This document shows positions 1 through 64,000 of a stretch of DNA of 64,000 nt, piece by piece (position 1 is the first letter of the stretch; every line of letters starts with the position of its first letter). Origin of the DNA: Methyloceanibacter superfactus (GTDB lineage: Bacteria > Pseudomonadota > Alphaproteobacteria > Rhizobiales > Methyloligellaceae); the NCBI RefSeq assembly GCF_001723305.1, contig NZ_LPWF01000026.1, positions 1 through 64,000 on the forward strand, written 5' to 3'. The notes under the pieces are model-generated. The model was not told where the DNA came from. It did no database searches and worked only from the letters and a program-made list of their open reading frames with translations. A program made the translations under genes and the position numbers.

Positions 1-108
1 AAGCCGTGCGGAAGGGGGCTGTAAAACCATCGCCGGATGCGGGGCGCCGAGAGGCTGCCCTATCACTGCAGTAGGATCGCAGGCTCTCCGGCCCCCCTCA
101 GTCCTTTA

Positions 109-181
109 GGCGCTCAAGCAGCGCGACGCGCGGTAGCGCAAAGAACTCAAGGCGCTCAAGCGGCGCGACGCGCGGTAACGC
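109..181. repeat. Two-copy direct repeat, 31-base unit, 42-base period
   Basis: Two near-identical 31-base units (109-139 and 151-181) share the core GCGACGCGCGGTA and differ at two bases; 11 bases (AAAGAACTCAA) separate them. They lie just downstream of the MFS gene on the minus strand. No convincing gene is seen in bases 1-248, which otherwise show no clear structure. The unit is GC-rich and partly self-complementary, so it may be a dispersed intergenic repeat; its period is a multiple of three, so a coding origin cannot be fully excluded. Confidence 0.6.
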
Positions 182-248
182 GGACAAAAGCTCTTTGACA
201 GACCGGGCGCGAAAGCGTCGGGCAACGAACAGGCTTGCCTCGTCTCCG

Positions 249-1619
249 TCAGCGCGTCCGCACGCGCAGCAGGAGCAAAAGCCCGGCGACCAGAAAGACG
301 AGGCTCGCCGAGATGCCGATGCGCTGGCTGTCGGTGAGCGCGGTGACGAGGCCGATGGCGAGCGGCGCGGCGAAGGCGGTGATCTTGCCGGAGAAGGAAT
401 AGAAGCCGAAGAACTCGGTTGTCTTGTCGGGCGGACAGAGACGCGCCAGCAGCGTGCGGCTCGACGCCTGGATGGGGCCGGCGGCCAAGCCGATGAGAAT
501 GGCGAAGGCGAGATAGGCCTGCTCGCCGGGCGAGGCGAAGGGACCGCTGCCGGTGGCCTTCTCCGCGACGGGGATGACGAACAGCACCTCGTCGGCATCG
601 ATGGACAGGACGCCGATGGACGCGACGATGAACAGGCAGAGCGCCGTGACGATCACCGTCTTGGATCCGGCGCGGTCGTCGAGAAACCCGCCGGCGCAAG
701 CGCCGATGGTGCCGGCGATGGTCAGCACCATGCCGAACAGGCCGAGTTCGGTGGCGCCCCAGCCGAACACGCTCGCGGCATAGATGCCGCCGAAGGCGAA
801 CACCGCGCCGAGGCCGTCGGCATAGAGCATGCGCGCCAGAAGAAAGAGCGCGATGGCGCCGTGATTGGCCACGAGCTCTTTCACCGCGCGGGCGAGCTGG
901 CGCAAACCCGATTGCACCACGGCCGCGTTCGCCGATTTGTCGGGCCGGTCCGGGGTGAATAGGAATAGCGGCAGGACGAAGACGAGATACCAGAGCGCCG
1001 AGAAGGGCCCGACGAGGCGGTCGCCTTCGCGCGTGGCGGGATCGAGCGGGATCAGCGGCTTGAGGCCCAGCAGCGTCTTGCCGGTATTCGGATCGGCGAC
1101 CACGAGGCCCGCGAGCAGCGCAAGGCTGACGAGCCCGCCGACATAACCCACGGCCCAGCCGACGCCGGACAAGGTGCCGAGCCGGTCGCCCGAGATCAGC
1201 CCCGGCATCATGGCGTTGGTGAACACGGTGGCGAGCTCGGCGCCGATGACGGCAATGGCGAAGGAGAGCAGCACCAAGGGCATCAACGAGGCGTCGCCGG
1301 GAATTGCGAACCACAGGCCGGCCATGCCGACGACGAGCAGCACGGAGAAGCCGGCGATCCAGGGTTTGCGCGGCAGGCCGGCATCGGCGATGGCGCCGAG
1401 CACCGGCGCCAGAAGGGCGGCGATGAGTTGCGCACCGCCTGTGGTGTAGGCCCAGAGGGTCTGGCCGTGGGCCGGGTCGGTGGCGAAGCCGTTCACGAAA
1501 TAGGGCGCGAACAGGAAGGTGACGACGAGGGTGTAGAAAGGCTGGGCCGCCCAGTCGAACAGCACCCAGCCGAGCAGGCCGGCCTTGCCCGTGCGCCCGG
1601 CTCTAGACGAGGCCGACAT
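249..1619 (-). CDS. MFS transporter, UMF1/Atg22-like family
   Basis: A 456-residue integral membrane protein with about twelve hydrophobic segments. The start, with LGWVLFDWAAQPFYTL near residues 16-31, resembles the conserved N-terminal segment of the UMF1 (unknown major facilitator 1, Atg22-like) group. Further helices are evident, for example around residues 60-80 and 345-365, and the protein ends in a short basic tail. The substrate cannot be read from sequence; an efflux or amino-acid-type role is only what is suggested for relatives. The ATG at 1619 lies inside the end of the upstream TPM-domain gene (17-base overlap), so the two are probably co-transcribed. The length is normal for the family and the frame is intact. 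Confidence 0.85.
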   Translation of the reverse strand: MSASSRAGRTGKAGLLGWVLFDWAAQPFYTLVVTFLFAPYFVNGFATDPAHGQTLWAYTTGGAQLIAALLAPVLGAIADAGLPRKPWIAGFSVLLVVGMAGLWFAIPGDASLMPLVLLSFAIAVIGAELATVFTNAMMPGLISGDRLGTLSGVGWAVGYVGGLVSLALLAGLVVADPNTGKTLLGLKPLIPLDPATREGDRLVGPFSALWYLVFVLPLFLFTPDRPDKSANAAVVQSGLRQLARAVKELVANHGAIALFLLARMLYADGLGAVFAFGGIYAASVFGWGATELGLFGMVLTIAGTIGACAGGFLDDRAGSKTVIVTALCLFIVASIGVLSIDADEVLFVIPVAEKATGSGPFASPGEQAYLAFAILIGLAAGPIQASSRTLLARLCPPDKTTEFFGFYSFSGKITAFAAPLAIGLVTALTDSQRIGISASLVFLVAGLLLLLRVRTR

Positions 1620-2232
1620 CGAGCACGATCAGATGGTTGGGCAGCTCGTCCTGGTCGACGGTCGACGGTGGAAAATGCTCGGCGAGAATCTTGCCGCAGA
1701 TCTCGATGGCGGCGACGAAGCCTTCGGTGCGCTTGCCGGTGCCGATATGCGCGGTCAGCGCGTCGATGAGCTCGTCCCACACTTGCGGCGTCACCTTGGC
1801 GTAGATGCCGTCATCGGCGATGACCTCGGCGTAGCGCTCGGCGTCGGACACATAGATGAGCACGCCGGTGCGTCCCTTGGTGGTGTGCAGATTCTGCACC
1901 AGGAATTGCTCGACGGCACGCTGATGGGCGCGCGTGCGCTTGAGCGCGGTGGGCGTGATGGCCATGCGCAGCGGCTGCCACAGCATGAGAAGCGCCCCGG
2001 CGGCGAACACGGCGAGCTGGGCGATGTAGATATGCTCGACCGGCCAGTTGGTGAGGTAGATGAGGGGCAGCGGCACAGCGAGCGCCAGGAGCGCCACGCA
2101 CATCAACGCGAAATAGCCGTAGCTCGAGGAGGCGCGGGCCACCACCACCACGATCTCGCCGCTGGTGTGCTTCTCGGCGCGGGTGATCGCGCTGGCAATC
2201 ACGGCATGTTCATCAGGGGTGAAGGGCTGCAT
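1603..2232 (-). CDS. TPM-domain membrane protein (TPM_phosphatase-like)
   Basis: A 209-residue protein of the TPM (formerly DUF477) group. The N-terminal part (FTPDEHAVIASAITRAEKHT) and the following GEIVVVVARASSSYGYF strand match the beginning of a TPM fold; two transmembrane helices (about 40-62 and 70-86) are inserted, and the second half resumes with GVLIYVSDAERYAEVIADDG. This split arrangement is typical of the small TPM protein that accompanies LemA and the YgcG-like TPM protein in alphaproteobacteria. Its biochemical function is unknown; membrane-stress or envelope roles are proposed for relatives. The ATG at 2232 is clear, and the end overlaps the MFS gene. A DUF3047 gene on the other strand separates it from the rest of the LemA cluster. 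Confidence 0.85.
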   Translation of the reverse strand: MQPFTPDEHAVIASAITRAEKHTSGEIVVVVARASSSYGYFALMCVALLALAVPLPLIYLTNWPVEHIYIAQLAVFAAGALLMLWQPLRMAITPTALKRTRAHQRAVEQFLVQNLHTTKGRTGVLIYVSDAERYAEVIADDGIYAKVTPQVWDELIDALTAHIGTGKRTEGFVAAIEICGKILAEHFPPSTVDQDELPNHLIVLDVGLV

Positions 2233-2330
2233 GGCTTATGATCTTCCCGCCGGTGGCCGAGACGCTATGGCCATAAAGGGTCGTCTGGGAACTCGCAAGC
2301 CACTGCTCACGGCACATCGAGGGAGGGGAT

Positions 2331-3025
2331 ATGAGGCAGTTCCGTCTTTTCGCGATTACCGCCAGCGCAGCGCTTGTCGTCTGCGGTCTTGCACTGGCCA
2401 AAGGGCCCGGCATGGCGGGTGGGGTTGCTTTCACGTTCGGGCCCGACCTCGTGGCCAGCGACTGGCATTATATGGGCTTCCCGTGGCGCGCCGGTGCGGC
2501 ATTCAAGGCGAGCAGTGCCGATGCCGTGACTGTCGAGACCAAAGCCGGCGTGGGCATCCTTTGGCATGCCGTGCCGCTTGAGGTTTCCGGCGCGCGCAAG
2601 GCACGTTGGCGGTGGCGCGTCACCCAAGGCGTTGGTCCGACAGACCTCACCAAGAAAGGCGGTGACGACCGCCCGCTCGCCCTCTACTTCGCCTTCGCCG
2701 ACGAAGACGTTCCGGTCATGGGCGATCTTACGGAGCTCCTGAAGCGCGGCCAGGGTCACCTCCTGATCTATGTGTGGGGTGGAACCGAGAAACCGGGGAC
2801 CGTGTTGCCGCTTCCTTACTTCGACGGCCGTGGCCGCACCGTGGTGAAGCGTCCGGCGGATACGCGTGCGGGCATATGGTTCAACGAAGCGGTCGACGTC
2901 CGTGGCGATTTTCGCCGGGCCTTCGGGCGCGCGCCCGGACGGCTCGTGGCCGTCGCGGTCTCCACCGACGCGACGACACCGGCGGTTCGAATGTCGCCAC
3001 AGTAGCCGATCTTTGCGTCAAGTGA
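2331..3025 (+). CDS. DUF3047 secreted protein (one apparent frameshift)
   Basis: A secreted protein of about 231 residues, with a signal peptide (residues 1-23, cleavage near LALAKG) and a DUF3047 body recognisable from ARWRWRVTQG, the KGGDDRPLALYFAF segment and YVWGG. Its function is unknown. The start at 2331 has a strong ribosome-binding site (GGAGGGG). As written the frame runs into a premature stop at 3003-3005. Adding one G at about 2972 restores the usual family C-terminus (DDTGGSNVATVADL) and moves the stop to 3023-3025, so the real end is probably 3025. The gene sits alone on the plus strand inside a minus-strand LemA/TPM cluster, which suggests an insertion into a conserved neighbourhood. 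Confidence 0.75.
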
Positions 3026-3051
3026 CCGGGCCGCCTCGTTCCTTGGCCGGC

Positions 3052-3807
3052 CTACCAACTGCCGGACGAGCCGCCGCCACCGAAGCTGCCGCCGCCGCCG
3101 GAGAATCCGCCGCCGCCACTGCTCCAGCCGCCGCCCGACGAACCCCAGCTGGATCCGCCGGTGCGGCGCCCGCCGCGGCTCACGGTCCCGGAGCTGCTGT
3201 ACAGGCTGAGCGCGACCCACAGAACGATGATGGTCCAGAACAGAAAGGTGAACCAGAGGGCGGAATCGTCGGCCTCGTCCCGCGCCCTGGCGCGGGCCTC
3301 TAGCTCCGCCGCATCGCCGGTGAGCGCGAGCGCGATGTCATGGACGCCGTCCTTGATGCCGCCCGGGAAGTCGCCGGCGCGAAAACGCGGCAGGATGCCG
3401 TTCTCGATGATGATCTTGGTGAGCGCATCGGTGAGGATCGGCTCGAGCCCGTAGCCGACCTCGATGCGAACCTTGCGCTCGTTGGGCGCGACGATCAGGA
3501 GGACGCCGTTGTCGAGCTCGGCGGTGCCGATACCCCAATGGCGGCCGAGTTGGTAGCCGTAGTCCTCGATCGTGTAGCCTTGCAGGGAGGGCACGGTTAC
3601 GACCACGAGTTGGTCGGTGCTCTTGTCCTCGAGCGCTTTCAGCTCCGCCGTCAGCGCCTGCACATCGGCAGGACTGAGTAGTCCGGCACCGTCCACCACG
3701 CGGCCGGTGAGCGCGGGGAAGGTCGGCTCGGCGGATGCCGGCAACAGCGCCAAGCCAAAGACAATGGCGAGCGCCACGCCACAGAAGCGCGATAGCATGG
3801 AGGCCAT
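3052..3807 (-). CDS. YgcG-like TPM-domain protein with Gly/Ser tail
   Basis: About 251 residues from the ATG at 3807 (a GTG at 3840 is an alternative; GAGGG upstream favours 3807). An N-terminal signal segment ending near PASAEP is followed by a TPM domain (VVDGAGLLSPADVQALTAEL, then LVVVTVPSLQGYTIEDYGYQ and NGVLLIVAPNERKVRIEVGY), a single transmembrane helix (WFTFLFWTIIVLWVALSLY) and a Gly/Ser-rich tail. This is the standard architecture of the YgcG/TPM proteins encoded beside LemA. It probably sits in the cytoplasmic membrane with the TPM domain in the periplasm. Molecular function is unknown. It follows lemA directly on the same strand, so an operon is likely. Confidence 0.85.
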   Translation of the reverse strand: MASMLSRFCGVALAIVFGLALLPASAEPTFPALTGRVVDGAGLLSPADVQALTAELKALEDKSTDQLVVVTVPSLQGYTIEDYGYQLGRHWGIGTAELDNGVLLIVAPNERKVRIEVGYGLEPILTDALTKIIIENGILPRFRAGDFPGGIKDGVHDIALALTGDAAELEARARARDEADDSALWFTFLFWTIIVLWVALSLYSSSGTVSRGGRRTGGSSWGSSGGGWSSGGGGFSGGGGSFGGGGSSGSW

Positions 3808-3846
3808 GAGGCCCTCGAACGTTGCCCGGCGAAGGCGCACGGCGCG

Positions 3847-4456
3847 CTAGAACTTCACCTCGGGCACTTGGTGGTCTCTTCCGCCACGGAGAAGTTCTGC
3901 ATCGGCTCCGACTCCGGATAGAGCAGCGCCCGCCACCAGCGGCCGGGAATGGTTCGAAGCTCGGTGTTGTAGTCCTTGACCGCGGTGATGTAGTCGCGCC
4001 GCGCGATGGCGATGCGATTTTCGGTGCCTTCAAGCTGGGACTGAAGCGCGAGGAAATTCTGGTTCGACTTGATGTCGGGATAGCGCTCCACGACGACGAG
4101 CAGCCGGCCCAGGGCGCCCGAGAGATTATTCTGCGCTTCCTGGAATTTCTTGAAGGCTCGGGGTTGGTGAGGATGTCCGGCGGAATCTGCACTTGCGTCG
4201 CCTTGGCGCGGGCCTCGACCACGTCGGTGAGCACGGTGCGCTCTTGCTCGGCGAAGCCTTTCACGGTCTCGACGAGATTGGGTACGAGATCGGCGCGGCG
4301 CTGATACTGGTTCAGAACCTCGCTCCAAGCGGCCTTGGCCTTCTCGTCGAGGGTGGGAATCGTGTTGATGCCGCAGCCGGCGAGCGCGAGCCCCGCAAGC
4401 ATGAGGCAGATTGCGCGGACGACACCGCCCGGCCGAACAAGCGCAAATGCCAGCAT
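3847..4456 (-). CDS. lemA: LemA family protein (two apparent frameshifts)
   Basis: About 203 residues across two breaks. The start at 4456 follows a clear GGGAGGA site and encodes a lipoprotein-like leader (LMLAGLALAGCG), then IPTLDEKAKAAWSEVLNQYQ and RRADLVPNLVETVKGFAEQE, diagnostic of LemA. The frame must change at about 4157 to continue as AFKKFQEAQNNLSGALGRL, and again at about 3867 to reach the family-typical ending VPEVKF with a stop at 3847-3849. Each break is repaired by adding one base (a CC run on the plus strand). LemA proteins are membrane-attached helical-bundle proteins of unknown role, usually next to TPM proteins, as here. Confidence 0.75.
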
Positions 4457-4533
4457 GACTTCCTCCCTGTCAGCGTGAACCGAAAACTCGTGTATTGAGC
4501 GCGCGCCACGGTGGCAAGCGCTTTCGCGAGTGT

Positions 4534-5651
4534 CTAGGGCGACGCCTGGCGGGACTTGGCGTCTTTGTCTTGCGGTCCGGCCGCCGCGGCACGCACCGCA
4601 TCCGTCAAGTTCGGGACATAGAGCGTGCGCGAGGGGAAGGCGAACTCGATGCCGTCCGCCTCGAAGGCGCGGAAGATGGCGAAGTTGATGGCCTGCTGCA
4701 CATCCATGTAGACGGTGTAGTCGGCGCTGAGCACCCAGTAGACGGTCTCGAACTCCAGGGCCGAGTCGCCAAAGCTGCGAAAATGCGAGCGGTCGAAGCG
4801 GGCCTGGCTTTGCGCCTCGACGATCTCCTTCACCATCGCGGGGATGCTCTCGAGCTTGGTCCCCGGCGTGTCGTAGGTCACCCCGAGCACCAGGACGATG
4901 CGGCGCTCGGCCATCCGCTTGAAGTTGTGGATGCGCGAGTTCATCAGGTCGGTGTTCGAGCAGGCGATTTGCTCGCCGGACAGGCTTCTGATGCGGGTGG
5001 TCTTGATGCCGATCTTCTCGACCGTGCCGTTCTGATCGCCGAACACGATGAAGTCGCCGACCTCGAAGGGGCGGTCGAGCACGATGGCGAGCGAGGAGAA
5101 GAGATCGCCGAGCACACTCTGGGCGGCCAGCGCGATGGCGATGCCGCGATTGCCGAGACCGGCGACGAGCGCCGTGACGTCGAAGCCGAGATTTTCGAAC
5201 AACAGTAGGAGCGCGAGCGACCACACCGCGACGCGCACGAAGAACTGAATCAGCGACAAGGCATTGCGCATCGCCGACTTGGCCTTGAGCGGGGCGAGGC
5301 GCCAGGCCAGAACGGCCGAGGCGATGCGGTCGGCCCACAGGGCGAGCTGGATGAACAGGGCAATGGTGAAGGCCGAGGAGATCAGGCTTTGAAACTTGGC
5401 CGGCAACTCCAGGAACAGGCTTCCCGCATAGATCGCGGCGATGATGAGGAAGAGCGTCGAGGTTCGCTCGACCACCTCGTGCAGGACCGTTGGCCAGTGG
5501 GGCTCTTGACCCTCCACCGGCGCGGCAGCCGGCGGACGAGGATCAATCTCAGCAGCAAGGCGATGGCGAGGCCCGCGACCGCCACCAATGCCGCGATCGC
5601 CCACTCCGATAGGCCGTTGCCGTAGACGTCGCCTTCCAGCAGTTCGATCAT
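4534..5651 (-). CDS. MscS-family mechanosensitive channel (one apparent frameshift)
   Basis: About 372 residues. The ATG at 5651 opens an N-terminal transmembrane helix (WAIAALVAVAGLAIALLLRL). The frame is lost around the CCC run at 5510-5512; one extra base there joins it to HEVVERTSTLFLIIAAIYAG and the following membrane helices. The pore-lining and beta-domain region is clear: GLGNRGIAIALAAQSVLGDL, then SLAIVLDRPFEVGDFIVFGD and GTVEKIGIKTTRIRSLSGEQ, followed by a C-terminal alpha/beta region. It should act in the cytoplasmic membrane as an osmotic safety valve. The C-terminus ends in a short Lys/Gln-rich tail. Confidence 0.85.
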
Positions 5652-6068
5652 GGTGCTCCCCGTGCAGCCCGTGGTGAGGCCTAACCTAGTGGCTCAAGAG
5701 CGCTTGGCCAGCCCCGACGAGGGCCCGCCCTGCCGGCGTGGGGGCGATATTGCCTAGCAATCGCGCAAGTCCCGGTGGGGACTGTTGCGATAATGAAACA
5801 AGCTCAAAGTTTCTTCGCGGGCCAGCGGAGCGCAGCCGCAAAGCTTGCCTCTGTGTTGAGGTCCTCGCCGTCGACTAAGTACTCGCAGTTACGCGATTTT
5901 TCCCGCCGCGTCCGGCCGTCCACCGGAATCCCACAGCTTTGGCAGCACGTTAGGCAAACGGAAGGCTTTGCTGGTCAAAATCAGGGGCCTCTCTTAGTGT
6001 GATTCGTTGAGTCGTATGGGGGACTCACGGAGGCTCGCTATGGGACCGATCTTCGACGGGGAGCGAGT
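5652..6068. other. Intergenic region without a recognisable gene
   Basis: About 417 bases between the divergent MscS and L,D-transpeptidase genes. A 75-codon open frame at 5775-6002 has no recognisable product and no good ribosome-binding site, and I do not call it. A small inverted repeat, TGAGTC at 6008-6013 and GACTCA at 6022-6027, could form a short hairpin in the leader of the transpeptidase gene. Nothing else stands out; promoters for both flanking genes presumably lie here. Confidence 0.5.
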
Positions 6069-8016
6069 GTGTTGCTTATGCGTATGACAGGGAACGAGGC
6101 GGCTCACGTCGCCAAGAAAGCTCTCTCGAATTTTTCGATCTGCCTTGGCGTCGCGGCTCTCGCGGCGGCCGTTGCCGTTGTGCCGGCCGACGCGAAGAAA
6201 AGCAGCAAGAGCGCCGAGTCGAGGATGTGGCGGTTGGCGCCGACGCCAGCCAGCCGATGACGCTTGTCGTCTCCCTCGGCAATCAAAAGGTCGATATCTA
6301 CCGGGGCACCACCCTGATCACCAGCTCGCGCGTCTCGACCGGCAAGCCCGGCCACGCGACCAAGGCCGGCGTGTTCAGCATCCTGGAGAAGAGGCGGCGC
6401 CACTTTTCCAACCTCTATGGCGGCGCACCGATGCCGTGGATGCAGCGCCTGACCTGGTCCGGTACGGCGCTTCATGCCGGCGTGGTGCCCGGCTATCCGG
6501 CCTCCCATGGCTGCATTCGCTTGCCCTATTCTTTCGCGCCCAAGCTGTTCGACATGACGACCGTCGGCGCCCAAGTGGTGGTCGCTCGCGGCCGGGTCAC
6601 CCCGAAGCCGATCGAGCACGCCGCGCTGTTCCAGCCCCTGCCGCCGCCCGCGCCGCCGAGCTTGGCGAAGCAGGAGCAAGAGCCCAAGGTGATGCGGCGG
6701 TCGAGCAACGAGACCGCGCCGCACTTCGGCGCTCATCTTCCGGTCGTGCTGGCCAAGGCTGAGACCATCGATGCCGCCGACAGCGATGCGGCCGAGCTGC
6801 CGCCCCAGTGCCCCATGCGGCAGCCGAGACCCCTGCCCCTGTCCCGAATTCCATTGTCGTGTCCGGCCATGAGGACACGCGGATCCATGCGATCGATCCC
6901 AGCGCCGGCCCCGGCCGCGCGATGCACGCTGCGGCCGCGAAGCCTGCGGTCACCGCCAGCAAGGCGAAGATTGGACAAGCCAAGGTCGAAAAAGCCGCCG
7001 AGCTGCTCGCCGCCGGTACGCCGAACGATCCCGCCAAGAATCAGGATCGCCTCGCACCGGCCGTCCCGCTTGCCGCCGCCGCTATGGTCCAGCCTCCGGT
7101 GCCTGCCGTCACGACGCCCGAAGCCGCAGGAAGCGCCGAGCCGCAGGCCGGACCGATCCTTTCGGTGTCGGCCAGCGCCATGGCCCAGCCGGTGCCTGCG
7201 TCGGCCGATGCCGTCGTCGCCATGCTGACGGCCGATGATCATCCGCCCGTGCCGCCGATGAAGCCCTCGGTGACCGCCGCCAAACTGGTGGCCGGCGCCG
7301 CTGCGGCAGCCGTCGAGGCGGCCGAGCCGCGCTCCACCGCGCCGTTGCGCGTCCTGGTGACCCGGCGCACCGACCGCGACCGGATGAGAGATGTCCAGTA
7401 TCTTCTGGCCTCCATGGGCCATCTCGAGCTTCAGAATTTCGACGGCACGTTCGGCCGGCAGACCGCGGATGCCATCAAGGCTTTCCAGAAGTCCCAGGAG
7501 ATGCCCGAGACGGGCGCCTTCACCGACGAGCTGGTGCAGAAGGTCTACGAGGTCGCCGGCAAGAAGGAGCCCGCGGGCGGCCATCTCTTCGTGCGGCAAG
7601 AGTTTGCCAGCGTGTTCGACGCGCCGGTCGGTTTCCGTAACCCCGACGACAAGCTCGGCACCCACGTGTTCACGGTCATGAACTTCGCGCCCGGCGACAC
7701 CAAGGCGCAGTGGATGGCCATCAGCCTGAAAGACGACGACGATCCCATGGCCGTCCTCGATCGCCTCGAGATTCCCGACGACATCCGCCAGAACATCTCC
7801 GAGCGGCTGACGCCCGGCTCCACGCTGATCATCGCTGACACGGCGATCAACTCGGCCACGCTGCCGAAGGGCGCGGACTTCCTGGTGTGGGATACGAGCA
7901 AGCCGGCCACGGTCCAGCGGGCCAGCGTGAAGCCTCGGGTGAAGAAGCGGCGCGTGACGACCCAGCGTCGCAAGACGCCGAGCTATGTGCGCCGCAATCC
8001 GGGTTGGCCGTTCTAA
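6069..8016 (+). CDS. L,D-transpeptidase (YkuD) with peptidoglycan-binding domain (two apparent frameshifts)
   Basis: About 649 residues over two breaks. A signal peptide (VAALAAAVAVVPADA) leads to a YkuD domain, beginning TLVVSLGNQKVDIYRGTTLI with the catalytic motif SHGCIRL encoded near 6507-6527. Then come a long Ala/Pro-rich linker, a peptidoglycan-binding-1-like domain (VQYLLASMGHLELQNFDGTF, encoded at about 7390-7560), a further region of unknown fold and a basic tail (KPRVKKRRVTTQRRK). It should form 3-3 cross-links in periplasmic peptidoglycan. The GTG at 6069 has GGGGAG five bases upstream; ATG at 6078 is an alternative. Frames change near 6223 and 6808, each repaired by one added G. 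Confidence 0.8.
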
Positions 8017-8255
8017 CCCTCTCGGCGCCTAATCTCCCTCGTCCACCATGATCGCCACTCTTGCGGCGACGAACGCTCGAATCGTCGTTGATCAAGCGGC
8101 CTTGCGGATCGGTGTTCTCGGTGCAGTTTCTCTATGACGGGGAGCTGATCGAGGCGGGGCGGCCGAGCCGGTCTTCGCCGGCTTCCCGCAGCACGCTGGC
8201 ACGCGCCTTTATTGCCGGGCAATCGGCTGAGCCAGCGGCGTATGTCGAAGAAAAT

Positions 8256-8330
8256 TGGAGCGGGCGATGGGATTCGAACCCACGACCCCAACCTTGGCAA
8301 GGTTGTGCTCTACCCCTGAGCTACACCCGC
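8256..8330 (-). tRNA. tRNA-Gly, anticodon GCC
   Basis: A full 75-base cloverleaf ending in an encoded CCA: acceptor GCGGGTG pairs with CGCCCGC (one G-U), the D-loop contains AGGGGTA, the anticodon stem CAACC/GGTTG holds the loop TTGCCAA (anticodon GCC, reading GGC/GGU), and the T arm has TTCGAAT. The flanking stretches 8017-8255 and 8331-8493 contain no gene that I can support. Confidence 0.97.
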
Positions 8331-8493
8331 ACTCCAAACCACCGGCAGCCCTTGAATTTCAAGTTTCGGGGTGGTCATTTGCCTTGTAGTGGATCGCCTC
8401 GGCGCTGTCTACAGACGCCGAAAGCCTCCCTCGCCTGGACCGTCATCGGGCCCAAACGAGTGGCCCCATTAGCCGAAGCGAACGCTGAAAGCA

Positions 8494-8988
8494 ATGCCAT
8501 CCGACCGTGCCATGCTGTTCGCGCGGCTTGAAGCGCTCGGGATCGCCTCGGCCACGGTCGAGCACGCGCCGATGTTTACCGTGGAGCAGAGCCAAGCCTT
8601 GCGGGGAACGATCCCCGGCGCCCACACCAAGAACTTGTTCCTCAAGGATAAAGACGGTCGCCTGGCTCTCGTGGTCGCCAAGGAGGACACATGCGTCGAT
8701 CTCAAGGCGTTGGCGAAGCGCCTCGGCTTTGGGCGCTTCAGCTTCGGCAAGCCGGAGCTCCTGATGGATGTGCTGGGGATCGAACCCGGCTCGGTAACGG
8801 CTTTCGCGCTCATCAACGAGACGTCGCGGCGACTCGACGCCGTGGTGGTGGACGCGGCGCTGATGAGCTTCGCCGAGGTCAACTGCCATCCTCTGATGAA
8901 TGACGCCACCACGCGGATCGCCATCGGCGACCTTATCCGCTTCATGGAGGCATGCGGCCACGCGCCACGCATCCTGCCGCTCGGCTGA
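8494..8988 (+). CDS. prdX: Prolyl-tRNA deacylase, ProX/PrdX (YbaK-like) family
   Basis: A 164-residue free-standing trans-editing protein. The YbaK/INS fold is indicated by VEHAPMFTVEQSQALRG, HTKNLFLKDKDGRLALVV (the KNLFL segment is characteristic of the PrdX branch), LGFGRFSFGKPELLMDVLGI and PGSVTAFALIN. Proteins of this branch hydrolyse mischarged Ala-tRNA(Pro), and in some members other mischarged prolyl tRNAs, in the cytosol. The length is normal and the frame intact. It stands next to the CnoX-like thioredoxin gene on the same strand, a common alphaproteobacterial arrangement. Confidence 0.88.
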   Translation: MPSDRAMLFARLEALGIASATVEHAPMFTVEQSQALRGTIPGAHTKNLFLKDKDGRLALVVAKEDTCVDLKALAKRLGFGRFSFGKPELLMDVLGIEPGSVTAFALINETSRRLDAVVVDAALMSFAEVNCHPLMNDATTRIAIGDLIRFMEACGHAPRILPLG

Positions 8989-9126
8989 CGACGCCCTTTG
9001 CCGCGCCCAGCGCCGGTTGCCAAACGGCGCGGCGCGGCCCATTCTCAAGGCCAGCGGCGGCCCTCACGGCTGGACCCCATGATCCCTTAACGCAAACAGG
9101 CTCCGGCGCGGAGAGTAAGTAGAACC

Positions 9127-10035
9127 GTGGATACTCCGATCCTCAATGAAGGCGGCGCGGGCTCCCCCGACGCGGACCTGATCAAGAACAGCACCACCGC
9201 CGACTTCATGCGCGACGTGGTCGACGCCTCCATGACCGTGCCGGTCCTCGTCGATTTCTGGGCGCCGTGGTGCGGGCCGTGCAAGCAGCTCACGCCGATC
9301 CTGGAGAAGGCCGTGCGCGCCGCGAAGGGCGCGGTCCGGCTGGTGAAACTCAATATCGACGACCATCCAGAAGTCCCTGGGCAGATGGGCGTGCAGTCGA
9401 TCCCCGCCGTGTTCGCCTTTCAGGACGGGAAGCCGGTCGACGGCTTCATGGGCGCACTGCCGGAATCGCGCGTCACCGCCTTCATCGCCCGGCTCGTTGG
9501 CGAGAACGCCGATAGCGGCGCCGACATCGAGGCGGCGGAAGCGGCCCTTGCGGCCGGCGACGTCAACATGGCGGCACAAACCTTCGGCGAGATTTTGCAA
9601 AACGATGCGGAAAACGCGCAAGCCGCCGCGGGACTGGCCAAATGCTACATCAAGACCGGCGACCTCGCCCGCGCCGAGCAAACCTTGGCACTGGTGCCGC
9701 CGGCCAAGGCCGAGAGTGCGCCAGTGACAAGCGCGAAGGCCGCGCTCGAGCTTGCCCGCAAGGCCGAGGAGACCGGCGACGTGGAGGAGCTGCGCGCCAA
9801 GCTTGCGGCGGATCCGAGCGACCCGCAGACGCGTTTCGATCTGGCCCTGGCGCTCAACGCCGGCGGCGACCGTCAGGGCGCGCTTGATCAGCTGCTCACT
9901 CTCGTCAAAGAGAACCGGGCATGGAATGACGACGCGGCGCGGAAGCAGCTGGTGCAGCTGTTCGACGCGTGGGGGCCCGCCGACCCGGCGACGAGCACCG
10001 GGCGTCAGAGGCTTTCCTCGCTGCTGTTTGCGTGA
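9127..10035 (+). CDS. cnoX: Thioredoxin-TPR chaperedoxin (CnoX/YbbN family)
   Basis: 302 residues starting at GTG 9127. An N-terminal thioredoxin domain (LVDFWAPWCGPCKQLTPIL, active-site Cys pair WCGPC at about residues 49-53, cis-Pro in QSIPAVFAF) is followed by tetratricopeptide-like helices (IEAAEAALAAGDVNMAAQTF onward, about 132-300). In Escherichia coli CnoX is a redox-controlled holdase that protects proteins from oxidative over-aggregation; the CxxC pair here suggests that redox activity is retained. The next gene, a LON-domain protein, follows after 21 bases, consistent with an operon through the Trm112-like gene. Confidence 0.9.
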   Translation: MDTPILNEGGAGSPDADLIKNSTTADFMRDVVDASMTVPVLVDFWAPWCGPCKQLTPILEKAVRAAKGAVRLVKLNIDDHPEVPGQMGVQSIPAVFAFQDGKPVDGFMGALPESRVTAFIARLVGENADSGADIEAAEAALAAGDVNMAAQTFGEILQNDAENAQAAAGLAKCYIKTGDLARAEQTLALVPPAKAESAPVTSAKAALELARKAEETGDVEELRAKLAADPSDPQTRFDLALALNAGGDRQGALDQLLTLVKENRAWNDDAARKQLVQLFDAWGPADPATSTGRQRLSSLLFA

Positions 10036-10056
10036 GCCAAGGAGCGTAGTCCTGCG

Positions 10057-10734
10057 TTGACCGACCGCTATCGTGATGCCGCCGACCTGCCGAGCATGCT
10101 GCCGGTGTTCCCCTTGCGGGGCGCCATCCTGCTGCCGCGCGCCTCGCTGACGCTCAACGTCTTCGAGCCGCGCTATCTCGCGCTGGTCGACCACGCGCTT
10201 GCCAACGATCGCCTGATAGCCGTTGTGCAGCCAGCCTCCGATACCGGTGAGGACGAGTCGCCGGAAGGCAAGAGCGTGCCCTTGCGGCGCATCGGCTGTG
10301 CGGGACGGATCACGGCGTTCAATGAGGGAGACGAAGACCGTCTCGTCATCTCATTGTCGGGCGTCGCCCGCTTCCGGCTCGGCGAGGAGATTTCTTCCGA
10401 TACGCCGTTCCGCATGTTCGACGTCGAATTTTCCCCTTACGCCACCGACTTCATCGCCGGCCATGGGGAGGACGACGTGGACCGGCCGCGGCTGATCGAG
10501 ACGCTGCGCAGCTATCTCGAAGCCAACCATCTCAACGCCGACTGGGACCGCATCAACTCCGCCAACAACGAGCGGCTCGTCAATACGCTGGCGATCCTCA
10601 GCCCCTATGGACCCGAGGAGAAACAGGCGCTGCTCGAGGCGGAGGATTTGCGGGCACGGGCCGAGGCGCTGGTGGCGCTGGCCGAGATGGAACTCGCCAC
10701 GCCGGACGACGGCTCGGGGACATCGATCCAATGA
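10057..10734 (+). CDS. LON N-terminal-domain protein
   Basis: 225 residues, apparently starting at TTG 10057. The sequence [20 protein letters not shown], then [16 protein letters not shown] and [15 protein letters not shown], is the substrate-binding LON N-terminal domain (PUA-like plus helical part), without the ATPase or protease domains. Such stand-alone proteins are widespread in alphaproteobacteria; a role in substrate recognition or adaptor function is inferred and not proven. It lies between cnoX and the Trm112-like gene and overlaps the latter by four bases (ATGA), pointing to translational coupling. Confidence 0.88.
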
Positions 10735-10943
10735 CTGAGGACGACAAGCACGCGGGCGGCGGCGAGCGGCGGATCGATCCCAAGCTGCTCGAAATTCTGG
10801 TGTGCCCGCTGACCAAGACCTCTCTCGCCTATGACGCGGAGCGGCAAGAATTGATCAGCCGCGCGGCCGGCCTCGCCTTCCCGATCCGCGACGGCATCCC
10901 GATCATGCTCCCCGAGGAAGCCCGCAAGCTCGACGAGAGCTAG
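10731..10943 (+). CDS. Trm112-like protein (UPF0434)
   Basis: A 70-residue small protein with [20 protein letters not shown] and a final [19 protein letters not shown], the signature of the Trm112/UPF0434 family. Eukaryotic Trm112 activates RNA and protein methyltransferases; the bacterial role is less clear. Only one Cys of the family zinc-ribbon positions is seen, so metal binding may be reduced. The ATG overlaps the LON gene stop. Confidence 0.88.
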
Positions 10944-10948
10944 CCGCG

Positions 10949-11833
10949 CTACAGCCCTTCGCCTTTCATCATCCGCTTGACCTCCTCCGGCGTTCGTCCC
11001 GCCTCGCGATAGGTGCGGATCGCGCAGGCGTCGTTGCGCTTGGCAAGCCGCTTGCCTTCCGCATCGCGAATGAGGACGTGATGATGGTAGACGGGCACCG
11101 GCAGTTCGAGCAGCGCCTGCAACAGACGGTGGATGGGCGTCGCCTCGAACAGGTCCTCGCCACGAATGACATGAGTGACACCTTGCGCCGCGTCGTCGAC
11201 CACCACCGACAAGTGATAGGCCGCGGCACCGATATCCTTGCGCCCCAGGACCACGTCGCCAATCTGCCGCCGCATGATGTCCGGGTCGACCGTATGGGTT
11301 CCGGCATGGGCCCGGCCGGTCTCGCGCCAGATGAGGGTCTGTCCGCCAAGAAGCGCCAAGGCGCGCTCAAGATCGAGCCTGATCGCATCGCCCGGTCCGC
11401 AGTCCGCCAGGGCACGCCCACGGCAGGTGCCGGGATAGACCGCGCCGTCGGGCGAGAGATGCTCCGCCCCCTCCTGCGGCGCCGACAGCGCGGCGCGGAT
11501 ATCGGCCCGCGTGCATCGGCAAGGATAGGTCACGCCCATTTGCCCGAGCCGTTCCAGCGCCGCCGCGTAAATGTCGAGCCGTTCCGATTGCCGCCATACC
11601 GGCTCCGGCCAGTTGAGACCGAGCCACGCCAAGTCCTCGTAGATCGCCGCCTCGTATTCGGGCCGTGCGCGTGCTTGGTCCGTATCCTCGATGCGCAAGA
11701 GGCAGTCTCCGCCCGCCCCTTGTGCGCCCTCCCAAGCGGTCAGCGCGGAAAAGACATGGCCCAGATGGAGGAGACCCGTCGGTGACGGGGCGAAACGGGT
11801 GACGAAGCGCCCGGGCATCGTGCGTTCGGCCAT
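10949..11833 (-). CDS. gluQ: Glutamyl-Q tRNA(Asp) synthetase
   Basis: A 294-residue truncated GluRS paralogue. The class I signature is VTRFAPSPTGLLHLGHVFSA (HLGH replacing HIGH), a zinc-binding Cys set is visible (YPCRCTRAD and YPGTCRG), and the second signature is KRLAKRN. The anticodon-binding domain of true GluRS is absent, as expected. The enzyme attaches glutamate to the queuosine at position 34 of tRNA(Asp). The gene converges with the Trm112-like gene and follows the UbiH-type gene on the same strand. Confidence 0.93.
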   Translation of the reverse strand: MAERTMPGRFVTRFAPSPTGLLHLGHVFSALTAWEGAQGAGGDCLLRIEDTDQARARPEYEAAIYEDLAWLGLNWPEPVWRQSERLDIYAAALERLGQMGVTYPCRCTRADIRAALSAPQEGAEHLSPDGAVYPGTCRGRALADCGPGDAIRLDLERALALLGGQTLIWRETGRAHAGTHTVDPDIMRRQIGDVVLGRKDIGAAAYHLSVVVDDAAQGVTHVIRGEDLFEATPIHRLLQALLELPVPVYHHHVLIRDAEGKRLAKRNDACAIRTYREAGRTPEEVKRMMKGEGL

Positions 11834-11840
11834 CGCGCGG

Positions 11841-13085
11841 CTAGAGCCCTTCGCCCTTCAGCAGGCGGGGCACGTCACCGGTCTTCCCCGCCGCCTCGCG
11901 CACGAGAAAGCGCTTCAAGCCCGGCGCACGGTCGACCAAGCCGAGGCCGAGATCGCGGATGGCGCGCAAGGGAACGCTGTCGTTGGAGAAGAGGCGGTTC
12001 AGCCCGTCCATCACGGTGCCGGAGAAGGCGCTGTCGAAGCGCCGCCAGCGCTGATAGCGATCGAGCGTGGTGGCCGCGCCGATATCGAGGCCGAGGCGTT
12101 GAGTCTCGACGATCGTCTCGGCCAGCGCGGCGACGTCCCGCATGCCGATATTGAGGCCTTGGCCGGCCAGCGGGTGCACGGCATGGGCGGCATCGCCGAC
12201 GAGCGCGAGGCGATCGCCGATGAACGACCGCGCCATCTGAAATGAGAGCGGGAAGGACTGGGGCGGCGATTCGAGCGTGATGGCGCCGAGTCGGTGACCG
12301 AAACGGCGTGTCAACTCGGCGATGAATTCGGACTCGGACACCGCCATCAGGGCCTGGCCCTTTTCCGTCTCCTCGGTCCACACGATAGACGAGCGACTGC
12401 CGGCCAGCGGCAGGATGGCGAAAGGGCCAGCCGGAAGAAAATGCTGCACCGCGCGGCCGTGATGCGGACGCTCATGGGCCACCGTGGCGACGATGCCGAC
12501 TTGCGGATAGGACCAGCCGATGGATTTGATGCCGGCGCGCTCGCGAAGCTTCGAGCGCTTGCCGTCAGCCGCCACCAGCAGGCGCCCGTGCAGGGTCCCG
12601 CCGCCGGACAAGTTCGCCCGGACGCCAAACCCGTCCGCCGTGAAGTCGACGACACTCTCCGGCGCGAAGAGGTCGATGGCTGGCTCCCCGGCAACGGCGG
12701 CCTGAACCGCGGCTTGCAGGTCGCCCGCCTCGACCAGATAGGCGCCGGGGTCGCCCGTTTTCATCTCCTCGTCGAATCCGAGAAGGTGAGGCCGCAGGCT
12801 CGCATTCAATGGGCTGTCGGTGATCTCGATGGCGCGGATGGGTTGCGCCTTCGGCGCCAGAACCGGCCATAGCCCCACAGCGTCGAGCAGGCTCTTGGTG
12901 GCGGCCGAGAGCGCAAGCCCGCGGGCATCGCGCGGCGTATCGGAATTTTGCTGCCTGGGCGCGGCATCGACGAGCGCGAGGCGAAATCCCTTCGGCGCAA
13001 ACGCGGCCAGGGCCAGCGCCAACGTCCCGCCGGCGAAGCCGCCGCCGGCGATGATCGCGTCATGGATGCCGCCATTGCTCTCCAT
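11841..13085 (-). CDS. ubiH: UbiH/UbiF/COQ6-type FAD monooxygenase
   Basis: 414 residues from ATG 13085. The dinucleotide fold AIIAGGGFAGGTLALALAAF is at the N-terminus, and the C-terminal FAD motif GDAAHAVHPLAGQGLNIGMR with the following DVAALAE is typical of ubiquinone-biosynthesis hydroxylases. It should hydroxylate the polyprenyl-phenol ring during ubiquinone synthesis at the membrane. Alphaproteobacterial UbiH, UbiF and UbiL are hard to separate by eye, so the exact ring position is uncertain. Divergent from tesB, with a 156-base shared upstream region. Confidence 0.88.
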   Translation of the reverse strand: MESNGGIHDAIIAGGGFAGGTLALALAAFAPKGFRLALVDAAPRQQNSDTPRDARGLALSAATKSLLDAVGLWPVLAPKAQPIRAIEITDSPLNASLRPHLLGFDEEMKTGDPGAYLVEAGDLQAAVQAAVAGEPAIDLFAPESVVDFTADGFGVRANLSGGGTLHGRLLVAADGKRSKLRERAGIKSIGWSYPQVGIVATVAHERPHHGRAVQHFLPAGPFAILPLAGSRSSIVWTEETEKGQALMAVSESEFIAELTRRFGHRLGAITLESPPQSFPLSFQMARSFIGDRLALVGDAAHAVHPLAGQGLNIGMRDVAALAETIVETQRLGLDIGAATTLDRYQRWRRFDSAFSGTVMDGLNRLFSNDSVPLRAIRDLGLGLVDRAPGLKRFLVREAAGKTGDVPRLLKGEGL

Positions 13086-13241
13086 GCCTTCCGTATAGGG
13101 GAGCCCCGGCCCCCGCGCCACAGCCGCCGCGCGTCACAGCTACGCGTCACTGTGGCTCATCGGGTCGCGGAACATTCCGCCGGGGGCGCGAACCTGCTAA
13201 ATGGCGGCGGACCGGCAAACTCCAAACGCAAGGGCAGGTCC

Positions 13242-14105
13242 ATGAGCGCCGCTCTCAACGAACTCCTGTCGATCCTCGATCTCGAGACACTCGAGCACAA
13301 TCTGTTCCGGGGCTTGAGCCCGCAGGTGGGCTGGCAGCGGGTGTTCGGCGGCCAGGTGATCGGCCAAGCGCTGGTCGCGGCCAACCGGACCGTCGAAGGC
13401 CGCATGTGCCATTCGCTTCATGCCTATTTTTTGCGCGCCGGCGATCCGGCCGTGCCGATCATCTATGAAGTGGACCGAATCCGGGACGGCGGCAGCTTCT
13501 CCACCCGCCGCGTGGTGGCCATTCAGCATGGGCACGCGATCTTCTCCATGGGCGCCTCGTTCCACAAGGACGAGGGCGGACTGGAGCATCAGATGAAGAT
13601 GCCCGAGGTACCGCCGCCGGAAGACCTGCCGAGCGAGGCGGAACTCAAGGATCTCCTCATGGAGCGGCTGCCGGAGCCGGTGAAAGCCTATTGGCAGCAG
13701 GAACGGCCCATCGAGATCCGGCCCGTCGATCTCTCCCGCTATTTGTCGCCGGAGAATCAGGCCCCCAGCCAGCTCGTATGGATCAGGGCCACGGGGGCTC
13801 TCGGCAACGATCCGGCCTTACACCAATGCGTAATGGCCTATGCCTCCGATTTCACCCTGCTCGATACGGCCTTGATCGCCCATGGCCGCTTCGTCTTCGA
13901 TCCCAAGCTGATGCTGGCCAGCCTCGACCACGCCGTGTGGTTCCACGAGAGCTTCCGGGCCGACGATTGGCTCCTCTACGCCCAGGATAGCCCGAGTTCG
14001 GGCGCCGGCCGGGCGTTTTGCCGGGGCACGCTGTTCACCCGCGACGGCCGGCTGGTGGCGTCGACGGCCCAAGAGGGCCTCGTTCGCGAGCGCGCGCCCA
14101 AATAA
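13242..14105 (+). CDS. tesB: Acyl-CoA thioesterase II
   Basis: 287 residues with the double hot-dog fold of TesB: SPQVGWQRVFGGQVIGQALV, then SLHAYFLRAGDPAVPIIYEV near the start, and ASLDHAVWFHESFRADDWLL with GAGRAFCRGTLFTRDGRLVA near the end. It hydrolyses acyl-CoA thioesters in the cytosol. The ATG at 13242 was chosen because the conserved domain begins at once; upstream in-frame sequence belongs to the divergent promoter region. The position before glnK-amtB is conserved in many Hyphomicrobiales. Confidence 0.92.
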   Translation: MSAALNELLSILDLETLEHNLFRGLSPQVGWQRVFGGQVIGQALVAANRTVEGRMCHSLHAYFLRAGDPAVPIIYEVDRIRDGGSFSTRRVVAIQHGHAIFSMGASFHKDEGGLEHQMKMPEVPPPEDLPSEAELKDLLMERLPEPVKAYWQQERPIEIRPVDLSRYLSPENQAPSQLVWIRATGALGNDPALHQCVMAYASDFTLLDTALIAHGRFVFDPKLMLASLDHAVWFHESFRADDWLLYAQDSPSSGAGRAFCRGTLFTRDGRLVASTAQEGLVRERAPK

Positions 14106-14219
14106 GCGCCTAAATCATGGGCAACAGGCCTGATTTGCCTACTTTTTGTGCCTATTGACTGCCCTCAAGGCAGAGGCCGGCCCGGCTTAAATCGTAAAAG
14201 AATCCCTAAAGCCAACGAC

Positions 14220-14256
14220 TTGGCAGGCCCAATGCGGAGTTGGCACGTAGCTTGAC
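14220..14256 (+). promoter_or_regulatory. Tandem sigma54 (RpoN)-like promoter elements before glnK
   Basis: Two -24/-12 type elements lie 20 bases apart. The upstream one reads TTGGCAG (14220-14226) followed by ATGC with exact GG-N10-GC spacing (GG 14222-14223, GC 14234-14235). The downstream one reads TTGGCACG (14240-14247)-TAGC-TTGA, perfect in its -24 half but with A in place of C at the -12 element. Nitrogen-controlled RpoN/NtrC transcription is well established for glnK-amtB, so at least one is likely used. No clear NtrC site was recognised upstream. Confidence 0.6.
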
Positions 14257-14309
14257 TCTGCTTTCAGGTTCGCACGGCCAAATCGAGGCAACAAGCTGCA
14301 CGGCCGTAA

Positions 14310-14669
<360 letters not shown>

Positions 14670-14686
14670 GAGGGGGAGATTTGAAG

Positions 14687-16027
14687 ATGACGACCCTTGC
14701 CAAATATCTATTCGGCGTGGTCGCAGCACTTGTACTGCTTGCGCTTTACCACATCGATCCGGCGCTCGCGCAGGAAGCCCCAGAGGCCCTTGCGGAAGTC
14801 GCCGAGGAGACTGCAAAGCTCGATACGGGCGACACGGCGTGGATGCTCACATCCACGGCTATCGTCCTGATGATGACCATTCCTGGCCTCGCCCTCTTCT
14901 ATGGCGGCTTGGTGCGGAAGAAGAACATCCTCACTCTAGTAATGCAGTGCTTCGCGATCACCTGCCTCATCACCATCGTGTGGCTGGTCGCGGGCTACTC
15001 GCTGGCCTTCACTGACGGCGGTGGGTTGAACGCCTATGTCGGCGGCCTGTCCAAGGCATTCCTCAGTGGGGTGGGCAAAGATACGCTGTCGGGCACGATC
15101 CCCGAGAGTGTGTTCTTCACCTTCCAGCTGACCTTCGCCATCATCACGCCGGCCCTCATCGTCGGCGCGTTCGCCGATCGCATGAAGTTCTCGGCGATGG
15201 TGGTGTTCATGGTCCTGTGGTCGCTGGTGGTCTATTCGCCGATCACCCATTGGGTGTGGGGCGGCGGCTTCCTGTCGGAGGCTGGCGTGCTCGACTTCGC
15301 CGGTGGCACGGTGGTGCATATCAACGCCGGTGTCGCCGGTCTGGTCTGCGCCATCTTCCTTGGCAAGCGCTTCGGGTACGGCACCGAGAACATGGCGCCG
15401 TATAACCTGGTCTACAGCGTGATCGGTGCCTCGCTTCTGTGGGTCGGCTGGTTCGGCTTCAACGCCGGTTCTGCCGTCGCCGCCAACGAGAGCGCGGGTA
15501 TGGCCATGGCCGTGACGCAGGTTGCTACGGCGGCTGCGGCACTCGGCTGGATGTTCGTGGAGTGGCTCGTGCACAAGAAGCCGAGCGTCCTGGGTATCAT
15601 CTCGGGCGCAGTGGCGGGTCTTGTGGCGATCACACCGGCCTCGGGTTTTGTCGATCCGATGGGCGCGCTGTGGATCGGTATCGCCTCTGGCGTGATCTGC
15701 TACTTCATGTCGACCACCGTCAAGAAAGCCATCGGCTACGATGACTCGCTCGACGTGTTCGGCATCCACGGCGTGGGCGGCATCGTCGGCGCCATCCTGA
15801 CCGGCGTGTTCGCCGTCGAAGCGATCGGCGGTACGCCCGGTCTCTTGGAAGGCAATGGCGGTCAGGTTCTGACCCAGGTCTGGGGCATCCTCGCCACCAT
15901 CGTGTGGGCCGCGGTCGCCACGTTCGTCATCCTGATCATCACCAATATCATCATTGGCGTGAGGGTGAGCGAGGCGGTCGAGGTCGAGGGTCTCGACATC
16001 AACCTGCATGGCGAGGTGGTCCAGTAG
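14687..16027 (+). CDS. amtB: Ammonium transporter AmtB
   Basis: 446 residues from ATG 14687, preceded by AGGGGGAG at a good distance (an in-frame TTG at 14681 lies too close). A cleavable signal segment ending near PALAQE is followed by eleven membrane helices, starting DTAWMLTSTAIVLMMTIPGL and ALFYGGLVRKKN. The ammonium-channel landmarks are seen: the first pore His region VYSPITHWVWGGGFL with GGTVVHINAGVAGL, and the second in DVFGIHGVGGIVGA. The channel conducts NH3/NH4+ inward and is gated by GlnK. Confidence 0.96.
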   Translation: MTTLAKYLFGVVAALVLLALYHIDPALAQEAPEALAEVAEETAKLDTGDTAWMLTSTAIVLMMTIPGLALFYGGLVRKKNILTLVMQCFAITCLITIVWLVAGYSLAFTDGGGLNAYVGGLSKAFLSGVGKDTLSGTIPESVFFTFQLTFAIITPALIVGAFADRMKFSAMVVFMVLWSLVVYSPITHWVWGGGFLSEAGVLDFAGGTVVHINAGVAGLVCAIFLGKRFGYGTENMAPYNLVYSVIGASLLWVGWFGFNAGSAVAANESAGMAMAVTQVATAAAALGWMFVEWLVHKKPSVLGIISGAVAGLVAITPASGFVDPMGALWIGIASGVICYFMSTTVKKAIGYDDSLDVFGIHGVGGIVGAILTGVFAVEAIGGTPGLLEGNGGQVLTQVWGILATIVWAAVATFVILIITNIIIGVRVSEAVEVEGLDINLHGEVVQ

Positions 16028-16059
16028 ACTCTTCGCGACGCAAACAAAGAGGGACAATA

Positions 16060-16142
16060 ACCACGGAGAATTAGAGCTAGGTCTCCTCCTCCCTTGACTA
16101 CTAGCTCTCAACTTAGGCCCCGGCGCGTTGCCGGGGCCTTTT
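16060..16142 (+). ncRNA. Candidate small RNA in the amtB 3' region with anti-Shine-Dalgarno loop
   Basis: Between amtB and dapC an 8-base stem, AGAGCTAG (16073-16080) with CTAGCTCT (16101-16108), extended by GTC/GAC, presents the loop TCCTCCTCCCTT (16084-16095); a perfect terminator follows directly. A CCUCCUCCC loop plus terminator is the hallmark of the Cuckoo/CcsR and alpha-r14 type small RNAs of alphaproteobacteria. No strong promoter of its own is seen, so it could be processed from amtB mRNA. The 5' end is uncertain. Confidence 0.55.
16115..16142 (+). terminator. Rho-independent terminator after glnK-amtB
   Basis: Stem AGGCCCCGGC (16115-16124), loop GCGTT, stem GCCGGGGCCT (16130-16139), then a run of T to 16142. 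It ends the glnK-amtB transcript and/or the small RNA candidate. Confidence 0.9.
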
Positions 16143-16200
16143 GCATTTCTGGGGCGACCAGAGATTGCCGCGCGCGGCGGCATCGCCTAACACCGGCGCC

Positions 16201-17406
16201 ATGTCAGACGAAAATTCCACGCGCCTCGACGCCCTCATCCGCTCTCCGTTCGCACGGCTCGCGACCCTGCTCGAAGGCATTAAGCCAGGCGCCGAGCCGA
16301 TCAATCTCTCGCTCGGCGAACCGCGTGCGTCCCTGCCGCCGTTCCTCGGACCGATCCTGGAAGAGCATTTGAACGCGTTCGGGCGCTACCCGCCGATCAA
16401 GGGCATTCCGGCCCTGCGGCAGTCGATCGCGAAGTGGCTGAGTCGCCGCTATCCGGCGCTCCAGGATGCGATCGATCCCGAGCGCCATGTGCTGCCGCTC
16501 AACGGCTCACGCGAAGGCTTGTTCTCGGCGGTCTTTCCGGCCTGCGCACGGAAGCCGGGGATCGGCGAGCCTGTGGTTCTCATCCCCAACCCGTTCTATC
16601 AGGTCTACGCGGCAGCCGCGGGGGCGGCCGGGGCCACGCCGATGTTCCTCACAGCCGGGCCTGAGACGGGCTTCCTGCCCGATCTGAACGCGATCGATGA
16701 GGCCGTCCTGAACCGGACCGTCGCGCTCTATCTGTGTTCCCCGTCAAATCCCGAAGGTGCGGTGGCGAGCCCCGACTATCTTGCCAAAGCCATCCAACTT
16801 GCCCGCCGCCACGATTTTCTCCTCTTCGCCGACGAGTGCTACTCGGAGATCTATGGCGACGAGCCTCCCCCCGGCGCGATCGAGATTGCCGAGAGCCAGA
16901 CGCGGAGCCTGGCCAATGTCGTGGCGTTCCAATCCTTGTCCAAGCGATCCGGCCTGCCGGGCCTGCGCTCCGGCTTCGCCGCCGGGGATCCGGCGTTCAT
17001 GGGTGCCTATTTCCGCTTCCGCAATGTCGCCTGCCCGCAGGTGCCACTCCCCCTGCAGCATGTCTCGGCGGCCGCCTGGGCCGACGAGGCGCATGTGGAG
17101 GAGGCCCGCGGCCTCTACCGGGCCAATTTCGACTCAGCAGATGTGATTCTAAACGGCCGCTACGGTTTTCGCCGGCCGGCCGGCAGCTTCTTTTTATGGC
17201 TGAATATGGCGGGTTTTGGCGGTGGGGAGGCGGCGGCGACAACCCTTTGGAAAGGGTGTGGTGTCAAAGTCCTGCCTGGGGCCTACCTCACGCATGCGCA
17301 ACCCGACGGGGCAAACCCGGGCCAGGACTTCATCAGGGTCGCGCTCGTGCACGACGCGGAGACAACGCGTGAGGCCCTAGGGCGCATCGTCGCGACATTG
17401 GGTTAG
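16201..17406 (+). CDS. dapC: PLP aminotransferase, succinyl-diaminopimelate transaminase (DapC)-like
   Basis: 401 residues of class I/II aminotransferase: PINLSLGEPRASLPPF near the N-terminus, LPLNGSREGLFSAVFPA, the substrate/PLP segment CSPSNPEGA, the aspartate of LLFADECYSEIYGD, and the PLP lysine in QSLSKRSGLPGLRSGF. Closest in appearance to alphaproteobacterial DapC, which makes N-succinyl-LL-diaminopimelate for lysine and peptidoglycan, but related transaminases cannot be excluded. The ATG at 16201 lies after the amtB terminator; ftsK follows after four bases. Confidence 0.8.
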   Translation: MSDENSTRLDALIRSPFARLATLLEGIKPGAEPINLSLGEPRASLPPFLGPILEEHLNAFGRYPPIKGIPALRQSIAKWLSRRYPALQDAIDPERHVLPLNGSREGLFSAVFPACARKPGIGEPVVLIPNPFYQVYAAAAGAAGATPMFLTAGPETGFLPDLNAIDEAVLNRTVALYLCSPSNPEGAVASPDYLAKAIQLARRHDFLLFADECYSEIYGDEPPPGAIEIAESQTRSLANVVAFQSLSKRSGLPGLRSGFAAGDPAFMGAYFRFRNVACPQVPLPLQHVSAAAWADEAHVEEARGLYRANFDSADVILNGRYGFRRPAGSFFLWLNMAGFGGGEAAATTLWKGCGVKVLPGAYLTHAQPDGANPGQDFIRVALVHDAETTREALGRIVATLG

Positions 17407-17410
17407 AGGG

Positions 17411-19899
17411 ATGGCAGCGAGAGGCAGAGCAAAAGGACGGCGGCGATTGCTGCCGAGCGCGGTCGAGTCCGGCCTGCGCCGTTTGCTGTTCGGCACCTAT
17501 GGATTCGTCCTGATCGCCGGGGCGTGCGCGGTGTGGGTGAGCCTCGCCACCTGGTCTGTCCACGACCCGAGCCTCAACAATGCGACCCGCGCCGTGCCGC
17601 GCAACCTCCTCGGCGGCTGGGGGGCGGTGATCGCCGACCTCGCCGTTCAGTCCCTCGGGCTCGCGTCCATCATTCTCTTCCTGCCGCTGGCGGCATGGGG
17701 CTGGCATTTGATCGCCCGCACGGTGCCGAACCGTCGCAAATTCCGTCTGCTGGCTTGGCCCGCCTCGGTGATTCTGCTGGCGGCAGCGCTGGCCGCCCTG
17801 CCCCAACCCAAGAGCTGGCCCCTCCCCAACGGTCTCGGCGGCATCTTCGGCGACTTTTTCATGGCCGGGGCCCATGTCATCGGCCCATCCTGCCGGAAGC
17901 CGCGGTATCGTTTGTGGCCGGACTGGTGTTCTTCATCGTCGGCATCGCGTTGCTGCTTTTCGCTTGCGGCACGAGCACATCCAAGTTGATCGCGCTGTGG
18001 GCGCCGCGCTCCAGCGCCGCGGGCGAGTGGGCCAATGCCTGGCTCGGCGCTGGCATGCACTTCGTCATGCATACGAGCTCGCTCGTGCGCCGTGCGTTCC
18101 GCCGCAAGCCGCGGGCGCAAGACTACGACGAGGACTATGACGACGAGGACGATCGCGAGGATTGGGTGGAGCCGCAGCCAGTGGTCGGCCCCGACGGCCG
18201 CATCGAGCCGTCCTTCGGACCGGCGCCGATCGCCGGCGAGTATGATGACGACGAGGACGAGGATTACGACGAGGACGGCGATGACGTGACGTCGCCCGGT
18301 TACCGCATCACGCGCCTCGACCCGAAAGAGAAAAAGAAGAAGCGGCACACGTCCCTGTCCCGCAGCCACGAACTGGACACGCCTTACGATCCGCCGCCGG
18401 TCAAGTTGCTGCAGCAGCAGTCGCGCGCCGCGCGGGGCCGCACGGTGAGCGACGAGGTGCTCCAGGAGAATGCGCGCGAGCTCGAGGGTGTGCTGCAAGA
18501 TTTCGGCGTCAAGGGCGAGATCACCAATGTCCGCCCCGGTCCCGTGGTCACACTGTACGAGCTTGAGCCCGCGCCCGGCACCAAGTCGTCGCGCGTCATC
18601 GGCTTGGCCGACGATATCGCCCGCTCCATGAGCGCAATCGCCGCGCGTGTCGCCGTGGTGCCCGGCCGCAATGCCATCGGCATCGAGCTGCCGAACGAGC
18701 GGCGCGAGATGGTGATGCTCCGCGAGCAGTTCGAATCGGAGGATTTCCGGGAGAGCGATGCGCGGCTCGCGCTGGCGCTGGGCAAGACCATCGGCGGCGA
18801 GCCCATCATCGCCGACCTCGCACGCATGCCGCATCTGCTCATCGCCGGCACCACCGGCTCGGGCAAATCGGTCGGCATCAACACCATGATCTTGTCGCTG
18901 CTGCAGCGGCTGTCGCCCGACCAATGCAAGTTCATCATGATCGATCCGAAGATGCTGGAGCTGTCCGTCTATGACGGCATCCCGCATCTGCTCGCGCCGG
19001 TGGTCACCGATCCGAAGAAGGCCGTGGTCGCGCTCAAATGGACCGTGCGCGAGATGGAGGAGCGCTACAAGCGCATGTCAAAGCTCGGCGTGCGCGACAT
19101 CAAGGGTTACAACGCCCGCGTCCTGCAAGCCGAGGCCAAGGGCGAGGTGCTGACCCGCACCGTGCAGACCGGCTTCGACCGCTCGACGGGCCGCGCCATC
19201 TACGAGCAAGAGGAGATGGACTACGAGGCCATGCCGTATATCGTCGTCATCGTCGACGAGATGGCCGACCTCATGATGGTCGCCGGCAAGGATATCGAGG
19301 CGGCGGTGCAGCGCCTGGCGCAAATGGCGCGCGCGGCCGGCATCCATCTCATCACCGCGACGCAGCGGCCGAGCGTCGACGTGATAACCGGCACCATCAA
19401 GGCGAACTTCCCGACGCGCATCAGCTTCCAGGTCACCTCCAAGATCGACAGCCGCACGATTCTCGGCGAGCAAGGTGCCGAGCAATTGCTGGGTCAGGGC
19501 GACATGCTCTACATGGCCGGCGGCGGCCGCATCATTCGAGTGCATGGGCCCTTCGTCGCCGACGAGGAGGTCGAGAAGATCGTGCGTCACCTCAAGAAAC
19601 AGGGCGTGCCGGCCTACCTCGACGCGGTCACCGACGAGTCCGAGAACGAGGACGAGGACGGCGAGGGCGGCTCGGAGTATGGCGACAGCGGCGACGAGCT
19701 CTATGACCAAGCCGTCGCCCTTGTGCTGCGCGACCGCAAAGTCTCCACAAGTTACGTGCAGCGGAGGCTCGGCATCGGCTATAATCGCGCCGCGACCTTG
19801 ATCGAGCGCATGGAAAATGAAGGCCTCATCGGCCCCGCCAATCATGCCGGGAAGCGCGACATTCTGGTCGGCAACGACGAGGCGGAGTCGCCCTATTAG
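17411..19899 (+). CDS. ftsK: DNA translocase FtsK (one apparent frameshift)
   Basis: About 829 residues. Four N-terminal membrane helices ([16 protein letters not shown] and following) are broken at the CCC run 17884-17886; adding one base gives [20 protein letters not shown], the expected fourth-helix region. A very acidic linker ([14 protein letters not shown] and a second Asp/Glu block) precedes the motor: [20 protein letters not shown], Walker [16 protein letters not shown], Walker [30 protein letters not shown], and the DNA-reading gamma domain ([20 protein letters not shown]). It couples septation to chromosome dimer resolution. An essential gene, so real inactivation is unlikely. Confidence 0.92.
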
Positions 19900-20019
19900 G
19901 GTGCTAGACTATTCCGCGGACAAGAACTCGCCCACCGCCAAGAAGTTGACCAGATTTGGCGGAATCATCTATCCAATATTCGTTTGGTCCTGGGCCGTGC
20001 GCGTCACGGAGGGGGGTTT

Positions 20020-20859
20020 ATGACTAGCCGCAGAGCCGCCGGGTTCCTCATCGGTCTGCCCATCGCCTTCGGGCTCACAATGGGGCCCGCATTCGCCGAA
20101 GACGGCGCAACCTCCGTGCCGAAGACCGTCATGACCCCTGGTTCCAAGGATCAGAGCGGCGGCCCGCCGGAAGACGCGCTGCGCCCATCGCTCGGCCAGG
20201 ACGTCGTCCCTGCCGGCGGAGGTGCGCCCGTTGGCGAAATCACCCCGTCCGCCATCGACGAGGGCGCCAGCTGGGAGGCGGCGGTCGAGGCCACGAAAGC
20301 GCCCACGCCGTTGATCGGCGCGGAGCAGGCAGAGGCGGTCCAGAAGATCAACGCCTATTTCAATGGGATCACCAATCTGCAAGGCCGTTTCGAGCAGACC
20401 GACCCCAGCAACAAGCGCTCCACCGGCCGCTTTTATGTGCTGCGGCCCGGCAAGATCCGCTTTGACTATGCACCGCCGAGCGCGCTGCGCATCGTTGCCG
20501 ATGGCTACTCGCTGGCCATTGAGGACTCCGACCTGAAGACGGTGGAGAAATACCCCATCAAGTCGACGCCGTTCCGGCTACTGCTCGCGGACGATGTCGA
20601 TCTCGGCCGTGATGCTCGGATCGTCGGCGTGGAGCGCGAGGAGGGCGGCTTGGCGATTTCGCTCGAAGACCGGGGTGGCGACGCGGCAGGCCGCATCAAG
20701 CTTTCTTTCGGCTCCAATCCGGACCTGGAGCTGAAGGAGTGGCAAATTACGGATGCCCAGGGACTGACCACGCGGGTCACGGTCGACGACATTGTCTTGG
20801 GCCGCAAGAAGGCGGACGACTTCTTCAAGTCGAAAGACAAGTTCGGACCCTTCCAATAG
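20020..20859 (+). CDS. lolA: Outer-membrane lipoprotein carrier protein LolA
   Basis: 279 residues from ATG 20020, preceded by GGAGGGGGG. A signal peptide (about 1-27, cut after FGLTMGPAFA) is followed by a non-conserved stretch, then the LolA fold: INAYFNGITNLQGRFEQTDP, RFYVLRPGKIRFDYAPPSAL and the C-terminal TTRVTVDDIVLGRKKADDFF. It carries lipoproteins across the periplasm from LolCDE to the outer membrane. The position after ftsK is conserved in this order. The extra N-terminal spacer (about 70 residues) is longer than in enteric LolA. Confidence 0.92.
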   Translation: MTSRRAAGFLIGLPIAFGLTMGPAFAEDGATSVPKTVMTPGSKDQSGGPPEDALRPSLGQDVVPAGGGAPVGEITPSAIDEGASWEAAVEATKAPTPLIGAEQAEAVQKINAYFNGITNLQGRFEQTDPSNKRSTGRFYVLRPGKIRFDYAPPSALRIVADGYSLAIEDSDLKTVEKYPIKSTPFRLLLADDVDLGRDARIVGVEREEGGLAISLEDRGGDAAGRIKLSFGSNPDLELKEWQITDAQGLTTRVTVDDIVLGRKKADDFFKSKDKFGPFQ

Positions 20860-21002
20860 GGGCCGCCGACCGCCTTCGCCTGGGTCACAAAAACAACCGC
20901 AAATCAATGGGTTGTTACGCCCGCGCCGGGGTGTTTACGTCTCATTAAATTTTCCAGACGACGGACGTTGAAATCGCCCGGCGATCTACATATCTGTTGC
21001 TT

Positions 21003-21150
21003 CAGAAGCGGACCACATCGCTTTCATCGGTAGTGCCCCCCGTCTAGCCGAAGATGTGGTCTGCTCGTGCCGGCTTCCCTCCCGGCACGCGCGCGAGAAA
21101 ATACGCGCTTCTGGCGCCCAACCACGCGCAGCGGTTGGGCGCCTTTTTAT
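21003..21150 (+). ncRNA. Candidate small RNA between lolA and xth
   Basis: Three consecutive hairpins fill the gap. First, GCGGACCACATC (21008-21019) pairs with GATGTGGTCTGC (21053-21064), twelve base pairs with one G-U, closing a 33-base loop that contains a C run. Second, CGTGCCGG (21066-21073) pairs with CCGGCACG (21082-21089) around the pyrimidine loop CTTCCCTC. Third comes a terminator. Upstream, TTGAAA (20968-20973) and TATCTG (20991-20996) are separated by 17 bases and place the 5' end near 21003. No protein-coding explanation is seen. Resemblance to the CU-rich-loop small RNAs of Hyphomicrobiales is suggestive only. Confidence 0.6.
21113..21150 (+). terminator. Rho-independent terminator of the lolA-xth intergenic RNA
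   Basis: Eleven-base stem GGCGCCCAACC (21113-21123) with GGTTGGGCGCC (21133-21143), nine-base loop, then TTTTTATTTT. It could end either the small RNA candidate or read-through from lolA. Confidence 0.9.
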
Positions 21151-21237
21151 TTTCTGCTTCTGTTGAATACCGGCATAACCGACCGACCGCGCGCGCAAGC
21201 GCTTGCGTGCCGCGCCCTATGCGCCATACCAGCCCTC

Positions 21238-22059
21238 ATGCGCTTTCGCCTTGCCACCTGGAACATCAACTCTGTCAGGATCCGGCTCGATCTGGTCGAG
21301 CGCTTCGTGCGCGCCTACCAGCCCGACGTGCTCTGCCTGCAAGAGATCAAATGCGAGGAGGAGCAGTTCCCCCTTCTGGCGCTGCAAGCTTGGGGCTTCC
21401 CCCATATCGCGGTGTCCGGACAGAAGGGCTATCACGGGGTCGCCACACTCTCCCGCCTCCCCTTCAAACTGTCCGAGCGGCGCGATATCTGCGGCCGCGG
21501 ACATGCGCGCCATCTGGCGGTCGCCTTCGACGGCGCCAAGGCGGGCGCCAAGCCGCTGGTCCTGCACAATCTCTACGTTCCGGCTGGCGGCGACGTCCCG
21601 GACCCCGCGGTCAACGACAAGTTCCAACACAAGCTCGACTTTTTGGACTCGATGACCGCCTGGTTCGGTACCGAGCGGGCCAAGGCCAAGAACCGCATGA
21701 TCCTGGTCGGGGACCTCAACGTGGCGCCGCTCCCCACCGACGTCTGGTCCCACAAGCAGCTCCTGAAAGTGGTGAGCCATACGCCGCCCGAGACCGAGCG
21801 GCTGGAGCAGGTGAGGGCCTCGCATGACTGGATCGACGTGATGCGGCGTCATGTCCCAGCCGAGAAGACGCTCTTCACGTGGTGGAGCTATCGCAATCGC
21901 GATTGGCGCGCCTCGAACCGGGGGCGGCGCCTCGATCATATCTGGACCACGCCGTCGCTCGACGGCGCCGCCGTCGCCATGCGCGTCCTCGACGAGACGC
22001 GCGACTGGGAACGCACCTCCGACCATGTGCCGGTGATCGCCGACTTCGAGATCGACTGA
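21238..22059 (+). CDS. xthA: Exodeoxyribonuclease III
   Basis: 273 residues of the EEP (exonuclease-endonuclease-phosphatase) fold: LATWNINSVRIRLDLVERF, the metal-binding Glu in LCLQEIKCEEEQFP, the catalytic VGDLNVAPLPTDVW and the final His in RTSDHVPVIADFEI. It is an AP endonuclease and 3'-5' exonuclease in base-excision repair. The ATG at 21238 is chosen because ExoIII starts immediately before this motif. It converges with the response-regulator gene with one base between their stops. Confidence 0.94.
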   Translation: MRFRLATWNINSVRIRLDLVERFVRAYQPDVLCLQEIKCEEEQFPLLALQAWGFPHIAVSGQKGYHGVATLSRLPFKLSERRDICGRGHARHLAVAFDGAKAGAKPLVLHNLYVPAGGDVPDPAVNDKFQHKLDFLDSMTAWFGTERAKAKNRMILVGDLNVAPLPTDVWSHKQLLKVVSHTPPETERLEQVRASHDWIDVMRRHVPAEKTLFTWWSYRNRDWRASNRGRRLDHIWTTPSLDGAAVAMRVLDETRDWERTSDHVPVIADFEID

Positions 22060-22060
22060 G

Positions 22061-22747
22061 CTAAGGAACGAGCTTGTAGCCGCCGGTCTCGGTGATCAGC
22101 AGCTCGGCTTGAGAGGGATCTTTCTCGATCTTCTGACGCAGCCGATAGATGTGAGTCTCCAGCGTGTGGGTGGTGACGCCGGCCGTGTAGCCCCACACCT
22201 CGTGCAGCAAGACGTCGCGGGTTACGACCCGCTCGCCGGAGCGATAGAGATATTTGAGGATCGAGGTCTCTTTCTCGGTGAGCCTGACCTTGCCGCCGCC
22301 CGCGTCCAGCAGCAGCTTCGCTGCGGGCTTGAAGGTGTAGGGGCCGATGGTGAAGACGGCATCCTCGCTCTGCTCATGCTGCCTGAGCTGAGCGCGGATG
22401 CGGGCAAGCAGCACGCCGAGACGAAAGGGCTTGGTCACATAGTCGTTGGCCCCGGATTCCAGCCCGAGAATGGTATCTGAATCGGAACTCTGCGCCGTCA
22501 GCATGATGACCGGGCCCTTGAAGCCGCCGCGGCGCAGCAGCTTACAAGCCTCGCGCCCATCGAGATCGGGCAGGCCGACGTCGAGCAGCACGAGGTCCAC
22601 GTGACCGCTGCGGGCAAGTTTCAGCCCCTCTTGCGCCGTGGGTGCGAGAATCGTCTCGAATTCCTCGTGCAGCGACAGCTGCTCGCTCAATGACTCGCGA
22701 AGCTCATCGTCATCGTCGATGATGAGGATCTTGCGCGCATTGCTCAT
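22061..22747 (-). CDS. OmpR-family response regulator (orphan)
   Basis: 228 residues from ATG 22747. The receiver domain contains ILIIDDDDELRESLSEQL and the phospho-acceptor Asp in VDLVLLDVGLPDLDGREACK, plus the conserved Thr/Lys (VIMLTAQ and DYVTKPF); the C-terminal winged helix reads VRLTEKETSILKYLYRSGER and TLETHIYRLRQKIEKDPSQA. It should be a phosphorylation-controlled transcription factor. No histidine kinase gene is adjacent. The position between xth and an L,D-transpeptidase gene suggests, but does not prove, a link to envelope control. Confidence 0.9.
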   Translation of the reverse strand: MSNARKILIIDDDDELRESLSEQLSLHEEFETILAPTAQEGLKLARSGHVDLVLLDVGLPDLDGREACKLLRRGGFKGPVIMLTAQSSDSDTILGLESGANDYVTKPFRLGVLLARIRAQLRQHEQSEDAVFTIGPYTFKPAAKLLLDAGGGKVRLTEKETSILKYLYRSGERVVTRDVLLHEVWGYTAGVTTHTLETHIYRLRQKIEKDPSQAELLITETGGYKLVP

Positions 22748-22896
22748 TAGCGGGTCCTTGTGGGCCGACGCCACCGTTGGCCGGTCCATTTATCTTGGGT
22801 CCTGAGGCTTGCTATCTCAGAGACGGTTGTAAGGGGGGCCAGGCCCGGCGACAAGCATGTCAAAAGCATCGTCACAAGGCAAAAAGGCTATTGGAC

Positions 22897-23430
22897 ATGA
22901 GGGTTAAGCGGTCCCGGCCGATCGTGGTCCGGCGCGCGCCGGGACGCCCCTGCCAAGCGCGGGTCCAGCTTGCCCACGGTATTCGACCCGCGGCGATCGG
23001 CCGAGGGAGCGTGCGCCCCTTGAAGCGCGAGGGCGACGGGGGCACGCCGCTCGGGCGTTTTCCCATCCGGCTGGTTCTCTACCGGGCCGACCGAGGTCGG
23101 CGTCCACGCACGTCGCTGCCGGTTCGCGCCATTCGCGACACCGACGGCTGGTGCGACGATCCCCTCGACCGGAACTACAACCGGCTCATCACATTGCCGT
23201 CATCGCGCAGCGCCGAAGGCCTGAAGCGCGGCGATCATCTCTACGATCTCGTCTTTGTGCTCGGTTACAACGACCGGCCGCGGATGCGGGGGAAAGGCAG
23301 CGCCATCTTCATGCATCTGGCGCGGGATGGTTACACACCGACCGAGGGCTGCATCGCTCTGTCCCGCCGCGATCTCGATGCGGTGCTGGCCGAGATCCGG
23401 CGCGGCACCGAGATCCTCGTCCTGCGCTAA
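22897..23430 (+). CDS. L,D-transpeptidase catalytic-domain protein (YkuD-like)
   Basis: 177 residues. The N-terminal strands PCQARVQLAHGIRPAAIGRG and the phrase KREGDGGTPLGRFPIRLVLY belong to the YkuD branch without extra domains; the active-site region is IFMHLARDGYTPTEGCIALS with the His and the catalytic Cys of GCIAL. No cleavable signal peptide is obvious in the chosen frame start (ATG 22897), and an upstream extension without clear start quality exists, so the cellular location is uncertain. It is divergent from the response regulator and converges with yggS (4-base overlap of ends). Confidence 0.85.
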   Translation: MRVKRSRPIVVRRAPGRPCQARVQLAHGIRPAAIGRGSVRPLKREGDGGTPLGRFPIRLVLYRADRGRRPRTSLPVRAIRDTDGWCDDPLDRNYNRLITLPSSRSAEGLKRGDHLYDLVFVLGYNDRPRMRGKGSAIFMHLARDGYTPTEGCIALSRRDLDAVLAEIRRGTEILVLR

Positions 23431-24122
23431 TCGAGCAGTATGCGTTCGCCGAAGATCGCCGTGCCGACGCGGACATAGGTCGCGCCGAAGACGACCGCCT
23501 TGGCGAAGTCGCCGCTCATGCCCATGCTCAGCTCCGCAAGGCCAAGCTCCTCGGCGAGCTTGGCCAGCAGCGCGAAATGCATCGACGGCTCTTCGTCATA
23601 GGGCGGAATGCACATGAGCCCGTCGATCTCGAGATTGAACGTGTCGCGGCAAAGCGCCACGAAATTCGCCGTCTCCTCCGGTGCGATTCCCGCCTTTTGC
23701 GGTTCCGCGCCGGTATTCACCTGCACGAAGAGGCGCGGAAGCTTTCCTTGCTGCTCTCTCTCCTCGGCGAGCGCCCGCGCCAGCTTCGGCCGGTCGAGCG
23801 TCTCGATCACATCGAACAGCGCAATCGCCTCGCGCACCTTGTTGGACTGGAGCGGTCCGATGAGGTGAAGCTCGATATCGGGATGAAGCTCTTTCAGCGC
23901 CGGCCATTTGCCGTGCGCCTCCTGCACCCGGTTCTCACCGAACACACGCTGGCCCGCCTCGATGGCTTCCTCAATCACCGCGGCCGACACCGTCTTGCTC
24001 ACGGCGATAAGCTCGATCGCGCCCGGATCGCGCCCGGCGGCCTCGGCCGCCAGGGCAATCTCCTCCCGAACCAGGCGCAACCGCCCCGGGATCTCAGTGG
24101 CAGAGTGGTGTTCCGCGCTCAT
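23427..24122 (-). CDS. yggS: PLP-homeostasis protein YggS/PLPBP
   Basis: 231 residues from ATG 24122 (a TTG lies one codon upstream). The PLP lysine is in IELIAVSKTVSAAVIEEAIE, followed by VFGENRVQEAHGKW, LHLIGPLQSNK and the phosphate-binding SMGMSGDFAKAV. The protein is a single alanine-racemase-like barrel domain that binds pyridoxal phosphate and buffers the B6 pool and amino-acid metabolism. Frame intact, normal length; divergent from leuS. Confidence 0.93.
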   Translation of the reverse strand: MSAEHHSATEIPGRLRLVREEIALAAEAAGRDPGAIELIAVSKTVSAAVIEEAIEAGQRVFGENRVQEAHGKWPALKELHPDIELHLIGPLQSNKVREAIALFDVIETLDRPKLARALAEEREQQGKLPRLFVQVNTGAEPQKAGIAPEETANFVALCRDTFNLEIDGLMCIPPYDEEPSMHFALLAKLAEELGLAELSMGMSGDFAKAVVFGATYVRVGTAIFGERILLD

Positions 24123-24255
24123 CAAGGGTACCTAGCAGGCATCTTTGATCCGATGACCCTCTTCCGGCAACGCGCGATTTTTCGCACAACTTGACCGCCT
24201 GGGGCATTTGGGTTGGATTGCCGCGCCGAATCGATTGACGGGATGGATAGAACGT

Positions 24256-26865
24256 ATGGCCGCTGACCGCTACGACGCGCCGAAACGCGAGAAGCATTGG
24301 CAGGCGGCCTGGGAGGCCAAAGGCATCTTCCAGGCGCGGGAGGCCGACTCGCGGCCGAAATACTACGTTCTGGAGATGTTCCCATACCCTTCCGGCCGCA
24401 TCCATATGGGCCATGTGCGGAACTACACCATGGGCGACGTGGTCGCCCGCACCATGCGCGCCAAGGGGCATAACGTGCTCCATCCCATGGGCTGGGACGC
24501 CTTCGGTCTGCCGGCGGAGAATGCCGCCATCGAACGCGGCGTCCATCCGGCCAAATGGACCTACGACAACATCGCCACCATGCGTAGCCAGCTCAAGTCC
24601 ATGGGCCTGTCGCTCGACTGGTCGCGCGAGCTCGCCACCTGCGACCTCGAATATTATCACCAACAGCAAAAGCTGTTCCTCGACATGCTCGCGGCGGGCC
24701 TCGTCGACCGCAAAACGCGCAAGGTGAATTGGGACCCGGTCGACAACACCGTGCTCGCCAACGAGCAGGTGATCGACGGTCGCGGCTGGCGCTCGGGCGC
24801 GCTGGTCGAGCAACGCGAGCAGCCCGAATGGGTGTTCAAGATCACCGACTACGCGCAAGACCTGCTCGATGCGCTAGGCGACCTCGACCGCTGGCCGGAG
24901 AAAGTGCGCCTGATGCAGGCGAACTGGATCGGGCGCTCGGAAGGATTGCTCATCCGCTTCGAGACGATCGCGGGCACCGCGCCGGACGGGCACAGCATCC
25001 TCGAGGTCTTCACCACACGGCCCGACACGCTGTACGGCGCGGCCTTCATGGCCGTCGCGCCGGACCACAAGCTGGCGCGCGCCATCGCCTCGACAAATGC
25101 GCAAGCGCAAGCCTTCATCGACGAATGCCATCACCACGGCACGAGCGCGGCCGAGCTTGAAACACTCGAGAAGAAGGGTTTCGACACGGGCGTGCGCGTG
25201 GCGCATCCGATGATCGACGGCGCCGAGTTGCCCGTCTACATCGCCAATTTCATTTTGATGGAGTACGCACCGGCGCCATCTTCGGCTGCCCGGCGCACGA
25301 CCAGCGCGACCTCGAATTCGCGCGCGCCTATGGCGCCCGGTTCTGCCCGTGGTTCTGCCGCCGGGGGAGGACGCCGCGACATTCGCCATGGCAAGGAGCC
25401 CTATACGGGCGACGGCGTGCTGATCAATTCGGACTTTCTCGATGGGCTCAGCGTCACCGACGCCAAGACCGCCATGGCCGAACGGCTCGCCGCGCGGACC
25501 GTGGCGGGCAAGCCGCAAGGCGTGCGCAAGACCGAGTTCCGCTTGCGTGACTGGGGAATCTCGCGGCAACGCTATTGGGGTTGCCCGATCCCGATGATTC
25601 ATTGCGAGACATGCGGCATCGTGCCGGTGCCGGCGGCCGATCTACCGGTGAAGCTCCCCGATGATGTGAGCTTCGACGTGCCGGGGAACCCGCTCGATCG
25701 CCATCCCACGTGGAAGCACGTCCCCTGCCCCAAATGCGGTGCGCCGGCTGTGCGCGAGACCGACACGATGGATACGTTCGTGGACTCGTCCTGGTATTTC
25801 GCACGGTTCTGCTCGCCGCGCGGGGACGTGCCGACCGACACCGATGCCGTCGGCTATTGGCTGCCGGTCGACCAATATATCGGCGGCGTCGAGCACGCGA
25901 TCCTGCATCTGCTGTATTCGCGCTTCTTCACGCGCGCGATGCACAAGACGGGTCATGCCGCGGTCGACGAGCCGTTTCGCGGACTGTTCACCCAAGGCAT
26001 GGTCACGCACGAGACCTACAAAGACGCCGACGGGAAATGGATGCTGCCCGAGGACGTGACGATAAAGGACGGTAAGGCGGTGCAGGCCAAGACCGGCGCG
26101 CCGGTCACGGTCGGCCCGGTCGAATCCATGTCGAAGTCGAAGAAGAACGTCGTCGATCCCGACAGCATCATCGGCACGTTCGGCGCCGACACCGCGCGCT
26201 GGTTCATGCTGTCGGACACCCCGCCCGAGCGCGACATCGAATGGACGGCCGGTGGCGTGGATGGGGCCTACCGATTCCTGCAGCGGGTCTGGCGGCTTGT
26301 CCGCGACGCCGCGGCGAAGGGCGCCGGTCCCGGCACCCCCGTGCCTTCCGAGATGGGACCCGAGGCCGAGGCCTTGCGCCGGGCGACCCACAAGACCATC
26401 GCCGGGGTGACCTCGGCGATCGACAAGCTCCGCTTCAACACGGCGGTGGCCCAGATCTACGAACTGGCCAACGCGCTCTCGGCAGGATTGCAAGTCGCTG
26501 GAGAACAACCTAAAGATGATCTGCGGTTCGCCTTGCGCGAGGCCGCAGAGGGCTTGACCCGGGTTTCGGCCCCCATGGTGCCGCATCTGGCGGAGGAGTG
26601 CTGGGCCCTTCTTGGTCACGACACGTTGGTGGCCGAAAAACCTTGGCCGGAGGCCGATTTGGCCCTGTTGACCGAGGACACGATGACCATCGCCGTCCAG
26701 GTCAACGGCAAGAGGCGGGACGAATTGACGATTGCACGAGACGCCTCGAAGGAAGATATTGAGGCTCAGGCGCTCAAGCTCGACAATGTCGTGCGCGCCA
26801 TAGGGGGACGGAAGATCAAGAAGGTCGTGGTCGTACCGCAGAGGATCGTCAATGTGGTGGCGTAG
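24256..26865 (+). CDS. leuS: Leucyl-tRNA synthetase (internal frame-scrambled stretch)
   Basis: About 870 residues from ATG 24256. Class I landmarks: [20 protein letters not shown] (HMGH), the zinc-like Cys sets CETCG and CPKCG in the middle, [13 protein letters not shown], and the KMSKS-type [14 protein letters not shown]. The editing domain is damaged between 25267 and 25391: three single-base losses (at about 25267, 25334 and 25390) cancel out, so the frame stays open but about 41 residues read wrongly. Correcting them restores [20 protein letters not shown], a conserved part of the editing pocket. Followed by lptE with a 14-base overlap. Confidence 0.94.
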
Positions 26866-27379
26866 CCCTGCTCTTGCGCTGGTGGTGATTGCCGCCGCGG
26901 CTGTTCTCGGCTTGTCCGGGTGCGGATTCCAGCCGCTTTACGGCTCCGGGACCACGGCCGCGAACGGTGCCCGCCTGTCCGAGGTGATGGCGTCGGTCGA
27001 CGTCACACCGATCCCCGGCCGGGTCGGCCAAAAGGTGCGCAACGAGCTGATCTTCTCCAATACTGGCGGCGGCGAGGCGGCAAAATCCCGCTATAAGCTG
27101 AATATCGCCATCCGCGAGCGGGTGATCGATCAGCTGGTGCAGATCACCGGCGATGCGAGGGGCCAAGTGTATCAGCTCGAGGCGAGCTACAAGCTGATCA
27201 ACCTTTCCACTGGCAAGACGATCCACGAGGGGGTGGCCATCTCGCGCGCCGCCTATAGCCGCTACCAGGAAATCTTCGCCAACGTGCGTGCGCGCTACGA
27301 CGCCGAGAACCGCGCGGCGCGTACCGTCTCGGAGAGCATCAAGACGCAGCTCGCGGCCTATCTCGCCACCTCGGCCTAA
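26852..27379 (+). CDS. lptE: LPS-assembly lipoprotein LptE
   Basis: 175 residues with a lipoprotein signal ending in the lipobox LSGC (Cys about residue 24) and the family phrase GFQPLYG, then [18 protein letters not shown] and [16 protein letters not shown]. LptE plugs the LptD barrel in the outer membrane and completes lipopolysaccharide insertion. The gene starts inside the 3' end of leuS and precedes holA, the conserved leuS-lptE-holA order. Confidence 0.9.
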
Positions 27380-27430
27380 GCTCGGCGGTACCGTCCCGCT
27401 CGCGCCGAACCAACCCGCGCTGTTACCGCT

Positions 27431-28452
27431 ATGGTCGCCTACAAAGCCTCAGGCGTCGCGCGCTTTCTGAAATCGCCGGACGCCAACTGCCGCGCGGTGC
27501 TTGTCTATGGGCCCGACGCGGGGCTCGTCTCCGAACGTGGCGCGGCACTGGCCACGGCCTTCGCAAAGCGCCAGGCGGGCGAGGCAGAGATCATCCGGCT
27601 CGACGATCGCGACTTCGCCGAGGAGCCGGCGCGGCTCGACATCGAGCTACGCACGCGACCGATGTTCGCCTCCGCCAAGGTCGTGCGGGTGACGGCGGGT
27701 AGCCGGCTCGACGTGCCGACCCTGAAAGCCACGCTGGCCGAGCCGTCCGACAACGCGCTCATCGTCGAGGCGGGTAATCTCCGGCCCGACTCAGGCTTAC
27801 GCAAGCTGTTCGAGAAATTGCCCGAGGCCGCGGCGCTGCCCTGCTACAGCGATGATCGCGACCTCGCCGGCGTCATCGACGCGGAGCTGAGAAGCGCCGG
27901 CTTGCGCATCGATCCGGAGACCAAGACCTATCTGATGGGCCGGCTCGGGGCCGACCAGGCCATGTCGCGCGCCGAGGTCGTCAAGCTCGCGCTCTATGCT
28001 CAGGGCGGCGGGAGCGGTGACGGCATCGTCACCCATGACGACGTCGCGGCGATTGTCGGCGATGCGGCCGAGATCGCGCTCGAGAATTTCGTCTACGCGG
28101 CGAGTGGCGGCGATCCGCGGGCGGCGTTGCGCGAGCTCCAACGGTTGGCGGCCGCGGGGACCGACCGGTCATCGGCGCTGTCGGCGCTCGCCCGGCATTT
28201 CACGCAGCTGCATCGGGTGGCGGCGACGCAGGCGAGTGGCGGGAGCCTCGAGCAAGCGGTGAAGTCGCTCAAGCCGCGGCCGCATTTCAACGCGAGCCGG
28301 TGTTCCTCGCCCATTGCCGGCGCTGGGGCGCGAACCGCCTGGCGCACGCCCTGCCGCTGATTCAGGAGACGGTTCGGCGCTCGCGCCGCTCGCCGGATCT
28401 CGACAGCGCTTTCGCCGAGCGGCTGCTGCTGAAGCTCGCGTCGGGGATTTGA
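27431..28452 (+). CDS. holA: DNA polymerase III delta subunit (one apparent frameshift)
   Basis: About 340 residues: AVLVYGPDAGLVSERGAALA, LRTRPMFASAKVVRV, and the clamp-loader helical part around ADQAMSRAEVVKLALYAQGG and ALENFVYAASGGDPRAALRE. At 28291 the frame is lost; one more base (a CC run) gives REPVFLAHCRRWGANRLAHA and a normal C-terminus ending with the stop at 28450-28452. Delta opens the beta clamp during its loading. Upstream are leuS and lptE; pyrE follows. Confidence 0.85.
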
Positions 28453-28503
28453 CGGAACTCACCGGCGTTCTTATGCATGACCGCGCAAAGCCCGAGGGGA
28501 TAC

Positions 28504-29067
28504 ATGGACCAGAACGCCGCAGACTTTGAACGCCGCAACAAGCTCTTCATGCTGCTGCGCGAGCGCGCGTTCAAGCGCGGGCGGGTCGTGCTCGCATCGG
28601 GCAAGGAGAGCGACTACTATTTCGACATGAAGCCGGCAATGCTCGATCCCGATGGGGCCGGACTCATGGCAGACTTAATTCTTCAAGAACTTCAAGGGGT
28701 TACGGCTGACGCCGTCGGCGGCTTGGAGATGGGCGCGGTCCCGCTCATCGCCCCCGTTGCCATGCGCAGCCCCGCCTTCGGCCGCTACCTTCCCGGCTTC
28801 TTCGTCCGCAAAGCCGTGAAGGATCACGGCACCAAGAAGCGCGTCGACGGCAACGACATCGCCGGCAAGACGGTGGTGATCCTCGAGGACGTGACCACCA
28901 CCGGCGGCTCGGCCATGGATGCGGTCAAGGTGGTGGAGGATGCCGGGGCGAAGGTCGCGCTGGTGATCTCGATCCTCGACCGGGGCGAGGGCGCGGCCGA
29001 GCTTTACGCGCAAGCCGGCGTGCCGTTCAAATCGTTGTTCAAGGCGGAAGAGTTTCTCGCCAGCTAG
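28504..29067 (+). CDS. pyrE: Orotate phosphoribosyltransferase
   Basis: 187 residues from ATG 28504, which has GAGGGG upstream (an in-frame ATG at 28477 has none). The type I PRTase fold is clear: LASGKESDYYFDMKPAMLDP, VGGLEMGAVPLIAPV, the flexible catalytic loop with KDHGTKKRVDG, and the PRPP motif VVILEDVTTTGGSAMDAV. It makes OMP in pyrimidine synthesis. It converges with parB; the 10-base gap leaves no room for a terminator. Confidence 0.93.
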   Translation: MDQNAADFERRNKLFMLLRERAFKRGRVVLASGKESDYYFDMKPAMLDPDGAGLMADLILQELQGVTADAVGGLEMGAVPLIAPVAMRSPAFGRYLPGFFVRKAVKDHGTKKRVDGNDIAGKTVVILEDVTTTGGSAMDAVKVVEDAGAKVALVISILDRGEGAAELYAQAGVPFKSLFKAEEFLAS

Positions 29068-29077
29068 CGACCGGTCG

Positions 29078-29944
29078 CTAACGTCCGGGGCGCCGCATCA
29101 GACGCGCGCGGATATCGTCGAACTGATCGAAGTTCGTGTAGCGGATCCTGAGCTCGCCCTTCTCGCCGCGCCCCGGCTTGATCTCCACATTCAGCCCCAG
29201 CGCTTCGTGCAGCTCCGTCTCCGCCGCCCGCGTGTCGGCGTCCTTTGTCTTCCCCTTCTTGCGCTTGGGCTTGGCGCTCTCTTCCTGGGCGAGCGCCTCC
29301 ACCTGGCGGACGGTTAACCCTTCCTTAACGATACGGGCCGCGAGCGCCGCGGCGTCCGGCCGGCCGATCAGCGCGCGCGCGTGACCAGCGCTCAGTTCAC
29401 CGCCGCGTACCAGGTCTTGCACGCTCTTCGGCAGCTTGAGGAGGCGCAGCGTGTTGGCCAAGTGGCTCCGGCTCTTGCCGATGACCTTGGCCAGATCTTC
29501 TTGCGTGTAGCCATGACCGCCCATCAGCGCGCTGTAGCCCTCGCCTTCTTCGATGGCGTTCAGGTCCTCGCGCTGGACGTTCTCGATGATGGCGATCTCG
29601 ATCGCTTCCTGATCGGACAGCGTGCGGATGACCACCGGGACCTCATGCAGGTTCGCCCGCTGGGCGGCACGCCAGCGGCGCTCGCCGGCGACGATCTCGT
29701 AGCGGTCGCCCCCGCCGAGCGGCCGCACCACGAGCGGCTGCACCAGGCCGCGCTCACGGATCGAAGCGGCGAGCTCGTCGAGCTGGGCATCGGAGAAATT
29801 CCGGCGCGGATTGAAGCGGCTCGCCTTGAGGGAGGACAGCGGGACGCTGCGCTGGTCGTCGGCGCCTACCGCTTCGTCGGCACCGTCCCCGATGAGAGAT
29901 GCCAGGCTCCGCCCCAACCGCTTCTTCTGTGCGCTTACCGCCAT
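29078..29944 (-). CDS. parB: Chromosome-partitioning protein ParB
   Basis: 288 residues: N-terminal CTPase region with IRERGLVQPLVVRPL, the phosphate-binding GERRWRAAQRANLHEVPVVI and ENVQREDLNAIEEGEGYSAL, then the helix-turn-helix around TQEDLAKVIGKSRSHLANTL and a C-terminal dimerisation tail. It binds parS, loads as a CTP-gated clamp and spreads along DNA. Directly downstream of parA. Confidence 0.96.
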   Translation of the reverse strand: MAVSAQKKRLGRSLASLIGDGADEAVGADDQRSVPLSSLKASRFNPRRNFSDAQLDELAASIRERGLVQPLVVRPLGGGDRYEIVAGERRWRAAQRANLHEVPVVIRTLSDQEAIEIAIIENVQREDLNAIEEGEGYSALMGGHGYTQEDLAKVIGKSRSHLANTLRLLKLPKSVQDLVRGGELSAGHARALIGRPDAAALAARIVKEGLTVRQVEALAQEESAKPKRKKGKTKDADTRAAETELHEALGLNVEIKPGRGEKGELRIRYTNFDQFDDIRARLMRRPGR

Positions 29945-29987
29945 CGTCGTTCTCCAAAGTTGAACCGTTGCGGTCCGTAAATCTCCG

Positions 29988-30791
29988 TCACGCCGCCCGT
30001 ATGCGCCGCTCCCGCTCGATCACTTCCGAGGCGAGCTGGATATAGGCTTGGCTGCCGGTGCATTTGTAATCATAGAGAAGCACCGGCTTGCCGTGGGACG
30101 GCGATTCCGCCACGCGCACATTGCGCGGAATCACCGTGGTGTAGACCTTATCGCCGAGCACGGCGCGAACGTCCTCCACCACTTGGTCGGAGAGGCTGGT
30201 GCGTTGGTCGTACATGGTGAGCACGACACCGTGGATCTGGAGCTTCGGGTTGAGGCGCACCCTAATCTCCTCGACCGTGCTCAAGAGCTGGGCCAGACCT
30301 TCGAGCGCGAAGAACTCGCATTGCAGCGGCACGAGCACGGCGTCGGCCGCGGCGAGCGCGTTGATGGTCAGCAGATTGAGCGACGGCGGGCAGTCAATGA
30401 GAATGTAGGTCGTCGCGTCGTCACGGCTCTCGGCGGCGATCAGCTCGGCCAGGCAATCGCGCAGGCGATAGTGGCGGCCGTTGGCAGACGCCGCCTCGCG
30501 CTCGAACGACATGAGGTCGATCGTCGCCGGCACGATGGAGAGGCGCGGGACATGGGTGGCGACCCGCGCCTCGGCGATGGAGGCTTGGCCGGCCAGGACG
30601 TCGAAGGTCGACCGCTCGCGATGCTCGATGCCGAGCCCGGTCGAGGCGTTGCCCTGCGGATCGAGGTCGATGATGAGCACGCGCTCGCCGACGGCGGCCA
30701 GCGCCGTGCCGAGATTGATGGCGGTGGTGGTCTTGCCGACGCCGCCCTTCTGATTGGCCAGCGCCAGGACGCGGGTGCTGCGGCGGCTCAT
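29988..30791 (-). CDS. parA: Chromosome-partitioning ATPase ParA
   Basis: 267 residues from ATG 30791. The deviant Walker A ALANQKGGVGKTTTAINLGT, the Walker B region TYILIDCPPSLNLLTINALA and the switch VLIIDLDPQGNASTGLG are all present. It forms nucleoid-bound ATP dimers that ParB-parS follows during segregation. The start overlaps the end of rsmG by four bases, giving the classic mnmG-rsmG-parA-parB order. Confidence 0.97.
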   Translation of the reverse strand: MSRRSTRVLALANQKGGVGKTTTAINLGTALAAVGERVLIIDLDPQGNASTGLGIEHRERSTFDVLAGQASIAEARVATHVPRLSIVPATIDLMSFEREAASANGRHYRLRDCLAELIAAESRDDATTYILIDCPPSLNLLTINALAAADAVLVPLQCEFFALEGLAQLLSTVEEIRVRLNPKLQIHGVVLTMYDQRTSLSDQVVEDVRAVLGDKVYTTVIPRNVRVAESPSHGKPVLLYDYKCTGSQAYIQLASEVIERERRIRAA

Positions 30792-31431
30792 GGCGCGCCG
30801 TCTTCCAGTGTCTTCCGGCGAAGACCGGTGACCTCGACGATGGCGGCATCCTTGGCGGTCAAGCTCGCATGCAGGCGGGCGTCGAACGCCCACCCGAGCC
30901 TCGCGGCCTCGATCTCTGCCTGTGCCTCGCGACCTTTCAGGAACAGCCCCCTGGTTCCTTCCCCGAAAAACGGGGCAGCGAGTTCCAACAGACGCGGCAG
31001 CGGCGCAAGCGCGCGGGCGCTCACCACGTCCGGTCTTAGGCTTTGGGCTCTTTCGGCGACCTGTTCAATACGCATGGCGTGAATGTCCACAGGGGCCTCG
31101 GCGGCGCGCACGACCTCCGCAAGGAACGCGCATTTCTTATGGTTCGATTCGACGAGGTGCATGCGGAATTCCGGTACTCCGGTTTGCAGAATGGCGACGA
31201 CCAGTCCTGGGAAGCCCGCGCCCGATCCGAGATCGAGCCATAGCCGGGCATCGGGGGCCAGACTACGCAGTTGCGCTGAGTCGGCAAAGTGCCGTGACCA
31301 CAGTTCAGGCAGGGTCGACGGCGCACCAGGTTGATCGCTTTCTGCCAACGTTCCAGGAGCTCCGCGTAGCGCGTCAGCCTGTGGATTGTTTCACGTGGAA
31401 CTTTAAAGGCTTCGGCGAACGCTCGGACCAT
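30788..31431 (-). CDS. rsmG: 16S rRNA (guanine527-N7)-methyltransferase RsmG (one apparent frameshift)
   Basis: About 214 residues. The N-terminus VPRETIHRLTRYAELLERWQ is in one frame and the SAM-binding core WLDLGSGAGFPGLVVAIL with HLVESNHKKCAFLAEV in another; adding one base at 31324 joins NLVAPSTLPELWSRHFADSA, the perfect family sequence. The enzyme methylates G527 of 16S rRNA. A parS site lies inside its 5' end, where it encodes VPRET. Confidence 0.9.
31388..31403 (-). promoter_or_regulatory. parS site within rsmG
   Basis: On the minus strand the 16 bases read AGTTCCACGTGAAACA. The right half GTGAAACA is perfect and the left half matches the alternative TTCCAC form of the consensus TGTTTCACGTGAAACA. 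It lies under the rsmG codons for VPRET, a recurrent placement of parS. Confidence 0.85.
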
Positions 31432-31464
31432 CGATGGTGTGGAGCGCGTTAGGGCTTGGCATAT

Positions 31465-33345
31465 CTAGGCGGTTTTGACCGCCGCCGTTTTCTTGAGATG
31501 CGCGAGCAGCAGCATCAGCGCAGCCGGCGTCATGCCGTCGAGCCGCGCCGCCTGCCCGAGACTTGCCGGACGGTGATGCTCGAGCTTCTGGCGGATCTCG
31601 TTCGACAAGCCAGGCAGAGCGGCAAAGACGAAACCGGGCGGGATGGCGATCGCCTCGTCCTTACGGAACGCGGCGATGTCCAGCTCCTGACGGGCGATGT
31701 AGACGGCGTAGCGCGCATCGACGGCAAGTTGATCGGCGATGGCGCCGTCGAGCTCTCCGATCTCGGGCCAGATTTGCGCGAGGCGTGTGAGGTCGATGTC
31801 GGGATAGCTCAGCAGCTCGAAGGCGCTGCGCTTACGCCCGTCGCGCTTGATGGCGAGACCCGCCTTGTTCGCCTGATCCGGCGTGAGGCTCAGACCGCGC
31901 AACAGGGTTTCGCCGGATTCGAGCGCCTGCGCCTTTTCGGTGAAGGCCGCGCGGCGGGTATCGCCCACACAGCCGATTGCGAGCCCGCACGGGGTCAGCC
32001 GTTGGTCGGCGTTGTCGGCGCGGAGCATCAGCCGGTACTCGGCCCGGGAGGTGAACATGCGATAGGGCTCGGTGACACCGCGGGTCACCAGGTCGTCGAT
32101 CATCACGCCCAGATAGCCGTCGGCGCGGGTGACACCGAACCGGTCATGCGCACCCGACGCGGCGAGCGCGGCGTTGACGCCGGCGACCAGGCCTTGACCG
32201 GCCGCTTCCTCGTAGCCCGTCGTGCCGTTGATCTGGCCGGCGAGAAACAGTCCCGCCACTGCCCTGGTCTCCAGGCTCGGCTGGAGCGCGCGTGGGTCCA
32301 CATAGTCGTATTCGATGGCGTAGCCGGGACGCAGCACAGCCGCCGTCTCCAGCCCTGGGATGGTCTTGAGGAAGGCGTGCTGCACGTCCTCGGGTAGCGA
32401 TGTGGAGATCCCATTGGGATAGATCGTGTCGTCGTCGAGCCCCTCCGGCTCGAGGAAGATCTGGTGGCTGCCGCGCTCCTTGAAGCGGACGACCTTGTCC
32501 TCGATGGACGGGCAATAGCGGGGACCCACGCTCTCAATGGCGCCGGAGTACATCGGCGCGCGGGCGAGGTTCGCCTCGATCACTTCATGGGTGGCCGCAG
32601 TCGTGTGGGTGATGTGGCAAGGCACCTGGGGCGTGGTGATCGCGTCCGTTAGAAACGAAAAGGGCACCGGCGGGCTGTCGCCCGGCTGCACGGCGAGCCG
32701 CTCCCACTGGATGGTCTTGCCGTCGAGGCGCGGCGGCGTGCCGGTCTTGAGGCGGCCCATGGCGAGGCCGAGGCCGTAGAGGCGGTCGGAGAGGCCAAGC
32801 GCCGGGGCCTCGCCCATGCGGCCCGCCGGGATCTTGGTGTCGCCGATATGGATGAGGCCGTTGAGGAAGGTGCCGGTGGTCAGCACCACGGCGCCGGCGG
32901 TGAAGCGGCGGCCGTCAGCGGTGACGATCCCGGTGACGCGGCTGGCGTCGACCGTGAGGTCCTCGACGGCCGCCTCGATCACCTGGAGATTGGGCGTGGC
33001 GCGGATTGCCGCCTGCATGGCCTGGCGATAGAGCTTGCGGTCGGCCTGGGCGCGCGGCCCCTGCACCGCCGGGCCCTTGGACCTGTTGAGGACGCGAAAC
33101 TGGATGCCGGCGGCATCGGCCACGCGGCCCATGAGCCCGTCGAGCGCATCGATCTCGCGCACGAGATGGCCCTTGCCGAGACCGCCGATCGCGGGGTTGC
33201 ACGACATTTCGCCGATGGTGTCGGCGTTGTGGGTGACGAGCGCGGTTCTGGCGCCCATGCGCGCGGCCGCGGCCGTGGCCTCGCAGCCGGCGTGGCCACC
33301 GCCGATGACGATGACGTCGAAACCCGTGATGGCGTCCTGGTCCAT
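31465..33345 (-). CDS. mnmG: tRNA uridine 5-carboxymethylaminomethyl modification enzyme MnmG (GidA)
   Basis: 626 residues from ATG 33345. The FAD motif [60 protein letters not shown], and the Cys-containing [11 protein letters not shown] are conserved. With MnmE it modifies the wobble uridine of several tRNAs, using FAD, NADH, a folate donor and glycine or ammonium. Between rsmG and mnmE, with a parS site upstream of its start. Confidence 0.97.
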
Positions 33346-33397
33346 GGCCCGTAGGTAGTGGGTCCGGCGCGTCCCGTCAAAGCACTGAAGCCCAAAC

Positions 33398-33413
33398 TGT
33401 TTCACGTGAATCA
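33398..33413 (+). promoter_or_regulatory. parS site between mnmE and mnmG
   Basis: TGTTTCACGTGAATCA matches the parS consensus TGTTTCACGTGAAACA at 15 of 16 bases, with the central palindrome intact. It is intergenic, about 2.0 kb from the second parS site and 2.6 kb upstream of the parA start. Confidence 0.9.
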
Positions 33414-33432
33414 AATTGGGAGGCGCCCGCGA

Positions 33433-34749
33433 TTACTTGCCGATGCAGAACTCGGCGAAGATGGCGCCCAGGACCTCCTCCACGTCGATGACGCCGGTGA
33501 GGCGGCCGAGATGGCGGGCGGCGACGCGCAGCTCCTCGGCTTTCAGCTCGGGCGCGAGATCATGGTTAACGAAACGTTGCAAAGCGTCCCGCGCTGAGAC
33601 GAGTTCGACGCGGTGGCGGGTGCGGGTGAGCGCGGCCTGGCCGCCACCGCCGATCTCGGCTCTGGCAATCTCGCCCAGCGCGCCGATCAGCGCTTCGAGC
33701 CCCGCGCCCGTCTTGGCGGAAATCGGCACGCAAGCATGGGCCTCGGCGGCATGCGCATAGTGTGGCGCGACATCGCGTTTATTGAGCGCGTTGATGCGAT
33801 TTTTATGACCGAGCGGCGCCGGTGGCTCCCAGACCGGCTCCGTGGCGTCGATCACCCACAGGACGAGGTCGGCGTCCTCGGCGCGGGCGAGCGCCCGCCG
33901 GATGCCCTCCCCCTCGACCGCACCTATCCCCGCCCTTATCCCCGCGGTATCGGCGAGGATCACCGGCAGGCCACCGAGATCCAGATGCACCTCGATCACG
34001 TCCCGCGTGGTGCCGGCCTCCTCCGACACGATGGCCACGTCGCGCTTGGCGAGCGCGTTCATCAAGCTCGACTTGCCGGCATTGGGCGGGCCGGCGATGA
34101 CGATACGCAAGCCGTCGCGCAGGCGCTCGCCGCTGCGGTCGGCGAGATGCTTGTCGATCTGCTCGAGGAGCGGCGTGACGATGGCGTCGGCCTTCGTGCC
34201 GACATCGGCGACGACGTCCGCCTCATCGGCGAAGTCGAGACCCGCCTCCATCAGCGCCTGCGCCGTGACGAGCTCGGCCCGCCACCCTTCATAGAGCCGC
34301 CGCAAGGATCCTTCGCTCTGGGCCAGCGCTTGGCGGCGCTGCGCCTCGGTCTCGGCGGCGATGAGATCGGCCAGGCCCTCGACTTCGGTGAGATCGAGCT
34401 TGCCGCTCTCGAAGGCGCGCCGGACGAACTCGCCGGGCTCGGCGAGCCGCGTGCCGGCAACGCCCAGCACCGCCTCGACGACCGCCTGGATCACGGCACG
34501 GCTGCCATGGACCTGCAACTCCGCCATGTCCTCGCCGGTGAAACTTCGGGGCGCCGGAAACCACAGCACGAGCCCCCGGTCGATTAGGGGGCGCCCGATC
34601 TCGCGCAACGCCGCGCGCCGCGGCGCGGGCACGCCGCCGCACAGCGTCTCCAGCACGGCGCGCGTCGCCGGTCCGGAGACGCGGATGACGGCGACGGCGG
34701 CGGGTCCCGCGCCTGAGGCCGGCGCGACGATGGTGGTGTCCGACGTCAT
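33433..34749 (-). CDS. mnmE: tRNA modification GTPase MnmE
   Basis: 438 residues from ATG 34749. Folate-binding N-terminal domain (TIVAPASGAGPAAVAVIRVS and RSFTGEDMAELQVHGS), helical middle, then the inserted GTPase: G1 IAGPPNAGKSSLMNALAKRD, G2/G3 around SEEAGTTRDVIEV and DTAG, G4 NKRD, and the C-terminal FCIGK with its functional Cys. It acts with MnmG. Normal length, intact frame. It is followed downstream on the same strand by mnmG after the parS site. Confidence 0.96.
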   Translation of the reverse strand: MTSDTTIVAPASGAGPAAVAVIRVSGPATRAVLETLCGGVPAPRRAALREIGRPLIDRGLVLWFPAPRSFTGEDMAELQVHGSRAVIQAVVEAVLGVAGTRLAEPGEFVRRAFESGKLDLTEVEGLADLIAAETEAQRRQALAQSEGSLRRLYEGWRAELVTAQALMEAGLDFADEADVVADVGTKADAIVTPLLEQIDKHLADRSGERLRDGLRIVIAGPPNAGKSSLMNALAKRDVAIVSEEAGTTRDVIEVHLDLGGLPVILADTAGIRAGIGAVEGEGIRRALARAEDADLVLWVIDATEPVWEPPAPLGHKNRINALNKRDVAPHYAHAAEAHACVPISAKTGAGLEALIGALGEIARAEIGGGGQAALTRTRHRVELVSARDALQRFVNHDLAPELKAEELRVAARHLGRLTGVIDVEEVLGAIFAEFCIGK

Positions 34750-34799
34750 GAGGGTCCATCCTGGACTGGGGAGGCGCGCAATGCGAGCCGGTCGCCCGG

Positions 34800-35645
34800 C
34801 TAGGCGATCCACTTTTCGTGACGGCTCTTCCTGGCCCTCTTGATCCCGTACATGCGAGAGTCGGCGGCCTTGAGCAGAGCCTCCAGGCTCTCCCCGTCGG
34901 CAGGGTAGAGCGCGGTGCCGACGCTCGCGGAAAGATGGGCGGTGCCTTTCACGACGAGCGGCTCCACGAAGGCGCGCTCGATATTCCGTTTCAACCGAGT
35001 GAGCCCCACCTCCGTCGTTCCTACACTGGTGACGACCGCGAACTCGTCGCCGCCCACGCGCGCCACGAGATCCTTGTCCGCCGCCGCGGACGTCAACCGC
35101 GACGCCAATCTCACCAACACCTGATCGCCGCCCGCGTGGCCGAAATTGTCGTTGATCGCCTTGAAGCCGTCCAGATCGATAAGCGCCACCCCAGCCGTCG
35201 AGGCGCCGTCGCGGGCTTGTCTCAACACATAGCGCGCCTGCGCCTCGAAGAGAGCGCGGTTCGGAAGCCTGGTGAGGTAGTCGTACTGAAGCGCCGTTAC
35301 GTCGGTGTGCATGACGATGGCGCCGATCCCCTCGTCGGTCGCGCGTCCCGACCGGGCGGAGATTTGAAACCAATGATGCCTGTCGTCGAACGGGCAGTTG
35401 TAGGTGGCGACGAACCGGTCGAGCTCCCGGCCAAGCACGAGGCGGAGGCCGTTGCCGATCTCGCGCTCGTCGGCGCATCCCCGTTCGGCCGCGGCTGAAC
35501 ATTCCGCCAGATAGTTCCAGCGGCGTTTGGCTAGCCGCCCCTCGGCCGTCTGATCCCAGGCCCGGTTGGTGAAGACGATGTCGCCTCCCAGGTCGAGCAC
35601 CGCGATCTCGACCGGGAGAAGGTCGAACGCTTCGTATCCAGCCAT
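34800..35645 (-). CDS. PAS-like sensor with GGDEF diguanylate cyclase
   Basis: 281 residues, no membrane helix. The first about 120 residues look like a PAS domain (VEIAVLDLGGDIVFTNRAWD through GIGAIVMHTDVTALQYDYLT); a GGDEF domain follows (DYLTRLPNRALFEAQ, ALIDLDGFKAINDNFGHAGG, ARVGGDEFAVV). The catalytic GGDEF is intact, but the position of the allosteric RxxD site reads ADKD, so product inhibition through an I-site is unlikely. It should make cyclic di-GMP in the cytosol. It stands upstream of mnmE as part of the block that separates mnmE from rho. Confidence 0.9.
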   Translation of the reverse strand: MAGYEAFDLLPVEIAVLDLGGDIVFTNRAWDQTAEGRLAKRRWNYLAECSAAAERGCADEREIGNGLRLVLGRELDRFVATYNCPFDDRHHWFQISARSGRATDEGIGAIVMHTDVTALQYDYLTRLPNRALFEAQARYVLRQARDGASTAGVALIDLDGFKAINDNFGHAGGDQVLVRLASRLTSAAADKDLVARVGGDEFAVVTSVGTTEVGLTRLKRNIERAFVEPLVVKGTAHLSASVGTALYPADGESLEALLKAADSRMYGIKRARKSRHEKWIA

Positions 35646-35816
35646 GACACCTCAGTCTCGGATATCGAATGCGACAAGTGGGGAGACCCCAACTTCGCAT
35701 TCCCAAATTGACGGACGCTTAATTGGATGACCGCAAGTGGAGCGATTTTCTGGCCCGCAAAGCGTTCCTCCCCGGGCCAAGCGCGTTATCCTAGGACCGA
35801 GACAAGAGGAAGCCAT

Positions 35817-37862
35817 ATGCAAGACAGAGACGCCAACCTGCTCGGGGAAGAGACGAGCCCCTATCTCCTTCAACACAAGGACAACCCGGTCCATTGGCGG
35901 CCCTGGGGCCAGGCCGCGCTGAAGGCGGCGCGCCATGCCGACAAGCCGATCCTGCTCTCGGTCGCTTACGCCGCGTGTCATTGGTGCCACGTCATGGCGC
36001 ATGAGAGCTTCGAGGACGAGGCGACCGCGGCGGTGATGAACGACCTCTTCGTCAACATCAAGGTCGACCGCGAGGAGCGCCCGGACGTGGACGCCATCTA
36101 CATGGCGGCGCTGCATCAGCTCGGCGAGCAGGGCGGCTGGCCGCTCACCATGTTCCTCACGCCGGACGGCGAGCCGTTCTGGGGCGGCACCTATTTCCCG
36201 CCGGAGGACCGCTACGGGCGCCCCGCATTCGTCAGTGTACTGAATACCGTGGCCCGAGTCTATCGTGAGGAGCACGCCAAGGTCCGCAACAACGCCGAGG
36301 CGCTCAAGCAGGCGCTGAAGCCGAAGCCGCCGAAGGCCGGCGGCGCGACGCTCAACGACACGACCTTGTCCGACCTCGCGCGGCGCTTCGTCGGCGCGGT
36401 CGATCCGGCCCAAGGAGGATTGCGCGGCGCGCCGAAATTTCCGCAGACGCAATTCTTCGAATTTCTGTGGCGCGCAGGCTTGCGCTACGGGATGACCAAT
36501 CCGCGCGAGGCGGTGAACCTCACGCTCACCCATATCGCGCAAGGCGGCATCTACGATCATCTCGGCGGCGGCTATTCGCGCTACAGCGTCGACGAGCGCT
36601 GGCTGGTGCCGCATTTCGAAAAGATGCTCTACGACAACGCGCTGCTTGTCGACTTAATGACCGAGTCCTGGCGCGAGGGGAAGTCGCCGCTCTTCGCGCA
36701 ACGCATCGCCGAGACCATCGATTGGCTCGAGCGTGAGATGGTGACGGACGGCGGCGAGTTCGCCGCATCGCTCGATGCCGACAGCGAAGGCGTCGAAGGC
36801 AAGTTCTATGTCTGGAGTCTCGCCGAGATCGACGATGTTCTGGGTACGGACGATGCACAATTGTTCGCCGAGATTTACGGCGTGACGGCGGGCGGCAATT
36901 TCGAAGGCCACAATATCCTCAACCGGCTCGGTGCCATCGAGATGCGCGACGACGAGACCGAAGCGCGACTCGCGGCGATGCGCGCGAAGCTCCTGGCGCG
37001 GCGCGGGAGCCGCATTCGTCCCGGCTTCGACGACAAGATCCTCGCCGATTGGAACGGGCTGATGATCGCCGCGCTCGCCAATGCAAGTCAGGCGTTCGGC
37101 CGCGCCGATTGGCTCGCGCTCGCCGAGACCGCCTTCAATTTCGTCCGTACACGGATGGCTAAGGACGGCCGCCTCTTCCATGCCTATCGCGATGGACAGG
37201 CCAAGGCGCCGGCGACGGCATCCGACTATGCCAACATGATCAAGGCGGCGCTCGCGCTCGCCAACGCGACGGCGAACCGCGCGTATGTGGAGCAGGCTCA
37301 GCACTGGACCGACGTGCTCGATGCGCATTACTGGGCAAAGGATCTCGGCGGCTATTATCTCGCTGCCGACGACACCAAGGATCTCATCGTGCGCCCGTTC
37401 AGCGGCCTCGACGACGCGACGCCGAACGCCAACGCGATCATGGTGTCGAACCTCGTATCGCTGTCGCTGTGGACCGGCGAGACGCGCTACGCCAAACGCG
37501 CCGAGGAAATCTTGCGCAGCTTCGGCGGCGCGATCGCCGAGAATGTCGTGGTGCATTCCGGAATGCTCATGGGGGCGCTCGACGGATTGGCACCGCAACT
37601 CATCGTGCTGATCGTGCCGGCGGACGGCGATGCGAACGCACTGCGGGCCGCTTTACGCGACGTGTCGTTGCCCAACGCGGTGGTGCAGGAGATCGCCCGC
37701 GGCCAGGCATTGCCGTCGTCGTCGGTCGTGTACGGCAAGACGGCGATCGGCGGCAAGGCGACCGCTTATGTGTGCCTCGGCCCGCAATGCTCGCCGCCAG
37801 TGACCGATGCGGCGAAACTCGTCGAGACCATCAAGACCGCGCGCCAGGTGACGGTGACTTAG
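35817..37862 (+). CDS. YyaL/DUF255 thioredoxin-domain protein
   Basis: 681 residues. The N-terminal thioredoxin-like domain holds [18 protein letters not shown] (CHWC), [17 protein letters not shown] and [16 protein letters not shown]; the remainder is an alpha/alpha-barrel-like region similar to glycosidase-type folds ([38 protein letters not shown]). The family (spermatogenesis-associated protein 20 relatives) is conserved but its activity is unknown. The start ATG 35817 follows AGAGGAAG. Opposite strand to its neighbours on the left, so probably transcribed alone or with the downstream hydroxylase. Confidence 0.9.
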
Positions 37863-38063
37863 ACCCTCATCTTTGTCATCGACCTATTGGCGGTTTTCCG
37901 ATGATTTCGCGGTTTGGTTTTCGCCCTCGACAATTGCCGCTAAAATGCGCGCTCGAGGGACTTGCGGCTTATTGCGAGGACGAGATGTCGCGCAACCGGC
38001 GGGGCTCGGTGCGCGTTTCACGACCCTAGAACCGCCGATAACGTGCCCCGAGGGGACGGTCTC

Positions 38064-38968
38064 ATGCGTGTGCTGCGCAACTTCGCCCGCTTCTTCTATG
38101 TGCCGACGATGATCGTCGGGCTCAACCTGCTCGCCATCACTATCATTGCCTCCGCGCCCGCTATGCGTGGATCGGCCTGCTGCTGGTCGTTGCCATAGGC
38201 ATGTCCTTCGCGATGGAGCGCGTGCTGCCATACGAAGTCACGTGGAACGATGCCCATGGCGACACAGTGAAGGATCTCGCTCACGCCGCCGTTTACGAGA
38301 TAGCCAATCTGTTCGCGCTGGTCGTCTTCATCATCATCAGCGCATCGCTTCTGCCGGAATGGAGCCTCTGGCCCAGCACGCTTCCGATCGCCGTCCAGTT
38401 TCTGCTCGCAATCGTCATTGTCGATTGCACGATGACGGTGGTGCATTATTTCAGCCACCGCGTGGACTGGCTGTGGCGATTGCATGCGGTGCATCATGGT
38501 GTGCACCGGCTCTACGGCTTCAACGGCTTCATTCGCCACCCGCTGCATCAAGCGCTCGATATCGTCGCCGGCACACTGCCGCTCGTTCTGCTTGGGCTCC
38601 CGGTCGACGTCGCCGTGCTGCTGGGCTTCACCATCGCCGTGCAGCTTATCGTGCAACATTCCAATGTCGACTACATGCTCGGACCCCTGCAAAAGATCCT
38701 CGCCATCGGCCCGGTGCATCGGCTGCATCATGTGAATTGGGCCGGCGAGGGCGATGTGAATTTCGGATTGTTCTTTACTGCATGGGACCGCTTGCTCGGC
38801 ACGTACCAGCCTCCGCAGGCGCGCAAGCCGCGCACCGGCGACATCGGCATCCAGGATTGTCCCCACTACCCGCAAGTCTATGCGAAACAGCTCGTCGCGC
38901 CGTTCGATCCGGATGGATTCTGTCCAAAGGATTCAGCCCGCGCGTCAGAAGGTCGACAGATCACCTAA
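38064..38968 (+). CDS. Sterol desaturase / fatty acid hydroxylase family protein (one apparent frameshift)
   Basis: About 301 residues. The first 31 residues (MRVLRNFARFFYVPTMIVGL on) are in one frame and the rest in another; one base added to the CCC run 38157-38159 joins them as RYAWIGLLLVVAIGMSFAME. Four or more membrane helices and the di-iron histidine boxes HYFSH, HAVHHGVH and HRLHH with NWAGEGDVNFG identify the fatty-acid-hydroxylase superfamily. The substrate is unknown; membrane lipid or sterol/hopanoid-type oxidation is possible. It converges with the chemoreceptor gene. Confidence 0.85.
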
Positions 38969-41335
38969 TCAGCTCGCAAAGGCGAGGGCGGTGCCGGCGG
39001 CGCGGCCGATGCCGAGCATAGGCGGCCGTGCGGCATGATCGAGCCAGGGGCTCCACGGGTCGGGCGCGATGAGCCCCCCGCTCTTCCACACCGGCACGAT
39101 GTGCCCCTCCGCCGTCATCTCGCCGACAATGGCCGGCTTGTGCAGATGGTGGTTCTTCAAGTCCATGGCGACCTCGTAGCCGCTCGGCGCCTTGAGGCGC
39201 AGTCCGGCCAAACGGCGGCGGACCTCGTCGACCTCGACGGACCCACCGAGCTTGACCGCTTCCTTCCACATGTTGAAGCCGATCCAGGTGGCCTCCATGG
39301 GATCGTCGGTCATCACGTTCGGCCGACCGCAGAACTTCTGCCAGGATTTCACGAAGGCGCGATTCGACGCATTGTCGATCTCGTGCAGATAGCTCCAGCA
39401 GGCGAGATGACCGGCGACTTCCGGTCCGGCGATGGCCGGCAGCTCGCTCTCGCCGATGGAGAGCGTCATCACCGGTACGCTGCCGGCGGTGATGCCTTGC
39501 TTCGCCAGCTCGCGATAGAGATACACATTGGCGTCGCCGCTCACCGTGGTGATGACACCCGCGTCGCCGCGCGCCCCGAAGCGCCGGATCGCGGCGACCG
39601 TGCCGGCCCAATCCTTGTGACCGAAGGGCGTGTAAACCTCGGCGACCGCGCCGCCGCAGATGCCGTCCGCCTCGAGATAGGCCTTGAGGATGGTGTTGGT
39701 GGTGCGCGAATAGACCGTGTCGGTGCCGAGCAGGAAGAAGCGCTTTCGGCCGCGGCGACGCAAGTAATCCACCGCGGGGATGGCCTGCTGCGCCGGCGTC
39801 CCGCCCGTGTAGAAGATGTTGGCCGATTCCTCCTCGCCTTCATATTGGCTCGGATAGAAGAGCAGCCCGTTCTGGCTCTCGACGACGGGCAGCACCTCCT
39901 TGCGTGAGGCGGACGTCCAGCACCCGAAGATCGCCGCCACCTTGTGCTCGGCAAGCAGCTCATGCGCCGCGCCGCCATAGGCACGCGGATCGGAGCGCGG
40001 GTCCATGATCGCCGCCTCGAGCGGACGGCCCAGCAGTCCGCCGTCCTCGTTGGCTTTCTCGATGAGCATGACCAGTAGATCCTGCAACGGCCGTTCGCTC
40101 GCGGTCATGGTGCCGGACAGCGAATGCAGGATGCCGAGCTTGATGGCGCCGTGATCGAGCTCGCCGAAATAGGTATCGACGCGAGTGACGAGACCGCCCG
40201 CCTTGCTGACCAATGCCTCCGCCGTGCCGAGCATGGAGGCGCCCGCGCGATCCACATGGCCAACGGCGGTGCGCAGATCCGGCAGCGTGCCGGCGACTTG
40301 CTCGGCGACCTGCGAGGCGCGGCAGGCGATGGCGTCGAGCTCTTGAGTCTGCTGCTCGAACACGCCGCGCAATCTGGCGTCCGCCTCGTTAATCTCGCCG
40401 ACACTTGCATGCACATGCTTGAGCGCGCCGGCGGTGCGCTCCACCGCCTGCTGAATGTCATCGACCTGGCTGGTGATGTCGTCGGTGGCCGTGGCGGTCT
40501 GAGCTGCAAGCGCCTTGACCTCGCCGGCGACGACCGCGAAGCCCTGGCCTGCGGCGCCGGCACGCGCGGCCTCGATGGCGGCGTTGAGCGCAAGCAGCGA
40601 TGTTTGCCGCGCCACGTTCTGGATCAGGCCCACAACCTCGCCGATGCGTGCGGCAGCCATGGACAGGCCGCGCATGGTCTCGTCGGCAGAAGCGAGATCG
40701 GTCATCGCGCGGCTGCTCGCGTCGCGCGAGGCGCCAATGTCGCCGGCCGACTGATCGATGGACCGCAGGATGCCGCGCGCCGAGCGCGCAATGGCGGCCA
40801 CGTCCTCGGACGCCGTATGGGCCGCGTCGGACGCGTTCCCCACCGTGCCATGCATGGCCTGGTTGCGCTCCTCCAAATCGGCGGCGGTCTGGCCGATCCA
40901 GGCGCTGCCGTCGGTGAAGGCCTTGGTGACCTCATCGACGGCACCGCGGAAGCGGCGGGTGATGAACTTCCGGCTGGCGAGATGCAGCCGGGCCTCGGCC
41001 TCGTGGCGGCGCTGATCGACGATCGCCGCGTCCGCCTCGATCACCGCGGCGCGCAGGGTCTCGGCGGCGCCGGCAAGCTCCGAGAGTGGGCCCTTGGGTT
41101 GCTTGGGAACGATGGCGTAGCGGTCGCCGCCGGCGATCTTGGCGACCACGGCGCCGAGGCGGCGCAAGCGATGCTCGATGTGACCAGTGGCGAGGAGACC
41201 GGACAGGCCACCGGCGACCAAGCCGACGAGCGGCCCGGCCAAGGCGGTCGCGGCGGCCGTCACCGCACAGGCGGCCAGCACGGGCACGGCCACGAAGCGG
41301 CTCGGCAGATTCTTGTTCTTGTCGTAGCGACTCAT
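38969..41335 (-). CDS. Chemoreceptor (MCP) fused to a C-terminal UrtA-like substrate-binding domain
   Basis: 788 residues with an unusual order. A hydrophobic hairpin (about 14-50) is flanked by basic residues on both sides (MSRYDKNKN before, HIEHRLRRLG after), so both ends should face the cytoplasm. A HAMP-like and coiled-coil stretch leads to an MCP signalling domain, with its hairpin tip at about 229-280 (IQNVARQTSLLALNAAIEAA, then GFAVVAGEVKALAAQTA). From about 398 to the end is a type 1 periplasmic-binding-protein domain like UrtA (IKLGILHSLSGTMTASERPL, GLLFYPSQYEGEEESANIFY, PMEATWIGFNMWKEAVKLGG). UrtA-like domains bind urea or short amides. Nothing suggests export of the domain. No che or urt genes are adjacent. 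Confidence 0.88.
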   Translation of the reverse strand: MSRYDKNKNLPSRFVAVPVLAACAVTAAATALAGPLVGLVAGGLSGLLATGHIEHRLRRLGAVVAKIAGGDRYAIVPKQPKGPLSELAGAAETLRAAVIEADAAIVDQRRHEAEARLHLASRKFITRRFRGAVDEVTKAFTDGSAWIGQTAADLEERNQAMHGTVGNASDAAHTASEDVAAIARSARGILRSIDQSAGDIGASRDASSRAMTDLASADETMRGLSMAAARIGEVVGLIQNVARQTSLLALNAAIEAARAGAAGQGFAVVAGEVKALAAQTATATDDITSQVDDIQQAVERTAGALKHVHASVGEINEADARLRGVFEQQTQELDAIACRASQVAEQVAGTLPDLRTAVGHVDRAGASMLGTAEALVSKAGGLVTRVDTYFGELDHGAIKLGILHSLSGTMTASERPLQDLLVMLIEKANEDGGLLGRPLEAAIMDPRSDPRAYGGAAHELLAEHKVAAIFGCWTSASRKEVLPVVESQNGLLFYPSQYEGEEESANIFYTGGTPAQQAIPAVDYLRRRGRKRFFLLGTDTVYSRTTNTILKAYLEADGICGGAVAEVYTPFGHKDWAGTVAAIRRFGARGDAGVITTVSGDANVYLYRELAKQGITAGSVPVMTLSIGESELPAIAGPEVAGHLACWSYLHEIDNASNRAFVKSWQKFCGRPNVMTDDPMEATWIGFNMWKEAVKLGGSVEVDEVRRRLAGLRLKAPSGYEVAMDLKNHHLHKPAIVGEMTAEGHIVPVWKSGGLIAPDPWSPWLDHAARPPMLGIGRAAGTALAFAS

Positions 41336-41474
41336 GCGACGTCCCCCGTCGCACGAAACCTATGGCGCAAACGTTGCGATTATCTTTCTGATTCTATTGT
41401 GTTTTCTGCACAAACCGAGTGCAGCCGCGCCCATTTATTGGGCGTTACACCTCTTGATCAGTATTGCCGCAACT

Positions 41475-42740
41475 CTAGGTGTTCATCGAGTCGAAGAACT
41501 CGGCGTTGTTCTTGGTCTGCTTCAGCTTGTCGATGAGGAACTCGATCGCGTCCATGGTACCCATGGGATTCAGGATGCGGCGCAGCACATACATCTTCTT
41601 GAGCTGATCGGCGGGAACGAGAAGTTCCTCTTTCCGGGTGCCGGAGCGGGCGATGTCGATGGCCGGGAACACGCGCTTGTCGGCCACTTTGCGGTCGAGC
41701 ACGATCTCCGAGTTGCCGGTGCCCTTGAACTCCTCGAAGATCACCTCGTCCATGCGGCTGCCGGTGTCGATGAGCGCCGTGGCAATGATCGTGAGGCTGC
41801 CCCCTTCCTCGATATTGCGGGCGGCGCCGAAGAAGCGCTTGGGCCGTTGCAGGGCGTTGGCGTCCACGCCGCCGGTCAGCACCTTGCCGGAGGACGGCAC
41901 CACAGTGTTGTAGGCGCGCCCGAGACGCGTGATCGAATCGAGCAGGATGACCACGTCGCGGCCATGCTCGACCAGGCGCTTGGCTTTCTCGATGACCATC
42001 TCGGCGACTTGCACGTGGCGCGCGGCGGGCTCGTCGAAGGTCGACGACACGACCTCGCCGTTCACCGAGCGCTGCATGTCGGTCACCTCCTCGGGCCGCT
42101 CGTCGATCAGGAGCACGATCATGTAGCACTCCGGATGATTGGCGGTGATGGCGTGGGCGATGTTCTGGAGGATCACCGTCTTGCCGGTGCGCGGCTGCGC
42201 CACGATGAGACCGCGCTGGCCCTTGCCGATGGGCGACACGATGTCGATGACGCGGCCGGTATTGTCCTTGCGGGTCGGGTCCTCGGTCTCCATCTCGAGC
42301 CACTCGTCGGGATAGAGCGGCGTCAGATTGTCGAAATGGATCTTATGGCGCTGCTTCTCCGGCTCCTCGAAATTGATCGTGTTGACCTTGAGGAGCGCGA
42401 AATAGCGCTCGCCCTCTTTCGGGCTTCTGATCTCGCCTTCGACGGTGTCGCCGGTGCGCAGACCGAAGCGGCGGATCTGGGACGGCGAGACGTAGATGTC
42501 GTCGGGGCCGGCCAGATAGTTCGAATCGGGAGAGCGCAAGAAGCCGAAGCCGTCTTGCAGCACCTCAACCACGCCCGTGCCGGTGATGTCCACGTCGCGG
42601 GCGGCCAATTGTTTCAGGATCGCGAACATGAGCTCCTGCTTGCGCATGGCGCTCGCGTTCTCGACTTCGACCTCCTCGGCGAAGCTCAACAGCTCCGTCG
42701 GCGATTTGGTCTTCAAATCCTGCAGCTTCATTTCTTGCAT
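41475..42740 (-). CDS. rho: Transcription termination factor Rho
   Basis: 421 residues: N-terminal helical part ([20 protein letters not shown]), the cold-shock-like RNA-binding domain ([20 protein letters not shown]), and the hexameric ATPase with Walker [21 protein letters not shown], Walker [17 protein letters not shown] and the Q/R loops near [19 protein letters not shown]. Normal length and frame. On the same strand as hemJ and hemE, the origin-side arrangement known from alphaproteobacteria. Confidence 0.98.
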
Positions 42741-42982
42741 GCGCTGCTACTCCAAAGAGAACAGAAAGGGGTGAGTGGAAATGGCGATGTTTGAATCTCG
42801 CGCTTGGAGGCGCGGTGTCGTCGAAAGGGGAAGGATAGGCCTCGGTGGGATGGCGACGGGCGCCTGCTCCAGTCCGGTGACCCGATCTTTTGTAGGAAGG
42901 CCGGGCCGCGACAGCGTCCCGGATTGGATGCGACTCATCTTATAGCAGACCCTTGGGGTGGGCGGAACAGATTTACCTCGGG

Positions 42983-43414
42983 CTAGAACGGCCGGACGAC
43001 CACCAGGATGACGATGCCGATCATCAGCAGCGTGGGGATCTCGTTGGCGATTCGGTAGAAACGCGGGCTCCGGGTATTCCGATCCATGGCGAAATCGCGC
43101 GTCCAGCTGGCGAGCGCCCCCGAATAGGCCGAAAGCACCACCACGAGGAACAGCTTGGCGTGAAACCAGCCATCCGTCCTCCAGTCGATCAGGGGCGAAA
43201 ACGCCAGAATGAGGCCAAAAATCCACGACGCCACCATGGCCGGCGTGGTGATGAAGCGAAGCAGGCGCCGCTCCATGATCTTGAAGGTCTCCGACTGCTC
43301 GGAGCCCACTTTGCTCATGGCGTGATAGACGAACAGGCGCGGCAGATAGAGCAGCCCCGCCATCCAGGCGATCACGGCGATGATGTGGAAGGCCTTGATA
43401 TAGGCAAGAAACAT
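42983..43414 (-). CDS. hemJ: Protoporphyrinogen IX oxidase HemJ
   Basis: 143 residues from ATG 43414. Four membrane helices, with the conserved His of FLAYIKAFHIIAVIAWMAGL and LYLPRLFVYHAM, the Arg/Trp-rich WRTDGWFHAKLFLVVVLSAY and a hydrophobic end. HemJ oxidises protoporphyrinogen IX to protoporphyrin IX in bacteria without HemG or HemY. It follows hemE, so two haem-synthesis genes share a transcript. Confidence 0.92.
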   Translation of the reverse strand: MFLAYIKAFHIIAVIAWMAGLLYLPRLFVYHAMSKVGSEQSETFKIMERRLLRFITTPAMVASWIFGLILAFSPLIDWRTDGWFHAKLFLVVVLSAYSGALASWTRDFAMDRNTRSPRFYRIANEIPTLLMIGIVILVVVRPF

Positions 43415-43452
43415 GGAATTCCCAGGGGTGCCTTGAAGACAGGGTGCGACGA

Positions 43453-44499
43453 TTAGCCGACGTCGCCCTTCACCAGCGCCACCAGCCGCTCGACATTTTC
43501 GATGGGGGTCTGAGGCAGGATGCCATGACCCAGATTGAAGATGAAGGGGCCTTGGCCCAGAGTTTCCACGATCCACTTGACGCGCTCATCGAGGGCCGGT
43601 CCTCCCGTGGCCAAGAGGATCGGATCGAGATTGCCCTGCACGGGAAGCCGAGTTTGCAGCGCCGCGCGAATCCAGCCGACCGGCAAGCTCGTGTCGCAAC
43701 CGACCGCGTCGATGCCCGTCTTGGTGGCGTAGCGCTCGGCGAGCGGCCCCGACCCCCGCGGGAAACCGATGATCGGAATGTCTGGAGCGAGTGCCTTCAC
43801 CCGATCCACGATGGCCCGAGTCGGTGCGATGCACCAGCGCTCAAATTCATCCTCTGGCAGACTGCCGGCCCAACTGTCGAAGATCTGCAACACCCGGCAG
43901 CCGGCTTTGACTTGCCCCAGCAGATAGTTCGCCGAGGCCTCCACCAGGGTGTCGATCAAGGCCCGGAATGTCTCCGGCTCGCCATAGGCAAGGGCGCGGG
44001 CCGAAGCCTGGTCCTTGCTGCCGGCGCCTTCGACCATATAGGTCGCCACGGTCCACGGCGCTCCGCAAAAGCCGATCAACGGCACCATCTCGGGCAGCTC
44101 GGCCACGACCCGCTCCACCGTCTCGTAGACGGGCGTCAGCTTGTCGGCGGCCGCGCCAACATCGAGCTTGCCGATGGCGGCCGCATCCCGGACAGGCTCA
44201 AGCTTCGGGCCTTCCCCTTCCACGAACTCGACTTTCTGACCGAGCGCAAACGGCACCACGAGGATGTCGGAGAACACGATCGCCGCATCGAGGGGAAAGC
44301 GCCGCAAGGGTTGCAAGGTCACTTCCGCCGCCAGCTTAGGGCTGAGGCAAAGATCGAGGAAGGACGGAACCCCGGCACGCACCTCACGGTATTCCGGCAG
44401 ATAGCGTCCCGCCTGGCGCATCAGCCAGACGGGTGGCGGGGTGCTCACTTCGCCGCTCAAGACGGTCAGCAGTGGGCTCGTTGGGGAGGTTATCCGCAA
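43453..44499 (-). CDS. hemE: Uroporphyrinogen decarboxylase
   Basis: 348 residues. It appears to start at TTG 44499 because no ATG occurs in frame before the conserved VSTPPPVWLMRQAGRYLPEY, and a stop lies just upstream. The active-site segment, SDILVVPFALGQKVEFVEGE, FCGAPWTVATYMVEG and the C-terminal NLGHGILPQTPIENVERLVA are typical. It decarboxylates uroporphyrinogen III to coproporphyrinogen III. Its start region overlaps the candidate origin, as in Caulobacter and rhizobia. Confidence 0.96.
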   Translation of the reverse strand: MRITSPTSPLLTVLSGEVSTPPPVWLMRQAGRYLPEYREVRAGVPSFLDLCLSPKLAAEVTLQPLRRFPLDAAIVFSDILVVPFALGQKVEFVEGEGPKLEPVRDAAAIGKLDVGAAADKLTPVYETVERVVAELPEMVPLIGFCGAPWTVATYMVEGAGSKDQASARALAYGEPETFRALIDTLVEASANYLLGQVKAGCRVLQIFDSWAGSLPEDEFERWCIAPTRAIVDRVKALAPDIPIIGFPRGSGPLAERYATKTGIDAVGCDTSLPVGWIRAALQTRLPVQGNLDPILLATGGPALDERVKWIVETLGQGPFIFNLGHGILPQTPIENVERLVALVKGDVG

Positions 44500-44931
44500 A
44501 CCGATGCCTCTCTAAAATACTAATAGAGAGAATCTCTAATAGTTCTGTTGTTACTTTAGTTGGGGCGTGAATAGCGGACATTCACCGTCATCACCAGTCT
44601 GTCGACAGGGAGACCTGCCCCATCTTTGACGGTTTGATGATGAATGGGCGGGCTTGTGATTGGTTTGCCGGAGAAAGCCCCATCACGCCTTGCTGCGCCT
44701 GGTGTTGCGGGGAGGCAGCCGCTCTGGATGAAGTCTGGATGGCTTGTGGGCATCTGCCTCTCGGAGCTGGGGATCAAAAAGGGTATTGTCGAGGGGTGTT
44801 CGTCTTGCGTCATTTTTTCGACATAGGCGAATCTGTGAAGAAGTAGGACTCACTTTTCGGGGTCAGCGGGGACAAGATCGCCGCGCGCGCTAGAGCGCCG
44901 TTAACCCCGGGGAGTTATCCAGAGGCCATAC
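44490..44931. other. Candidate chromosomal replication origin (oriC), hemE-ppsR intergenic region
   Basis: About 430 bases without a credible gene between divergent hemE and ppsR, the place of the origin in Caulobacter, Rickettsia and Sinorhizobium. One end is AT-rich (44509-44562) and includes CTCTCTA-N9-TAGAGAG. DnaA-box-like sequences: TTATCCGCA (44490-44498), TTATCCAGA (44915-44923), plus weaker ATCCAGA units on the minus strand at 44723-44731 and 44734-44742. Three GANTC methylation sites occur (44530, 44829, 44847). No good TTAA-N7-TTAA CtrA pair was found. parS and parAB lie 11-15 kb away. Confidence 0.7.
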
Positions 44932-45768
44932 ATGAATATCCAGCAGCGCACGTTTCACCTGCACATGATCTCCGATGCGACGGGCGAGACGCTGAACACG
45001 ATCGCCAAGGCGGTCCGCGTGCAATACGCGCAGGTCCGCGCCATCGAGCATCTGCATCCCTTGGTTCGCAGCCGGCGCGAGCTCGACCGCGTGCTTAAGG
45101 ACGTGCAGGCGACGCCGGGCATCGTGCTCTACACGCTGTTCAACCGCGAGCTTGCCGAAGCGCTCGAGCAGTCCTGCAAGGAGCTCAATGTTCCGTGCGT
45201 GGCGCCGCTGAAGCATGTGCTGCAAGTGTTCGAATCCTATCTCGACATGGCGGCTACGCCCATGGTGGGCGGACAGCATGTGCTCGACGCCGACTATTTC
45301 CGCCGCATCGAGGCGCTGAATTTCTCCATGGTGCATGATGACGGGCATCTGCCGGAGAATCTCAACGACGCCGACATCATCCTGCTCGGTATCAGCCGCA
45401 CCTCGAAGACCCCGACCAGCATCTATCTCGCCAATCGCGGCTTCAAGACCGCCAACGTGCCGCTCGTGCCCGGCATGGCCCTGCCGGCGCAACTTGAGCA
45501 GCCGACCAAGGCTTTCGTGGTGGCGCTGGTGGCGAGCCCGGAACGCATCGCGCAAGTGCGCCAAAACCGCGTCATCGAACAGGCGCACGGTCATCTCGAG
45601 GAATATGTGGACCGGGACGCCATCGCCGCGGAGATCGCCCAGACGCGGCAGCTCTGCGCGCGGCATGGCTGGCCGATCATCGACGTGACGCGGCGCTCCA
45701 TCGAGGAGACGGCCGCTGGCATCATCCGGCTCTATCACGACCGCGAAGCGCCGGCGCTAGAAGCATAA
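44932..45768 (+). CDS. ppsR: Pyruvate,phosphate dikinase regulatory protein (PPSR/DUF299)
   Basis: 278 residues. FHLHMISDATGETLNTIAKA at the start and the P-loop ILLGISRTSKTPTSIYLANR, with VPLVPG after it, are diagnostic of the kinase/phosphorylase that controls PEP synthase or pyruvate,phosphate dikinase by ADP-dependent phosphorylation. Frame intact and length normal. In alphaproteobacteria this gene (RP001 in Rickettsia) borders the origin. Confidence 0.95.
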   Translation: MNIQQRTFHLHMISDATGETLNTIAKAVRVQYAQVRAIEHLHPLVRSRRELDRVLKDVQATPGIVLYTLFNRELAEALEQSCKELNVPCVAPLKHVLQVFESYLDMAATPMVGGQHVLDADYFRRIEALNFSMVHDDGHLPENLNDADIILLGISRTSKTPTSIYLANRGFKTANVPLVPGMALPAQLEQPTKAFVVALVASPERIAQVRQNRVIEQAHGHLEEYVDRDAIAAEIAQTRQLCARHGWPIIDVTRRSIEETAAGIIRLYHDREAPALEA

Positions 45769-45777
45769 GGGGTTGGC

Positions 45778-46401
45778 ATGACCGGATTCCTGCAGCAGGG
45801 GCGGCCGCCGCTCATTCTCGCCTCGACCAGCCAAACCCGCGCGCGGCTTCTGGAATCGGCTGGGCTCGCCTTCATCGTCGAGGCGCCGGGCCTGGAGGAA
45901 AGCGCCATGCGCCAAGCGGTCAGCGGCGAGCAGGCGCTCGAACCCCATGACGTTGCCGAGGTGCTGGCCCGGGCCAAGGCCGAGGCGGTGAGCGATCTGG
46001 CCAAAGGCGCTTACGTCATCGGCGGCGATCAGGTGCTCGCCTTCGAGGGCGAGATCGTCACCAAGCCGGAGAGCATGGCGGCGGCGCGGTCGCAATTGCT
46101 CGACCTCAACGGCAAGACCCATACGCTGCATACCTGCGTGGCAGTCGCCACCGGCGGCGAGACCGTGTGGGCGCAGACGGAGGTCGCCACCCTCACCATG
46201 CGCAAGATGACGCCGGCTTTCATCGGTCATTACCTGGCCGCCGCCGGTGAGGCGGTGCTGAGCGCCGTGGGCGCCTATCAGATCGAATCCCTCGGCATTC
46301 AGCTCTTCGAGAAAATCGAGGGCGACTTCTTCTCCATCTTGGGACTGCCCCTCTTGCCGCTCCTCGATACGCTTCGGCGCGAGGGCGTGATCGAGGACTG
46401 A
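45778..46401 (+). CDS. maf: Maf-family nucleotide pyrophosphatase
   Basis: 207 residues: PLILASTSQTRARLLESAGL, the active-site Asp in YVIGGDQVLAFEGEIVTKPE, and the C-terminal YQIESLGIQLFEKIEGDFFS. Maf proteins hydrolyse non-canonical or modified nucleoside triphosphates. Nine bases after ppsR and three bases before aroE, so a tight operon. Confidence 0.92.
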   Translation: MTGFLQQGRPPLILASTSQTRARLLESAGLAFIVEAPGLEESAMRQAVSGEQALEPHDVAEVLARAKAEAVSDLAKGAYVIGGDQVLAFEGEIVTKPESMAAARSQLLDLNGKTHTLHTCVAVATGGETVWAQTEVATLTMRKMTPAFIGHYLAAAGEAVLSAVGAYQIESLGIQLFEKIEGDFFSILGLPLLPLLDTLRREGVIED

Positions 46402-46404
46402 GCC

Positions 46405-47235
46405 ATGCTGCGCGCCTGCGTCATCGGTTGGCCGGTCGAGCATTCGCGCTCACCCATCATCCATGGCTATTGGCTGGCCGCGTACGGCATCGACGGCGCC
46501 TACGAAAAAGAGGCGGTGCGCCCCGAAGATTTCGCGGCGTTTGTCCAGACCCTGGGTGAGCGCGGCTATGTGGGGGCCAATGTGACCCTGCCCCACAAGG
46601 AAGCCGCCTTGCGTGCGGCGCGCTCGACGGACGCGGCGGCGATCGCCATGGGCGCGGCCAACACGCTGTGGCTCGACGCCGAGGGCGTCCTTCATGCGGC
46701 CAATACCGACGCTACGGCTTCTCCAATCTCGACGCCCAAGCGCCGCAATGGAACGAGGGGATGGGCGCGGTCCCTTGTGCTCGGTGCCGGCGGCGCGGCA
46801 CGGGCGATCCTTTACGGCCTCCTTGCCGCTGGTGTGCCCAAGATCCTGCTGGCCAACCGCACCCGCGCCCGGGCCGACAGCCTGGCCAAGCTGTTCGGGC
46901 CGAAGGTTGAGGCGATCGATTGGGAGGAGCGGGAGCCGGCGCTCGCTGGCTGCTCGCTCCTCGTCAACACCACGAGCCTCGGCATGACCGGCCAGGGGCC
47001 ACTCGTCATCGACCTATCGGCATTGCCTCCGGACGCTGTGGTCTCGGACCTCGTCTACAATCCGCTGGAGACGGACCTCCTGGCGGCCGCGCGGGCCCGG
47101 GGCCTCACGGCCGTGGACGGGCTCGGCATGCTGCTGCACCAGGCGGTGCCTGGGTTCGAGCGCTGGTTCGGCCTGCGGCCCGAGGTGTCGCCGGATTTGA
47201 GGGCGCGTGTGGCGGCCACGCTGGAGGCCTCGTGA
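46405..47235 (+). CDS. aroE: Shikimate dehydrogenase (internal frame-scrambled stretch)
   Basis: About 277 residues. The catalytic region is seen in CVIGWPVEHSRSPIIHGYWL and ANVTLPHKEAALRAA (Lys), the NADP motif in LVLGAGGAARAILYGLLAAG, and the end in GLGMLLHQAVPGFERWFG. Between 46711 and 46774 three single-base losses (g46711, gggg 46757-46760, ccc 46772-46774) cancel. Repairing them gives NTDGYGFSNLDAQAPQWNEG, the normal substrate-binding region, instead of the nonsense now read. The stop overlaps the coaE start by one base. Confidence 0.9.
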   Translation: MLRACVIGWPVEHSRSPIIHGYWLAAYGIDGAYEKEAVRPEDFAAFVQTLGERGYVGANVTLPHKEAALRAARSTDAAAIAMGAANTLWLDAEGVLHAANTDATASPISTPKRRNGTRGWARSLVLGAGGAARAILYGLLAAGVPKILLANRTRARADSLAKLFGPKVEAIDWEEREPALAGCSLLVNTTSLGMTGQGPLVIDLSALPPDAVVSDLVYNPLETDLLAAARARGLTAVDGLGMLLHQAVPGFERWFGLRPEVSPDLRARVAATLEAS

Positions 47236-47846
47236 TGCTCGTGATCGGGCTCACCGGCGGCATGGGCATGGGCAAGACGTCGGCTGCGGCCCATTTCAAG
47301 GCCCGAGGTGTCGACGTGTTCGATGCCGACGCTACGTGCATCATCTCTACGAGGGCGAGGCGGTCGAGGTCATCGAGGCGGCTTTTCCCGGCACCACGCA
47401 CGACGGTCGGGTGGACCGGGCGCTGCTCGCCAAAGAGGTATCGAGGCACCCCGACCGGTTGCGGGCGTGGAGGCTATCGTTCATCCGATGGTGGTTGCGG
47501 CCGAAATCGATTTTCTCCGCGACCAGGAGAGAGCAGGGGCCGCGCTCGCGGTGCTGGAGATCCCGCTCCTGTTCGAGACGGGCGCCGAGTCCCGCACGGA
47601 CGTGACCGTCGCGCTGAGCGCGCCCGACGCGGTGCAGCGGGAGCGCGTGCTGGCGCGCCCCGGCATGACGAAAGAGAAATACGAGGCGCTGCGGGCGCGC
47701 AGCTCAGCGACGCGGAACGGCGCGCGCGGGCCGACTACGTTGTGGACAGCGGCACGACCATGGAAAACATGCACGCGCAGCTCGATACACTGATCGAATC
47801 GCTGCAAGATCGTGACGGTCAGGTCATGGAGCGATTGCGTCACTGA
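47235..47846 (+). CDS. coaE: Dephospho-CoA kinase (three apparent frameshifts)
   Basis: About 204 residues. The P-loop MLVIGLTGGMGMGKTSAAAH and DVFDAD are in the first frame, VHHLYEGEAVEVIEAAFPGT in the second, EAIVHPMVVAAEIDFLRDQE and LAVLEIPLLFETGAESRTDV in the third, and AQLSDAERRARADYVVDSGT back in the first. The three losses (47335, 47463-47465 and 47700) are each mended by one C or G. This last enzyme of CoA synthesis is essential, so it is probably intact in the organism. Confidence 0.85.
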   Translation: MLVIGLTGGMGMGKTSAAAHFKARGVDVFDADATCIISTRARRSRSSRRLFPAPRTTVGWTGRCSPKRYRGTPTGCGRGGYRSSDGGCGRNRFSPRPGESRGRARGAGDPAPVRDGRRVPHGRDRRAERARRGAAGARAGAPRHDEREIRGAAGAQLSDAERRARADYVVDSGTTMENMHAQLDTLIESLQDRDGQVMERLRH

Positions 47847-47877
47847 CAGTCGAGCGAAGCGGGGAGCGCAACGGCGC

Positions 47878-48576
47878 ATGCGCGAAATCATTCTCGATAC
47901 GGAAACGACCGGGCTCGACCCGTTTGAGGGTCATCGTATCGTCGAGATCGGCTGCGTCGAGCTGGTCAACCGCATCCCCACGGGCCGCACCTGGCATTGC
48001 CATCTCAATCCCGAACGCGAGGTGCCGCAAAAGGCCTACGAGGTGCACGGCCTGTCCACCGATTTCCTGCGCGACAAGCCCCGCTTCGCCGAGCTCGCCG
48101 ACGAGTTGCTGACCTTCGTCGAAGGCGCGATGCTCGTCATGCACAATGCCAGTTTCGATTTCGGCTTCCTGAACGCGGAGCTGGAGCGGTTGCCGCGCGC
48201 GCTGCTGCGCTGGGAGCACGTCGTCGACACGCTGGCCCGCGCGGCGGCGGCATCCGGGCGCGCGGCGAGCCTCGACGCGCTCTGCCGGCGCTACGGCGTC
48301 GACCTCACCGAGCGCGAGACGTCAGGTCATGGCGCGCTGCTCGACTGCCGGCTGCTGGCCTCGGTTTATGTGGAGCTGATCGGCGGCAACCAGGCGCGGC
48401 TCGAATTCGCTGCCAATGGGGCTCAAGCCGCCCTGCTGCAGGCCAATGCCGAATTGATCCGCCCGCGGCCGGTACCGCTTGCCTCACGGCTCAGCGCGGC
48501 CGAGACCGAGGCCCATCGCGCCTTCGTGGCGACGCTGGGCGAAGGCGCGGCCTGGCGGCGCTACTTCCAAGCCTAA
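47878..48576 (+). CDS. dnaQ: DNA polymerase III epsilon (proofreading) subunit
   Basis: 232 residues from ATG 47878: ExoI REIILDTETTGLDPFEGHRI, ExoII VMHNASFDFGFLNAEL and ExoIII SGHGALLDCRLLASVYVEL carry the metal-binding Asp/Glu residues, and a short clamp-binding-type tail follows. It proofreads for the replicative polymerase. It converges with secB, their stops overlapping by four bases. Confidence 0.95.
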   Translation: MREIILDTETTGLDPFEGHRIVEIGCVELVNRIPTGRTWHCHLNPEREVPQKAYEVHGLSTDFLRDKPRFAELADELLTFVEGAMLVMHNASFDFGFLNAELERLPRALLRWEHVVDTLARAAAASGRAASLDALCRRYGVDLTERETSGHGALLDCRLLASVYVELIGGNQARLEFAANGAQAALLQANAELIRPRPVPLASRLSAAETEAHRAFVATLGEGAAWRRYFQA

Positions 48577-49133
48577 TTGGGTTGAGCTTGATCGCCCGCT
48601 TCGCTGCGCGCCATGTTCTGGGTGTAGAGCCTGGCGAAATCAATGGGGTCGAGCATGAGCGGCGGGAAGCCGCCGTCGCGGACAACGTCGGCCAGCACGC
48701 GTCGGACGAAGGGGAAGAGGATCGTCGGGCAGTCGACGAACAGCACCGGCTGCATCAGATGCTGGGGAATGTTCCGTAGACGGAACAACGAGCCGTACAT
48801 CAGCTCCACGTTGTAGATCACGCCGGCATCGGATTTGGCATGCGCCTCGATATGGAGCGCGACCTCGTAGATGTCGTCGCCACGCGGCGCGGTGCTGACA
48901 TTGACGCCGACTTTGAGCTGCGGGTTCTCGCCGGGTCCTTGCAAGGTCTGCGGCGCGCCGGGGCTCTCGAAGGAGAGATCCTTGATGTATTGGGCGAGGA
49001 CGGCGAGCTCGGCGCCCGCGGCGGTGCGGGCGGCCGCGGCGGCGGATTGCGGCGGCGGTGTGCCGGCCGGCGCCGCGTTGGGCCGGTCGCCATTCGTCTT
49101 CTTTGCCTGATCGTCCTTTGACTTCTTGGCCAT
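48573..49133 (-). CDS. secB: Protein-export chaperone SecB
   Basis: 186 residues. After an unusually long Lys/Ala/Pro-rich N-terminal extension (about 40 residues) comes the SecB fold: QYIKDLSFESPGAPQTLQGP, YEVALHIEAHAKSDAGVIYN and PILFPFVRRVLADVVRDGGF-like core, with the tail ARLYTQNMAR. It keeps preproteins unfolded and hands them to SecA. Single gene on this strand. Confidence 0.93.
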   Translation of the reverse strand: MAKKSKDDQAKKTNGDRPNAAPAGTPPPQSAAAAARTAAGAELAVLAQYIKDLSFESPGAPQTLQGPGENPQLKVGVNVSTAPRGDDIYEVALHIEAHAKSDAGVIYNVELMYGSLFRLRNIPQHLMQPVLFVDCPTILFPFVRRVLADVVRDGGFPPLMLDPIDFARLYTQNMARSEAGDQAQPN

Positions 49134-49374
49134 GGAAAGCCCCCCTCAGCGGCTGTTGCGCTGGCTAGCATGGGACGATGGAGGCTGCAATTCGCCTGCG
49201 TCGATCTGCTTTGAGCCTAAATTAAGTGCAAAGCCGTTTAGGGTTGGCTTCACCCGTGGGAATGCCCTAAGTTGGGGATGAAATGCTGCGGTGCAAATGC
49301 GAAATTTGTAGCTGCAGCGTAAGGCTCCCGCTGGCAAATCTCTGGGCGAGCAACAATATTCCTCCTAGAGCGTT

Positions 49375-49389
49375 CCACAATGATTGTGG
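49375..49389. promoter_or_regulatory. Perfect 15-base palindrome upstream of the Tim44-like gene
   Basis: CCACAATGATTGTGG consists of two perfect 7-base arms around one G, 30 bases before the start of the Tim44-like gene, in the divergent region shared with secB. An operator is possible but no regulator is recognised. Confidence 0.4.
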
Positions 49390-49419
49390 GGTGAATCCAG
49401 ACGCGGGTGGCGGCAAGGC

Positions 49420-50145
49420 ATGAGCGAAGCTTTCGACATTTATACTCTGCTGTTTTTGGTCCTCGCGGTCGTGATCTTTATCCGACTGCGGAGCGTGCTC
49501 GGCCGCCGCACGGGCAACGAGCGGCCGCCTTACGATCCCTATACGCGCGCCGACACAAAGGCCGGGACGCCCGAGGGCTCCGTGGTGGCGCTGCCGCGTG
49601 GCCGCACCGGCCGGGCGCCGGTGGCCGAGGCTTCGGGCCCGTCGCCCGAGGACATCGAGGAGCGGCTGGAGCGCTATGCCGCCAAGGATACGCCGTTGCG
49701 CGAATCTCTGACCGAAGTCATGCGCGCCGATCCTAGCTTCGATCCCGCTCAGTTCCTCGACGGCGCCAAGGGCGCCTACGACATGGTCGTCGCCGCCTTC
49801 GCCGAGGGCGACGAGGCGACGCTGAAGCAGCTGCTCGGGCAGGACGTGCTCGAGGGCTTCGAGCGCGCCATCGCCGAGCGCGAGCAGCGCGGCGAGACCC
49901 TGCAGTCGACCCTGGTCGGCATCGACAAGGCCGACATCATCGAGGCCGAGGTCAAGGGCAAGCAGGCGCTGGTGACGGTCAAGTTCGTGAGCGAGCTGAT
50001 CTCGGTGACCCATGACGCCGACGGCGAAGTGGTCGAGGGCGATCCCAAGAAGGTCCGCGAGGTCACCGACATCTGGACCTTCGCCCGCGAGACGGCCTCC
50101 AGAAATCCCAACTGGAAGCTCGTCGCCACGGAAGCGGCCAACTAG
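49420..50145 (+). CDS. Tim44/TimA-domain inner-membrane protein
   Basis: 241 residues from ATG 49420. An N-terminal anchor (FDIYTLLFLVLAVVIFIRLR) is followed by a variable linker and a Tim44-like domain: GAKGAYDMVVAAFAEGDEAT, LKQLLGQDVLEGFERAIAER and EVTDIWTFARETASRNPNWK. In Caulobacter a related protein (TimA) is found with a TPR protein in the envelope; exact function is open. Next to secB and upstream of mltA, a conserved alphaproteobacterial order. Confidence 0.88.
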   Translation: MSEAFDIYTLLFLVLAVVIFIRLRSVLGRRTGNERPPYDPYTRADTKAGTPEGSVVALPRGRTGRAPVAEASGPSPEDIEERLERYAAKDTPLRESLTEVMRADPSFDPAQFLDGAKGAYDMVVAAFAEGDEATLKQLLGQDVLEGFERAIAEREQRGETLQSTLVGIDKADIIEAEVKGKQALVTVKFVSELISVTHDADGEVVEGDPKKVREVTDIWTFARETASRNPNWKLVATEAAN

Positions 50146-50300
50146 CCTTTTCCCAGACGTCGTTTTCCCCCGACGACCGATTGTCGCCCGTCAAGGCCGG
50201 CGATCGGAAACGCCTGTGCTAGGATGATCGCCGGTTCGGGATGCGGGCGGGCACAAGGCCCTGACGGGCACTGACGGCGCGCCTCGGGGAAGGCCAAACA

Positions 50301-51419
50301 ATGCGCTGGCATGCATTGTGGATACTCGGCATAGCTGTTGCCGCGATTGCACTCCTCCTGTGGAGATACGAGGTGGACGATCACGCGGCCATCAAGCTGA
50401 TCCCCGTCAGCTTCACGGAGATCCAGGGCTGGGCTCAAGACGATCACGCGGCGGCCTTCGGCGCCTTGCGCCGATCGTGCCGCAAGCGGCCCACCAGCAA
50501 TCAGGCTTGCCAAGACGTCCTGGAGCTCGGGGAGACGGTCGATCGCGAGACCGCGCGGCGATTTTTCGAAACCCACTACGTTCCGCATCGCGTCGAGGCG
50601 GAGGAGCCCGGCCTCGTCACCGGCTATTACGAGCCCGAGGTGATGCGCTCGCGCGCGCGCGACGACGCGTTCCAGGTTCCCGTCTATAAGCGCCCGGACG
50701 ACCTCGTCCAGGTGACGCCCGATGAATTGCGCGCGTTCTACAATGCGAGCTTCAGCGTGGGGCGGCGGAAGGGCGATGAGCTCGTGCCTTACTACACGCG
50801 CGCGGAGATCGACAACGGGGCCCTGTCGGGCAAGGGCCTCGAGCTGCTCTACCTCGACGATCCGGTCGAGCTTTTCTTCATGCAGATCCAAGGGTCGGGG
50901 CGCGTGCGGTTCCCGGACGGCTCATGGACGCGGATCGGCTACGCGGGCAAGAACGGCCACTCTTATACGTCGATCGGCAAGCTGCTCGCCGAGCGCGGGG
51001 AGAAACCTCCGGGCGGACTGACGATGGAAGGGCTCAAAGGGTGGCTGCGCGCCGATCCCGCCCGGGGCAAGGCGCTCATGCACGCGAACAAGTCCTATAT
51101 TTTCTTCCATGAATTGCCGGACACGGAACAGGGTGACGGCCCGGTCGGCGCGCAAGGCGTGGCGCTCACGCCCGGCCGCAGCCTCGCCGTCGATGCCATC
51201 TATCACAAGCTCGGCACGCCGGTATTCGTCTCAGCACCGCAAGCGCCGACGCCGGACGGCAAGCCGTTTCGGCGGTTGATGATCGCCCAGGACGTGGGCT
51301 CTGCCATCAGAGGGCAGGAGCGCGGCGACATCTTCTGGGGCTCCGGGACGGAAGCCGGCGCGATTGCCGGCGTCACCAAAACGCAAGCGCGGTTCTACGT
51401 CCTTCTGCCGAAGCCGTAA
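50301..51419 (+). CDS. mltA: Membrane-bound lytic murein transglycosylase A
   Basis: 372 residues: an N-terminal membrane/signal segment (ALWILGIAVAAIALLLW), the MltA barrel (VTGYYEPEVMRSRARDDAFQ, VPYYTRAEIDNGALSG, ELFFMQIQGSGRVRFPDG) and the 3D domain with its catalytic Asp in RLMIAQDVGSAIRGQERGDI and WGSGTEAGAIAG. It cleaves peptidoglycan glycan strands. No lipobox Cys is seen, unlike enteric MltA, so it may be membrane-anchored by the helix. Confidence 0.93.
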   Translation: MRWHALWILGIAVAAIALLLWRYEVDDHAAIKLIPVSFTEIQGWAQDDHAAAFGALRRSCRKRPTSNQACQDVLELGETVDRETARRFFETHYVPHRVEAEEPGLVTGYYEPEVMRSRARDDAFQVPVYKRPDDLVQVTPDELRAFYNASFSVGRRKGDELVPYYTRAEIDNGALSGKGLELLYLDDPVELFFMQIQGSGRVRFPDGSWTRIGYAGKNGHSYTSIGKLLAERGEKPPGGLTMEGLKGWLRADPARGKALMHANKSYIFFHELPDTEQGDGPVGAQGVALTPGRSLAVDAIYHKLGTPVFVSAPQAPTPDGKPFRRLMIAQDVGSAIRGQERGDIFWGSGTEAGAIAGVTKTQARFYVLLPKP

Positions 51420-51444
51420 CCCTTTCGCGCTATGGTCTCGCCCC

Positions 51445-52059
51445 ATGGGTAAAAGAGACATGGGAAAACGCGACGCGGATAAGGGCGAAAGCGGCCTCGA
51501 GGACGACGCGGAGCTGTGGGCCCGCATCGCCCGGACGGCGGCGCCGCTCAAGAAGAAGAACCGCGTCACCCATGTGGCGACGCCGCCCAAGCCGCCGAGA
51601 CCGAAGCAGATCGCCGCGGCGCTCGCCGCCGAAGCCAAGCCGGCGCCGAAGCCCGCGCCAAAGCCGCCCGTGCGGCCCGGCCCGACGCCCACCGCCAGCA
51701 GCCTCGACCGGCAGACGGCGCGCAAGCTCGACAAGGGGCATCTCATGGTCGAGGCGCGGCTCGACCTCCATGGCATGCGCCAGCGCGACGCCCACGCCGC
51801 GTTGCGCAAATTCCTCAAATGGGCGCAGAGCCAAGACTACCGCCACGTGCTGGTGATCACCGGCAAGGGGTCGCTTCGCGACGAGGGCGGAAGTTTCTAT
51901 GAGGAAGATGCCCGCGGGGTGCTGCGCCAGGCGGTGCCGCACTGGCTCGCCCACGGCGATCTCGCGCCGCTGATCGTCAGCTTCTCGGAGGCCCCACGCC
52001 GGCTCGGTGGCGGCGGCGCGCTCTATGTGCGGCTGCGGCGTTCAAAAACAGCAGGCTAG
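51445..52059 (+). CDS. Smr-domain protein
   Basis: 204 residues. A basic, Ala/Pro/Lys-rich N-terminal half leads to the Smr domain: VEARLDLHGMRQRDAHAALR with the LDLHG motif and HVLVITGKGSLRDEGGSFYE, ending ALYVRLRRSK. Smr domains are nucleic-acid endonucleases in several proteins (for example MutS2), and this stand-alone form (YdaL/SmrA-like) is common beside mltA. Intact frame. Confidence 0.9.
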   Translation: MGKRDMGKRDADKGESGLEDDAELWARIARTAAPLKKKNRVTHVATPPKPPRPKQIAAALAAEAKPAPKPAPKPPVRPGPTPTASSLDRQTARKLDKGHLMVEARLDLHGMRQRDAHAALRKFLKWAQSQDYRHVLVITGKGSLRDEGGSFYEEDARGVLRQAVPHWLAHGDLAPLIVSFSEAPRRLGGGGALYVRLRRSKTAG

Positions 52060-52082
52060 TCTGGCGGCGCCCCGCGCCTAGT

Positions 52083-52337
52083 TCATTCGGTGGCGCACGG
52101 CGGCGGATTGCGCTTAACGCAAATCTTCTGCTCAACCTCCTCCCACTCAACACAGACTTGAGGCTGGTTCTTGGGATTGCTCCACGTCCTGCATTGCCGC
52201 ACCGTCTTGTAGCCCCACTCTTCGCAGCAGGGCGTTACCGCATGGGCGACGGGTGATCCGACCATAGCCGATACCCCAAAAAGGGATATCGAGATCGCCC
52301 AGACGCACGCTCTGCGCCGACTCGCGCGTGTTGTCAT
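52083..52337 (-). CDS. Small secreted Cys-rich protein, unknown
   Basis: 84 residues from ATG 52337 with GGAAGAGAA upstream. A basic start and hydrophobic core (ACVWAISISLFGVSAMVG) with a predicted cut after VAHA give a mature part of about 50 residues with five Cys (TPCCEEW, QCRTW, QVCVEWEEVEQKICVKRN, PPPCATE). I do not recognise a family. It lies opposite the Smr gene and downstream of hslU. Confidence 0.6.
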   Translation of the reverse strand: MTTRASRRRACVWAISISLFGVSAMVGSPVAHAVTPCCEEWGYKTVRQCRTWSNPKNQPQVCVEWEEVEQKICVKRNPPPCATE

Positions 52338-52573
52338 TGTTCTCTTCCTTCGCTCGAAACGACTCTGAGCTTCCTCGGAATCATCATTCAGCAAACTCGC
52401 TGTTCGTCCGAAGCACAGCCAGACACTACGGCCCGGCCAGCAACAAGGCGGCGAATGCGCTGCTATTCAACGCGTCCATCACTGGTGCGGGTTGGAGCCA
52501 ACCTGCTTCTTAGCAACAGCTCGATAAGCTAGGGCTGAAAGGCGAAGGATTGCGTTGATAGATATCAACAACT

Positions 52574-53881
52574 CTACAGAATGAACTTCGAGAGATCGGC
52601 GTTCTTGGCGAGGTCGCCGATATGCTCCTGCACATACGCGGCGTCGATCACCACCGTCTCGCCGTGCTTGTCGCCGGCGTTGAAGGAGATGTCGTCGAGG
52701 ATGCGCTCCATCACCGTCATGAGGCGGCGCGCGCCGATATTCTCGACGCTCGTGTTCACCTCGACCGCGACATCGGCGATGGCCGCGATGGAATCTTCGG
52801 TGAATTGCAGGTCGACGCCCTCGGTCTTCATCAGCGCCACATATTGATTGATGAGGCAGGCCTTGGGCTCGGTGAGGATGCGGCGGAAGTCCTCGCGGGT
52901 CAGCGCGCGCAGCTCCACGCGGATCGGCAAGCGGCCTTGCAGCTCGGGCAGCAGGTCCGACGGCTTGGCGATGTGAAACGCGCCCGACGCGATGAACAGA
53001 ATGTGGTCGGTCTTCACCGGGCCGTGCTTGGTGCCGACCGTAGTGCCCTCGATCAGCGGTAGCAGATCGCGCTGCACGCCTTCGCGTGAGACATCGGCAC
53101 CGACGCGCTCGGAGCGCGCGCAAATCTTGTCGACCTCGTCGAGAAACACGATGCCGTTATTCTCAACGTTCTTGATCGCCTCTTGCACGATCATGTCGTC
53201 GTCGATGAGCTTGTCCGACTCCTCGGCCACGAGAATGTCGAAGCTCTCGGCCACGGTGACGGTGCGCGGCTTGGTGCGCTGGCCGCCGAAAGCCTTGCCC
53301 AGCATGTCGGAGAGATTGACCATGCCGACCTGGCTGCCGGGCATGCCGGGAATCTCGAAGGACGGCATGCTCGGCGTATCGGCGACCTGGATCTCGATCT
53401 CCTTGTCGTTCAGCTCGTTCTCGCGCAAGCGCTTGCGGAAGGCTTCGCGCGTCGACAGCGCCGCGCCTGAGCCGACCAGCGCGTCGATGACACGCTCCTC
53501 GGCGTTGAGCTGGGCCTTGGCCTCGACCTCCTTGCGCTTGGTGTCGCGCACCAGTCCGATGCCCGCTTCCACGAGGTCGCGGATGATCTGGTCGACGTCG
53601 CGGCCGACATAGCCGACCTCGGTGAACTTGGTGGCCTCGACCTTGATAAAGGGCGCTCCGGCGAGCTTGGCGAGGCGGCGCGAGATCTCCGTCTTGCCGA
53701 CGCCGGTCGGGCCGATCATCAGGATGTTCTTGGGCAGCACCTCCTCGCGCATATCGCCTTCGAGCTGCTGCCGGCGCCAGCGGTTGCGGAGCGCGATGGC
53801 CACGGCGCGCTTGGCGTCGCGCTGGCCGATGATGTGGCGGTCGAGCTCGGAAACGATCTCGCGGGGGGAAAATGAGGTCAT
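52574..53881 (-). CDS. hslU: ATP-dependent protease ATPase subunit HslU
   Basis: 435 residues: [20 protein letters not shown], Walker [41 protein letters not shown] (pore loop GYVG), Walker [19 protein letters not shown], the C-terminal docking tail ending DLSKFIL. With HslV it forms the HslUV protease in the cytosol. HslV is encoded immediately upstream. Confidence 0.97.
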
Positions 53882-53896
53882 GGACGCATCAACTCG

Positions 53897-54460
53897 CTAC
53901 TTGGTCGCGTCGAGGCTTTCGACGGTCACCTCGTCATTGGTGTAAACGCAGATCTTGGCGGCAATGTTCATGGCTTTCCGCGCAATCGCCTCGGCATCGA
54001 GATCGGTGTCGAGCAGGGCGCGGGCGGCGGCCAGAGCGTAGGAGCCGCCGGAGCCGATGCCCATCACCGCATCGTCGGGCTCGAGCACGTCGCCGGTGCC
54101 GGTCAGCACCAGGCTCTCGTCCGGGTCGGCGACGATCATCATGGCTTCGAGCCGGCGCAAATAGCGGTCGGTGCGCCAGTCCTTGGCGAGCTCGACGCAG
54201 GCGCGCTTGAGCTGGTCCGGGAAGCGCTCGAGCTTGGTCTCGAGCCGCTCGAACAGGGTGAAGGCGTCCGCGGTCGAGCCGGCGAAGCCGGCGATCACGT
54301 TGCCTGAGCCGACGCGGCGGACTTTCCGCGCGGTGCCCTTGATGATGGTCTGGCCGAGGGAGACCTGGCCGTCGCCAGCGACGACGACCTTGCCGCCCTT
54401 GCGGACGGTCAGAATCGTGGTGCCGTGCCAGGTGGCTGGGGAGGTGGGGGAAGGGTTCAT
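53897..54460 (-). CDS. hslV: ATP-dependent protease peptidase subunit HslV
   Basis: 187 residues from ATG 54460. The catalytic Thr is in [20 protein letters not shown], with the conserved [20 protein letters not shown] and [20 protein letters not shown]. It is the proteasome-like core of HslUV. The N-terminal propeptide is about eleven residues longer than the minimal form. 15 bases separate its stop from the hslU start. Confidence 0.96.
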
Positions 54461-54529
54461 GTGCAAGGCGATATCGGCGTGGCGGGGCCGTTCGTCAAGC
54501 TATCTGCGGCAACGCGCCTAACGCTGGCG

Positions 54530-55063
54530 CTAGGGCACCTTGGAGAGCAGAGCCCCCAAAGGCGGGAGGTCGACCCCCACCACGCGCCAGCGGAAGCCGT
54601 CCAGCGCCATGACGGCCGTGACCGTCGGCGAATCGAGCTTTTCCGGGTCTTTCAGGTCGAATGTGAACCGGGTAGGCGCGGCGAAGAAGGCGTAGGTCAC
54701 GAAATCGGCGAAGGATTCATCTTCCTTGCGATGCTCGACCACCGTCGGATTGTTGAGAATGGCCTCCGGCGTGACCATGCCGTCCACGGCGCTATCCACC
54801 ATGTCGGGGGCAAACAGCTCGGTCAAAGCCTGACCAAAAGTCCCTAGAATCGGGCGTTTTTCCTTGATTTCCTGGGCCTTGCCCAGGACTTGGGCGTTCA
54901 CATCGGCCTTGAGATCCGCCCGGACCCGGGGAAAGTCGACCAGCTGCTCCAGGGATTTCTGGTCGTCGGTCAGGAGCGCCCGGTCGAGCCAATACATGGT
55001 CAGATAGGGGTAGCCGACATAGGCGGCGACCGCGACGACCGCGAGTACAAAGAGAGTCCGCAT
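54530..55063 (-). CDS. DUF2939 protein
   Basis: 177 residues with a membrane anchor or signal segment (MRTLFVLAVVAVAAYVGYPY) and the DUF2939 body LDRALLTDDQKSLEQLVDFP and TAVMALDGFRWRVVGVDLPP. Function unknown. The start has a strong GAGGAGA site and the gene is divergent from hisB. In several alphaproteobacteria such a gene lies between hslV and hisB. Confidence 0.85.
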   Translation of the reverse strand: MRTLFVLAVVAVAAYVGYPYLTMYWLDRALLTDDQKSLEQLVDFPRVRADLKADVNAQVLGKAQEIKEKRPILGTFGQALTELFAPDMVDSAVDGMVTPEAILNNPTVVEHRKEDESFADFVTYAFFAAPTRFTFDLKDPEKLDSPTVTAVMALDGFRWRVVGVDLPPLGALLSKVP

Positions 55064-55178
55064 GCTTTCTCCTCGTCATGAAGCCGTTCCGGCATAGCCA
55101 CCGCCCGGTGACGCGGCGTATAAGGCGCTCAAGGGCCGGTAAGCGAATTGCTAAGGCCCTAGGATTAGGCTGGCAGAC

Positions 55179-55793
55179 ATGCAGAAGCGAAGCAAATCAA
55201 CGGGGTCCCGAAGCGCGACGGTCAATCGCCGCACCAAGGAGACGAAAATCAGCGCCACCGTCGGTCTCGACGGGACCGGCGCTTATGACGTCTCCACGGG
55301 CGTGGGCTTCCTCGACCACATGATCGAGCAGCTGGCGCGGCACTCCCTGATCGATATCTCGCTCAAGGCCGACGGCGATCTCCATATCGACCAGCACCAC
55401 ACGACGGAGGATTCCGGCATCGTGCTCGGCCAGGCTTTTGCCGAAGCCCTGGGCGACAAGGCCGGCATCACGCGCTATGGCGCCTGCTACCTGCCGATGG
55501 ACGAGACCCTGACAAGGGTGGCGCTCGACGTGTCGGGACGGCCCTATCTCGTGTGGGACGTGGAGTTCACCCGCACCAAGATCGGCGAGATGGACACCGA
55601 GCTGTTCCGCGAATGGTTCCAGGCCTTCGCCCAGAATGCCGGGATCACCCTGCATGTCGAGAACCTCTATGGCGAGAATAGTCACCACATCGCCGAGACC
55701 TGCTATAAGGCGCTCGCCCGGGCGCTTCGCCAGGCGATCGCCATCGATCCGCGGCAGAGTGGACGGGTGCCCTCCACCAAGGGCCAGCTCTAA
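55179..55793 (+). CDS. hisB: Imidazoleglycerol-phosphate dehydratase
   Basis: 204 residues. [38 protein letters not shown] and the metal-binding [20 protein letters not shown] identify HisB (dehydratase only, no phosphatase domain). Sixth step of histidine synthesis. Followed by a palindromic repeat and the DUF2628 gene before hisH. Confidence 0.97.
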
Positions 55794-55804
55794 CGATTCC
55801 GGCC

Positions 55805-55892
55805 ATTGCCGGGCTTGACCCGGCAATCCATTCCACTGGACTCTCACAGGCTGAGGGGAAACGGCGTGGATGCCCGGATCAAAGTCCGGGCA
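55805..55892. repeat. Extragenic palindromic repeat (two hairpins)
   Basis: Hairpin one: ATTGCCGGG (55805-55813), loop CTTGA, CCCGGCAAT (55819-55827). Hairpin two: TGCCCGGA (55871-55878), loop TCAAAG, TCCGGGCA (55885-55892). This is the REP/RPE-like form common between genes of Hyphomicrobiales. Its end supplies an ATG (55892) that is probably not a true start. Confidence 0.8.
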
Positions 55893-55912
55893 TGACGCGT
55901 TTGAGGCATGAA

Positions 55913-56416
55913 GTGACCGTCTATTCCGTCTATGAGCCTGTGAGCGACGATGACGATATCGCCGCGCGCGCCGACAGGGTCGCCTTCGTCAAGGACGGCT
56001 TCTCCTGGCTCGCGCTGATCGTGCCAGCCCTGTGGCTGCTTTATCACCGCATGTGGATCGAGTTCATCGTCTTCATGGCGATCATCTTCGGATTGGAGTG
56101 GGCGTTCGGCGCGGGCCGGCAGGGTCCGGAGATCGTCGGCTGGTTGAGCCTCGCCGTCACGGTGCTGTTCGCTTTCGAGGCGAACGATCTGCGCGGCGCC
56201 ATGCTCGAGCGGCGCGGCTACCGCTTCGCCGGGGTGGCCACGGGCCGCTCCCGCCAAGAGGCGGAGCGCTCGTTCTTCACCCGGTGGCTGCGGCAACAGG
56301 ATCGGCCGCGCTACGCCGTTCCGCCGCCGCAACAGATCACGCCCGGCACCAAGCCGGCGGCACCGCCGCGCCGCCGCGATGGTGACGACGTGATCGGGTT
56401 GTTCCCGCAGGGCTGA
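55913..56416 (+). CDS. DUF2628 membrane protein
   Basis: 167 residues from GTG 55913, chosen because it begins VTVYSVYEPVSDDDDIAARA, the usual start of this family, and has GAGG upstream; the in-frame ATG at 55892 is the end of the palindromic repeat. Two or three membrane helices (FSWLALIVPALWLLYHRMWI, EFIVFMAIIFGLEWAF, GWLSLAVTVLFAFEA) precede a basic cytoplasmic tail. Function unknown, but the position between hisB and hisH is widely conserved. Confidence 0.85.
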   Translation: MTVYSVYEPVSDDDDIAARADRVAFVKDGFSWLALIVPALWLLYHRMWIEFIVFMAIIFGLEWAFGAGRQGPEIVGWLSLAVTVLFAFEANDLRGAMLERRGYRFAGVATGRSRQEAERSFFTRWLRQQDRPRYAVPPPQQITPGTKPAAPPRRRDGDDVIGLFPQG

Positions 56417-56422
56417 AGTCGC

Positions 56423-57073
56423 ATGCACGTCGCCATCATCGATTACGGTTCCGGCAATCTCCACTCCGCCGCCAAGGCGTTCGAGCGCGCGGCGCGCGAG
56501 GGTGGTTCGAAGCTCGCCGTCAAGGTGACGGCGGCGCCCGAAGACGTGCTTGGCGCCGAACGCATCGTGCTGCCCGGCGTGGGCGCTTTCGCCGACTGCA
56601 AGGCGGGCCTCGCCAGCATCCCCGGCATGATCGAAGCGCTGGAAGAGGCGGTGCATGAGAAGGGCAAGCCGTTCCTCGGCATTTGCGTCGGACTGCAGCT
56701 CATGGCGACGCGCGGGCTGGAGCATGGGGTGACCCCTGGGCTCGATTGGGTTGCGGGCGAGGTGCGCGCCATCGAGCCCGACGACGGATCGCTCAAGATC
56801 CCGCATATGGGCTGGAACACCTTGAACGTCGCGCGCGAGCATGCGCTGCTCGCCGGCATCCCGACCGGCGCCGATGGCCTGCACGCCTACTTCGTGCACT
56901 CCTATCATCTGGTGCCGGAGGACGCGGGCGACCTCGTCGCCACCACCGACTATGGCGGTCCGGTGACCGCTTTCGTGGCGCGTGACAACATCGCCGGCAG
57001 CCAGTTCCACCCGGAGAAGAGTCAAAAGCTCGGACTGGCGCTGATCGGTAATTTCTTGAATTGGCAGCCGTAA
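56423..57073 (+). CDS. hisH: Imidazole glycerol phosphate synthase, glutaminase subunit
   Basis: 216 residues of class I glutamine amidotransferase: [20 protein letters not shown], oxyanion region [15 protein letters not shown], the nucleophile Cys in [11 protein letters not shown], and the His/Glu pair in [13 protein letters not shown]. It releases ammonia to HisF. Between DUF2628 (6 bases) and hisA (16 bases). Confidence 0.97.
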
Positions 57074-57089
57074 GAGAGACTTCGACAGC

Positions 57090-57848
57090 ATGATCTTGTT
57101 TCCCGCCATCGATTTGAAAGACGGACAATGCGTGCGCCTGCGCCAGGGCGAGATGGACCAGGCGACGGTGTTCAACGCCGACCCGGCCGCGCAAGCCAAG
57201 CAGTTCGAGGACCAAGGCTTCGAGTGGCTGCACGTGGTCGATCTCAACGGCGCGTTCGAGGGCAAGCCGGTGAACGGCGCGGCGGTCGAAGCCATCTTCG
57301 ACGCGGTGCACGTTCCCATCCAGCTCGGCGGCGGCATCCGCGATATCGACACCATCGCCGCCTGGCTCGACAAGGGCATCGACCGGGTCATTCTCGGCAC
57401 GGCGGCGGTGCGCGATCCGGACCTGGTGCGCGAGGCGGCACGCGACTTTCCCGGCTGCATCGCCGTGGGCATCGATGCGCGCGACGGCAAGGTCGCCATC
57501 GAGGGCTGGGCGGAGACGAGCGAGATGAGCGTGCTCGACCTGGCGCGGCGCTTCGAGGATGCCGGCGTCGCCGCCATCATCCATACCGACATCGCCCGCG
57601 ACGGCGTGCTCGAAGGCCTCAATCTCGACGCGACCGCGGAGCTCGCCGACCAAGTGACGATCCCGGTGATCGCCTCCGGCGGGCTCGCCTCGATCGACGA
57701 TATCCGCAAACTTTTGGAGCCGCGCTACGCGAAGCTCGACGGCGCCATCACGGGCCGCGCGCTCTATGACGGCTCGCTCGACGCACAACAGGCGTTGGCG
57801 CTGATCGCCGAGCGTTACGCGCGCCACGGTCACACGGGCCAATATTGA
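57090..57848 (+). CDS. hisA: Phosphoribosylformimino-5-aminoimidazole carboxamide ribotide isomerase
   Basis: 252 residues, a (beta/alpha)8 barrel: [20 protein letters not shown] carries the first catalytic Asp, [33 protein letters not shown] and [16 protein letters not shown] with the second Asp. Amadori-type isomerase of histidine synthesis, related in fold to the following hisF. Confidence 0.96.
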
Positions 57849-57850
57849 GC

Positions 57851-58627
57851 ATGCTGAAAGTCCGCGTCATCCCCTGCCTCGACGTGAAGGAGGGCCGCGT
57901 CGTCAAAGGCGTAAACTTCGTCGACCTGCGCGACGCCGGCGACCCCGTCGAGGCGGCGACCGCTTACGACGAGGCGGGCGCGGACGAGCTGTGCTTTCTC
58001 GACATCACCGCAAGCCACGAGAAGCGCGGCACCATTCTCGACGTGGTGGCGCGCACGGCGGAACGCTGCTTCATGCCGCTCACCGTGGGCGGCGGCGTGC
58101 GTAAGGTCGAGGACGTGCGCACGCTGTTGGAAGCCGGTGCCGACAAAGTGTCGATCAACACCGCGGCGGTGACGGACCGCAGCCTGGTGAAACGGGCGGC
58201 GGAGAAATTCGGCGCCCAGTGCATCGTCGTCGCCATCGACGCCAAGCGAGTCGGCGCCAACGGAGCCGCGCCGCGCTTCGAGATCTTCACCCATGGCGGC
58301 CGCGAGCCCACCGGCATCGAGGCGGTCGCCTACGCCCAAGAGGTAGTGGCGCTGGGCGCCGGCGAATTGCTGCTGACCTCCATGGACCGCGACGGCACGC
58401 GGGCCGGTTTCGACCTCGAGCTCACGCGCGCCATCGCCGACGCGGTGTCGGTGCCGGTGATCGCCTCGGGCGGGGTGGGCACGCTCGAGCATCTGGTGGA
58501 AGGGGTGCGTGAGGGGCACGCCTCGGCCGTGCTGGCGGCGTCGATCTTCCACTATGGGGAGCACACGATCGGCGAGGCCAAGCGCTACATGGCGGCGGCC
58601 GGCCTGCCCATGCGGCTCGACCCCTAG
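57851..58627 (+). CDS. hisF: Imidazole glycerol phosphate synthase, cyclase subunit
   Basis: 258 residues from ATG 57851 (TTG 57845 is an alternative overlapping hisA). [20 protein letters not shown] contains the catalytic Asp11 type residue; [40 protein letters not shown] and [17 protein letters not shown] (Asp130 type) complete the barrel. Works with HisH. Confidence 0.97.
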
Positions 58628-58708
58628 GAGGCCATTCTTGGGTGTTCTAGGCGCTTATTTTCCCGCGATCGCGGCGCTGGCGGCTTCCCAGCCCGCCCGC
58701 CACGGTGT

Positions 58709-59053
58709 ATGAGCCAGGGCATGAGCAAAGGCATGAGCAACCACGTCTTGGACGTCTTGGCCGCCACCATCAAGGCGCGGCGCAACGCGACGCTTGAGGA
58801 TTCCTATACCAAGCGGCTGTTGGCCGAGCCCATCAAGCCGGCCAAGAAGGTCGGCGAGGAGGGCGTCGAGGTGGCGCTTGCCGCCGTGGGCCAGGACAAG
58901 CCGTCGCTGATCGGCGAGACGGCCGACCTGCTCTACCATTTGCTCGTGGTGCTCGAGTCCCGCGACGTGACGCTGGATGAGGTCTATGCCGAGCTGGAGC
59001 GCCGCATGGCGGCCAGCGAGCAGCAGAAGCAGCGAAAGGCCGCCTCGGCCTAG
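58709..59053 (+). CDS. hisE: Phosphoribosyl-ATP pyrophosphatase
   Basis: 114 residues: [20 protein letters not shown] and the metal-binding [18 protein letters not shown] with [20 protein letters not shown]. Three in-frame ATG codons (58709, 58721, 58733) are possible; the first is used here. Second step of histidine synthesis. No hisI is seen in this window, so cyclohydrolase is encoded elsewhere. Confidence 0.95.
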
Positions 59054-59078
59054 CGAGGCCGGCGCCGGGCCCCCGACA

Positions 59079-60032
59079 ATGCACCCGCGACCCACCGTTG
59101 CGTATTCCCCGTATGCCACATATTCGCGCGAGGATTGGGCGCGGCTGCGCGCCGACACGCCCATGACGCTGAGTGAGGCTGACCTGGAAAATCTTTCAGG
59201 TCTGACCGAGCGGGTGTCCACGGAAGAAGTCGTCGACATCTATCTGCCGTTGAGCCGCTTGCTCAATCTCTATGTGGAGGCATCGCAAGGCCTGCACAGC
59301 GAGAGCGAGAATTTCTTGCACAAGGGCGACGGCAAGGTGCCGTTCATCATAGGTCTTGCGGGGAGCGTCGCCGCTGGCAAGAGCACGACGGCGCGCGTGC
59401 TGCAAGCGCTGCTGGCGCGCTGGCCGAGCCATCCCAATGTGGAGCTCGTGCCGACCGACGGCTTCTTGTTTCCCAACGCCGTTCTCGAAGACCGCGGGCT
59501 GATGGCGCGCAAAGGATTTCCCGAGAGCTACGACTTGGAAACGCTTCTCAATTTTCTCGGCGACGTGAAGTCGGGCCGGGAGCGGGTCGAGGCGCCGGTC
59601 TATTCGCATCTCGTCTACGACGTGCTCAACGACCAAAAGCTCGTGGTCGATCGGCCGGATGTCGTCATCGTCGAGGGCTTGAACGTGCTGCAGCCGGCGA
59701 AGCTGCCGAAAGACGGCGAGGCGATCCCCTTCGTTTCCGACTTCTTCGACTTCTCGATCTATATCGACGCGGCCGAGGGGCTGGTGGAAGAGTGGTATGT
59801 GGAGCGCTTCTTACGCTTGCGGCAGACCGCGTTCCGCGACCCGGCATCCTATTTCCACCGCTACGCCAAGCTCTCCGAAGAGGAGGCGCGCGAGACCGGT
59901 CTCGCCATTTGGCGGTCGATCAATCTCGTGAATCTGACGGAGAATATTCTCCCGACGCGCCAACGCGCCGATCTCATCCTGCGCAAAGGCGCGGGCCACG
60001 CGGTGGAAAGCGTGGCGCTGCGGAAGCTCTAG
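59079..60032 (+). CDS. coaA: Pantothenate kinase type I
   Basis: 317 residues from ATG 59079. P-loop [40 protein letters not shown] and [20 protein letters not shown], then [12 protein letters not shown] and [20 protein letters not shown]. It catalyses the first step of CoA synthesis; coaE in this window does the last. Common neighbour of the his cluster in this order. Confidence 0.96.
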
Positions 60033-60038
60033 TCCGCT

Positions 60039-61100
60039 TTATTGCGCCGGATAGAGGCCCTGCGAGCCGAGACCGATATTGAGCCTCAGCATGGTGCGGG
60101 TGGCGAAGACGCTGTCTTCGTCGATCCGCGTGGCATGCTGCGTGTTGGCGTACTGCATCTGCGGGACAGAGGAGATGTATTCGTAGTCGGTCCAGAGCGA
60201 CAGGCTGGTCCGCGGGCCGATCTGCTTGCGGGTCTCCAGTGACACGGTGCCGATGAAGGCAAGCTCGTCATTCGACTTGGAGATCGACGAGTTGAACGCG
60301 GCGAACGGGAAGCGGGTCACGCCGCGATAATCGGTGTCGGCGTTGTAGAGGCCGGCCGTGGCGTTGATGAAGGTGCGCAGTCCGAGCCGGTCGTAGAAGC
60401 CGCCGACATTCTTGATGCCAGGGATAAAGCCGAAGCTGTATTCACCGCCGAAGCCTACATAGCCGCCCACATAGGTCGTATCGAGCGTCTCCTTGTAGTT
60501 GTAGACGTCGACATTCCCGAATTTGCCGCGCAGCTTGTTGGTCTGGTCGATGCCGCGAACGTCGAAGCCGGCGATGAAATAGTCGTTGCGGTAGATCTGA
60601 GGCTTCACCTCTTGCGGCGCGCCAGTGGCGAATTTCAACTCAGTCTGGGCGCCCCAATAATCGGCGTTGCGATCGGTGTGGGTGACCAACGTCGGGGGTC
60701 CGAAGGCGAAGGTGCCGCTGCCCGAGGGATCGAAGACGAAGCAGGTCTGATTTTTACAGGCGGTGCGATCATTGTCCTCGACATTGGCCCAGAAGCCCTT
60801 GACCACGCCGCTGACGCGATAGCCGCCCCAATAGCCGAGCGCGGTCTCGATGCCGCCGCCCGTCGCGCCACCAAAGTCGAGCCAGTCGCTTTCGCTATTC
60901 CGCTGCCGGCGCGCGCTCGTCGGTGACGAGCCCTTGCCGACGAATTTGATGTCGGGGAGAGACAGGAACTGAACGCCGCCGCCAGCCCAGATGGTCGTGC
61001 CGCCAAATGTCGCCGTGGTGAAGTCCTGCGCCGCAGCGGGTTGCGCCAGCGCAACGGCTCCGAGCAGTGTGGCTGCCACTACGAATGACGTTCTCGGCAT
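60039..61100 (-). CDS. Predicted outer-membrane beta-barrel protein, unknown family
   Basis: 353 residues with a signal peptide cut near QPAAAQD and a body of alternating hydrophobic, Gly- and aromatic-rich strands (GGYVGFGGEYSFGFIPGIKN, SLSLWTDYEYISSVPQMQY, TMLRLNIGLGSQGLYPAQ). The last strand lacks the usual C-terminal aromatic residue, so barrel insertion is inferred only. One Cys pair (CKNQTC) is in a probable loop. I do not recognise a named family. Confidence 0.7.
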   Translation of the reverse strand: MPRTSFVVAATLLGAVALAQPAAAQDFTTATFGGTTIWAGGGVQFLSLPDIKFVGKGSSPTSARRQRNSESDWLDFGGATGGGIETALGYWGGYRVSGVVKGFWANVEDNDRTACKNQTCFVFDPSGSGTFAFGPPTLVTHTDRNADYWGAQTELKFATGAPQEVKPQIYRNDYFIAGFDVRGIDQTNKLRGKFGNVDVYNYKETLDTTYVGGYVGFGGEYSFGFIPGIKNVGGFYDRLGLRTFINATAGLYNADTDYRGVTRFPFAAFNSSISKSNDELAFIGTVSLETRKQIGPRTSLSLWTDYEYISSVPQMQYANTQHATRIDEDSVFATRTMLRLNIGLGSQGLYPAQ

Positions 61101-61257
61101 GAAAGGGCCCCCAAAAATCGCATCTCAAAACTCAAGGCTAAGATATCAGGGGAAAAGCCTACCGAGGACCTATCTATAGCTCACATAATACGATTTTGGC
61201 CTTGCGTGGCAGAATGGCCACAAGGCGAATCGCATCCAAAGCGGTCCAGCCGGCATC

Positions 61258-62256
61258 CTATCCCAAGAGATCGCGGGCATCCGCCAGGCTGCGCAGCGAG
61301 GTCTCGGGCCGGGCGCCGATATGGGAGATGACCTCGGCCGCCGCGAGGCTGCCGAGCCGTCCGCAGGCCTCCAAGCCCAAGCCTTGCGTCAGGCCGTAGA
61401 GGAAACCTGCGGCATAGAGATCGCCGGCGCCGGTCGCGTCCACCACCTTGGCCACCGGATCGGCCGGCACCTCGATGGTCTCGCCATGGCCCACGATCAC
61501 CGAACCGGCCTCCGAACGGGTCAAAACCGCCAATTCGCAGTCCTGAAGGGCCGCATCGGCCGCCTCATCGAAGGAATTCACCTCGTAGAGCGTGGTGATC
61601 TCCTTCTCGTTGGCGAAGACGATATCGGCGTCCTCCTTGACCAATTTCTGGAAATCGTCCCGGTGGCGGTCGACACAGAAAGGATCCGACAGGGTAAGCG
61701 CCACCTTGGCGCCGGCCGCCTTGGCCAGCTTCGCCGCCTCGCGGAAGGCCGCCTTGGCCGCGTCCTTGTCGAACAGATAGCCTTCCAAATAGACGATTTT
61801 CGCCGCGCCGATCATGCCGGTGTCCATGTCGCCGGGCGCGAAATCGACGCTCGCGCCGAGGAACGTGTTCATGGTGCGTTCGCCGTCGGGGGTCACCAGG
61901 ACGAGGCAGCGCGCGGTGGGGGCCGAGTCCGTGGCCGGCTCGGTCGTATAGGCGATCCCGAGCGAATGGATATCGTGGCGGAAGATGCCGCCGAACTGGT
62001 CGGCGGCGACGCGGCCGATGAAGCCGCATTTGGCGCCGAACGAGGCGAGGCCGGAGATGGAATTGGCGACCGACCCGCCGGAGCGCTCGATGGCCGGGCC
62101 CATGGCCTCGTAGAGCCTCGCCGCCTCGTCCGCATCGATCAGGCGCATGAAGCCCTTGTCGAGATCGTGCTTGGAGAGAAAGCCCTCGTCGCAGCGGGCA
62201 ATGATGTCGACGATGGCGTTGCCGATGCCGACGACGTCGTAGGTTTTTTCAGCCAT
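61258..62256 (-). CDS. Adenosine kinase (PfkB family)
   Basis: 332 residues of ribokinase-like fold: DVVGIGNAIVDIIARCDEGF, the GG substrate motif region SGGSVANSISGLASFGAKCG, and the DTGAGD-type catalytic motif VVDATGAGDLYAAGFLYGLT. The N-terminal half and the substrate segment resemble bacterial adenosine kinases, though other sugar/nucleoside substrates are possible. Frame intact. Confidence 0.88.
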   Translation of the reverse strand: MAEKTYDVVGIGNAIVDIIARCDEGFLSKHDLDKGFMRLIDADEAARLYEAMGPAIERSGGSVANSISGLASFGAKCGFIGRVAADQFGGIFRHDIHSLGIAYTTEPATDSAPTARCLVLVTPDGERTMNTFLGASVDFAPGDMDTGMIGAAKIVYLEGYLFDKDAAKAAFREAAKLAKAAGAKVALTLSDPFCVDRHRDDFQKLVKEDADIVFANEKEITTLYEVNSFDEAADAALQDCELAVLTRSEAGSVIVGHGETIEVPADPVAKVVDATGAGDLYAAGFLYGLTQGLGLEACGRLGSLAAAEVISHIGARPETSLRSLADARDLLG

Positions 62257-62381
62257 TCGGTCGCGGGTCCCTGTTCTTCGCTTGTTTGCAGTTGGCGCGG
62301 GCCTGTGAATGCGAGAGCGGCGCTGGTCTGGCGCGCCGGCGTCCCTATATTCGCCCTGCCGGAAGTTCAGGGGACAAATTC

Positions 62382-63064
62382 ATGCTCGCCGCCGCAGGTC
62401 AAGCTTCCAAGAGCTGTTCACGCCGCCATTCCGCGCGGTGATGATAAAATGCGTGGGCTTCACCCTGGCCCTGCTCGCCGCGCTTATCGTCGCGGTGGAG
62501 TGGTCGTTCACCCATTTCGTCGCCTGGCCCGACTGGATCGAGACCGCGATCCAGTGGCTCGGCGGGCTGGCGCTGGTCGCCGCCTCGATCTTCCTCATTC
62601 CACCGGTGACCTCGCTCATCGCCGGTCTCTATCTCGACGACATCGCCGGCCAGGTGGAGCGATCCGCCTTCCCGTCCGATCCGCCCGGGCGCGAACTGCC
62701 CACCGCGAAGTCCATTTGGCTCGCGATCAAGTTCTTTACCGTGGTGCTGGCGGTGAACTTGCTGGCGTTGTTCCTACTGCTGATTCCCGGCGTGAACCTC
62801 GTCGCCTTCTATGTGGGCAACGGTTATCTGCTCGGCCGGGAATATTTCGAGCTCGCCGCCATGCGCCATGTCTCGGCGGCGGAGGCGAAACGCTTGCGCA
62901 AGTCGAACCGGCTGACGGTTCTGCTGTGCGGACTGCTCATCGCCGGTCTCGCCTCGGTGCCGATCCTCAACCTGGTGACGCCGCTCTTCGCCACGGGCTT
63001 CATGGTGCGGATGTACAAGCGGATGGCGGTGCGCGGCGGGTTCTCGTCGCGGGTGGTGGGCTAG
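62382..63064 (+). CDS. EI24-domain (CysZ-like) membrane protein (one apparent frameshift)
   Basis: About 227 residues. The ATG at 62382 follows AGGGGAC and the first eight residues are read in one frame (MLAAAGQA); one base added at the TT of 62405-62406 joins FQELFTPPFRAVMIKCVGFT, the usual start of EI24 proteins. Then come several membrane helices (LALLAALIVAVEWSFTHFVA, IPPVTSLIAGLYLDDIAGQV, VNLLALFLLLIPGVNLVAFY). The family includes the sulfate transporter CysZ, but the substrate here is unproven. Confidence 0.8.
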
Positions 63065-63177
63065 CCGCTGAACAGCAGGCGATCCACCCAGTGGTGAAAG
63101 AAGTCGGGCGCGAAAAAGTAGGTCGCGTAGAGGCCGATGATGATCGTCGCGGCCAAGCCGATGAGGTAGTCTCGCAT
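63061..63177 (-). CDS. 38-residue single-helix membrane peptide
   Basis: A small open frame read as MRDYLIGLAATIIIGLYATY and FFAPDFFHHWVDRLLFSG. It has an AAGGGG site seven bases before the ATG at 63177, one predicted membrane helix (about 4-22) and a His/Phe-rich end. Its stop overlaps the stop of the EI24 gene on the other strand. No family recognised; the ribosome-binding site and composition make it a reasonable but unproven gene. Confidence 0.5.
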   Translation of the reverse strand: MRDYLIGLAATIIIGLYATYFFAPDFFHHWVDRLLFSG

Positions 63178-63244
63178 GGCCATCCCCTTGGTTTGCAAAA
63201 GGAATGAGTCTGCATTCTAGCATATGCCCGCCCCCCGCGAGCCG

Positions 63245-63871
63245 CTAAGCCGGGGCTGCCGTTTTCGGCTCGAACAGGCAGATGTCGGCGATGATGCAGC
63301 GCCAGCATTCGGGCTTGCGCGCCTTGCACACATAGCGTCCGTGCAGGATCAGCCAGTGATGGCAGTTGTGCTTGTAGCGGTCGGGCACCACGCGGTTCAG
63401 GGTCTCTTCGACGATGAGCGGCGTCTTGCCGGGCGCCAGCCCCGTGCGGTTCGACACGCGGAAGATATGGGTATCGATGGCGATGGTCGGCTGGCCGAAG
63501 GCCACGTTGAGCACGACATTCGCGGTCTTGCGGCCGACGCCGGGCAAAGTCTCCAGCGCCTCGCGGGCGGCGGGGACCTTGCCGCCATGCTCCTCGATGA
63601 GCTTCTTCGACAGCGCGATCAGATTTTTGGCCTTGTTGCGGTAGAGCCCGATGGTCTTGATCTTGTCGGTGACGCCGGCCTCGCCGAGGGCGATCATTTT
63701 TTGCGGGGTGTCGGCCACGGCGAACAGCGCGGGCGTGGCGCGGTTGACGGATTCGTCGGTGGCCTGCGCCGACAACACCACGGCCACGAGCAGGGTGAAG
63801 GTGTCCTTGTAGCGGAGCTCCGTCTTGGGGTGGGGATCGGCCGCCTGGAAGCGGGCGAAAATCTCATTCAC
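63245..63871 (-). CDS. nth: Endonuclease III
   Basis: 208 residues, starting at GTG 63871, which overlaps the stop of the upstream gene (GTGA). Helix-hairpin-helix LPGVGRKTANVVLNVAFGQP with the catalytic Lys, the catalytic Asp in IDTHIFRVSNRTGL, and a [4Fe-4S] cluster in CKARKPECWRCIIADIC (C-x6-C-x2-C-x5-C). It removes oxidised pyrimidines from DNA. Confidence 0.97.
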   Translation of the reverse strand: MNEIFARFQAADPHPKTELRYKDTFTLLVAVVLSAQATDESVNRATPALFAVADTPQKMIALGEAGVTDKIKTIGLYRNKAKNLIALSKKLIEEHGGKVPAAREALETLPGVGRKTANVVLNVAFGQPTIAIDTHIFRVSNRTGLAPGKTPLIVEETLNRVVPDRYKHNCHHWLILHGRYVCKARKPECWRCIIADICLFEPKTAAPA

Positions 63872-64000
63872 CTGGCTTCCGTCAGCAGCGATCCGGGCGC
63901 CGTCTTTCCCGACGCCGTCTTACTCGACGCGGTCTTGCCATCGGCCGTCTTACCCGAAGCCCGTTTGCCGGTGACGGGCTTCCGCCGGGGCGCTTTCGCC
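63868..64000 (-). CDS. C-terminal end of a Lys/Ala-rich protein (cut by the window)
   Basis: The frame before nth is open from the right window edge to a TGA at 63868-63870 and encodes KPVTGKRASGKTADGKTASS with repeated SGKTA-type units, ending LLTEAR. Such basic low-complexity tails occur in histone-like and other DNA- or RNA-associated proteins, but the family cannot be judged from the tail. Overlap with the nth start suggests co-translation. Confidence 0.55.
   Translation of the reverse strand, partial: AKAPRRKPVTGKRASGKTADGKTASSKTASGKTAPGSLLTEAR

Follow-up and report, generated by a model that had tools for sequence, protein, structure and literature searches.

The window analysed here, 64,000 nucleotides of Methyloceanibacter superfactus DNA, encodes a chemoreceptor in which a type 1 binding domain stands behind the signalling hairpin of an MCP. 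The protein is a real and recurrent variant that joins two known kinds, the MCP and the UrtA/AmiC family. As the explanation of the whole we favour, with moderate confidence, an internal sensor of a small amide-like molecule, carried on a hairpin-anchored MCP that would feed a non-flagellar and possibly CtrA-linked Che pathway.

The receptor is laid out in the window as follows.

38969..41335, minus strand: whole receptor gene, 788 codons plus stop with an ATG start; intact orthologs in the genomes G020 and G021
41183..41299, minus strand: membrane hairpin, residues 13-51, with basic residues on both flanks, from hydropathy and low-confidence AlphaFold2 helices (13-33 and 35-68)
40967..41182, minus strand: HAMP-like segment, residues 52-123, with a GDRYA..P motif conserved in the family; named from its position and helix-loop-helix pattern
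40157..40966, minus strand: coiled-coil MCP signalling hairpin, residues 124-393, with the tip ARQTSLLALNAAIEAARAG near residue 251; Pfam MCPsignal covers 207-362
39047..40144, minus strand: UrtA/AmiC-type type 1 binding domain (Peripla_BP_5), residues 398-763, starting about four residues after the coiled coil
39716..39718, minus strand: codon of Thr540, at the position of UrtA Tyr190, which hydrogen-bonds the urea oxygen; Thr or Ser in four of four close orthologs
39539..39541, minus strand: codon of Ser599, at the position of UrtA Asn246, which hydrogen-bonds the urea nitrogen, from the pocket comparison
38972..39046, minus strand: C-terminal tail, residues 764-788, poorly conserved in the ortholog alignment

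The order of hairpin, MCP tip and binding domain given in the initial annotation of this DNA was confirmed by Pfam and hydropathy. MCPsignal matches the receptor with an E-value of 4e-27 (95.6 bits; cut-off 34.6), and the tip residues N251, E255 and R258 are kept in the orthologs. The Peripla_BP_5 match (residues 398-763; E 2e-127; 425.7 bits against a cut-off of 27) spans profile positions 1-359 of 363. Against the NCBIfam UrtA model TIGR03407 the receptor reaches 437.5 bits, under the cut-off of 492.75; a stand-alone UrtA (L014) scores 569.8 bits in comparison. Pfam gave no HAMP match in the receptor up to E 1, the segment's position and helix-loop-helix pattern being compatible with one, and a TlpD-type zinc-binding C-terminal domain was not found. 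The neighbours in the window are rho, a fatty-acid hydroxylase gene and a DUF255/thioredoxin-like gene; these are only housekeeping genes and offer no functional clue. At a distance of 24 kb (14331-16024, plus strand) a PII gene adjoins one for an ammonium transporter, with no link to the receptor seen.

A misassembly joining two genes near residue 390, which the initial annotation had raised against its own reading, was not borne out. Such an artefact is ruled out by the syntenic, nearly gapless orthologs in G020 and G021, two genomes of the sister genus, and by the copy in Methyloceanibacter marginalis. The two orthologs can be aligned from end to end at 60% identity; the only gap before residue 765 is one residue long, and no indel occurs from the HAMP-like segment to 765. 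Since this stretch has stayed free of indels at such a level of identity, the spacing of coiled coil and linker is constrained. In both genomes the receptor stands between rho and the DUF255/thioredoxin-like gene; relative to this arrangement, the fatty-acid hydroxylase gene is interposed in the window only. The M. marginalis copy is 77% identical and carries one frameshift in its draft sequence. Both halves of the protein are under purifying selection (dN about 0.13-0.39 against dS of 0.49-1.23; dN/dS about 0.25-0.4), and the binding domain is the slower-evolving half, with 66-69% identity compared with 58-59% for the MCP half.

Among the matches listed in an order-level search of 397 genomes, only four fusions were found (the window, G020, G021 and M. 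marginalis), scoring above 811 bits as opposed to at most 492 for stand-alone UrtAs, and most of the other Methyloceanibacter genomes searched lack the receptor. A class-level search of 385 genomes added three more (G446, G569 and G449), and a phylum-level search of 398 genomes revealed no further fusion among the matches listed. The same domain order occurs on large plasmids of Azospirillum brasilense, A. argentinense and a third Azospirillum. The earlier statement that no receptor with this order had been described holds in one respect, as we found no account of an MCP followed by Peripla_BP_5 in the literature, but the architecture is not unique, recurring in several other alphaproteobacterial lineages including Azospirillum. 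These relatives are uncharacterised as far as we could see. Two long open frames considered as hidden fusions (L079 and L095) are ordinary exported UrtAs in chance long frames, and the Niveispirillum match H5 likewise proved to be an ordinary exported UrtA. In the phage collection, only generic MCP similarity to the G446 query was detected.

The binding domains of the window receptor, its orthologs, G446, G569 and G449 form one clade (support 100/100) beside alphaproteobacterial UrtA; the branching order within it is unsure owing to long branches, that of G449 above all. The MCP half of G446 ranks first in its genome against the window MCP (240 vs 169 bits). A common MCP backbone for all fusions was rejected, the MCP halves of G569 and G449 not being specially related to that of the window; this suggests that within the first fusion group the MCP part was exchanged or diverged fast. 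The fused receptor of G446 (L150, 7083-9485) sits among housekeeping genes, which from their sequence we take to be ftsZ and lpxC on one flank, with bamD and recN on the opposite flank.

The Azospirillum binding domain shares 75% of its residues with the binding protein encoded in the same operon and no more than 49% with any other sequence compared, and a single origin of all fusions was rejected (p-AU 1.2e-6). Judged from these comparisons, the Azospirillum fusion arose independently, from the operon's own binding protein, and thus an UrtA/FmdD-type sensor was placed behind an MCP at least twice. In A. brasilense (plasmid L166, 2436-11777) the operon encodes an FmdD-like binding protein, a urtBCDE-like transporter, the fusion, an FmdA formamidase and an FmdB-like zinc ribbon, and is a self-contained set for uptake, sensing and breakdown. 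On the A. argentinense plasmid (L165, 7560-8000) the N-terminal hairpin of the fusion lies in a different frame from the rest, unlike in L166.

Structure was predicted with AlphaFold2 from a shallow alignment, and both models are of low confidence, with a mean pLDDT of 60 for the binding domain alone and 55 for the other. The binding-domain model finds its best fold matches in the Caldicellulosiruptor urea-binding protein, cyanobacterial UrtA and AmiC, in agreement with the sequence and with the UrtA kinship first proposed. AmiC belongs to the same fold family (phmmer E 9.2e-47; Foldseek E 1.3e-20 with the low-confidence model); its entries among the best matches (1pea, 1qnl and 1qo0) are titled as amide receptor or negative regulator of the amidase operon.

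The urea pocket of Prochlorococcus UrtA is lined by nine residues, of which Ser122, Gln144, Tyr190 and Asn246 form hydrogen bonds; mutating any of these four markedly reduces or abolishes urea binding (PMC10392092). Of the stand-alone UrtAs compared, 66 of 66 keep eight of the nine pocket positions, the four hydrogen-bonding side chains included, together with a Tyr at position 192. The window receptor fits the UrtA family at seven of the nine: it retains Trp473, Ser475, Tyr494, Gln497, Glu499 and Ser626, all of them invariant, and has Tyr542 at UrtA position 192. The equivalents of Ser122 and Gln144 are kept, and the other two hydrogen-bonding side chains are replaced, Tyr190 by Thr540 and Asn246 by Ser599. 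In the close orthologs the first of these positions is Thr or Ser and the second is Ser or Asn, and in G449 the pair is Thr and Gly. The complete urea pocket is kept in the fused receptors of G446 and G569. The Azospirillum pocket shows Phe for Gln144 and Val for Asn246, as does the neighbouring transporter binding protein.

Urea, the ligand first proposed, is not supported by this comparison. It is unlikely for the window receptor because the Tyr and Asn that hold it are replaced, and because searches of the window genome found neither a second UrtA nor FmdA, and no urease scoring above the cut-off; our best guess is therefore some other small polar compound, perhaps a short amide or a substituted urea. 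A link to amide metabolism in this organism is unsupported. The two altered contact residues could also mean that the domain reads the state of a partner protein, or that it no longer binds a ligand and instead mediates dimerisation or docking, and AmiC, of the same family, does act via a protein partner (1qo0 is titled AmiC complexed with AmiR). We consider this improbable: the retained pocket residues are invariant, and the slower evolution of the domain relative to the MCP half argues for a kept ligand site.

Two MCPs are encoded in the window genome, this receptor and a frame-split one (G000:C7:32616-33061; L076), which is broken at the tip and appears to be a hairpin without a periplasmic sensor. 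The single Che cluster comprises CheA with a C-terminal receiver, CheW, CheY, CheB and CheR, and adjoins genes for a CtrA-type regulator and ChpT. Its counterpart in G021, a single-contig genome, is intact, and there both CtrA and ChpT score above their NCBIfam thresholds. In the window genome (G000:C30:76000-95000; L080) CheA, parted between Hpt and the rest, CheB and CheR are each frame-split, all intact in G021 (L082). Compared with its ortholog in L078, a coaE-like (dephospho-CoA kinase) gene in the window (47235-47703, plus strand) is broken across three frames, which suggests indel errors in the draft. The splits in the che genes may reflect either sequencing error or decay.

FliG (FliG_C) went undetected in seven of seven Methyloceanibacter and sister-genus genomes, namely the window genome, that of a methylotroph, and six relatives, three of them single-contig; an identical search found it in G446, G569, G449 and four control genomes. 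Methyloceanibacter caenitepidi and Methyloligella are entered as lacking flagella in a published table (PMC7996495); the absence of flagella is thus read from one marker gene and from this table for related species. On both grounds, swimming chemotaxis is not a likely output in this lineage, and a role in flagellar chemotaxis is unsupported although CheA and CheW are present. The CheA pathway probably controls something other than swimming, its output and target being our weakest inference, and the gene neighbourhood suggests a link to CtrA.

With the pathway in view, the initial annotation's proposal that the receptor senses intracellular urea and signals nitrogen status, here with swimming as the output, can be weighed as a whole. 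UrtA is indeed the closest family (437 bits, TIGR03407), seven of nine pocket positions fit it, and the distant fusions of G446 and G569 keep the whole urea pocket in genomes that have FliG; for these two the proposal may hold. For the window receptor we think it quite unlikely, given the exchanges of Tyr190 for Thr and Asn246 for Ser, a score under the UrtA cut-off, and a genome in which no urease above cut-off, no second UrtA and no FliG was found. About as unlikely is a decaying gene within a decaying Che system of a non-motile lineage. The frameshift in M. marginalis, the split CheA, CheB, CheR and second MCP and the patchy occurrence in Methyloceanibacter would all suit decay; dN/dS of about 0.25-0.4 in both halves and the intact che genes of single-contig G021 speak against it, and the conserved coaE-like gene, split likewise, points to assembly indels.

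Hydropathy shows two N-terminal peaks only (residues 14-32 and 31-49), and the basic residues claimed for both sides of the hairpin are present, MSRYDKNKNLPSR on one flank and HIEHRLRR on the other. No later membrane helix or signal peptide precedes the binding domain, the highest 19-residue mean outside residues 1-110 being 1.14; a signal peptide or third membrane segment at this point was accordingly rejected. In the G449 fusion, which has the same order of MCP and binding domain, no membrane hairpin was detected in any upstream frame. In Azospirillum the linker is recognisable as the former N-terminus of the transporter's binding protein, now without the hydrophobic core of the signal peptide. 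Because the MCP tip has to contact CheA inside the cell and is not separated from the binding domain by any hydrophobic segment, that domain is almost certainly cytoplasmic, as the initial annotation had it. A periplasmic domain, reached by an unusual topology or a two-domain crossing, would match the known Peripla_BP_5 members, nearly all of which are exported, but the missing hydrophobic segment, the G449 protein with no membrane helix detected and the lost signal core in Azospirillum make it extremely improbable.

The favoured internal sensor would work as follows. A two-helix hairpin would anchor the receptor, leaving almost nothing outside the cell. The Venus-flytrap sensor would follow the signalling hairpin, at the membrane-proximal end of the coiled coil and beside the HAMP-like segment. 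In the low-confidence model the last coiled-coil helix runs from 265 to 393 and the first binding-domain strand from 398 to 403, which puts the linker at about four residues. A small internal molecule would close the flytrap domain; since so short and presumably rigid a joint connects them, closure would push or twist the last coiled-coil helix, and the change would travel to the tip and set CheA activity. Both this signal transmission and the ligand class are inferred, and the gap-free length conservation from the HAMP-like segment to the binding domain fits rigid coupling. More speculatively, and as a possibility we rate below even, the Che pathway beside chpT and ctrA would be run by receptors without external sensors, one internalised nutrient-binding protein reporting an internal amide- or urea-like metabolite, and would constitute a metabolic or developmental switch instead of chemotaxis.

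Chemoreceptors are known to have transporter binding proteins as partners in the periplasm. In these fusions such a protein appears to have been brought inside the cell and shifted to the opposite end of the receptor, independently on at least two occasions. In Azospirillum the fusion stands beside a transporter and a formamidase, presumably for one shared substrate; the same flytrap fold would be read outside by transport and inside by signalling, and a direct test is possible. The Methyloceanibacter receptor would name the input of a Che pathway in bacteria without a flagellar motor, where the role of such a pathway is an open question.

Among known proteins, UrtA (TIGR03407; PDB 7s6e, 7s6f, 8hic and 8tg1) shares fold and family with the binding domain over its full length and is the best match in both sequence and fold, down to the seven fitting pocket positions. 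The receptor differs in lacking a signal peptide, lying outside a urt operon and behind an MCP, scoring under the family cut-off, and having Tyr190 and Asn246 replaced.

AmiC is a regulatory amide receptor that works in the cytoplasm, for the amidase operon. The Pseudomonas aeruginosa protein (1pea, 1qnl, 1qo0) is of the same family, and the stretches GC..S..RK and DP..DP.RY are common to both. Whereas AmiC is a free-standing anti-activator of AmiR, the window protein is a receptor with a fused domain, and the AmiC pocket differs, with Tyr, Pro, Val and Thr at UrtA positions 120, 144, 246 and 274. Neither an AmiR-type partner nor an amidase is among the receptor's neighbours (rho, fatty-acid hydroxylase, DUF255), in a genome where FmdA was not found.

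The Azospirillum fusion (L165, L166) has the same domain order, with an N-terminal hairpin in L166, and differs in its independent derivation from an FmdD-like binding protein and its place inside a urt/fmd operon. TlpD is a soluble chemoreceptor with a zinc-binding C-terminal domain; like the window receptor it has an intracellular sensor at the C-terminal end of the signalling hairpin, but the sensor fold is another one and the window receptor is membrane-anchored. Aer-type receptors combine a hairpin anchor with a cytoplasmic PAS sensor and thus share the arrangement of a hairpin with an internal sensor. Their PAS domain, however, precedes the hairpin, whereas the sensor of the window receptor follows the signalling tip.
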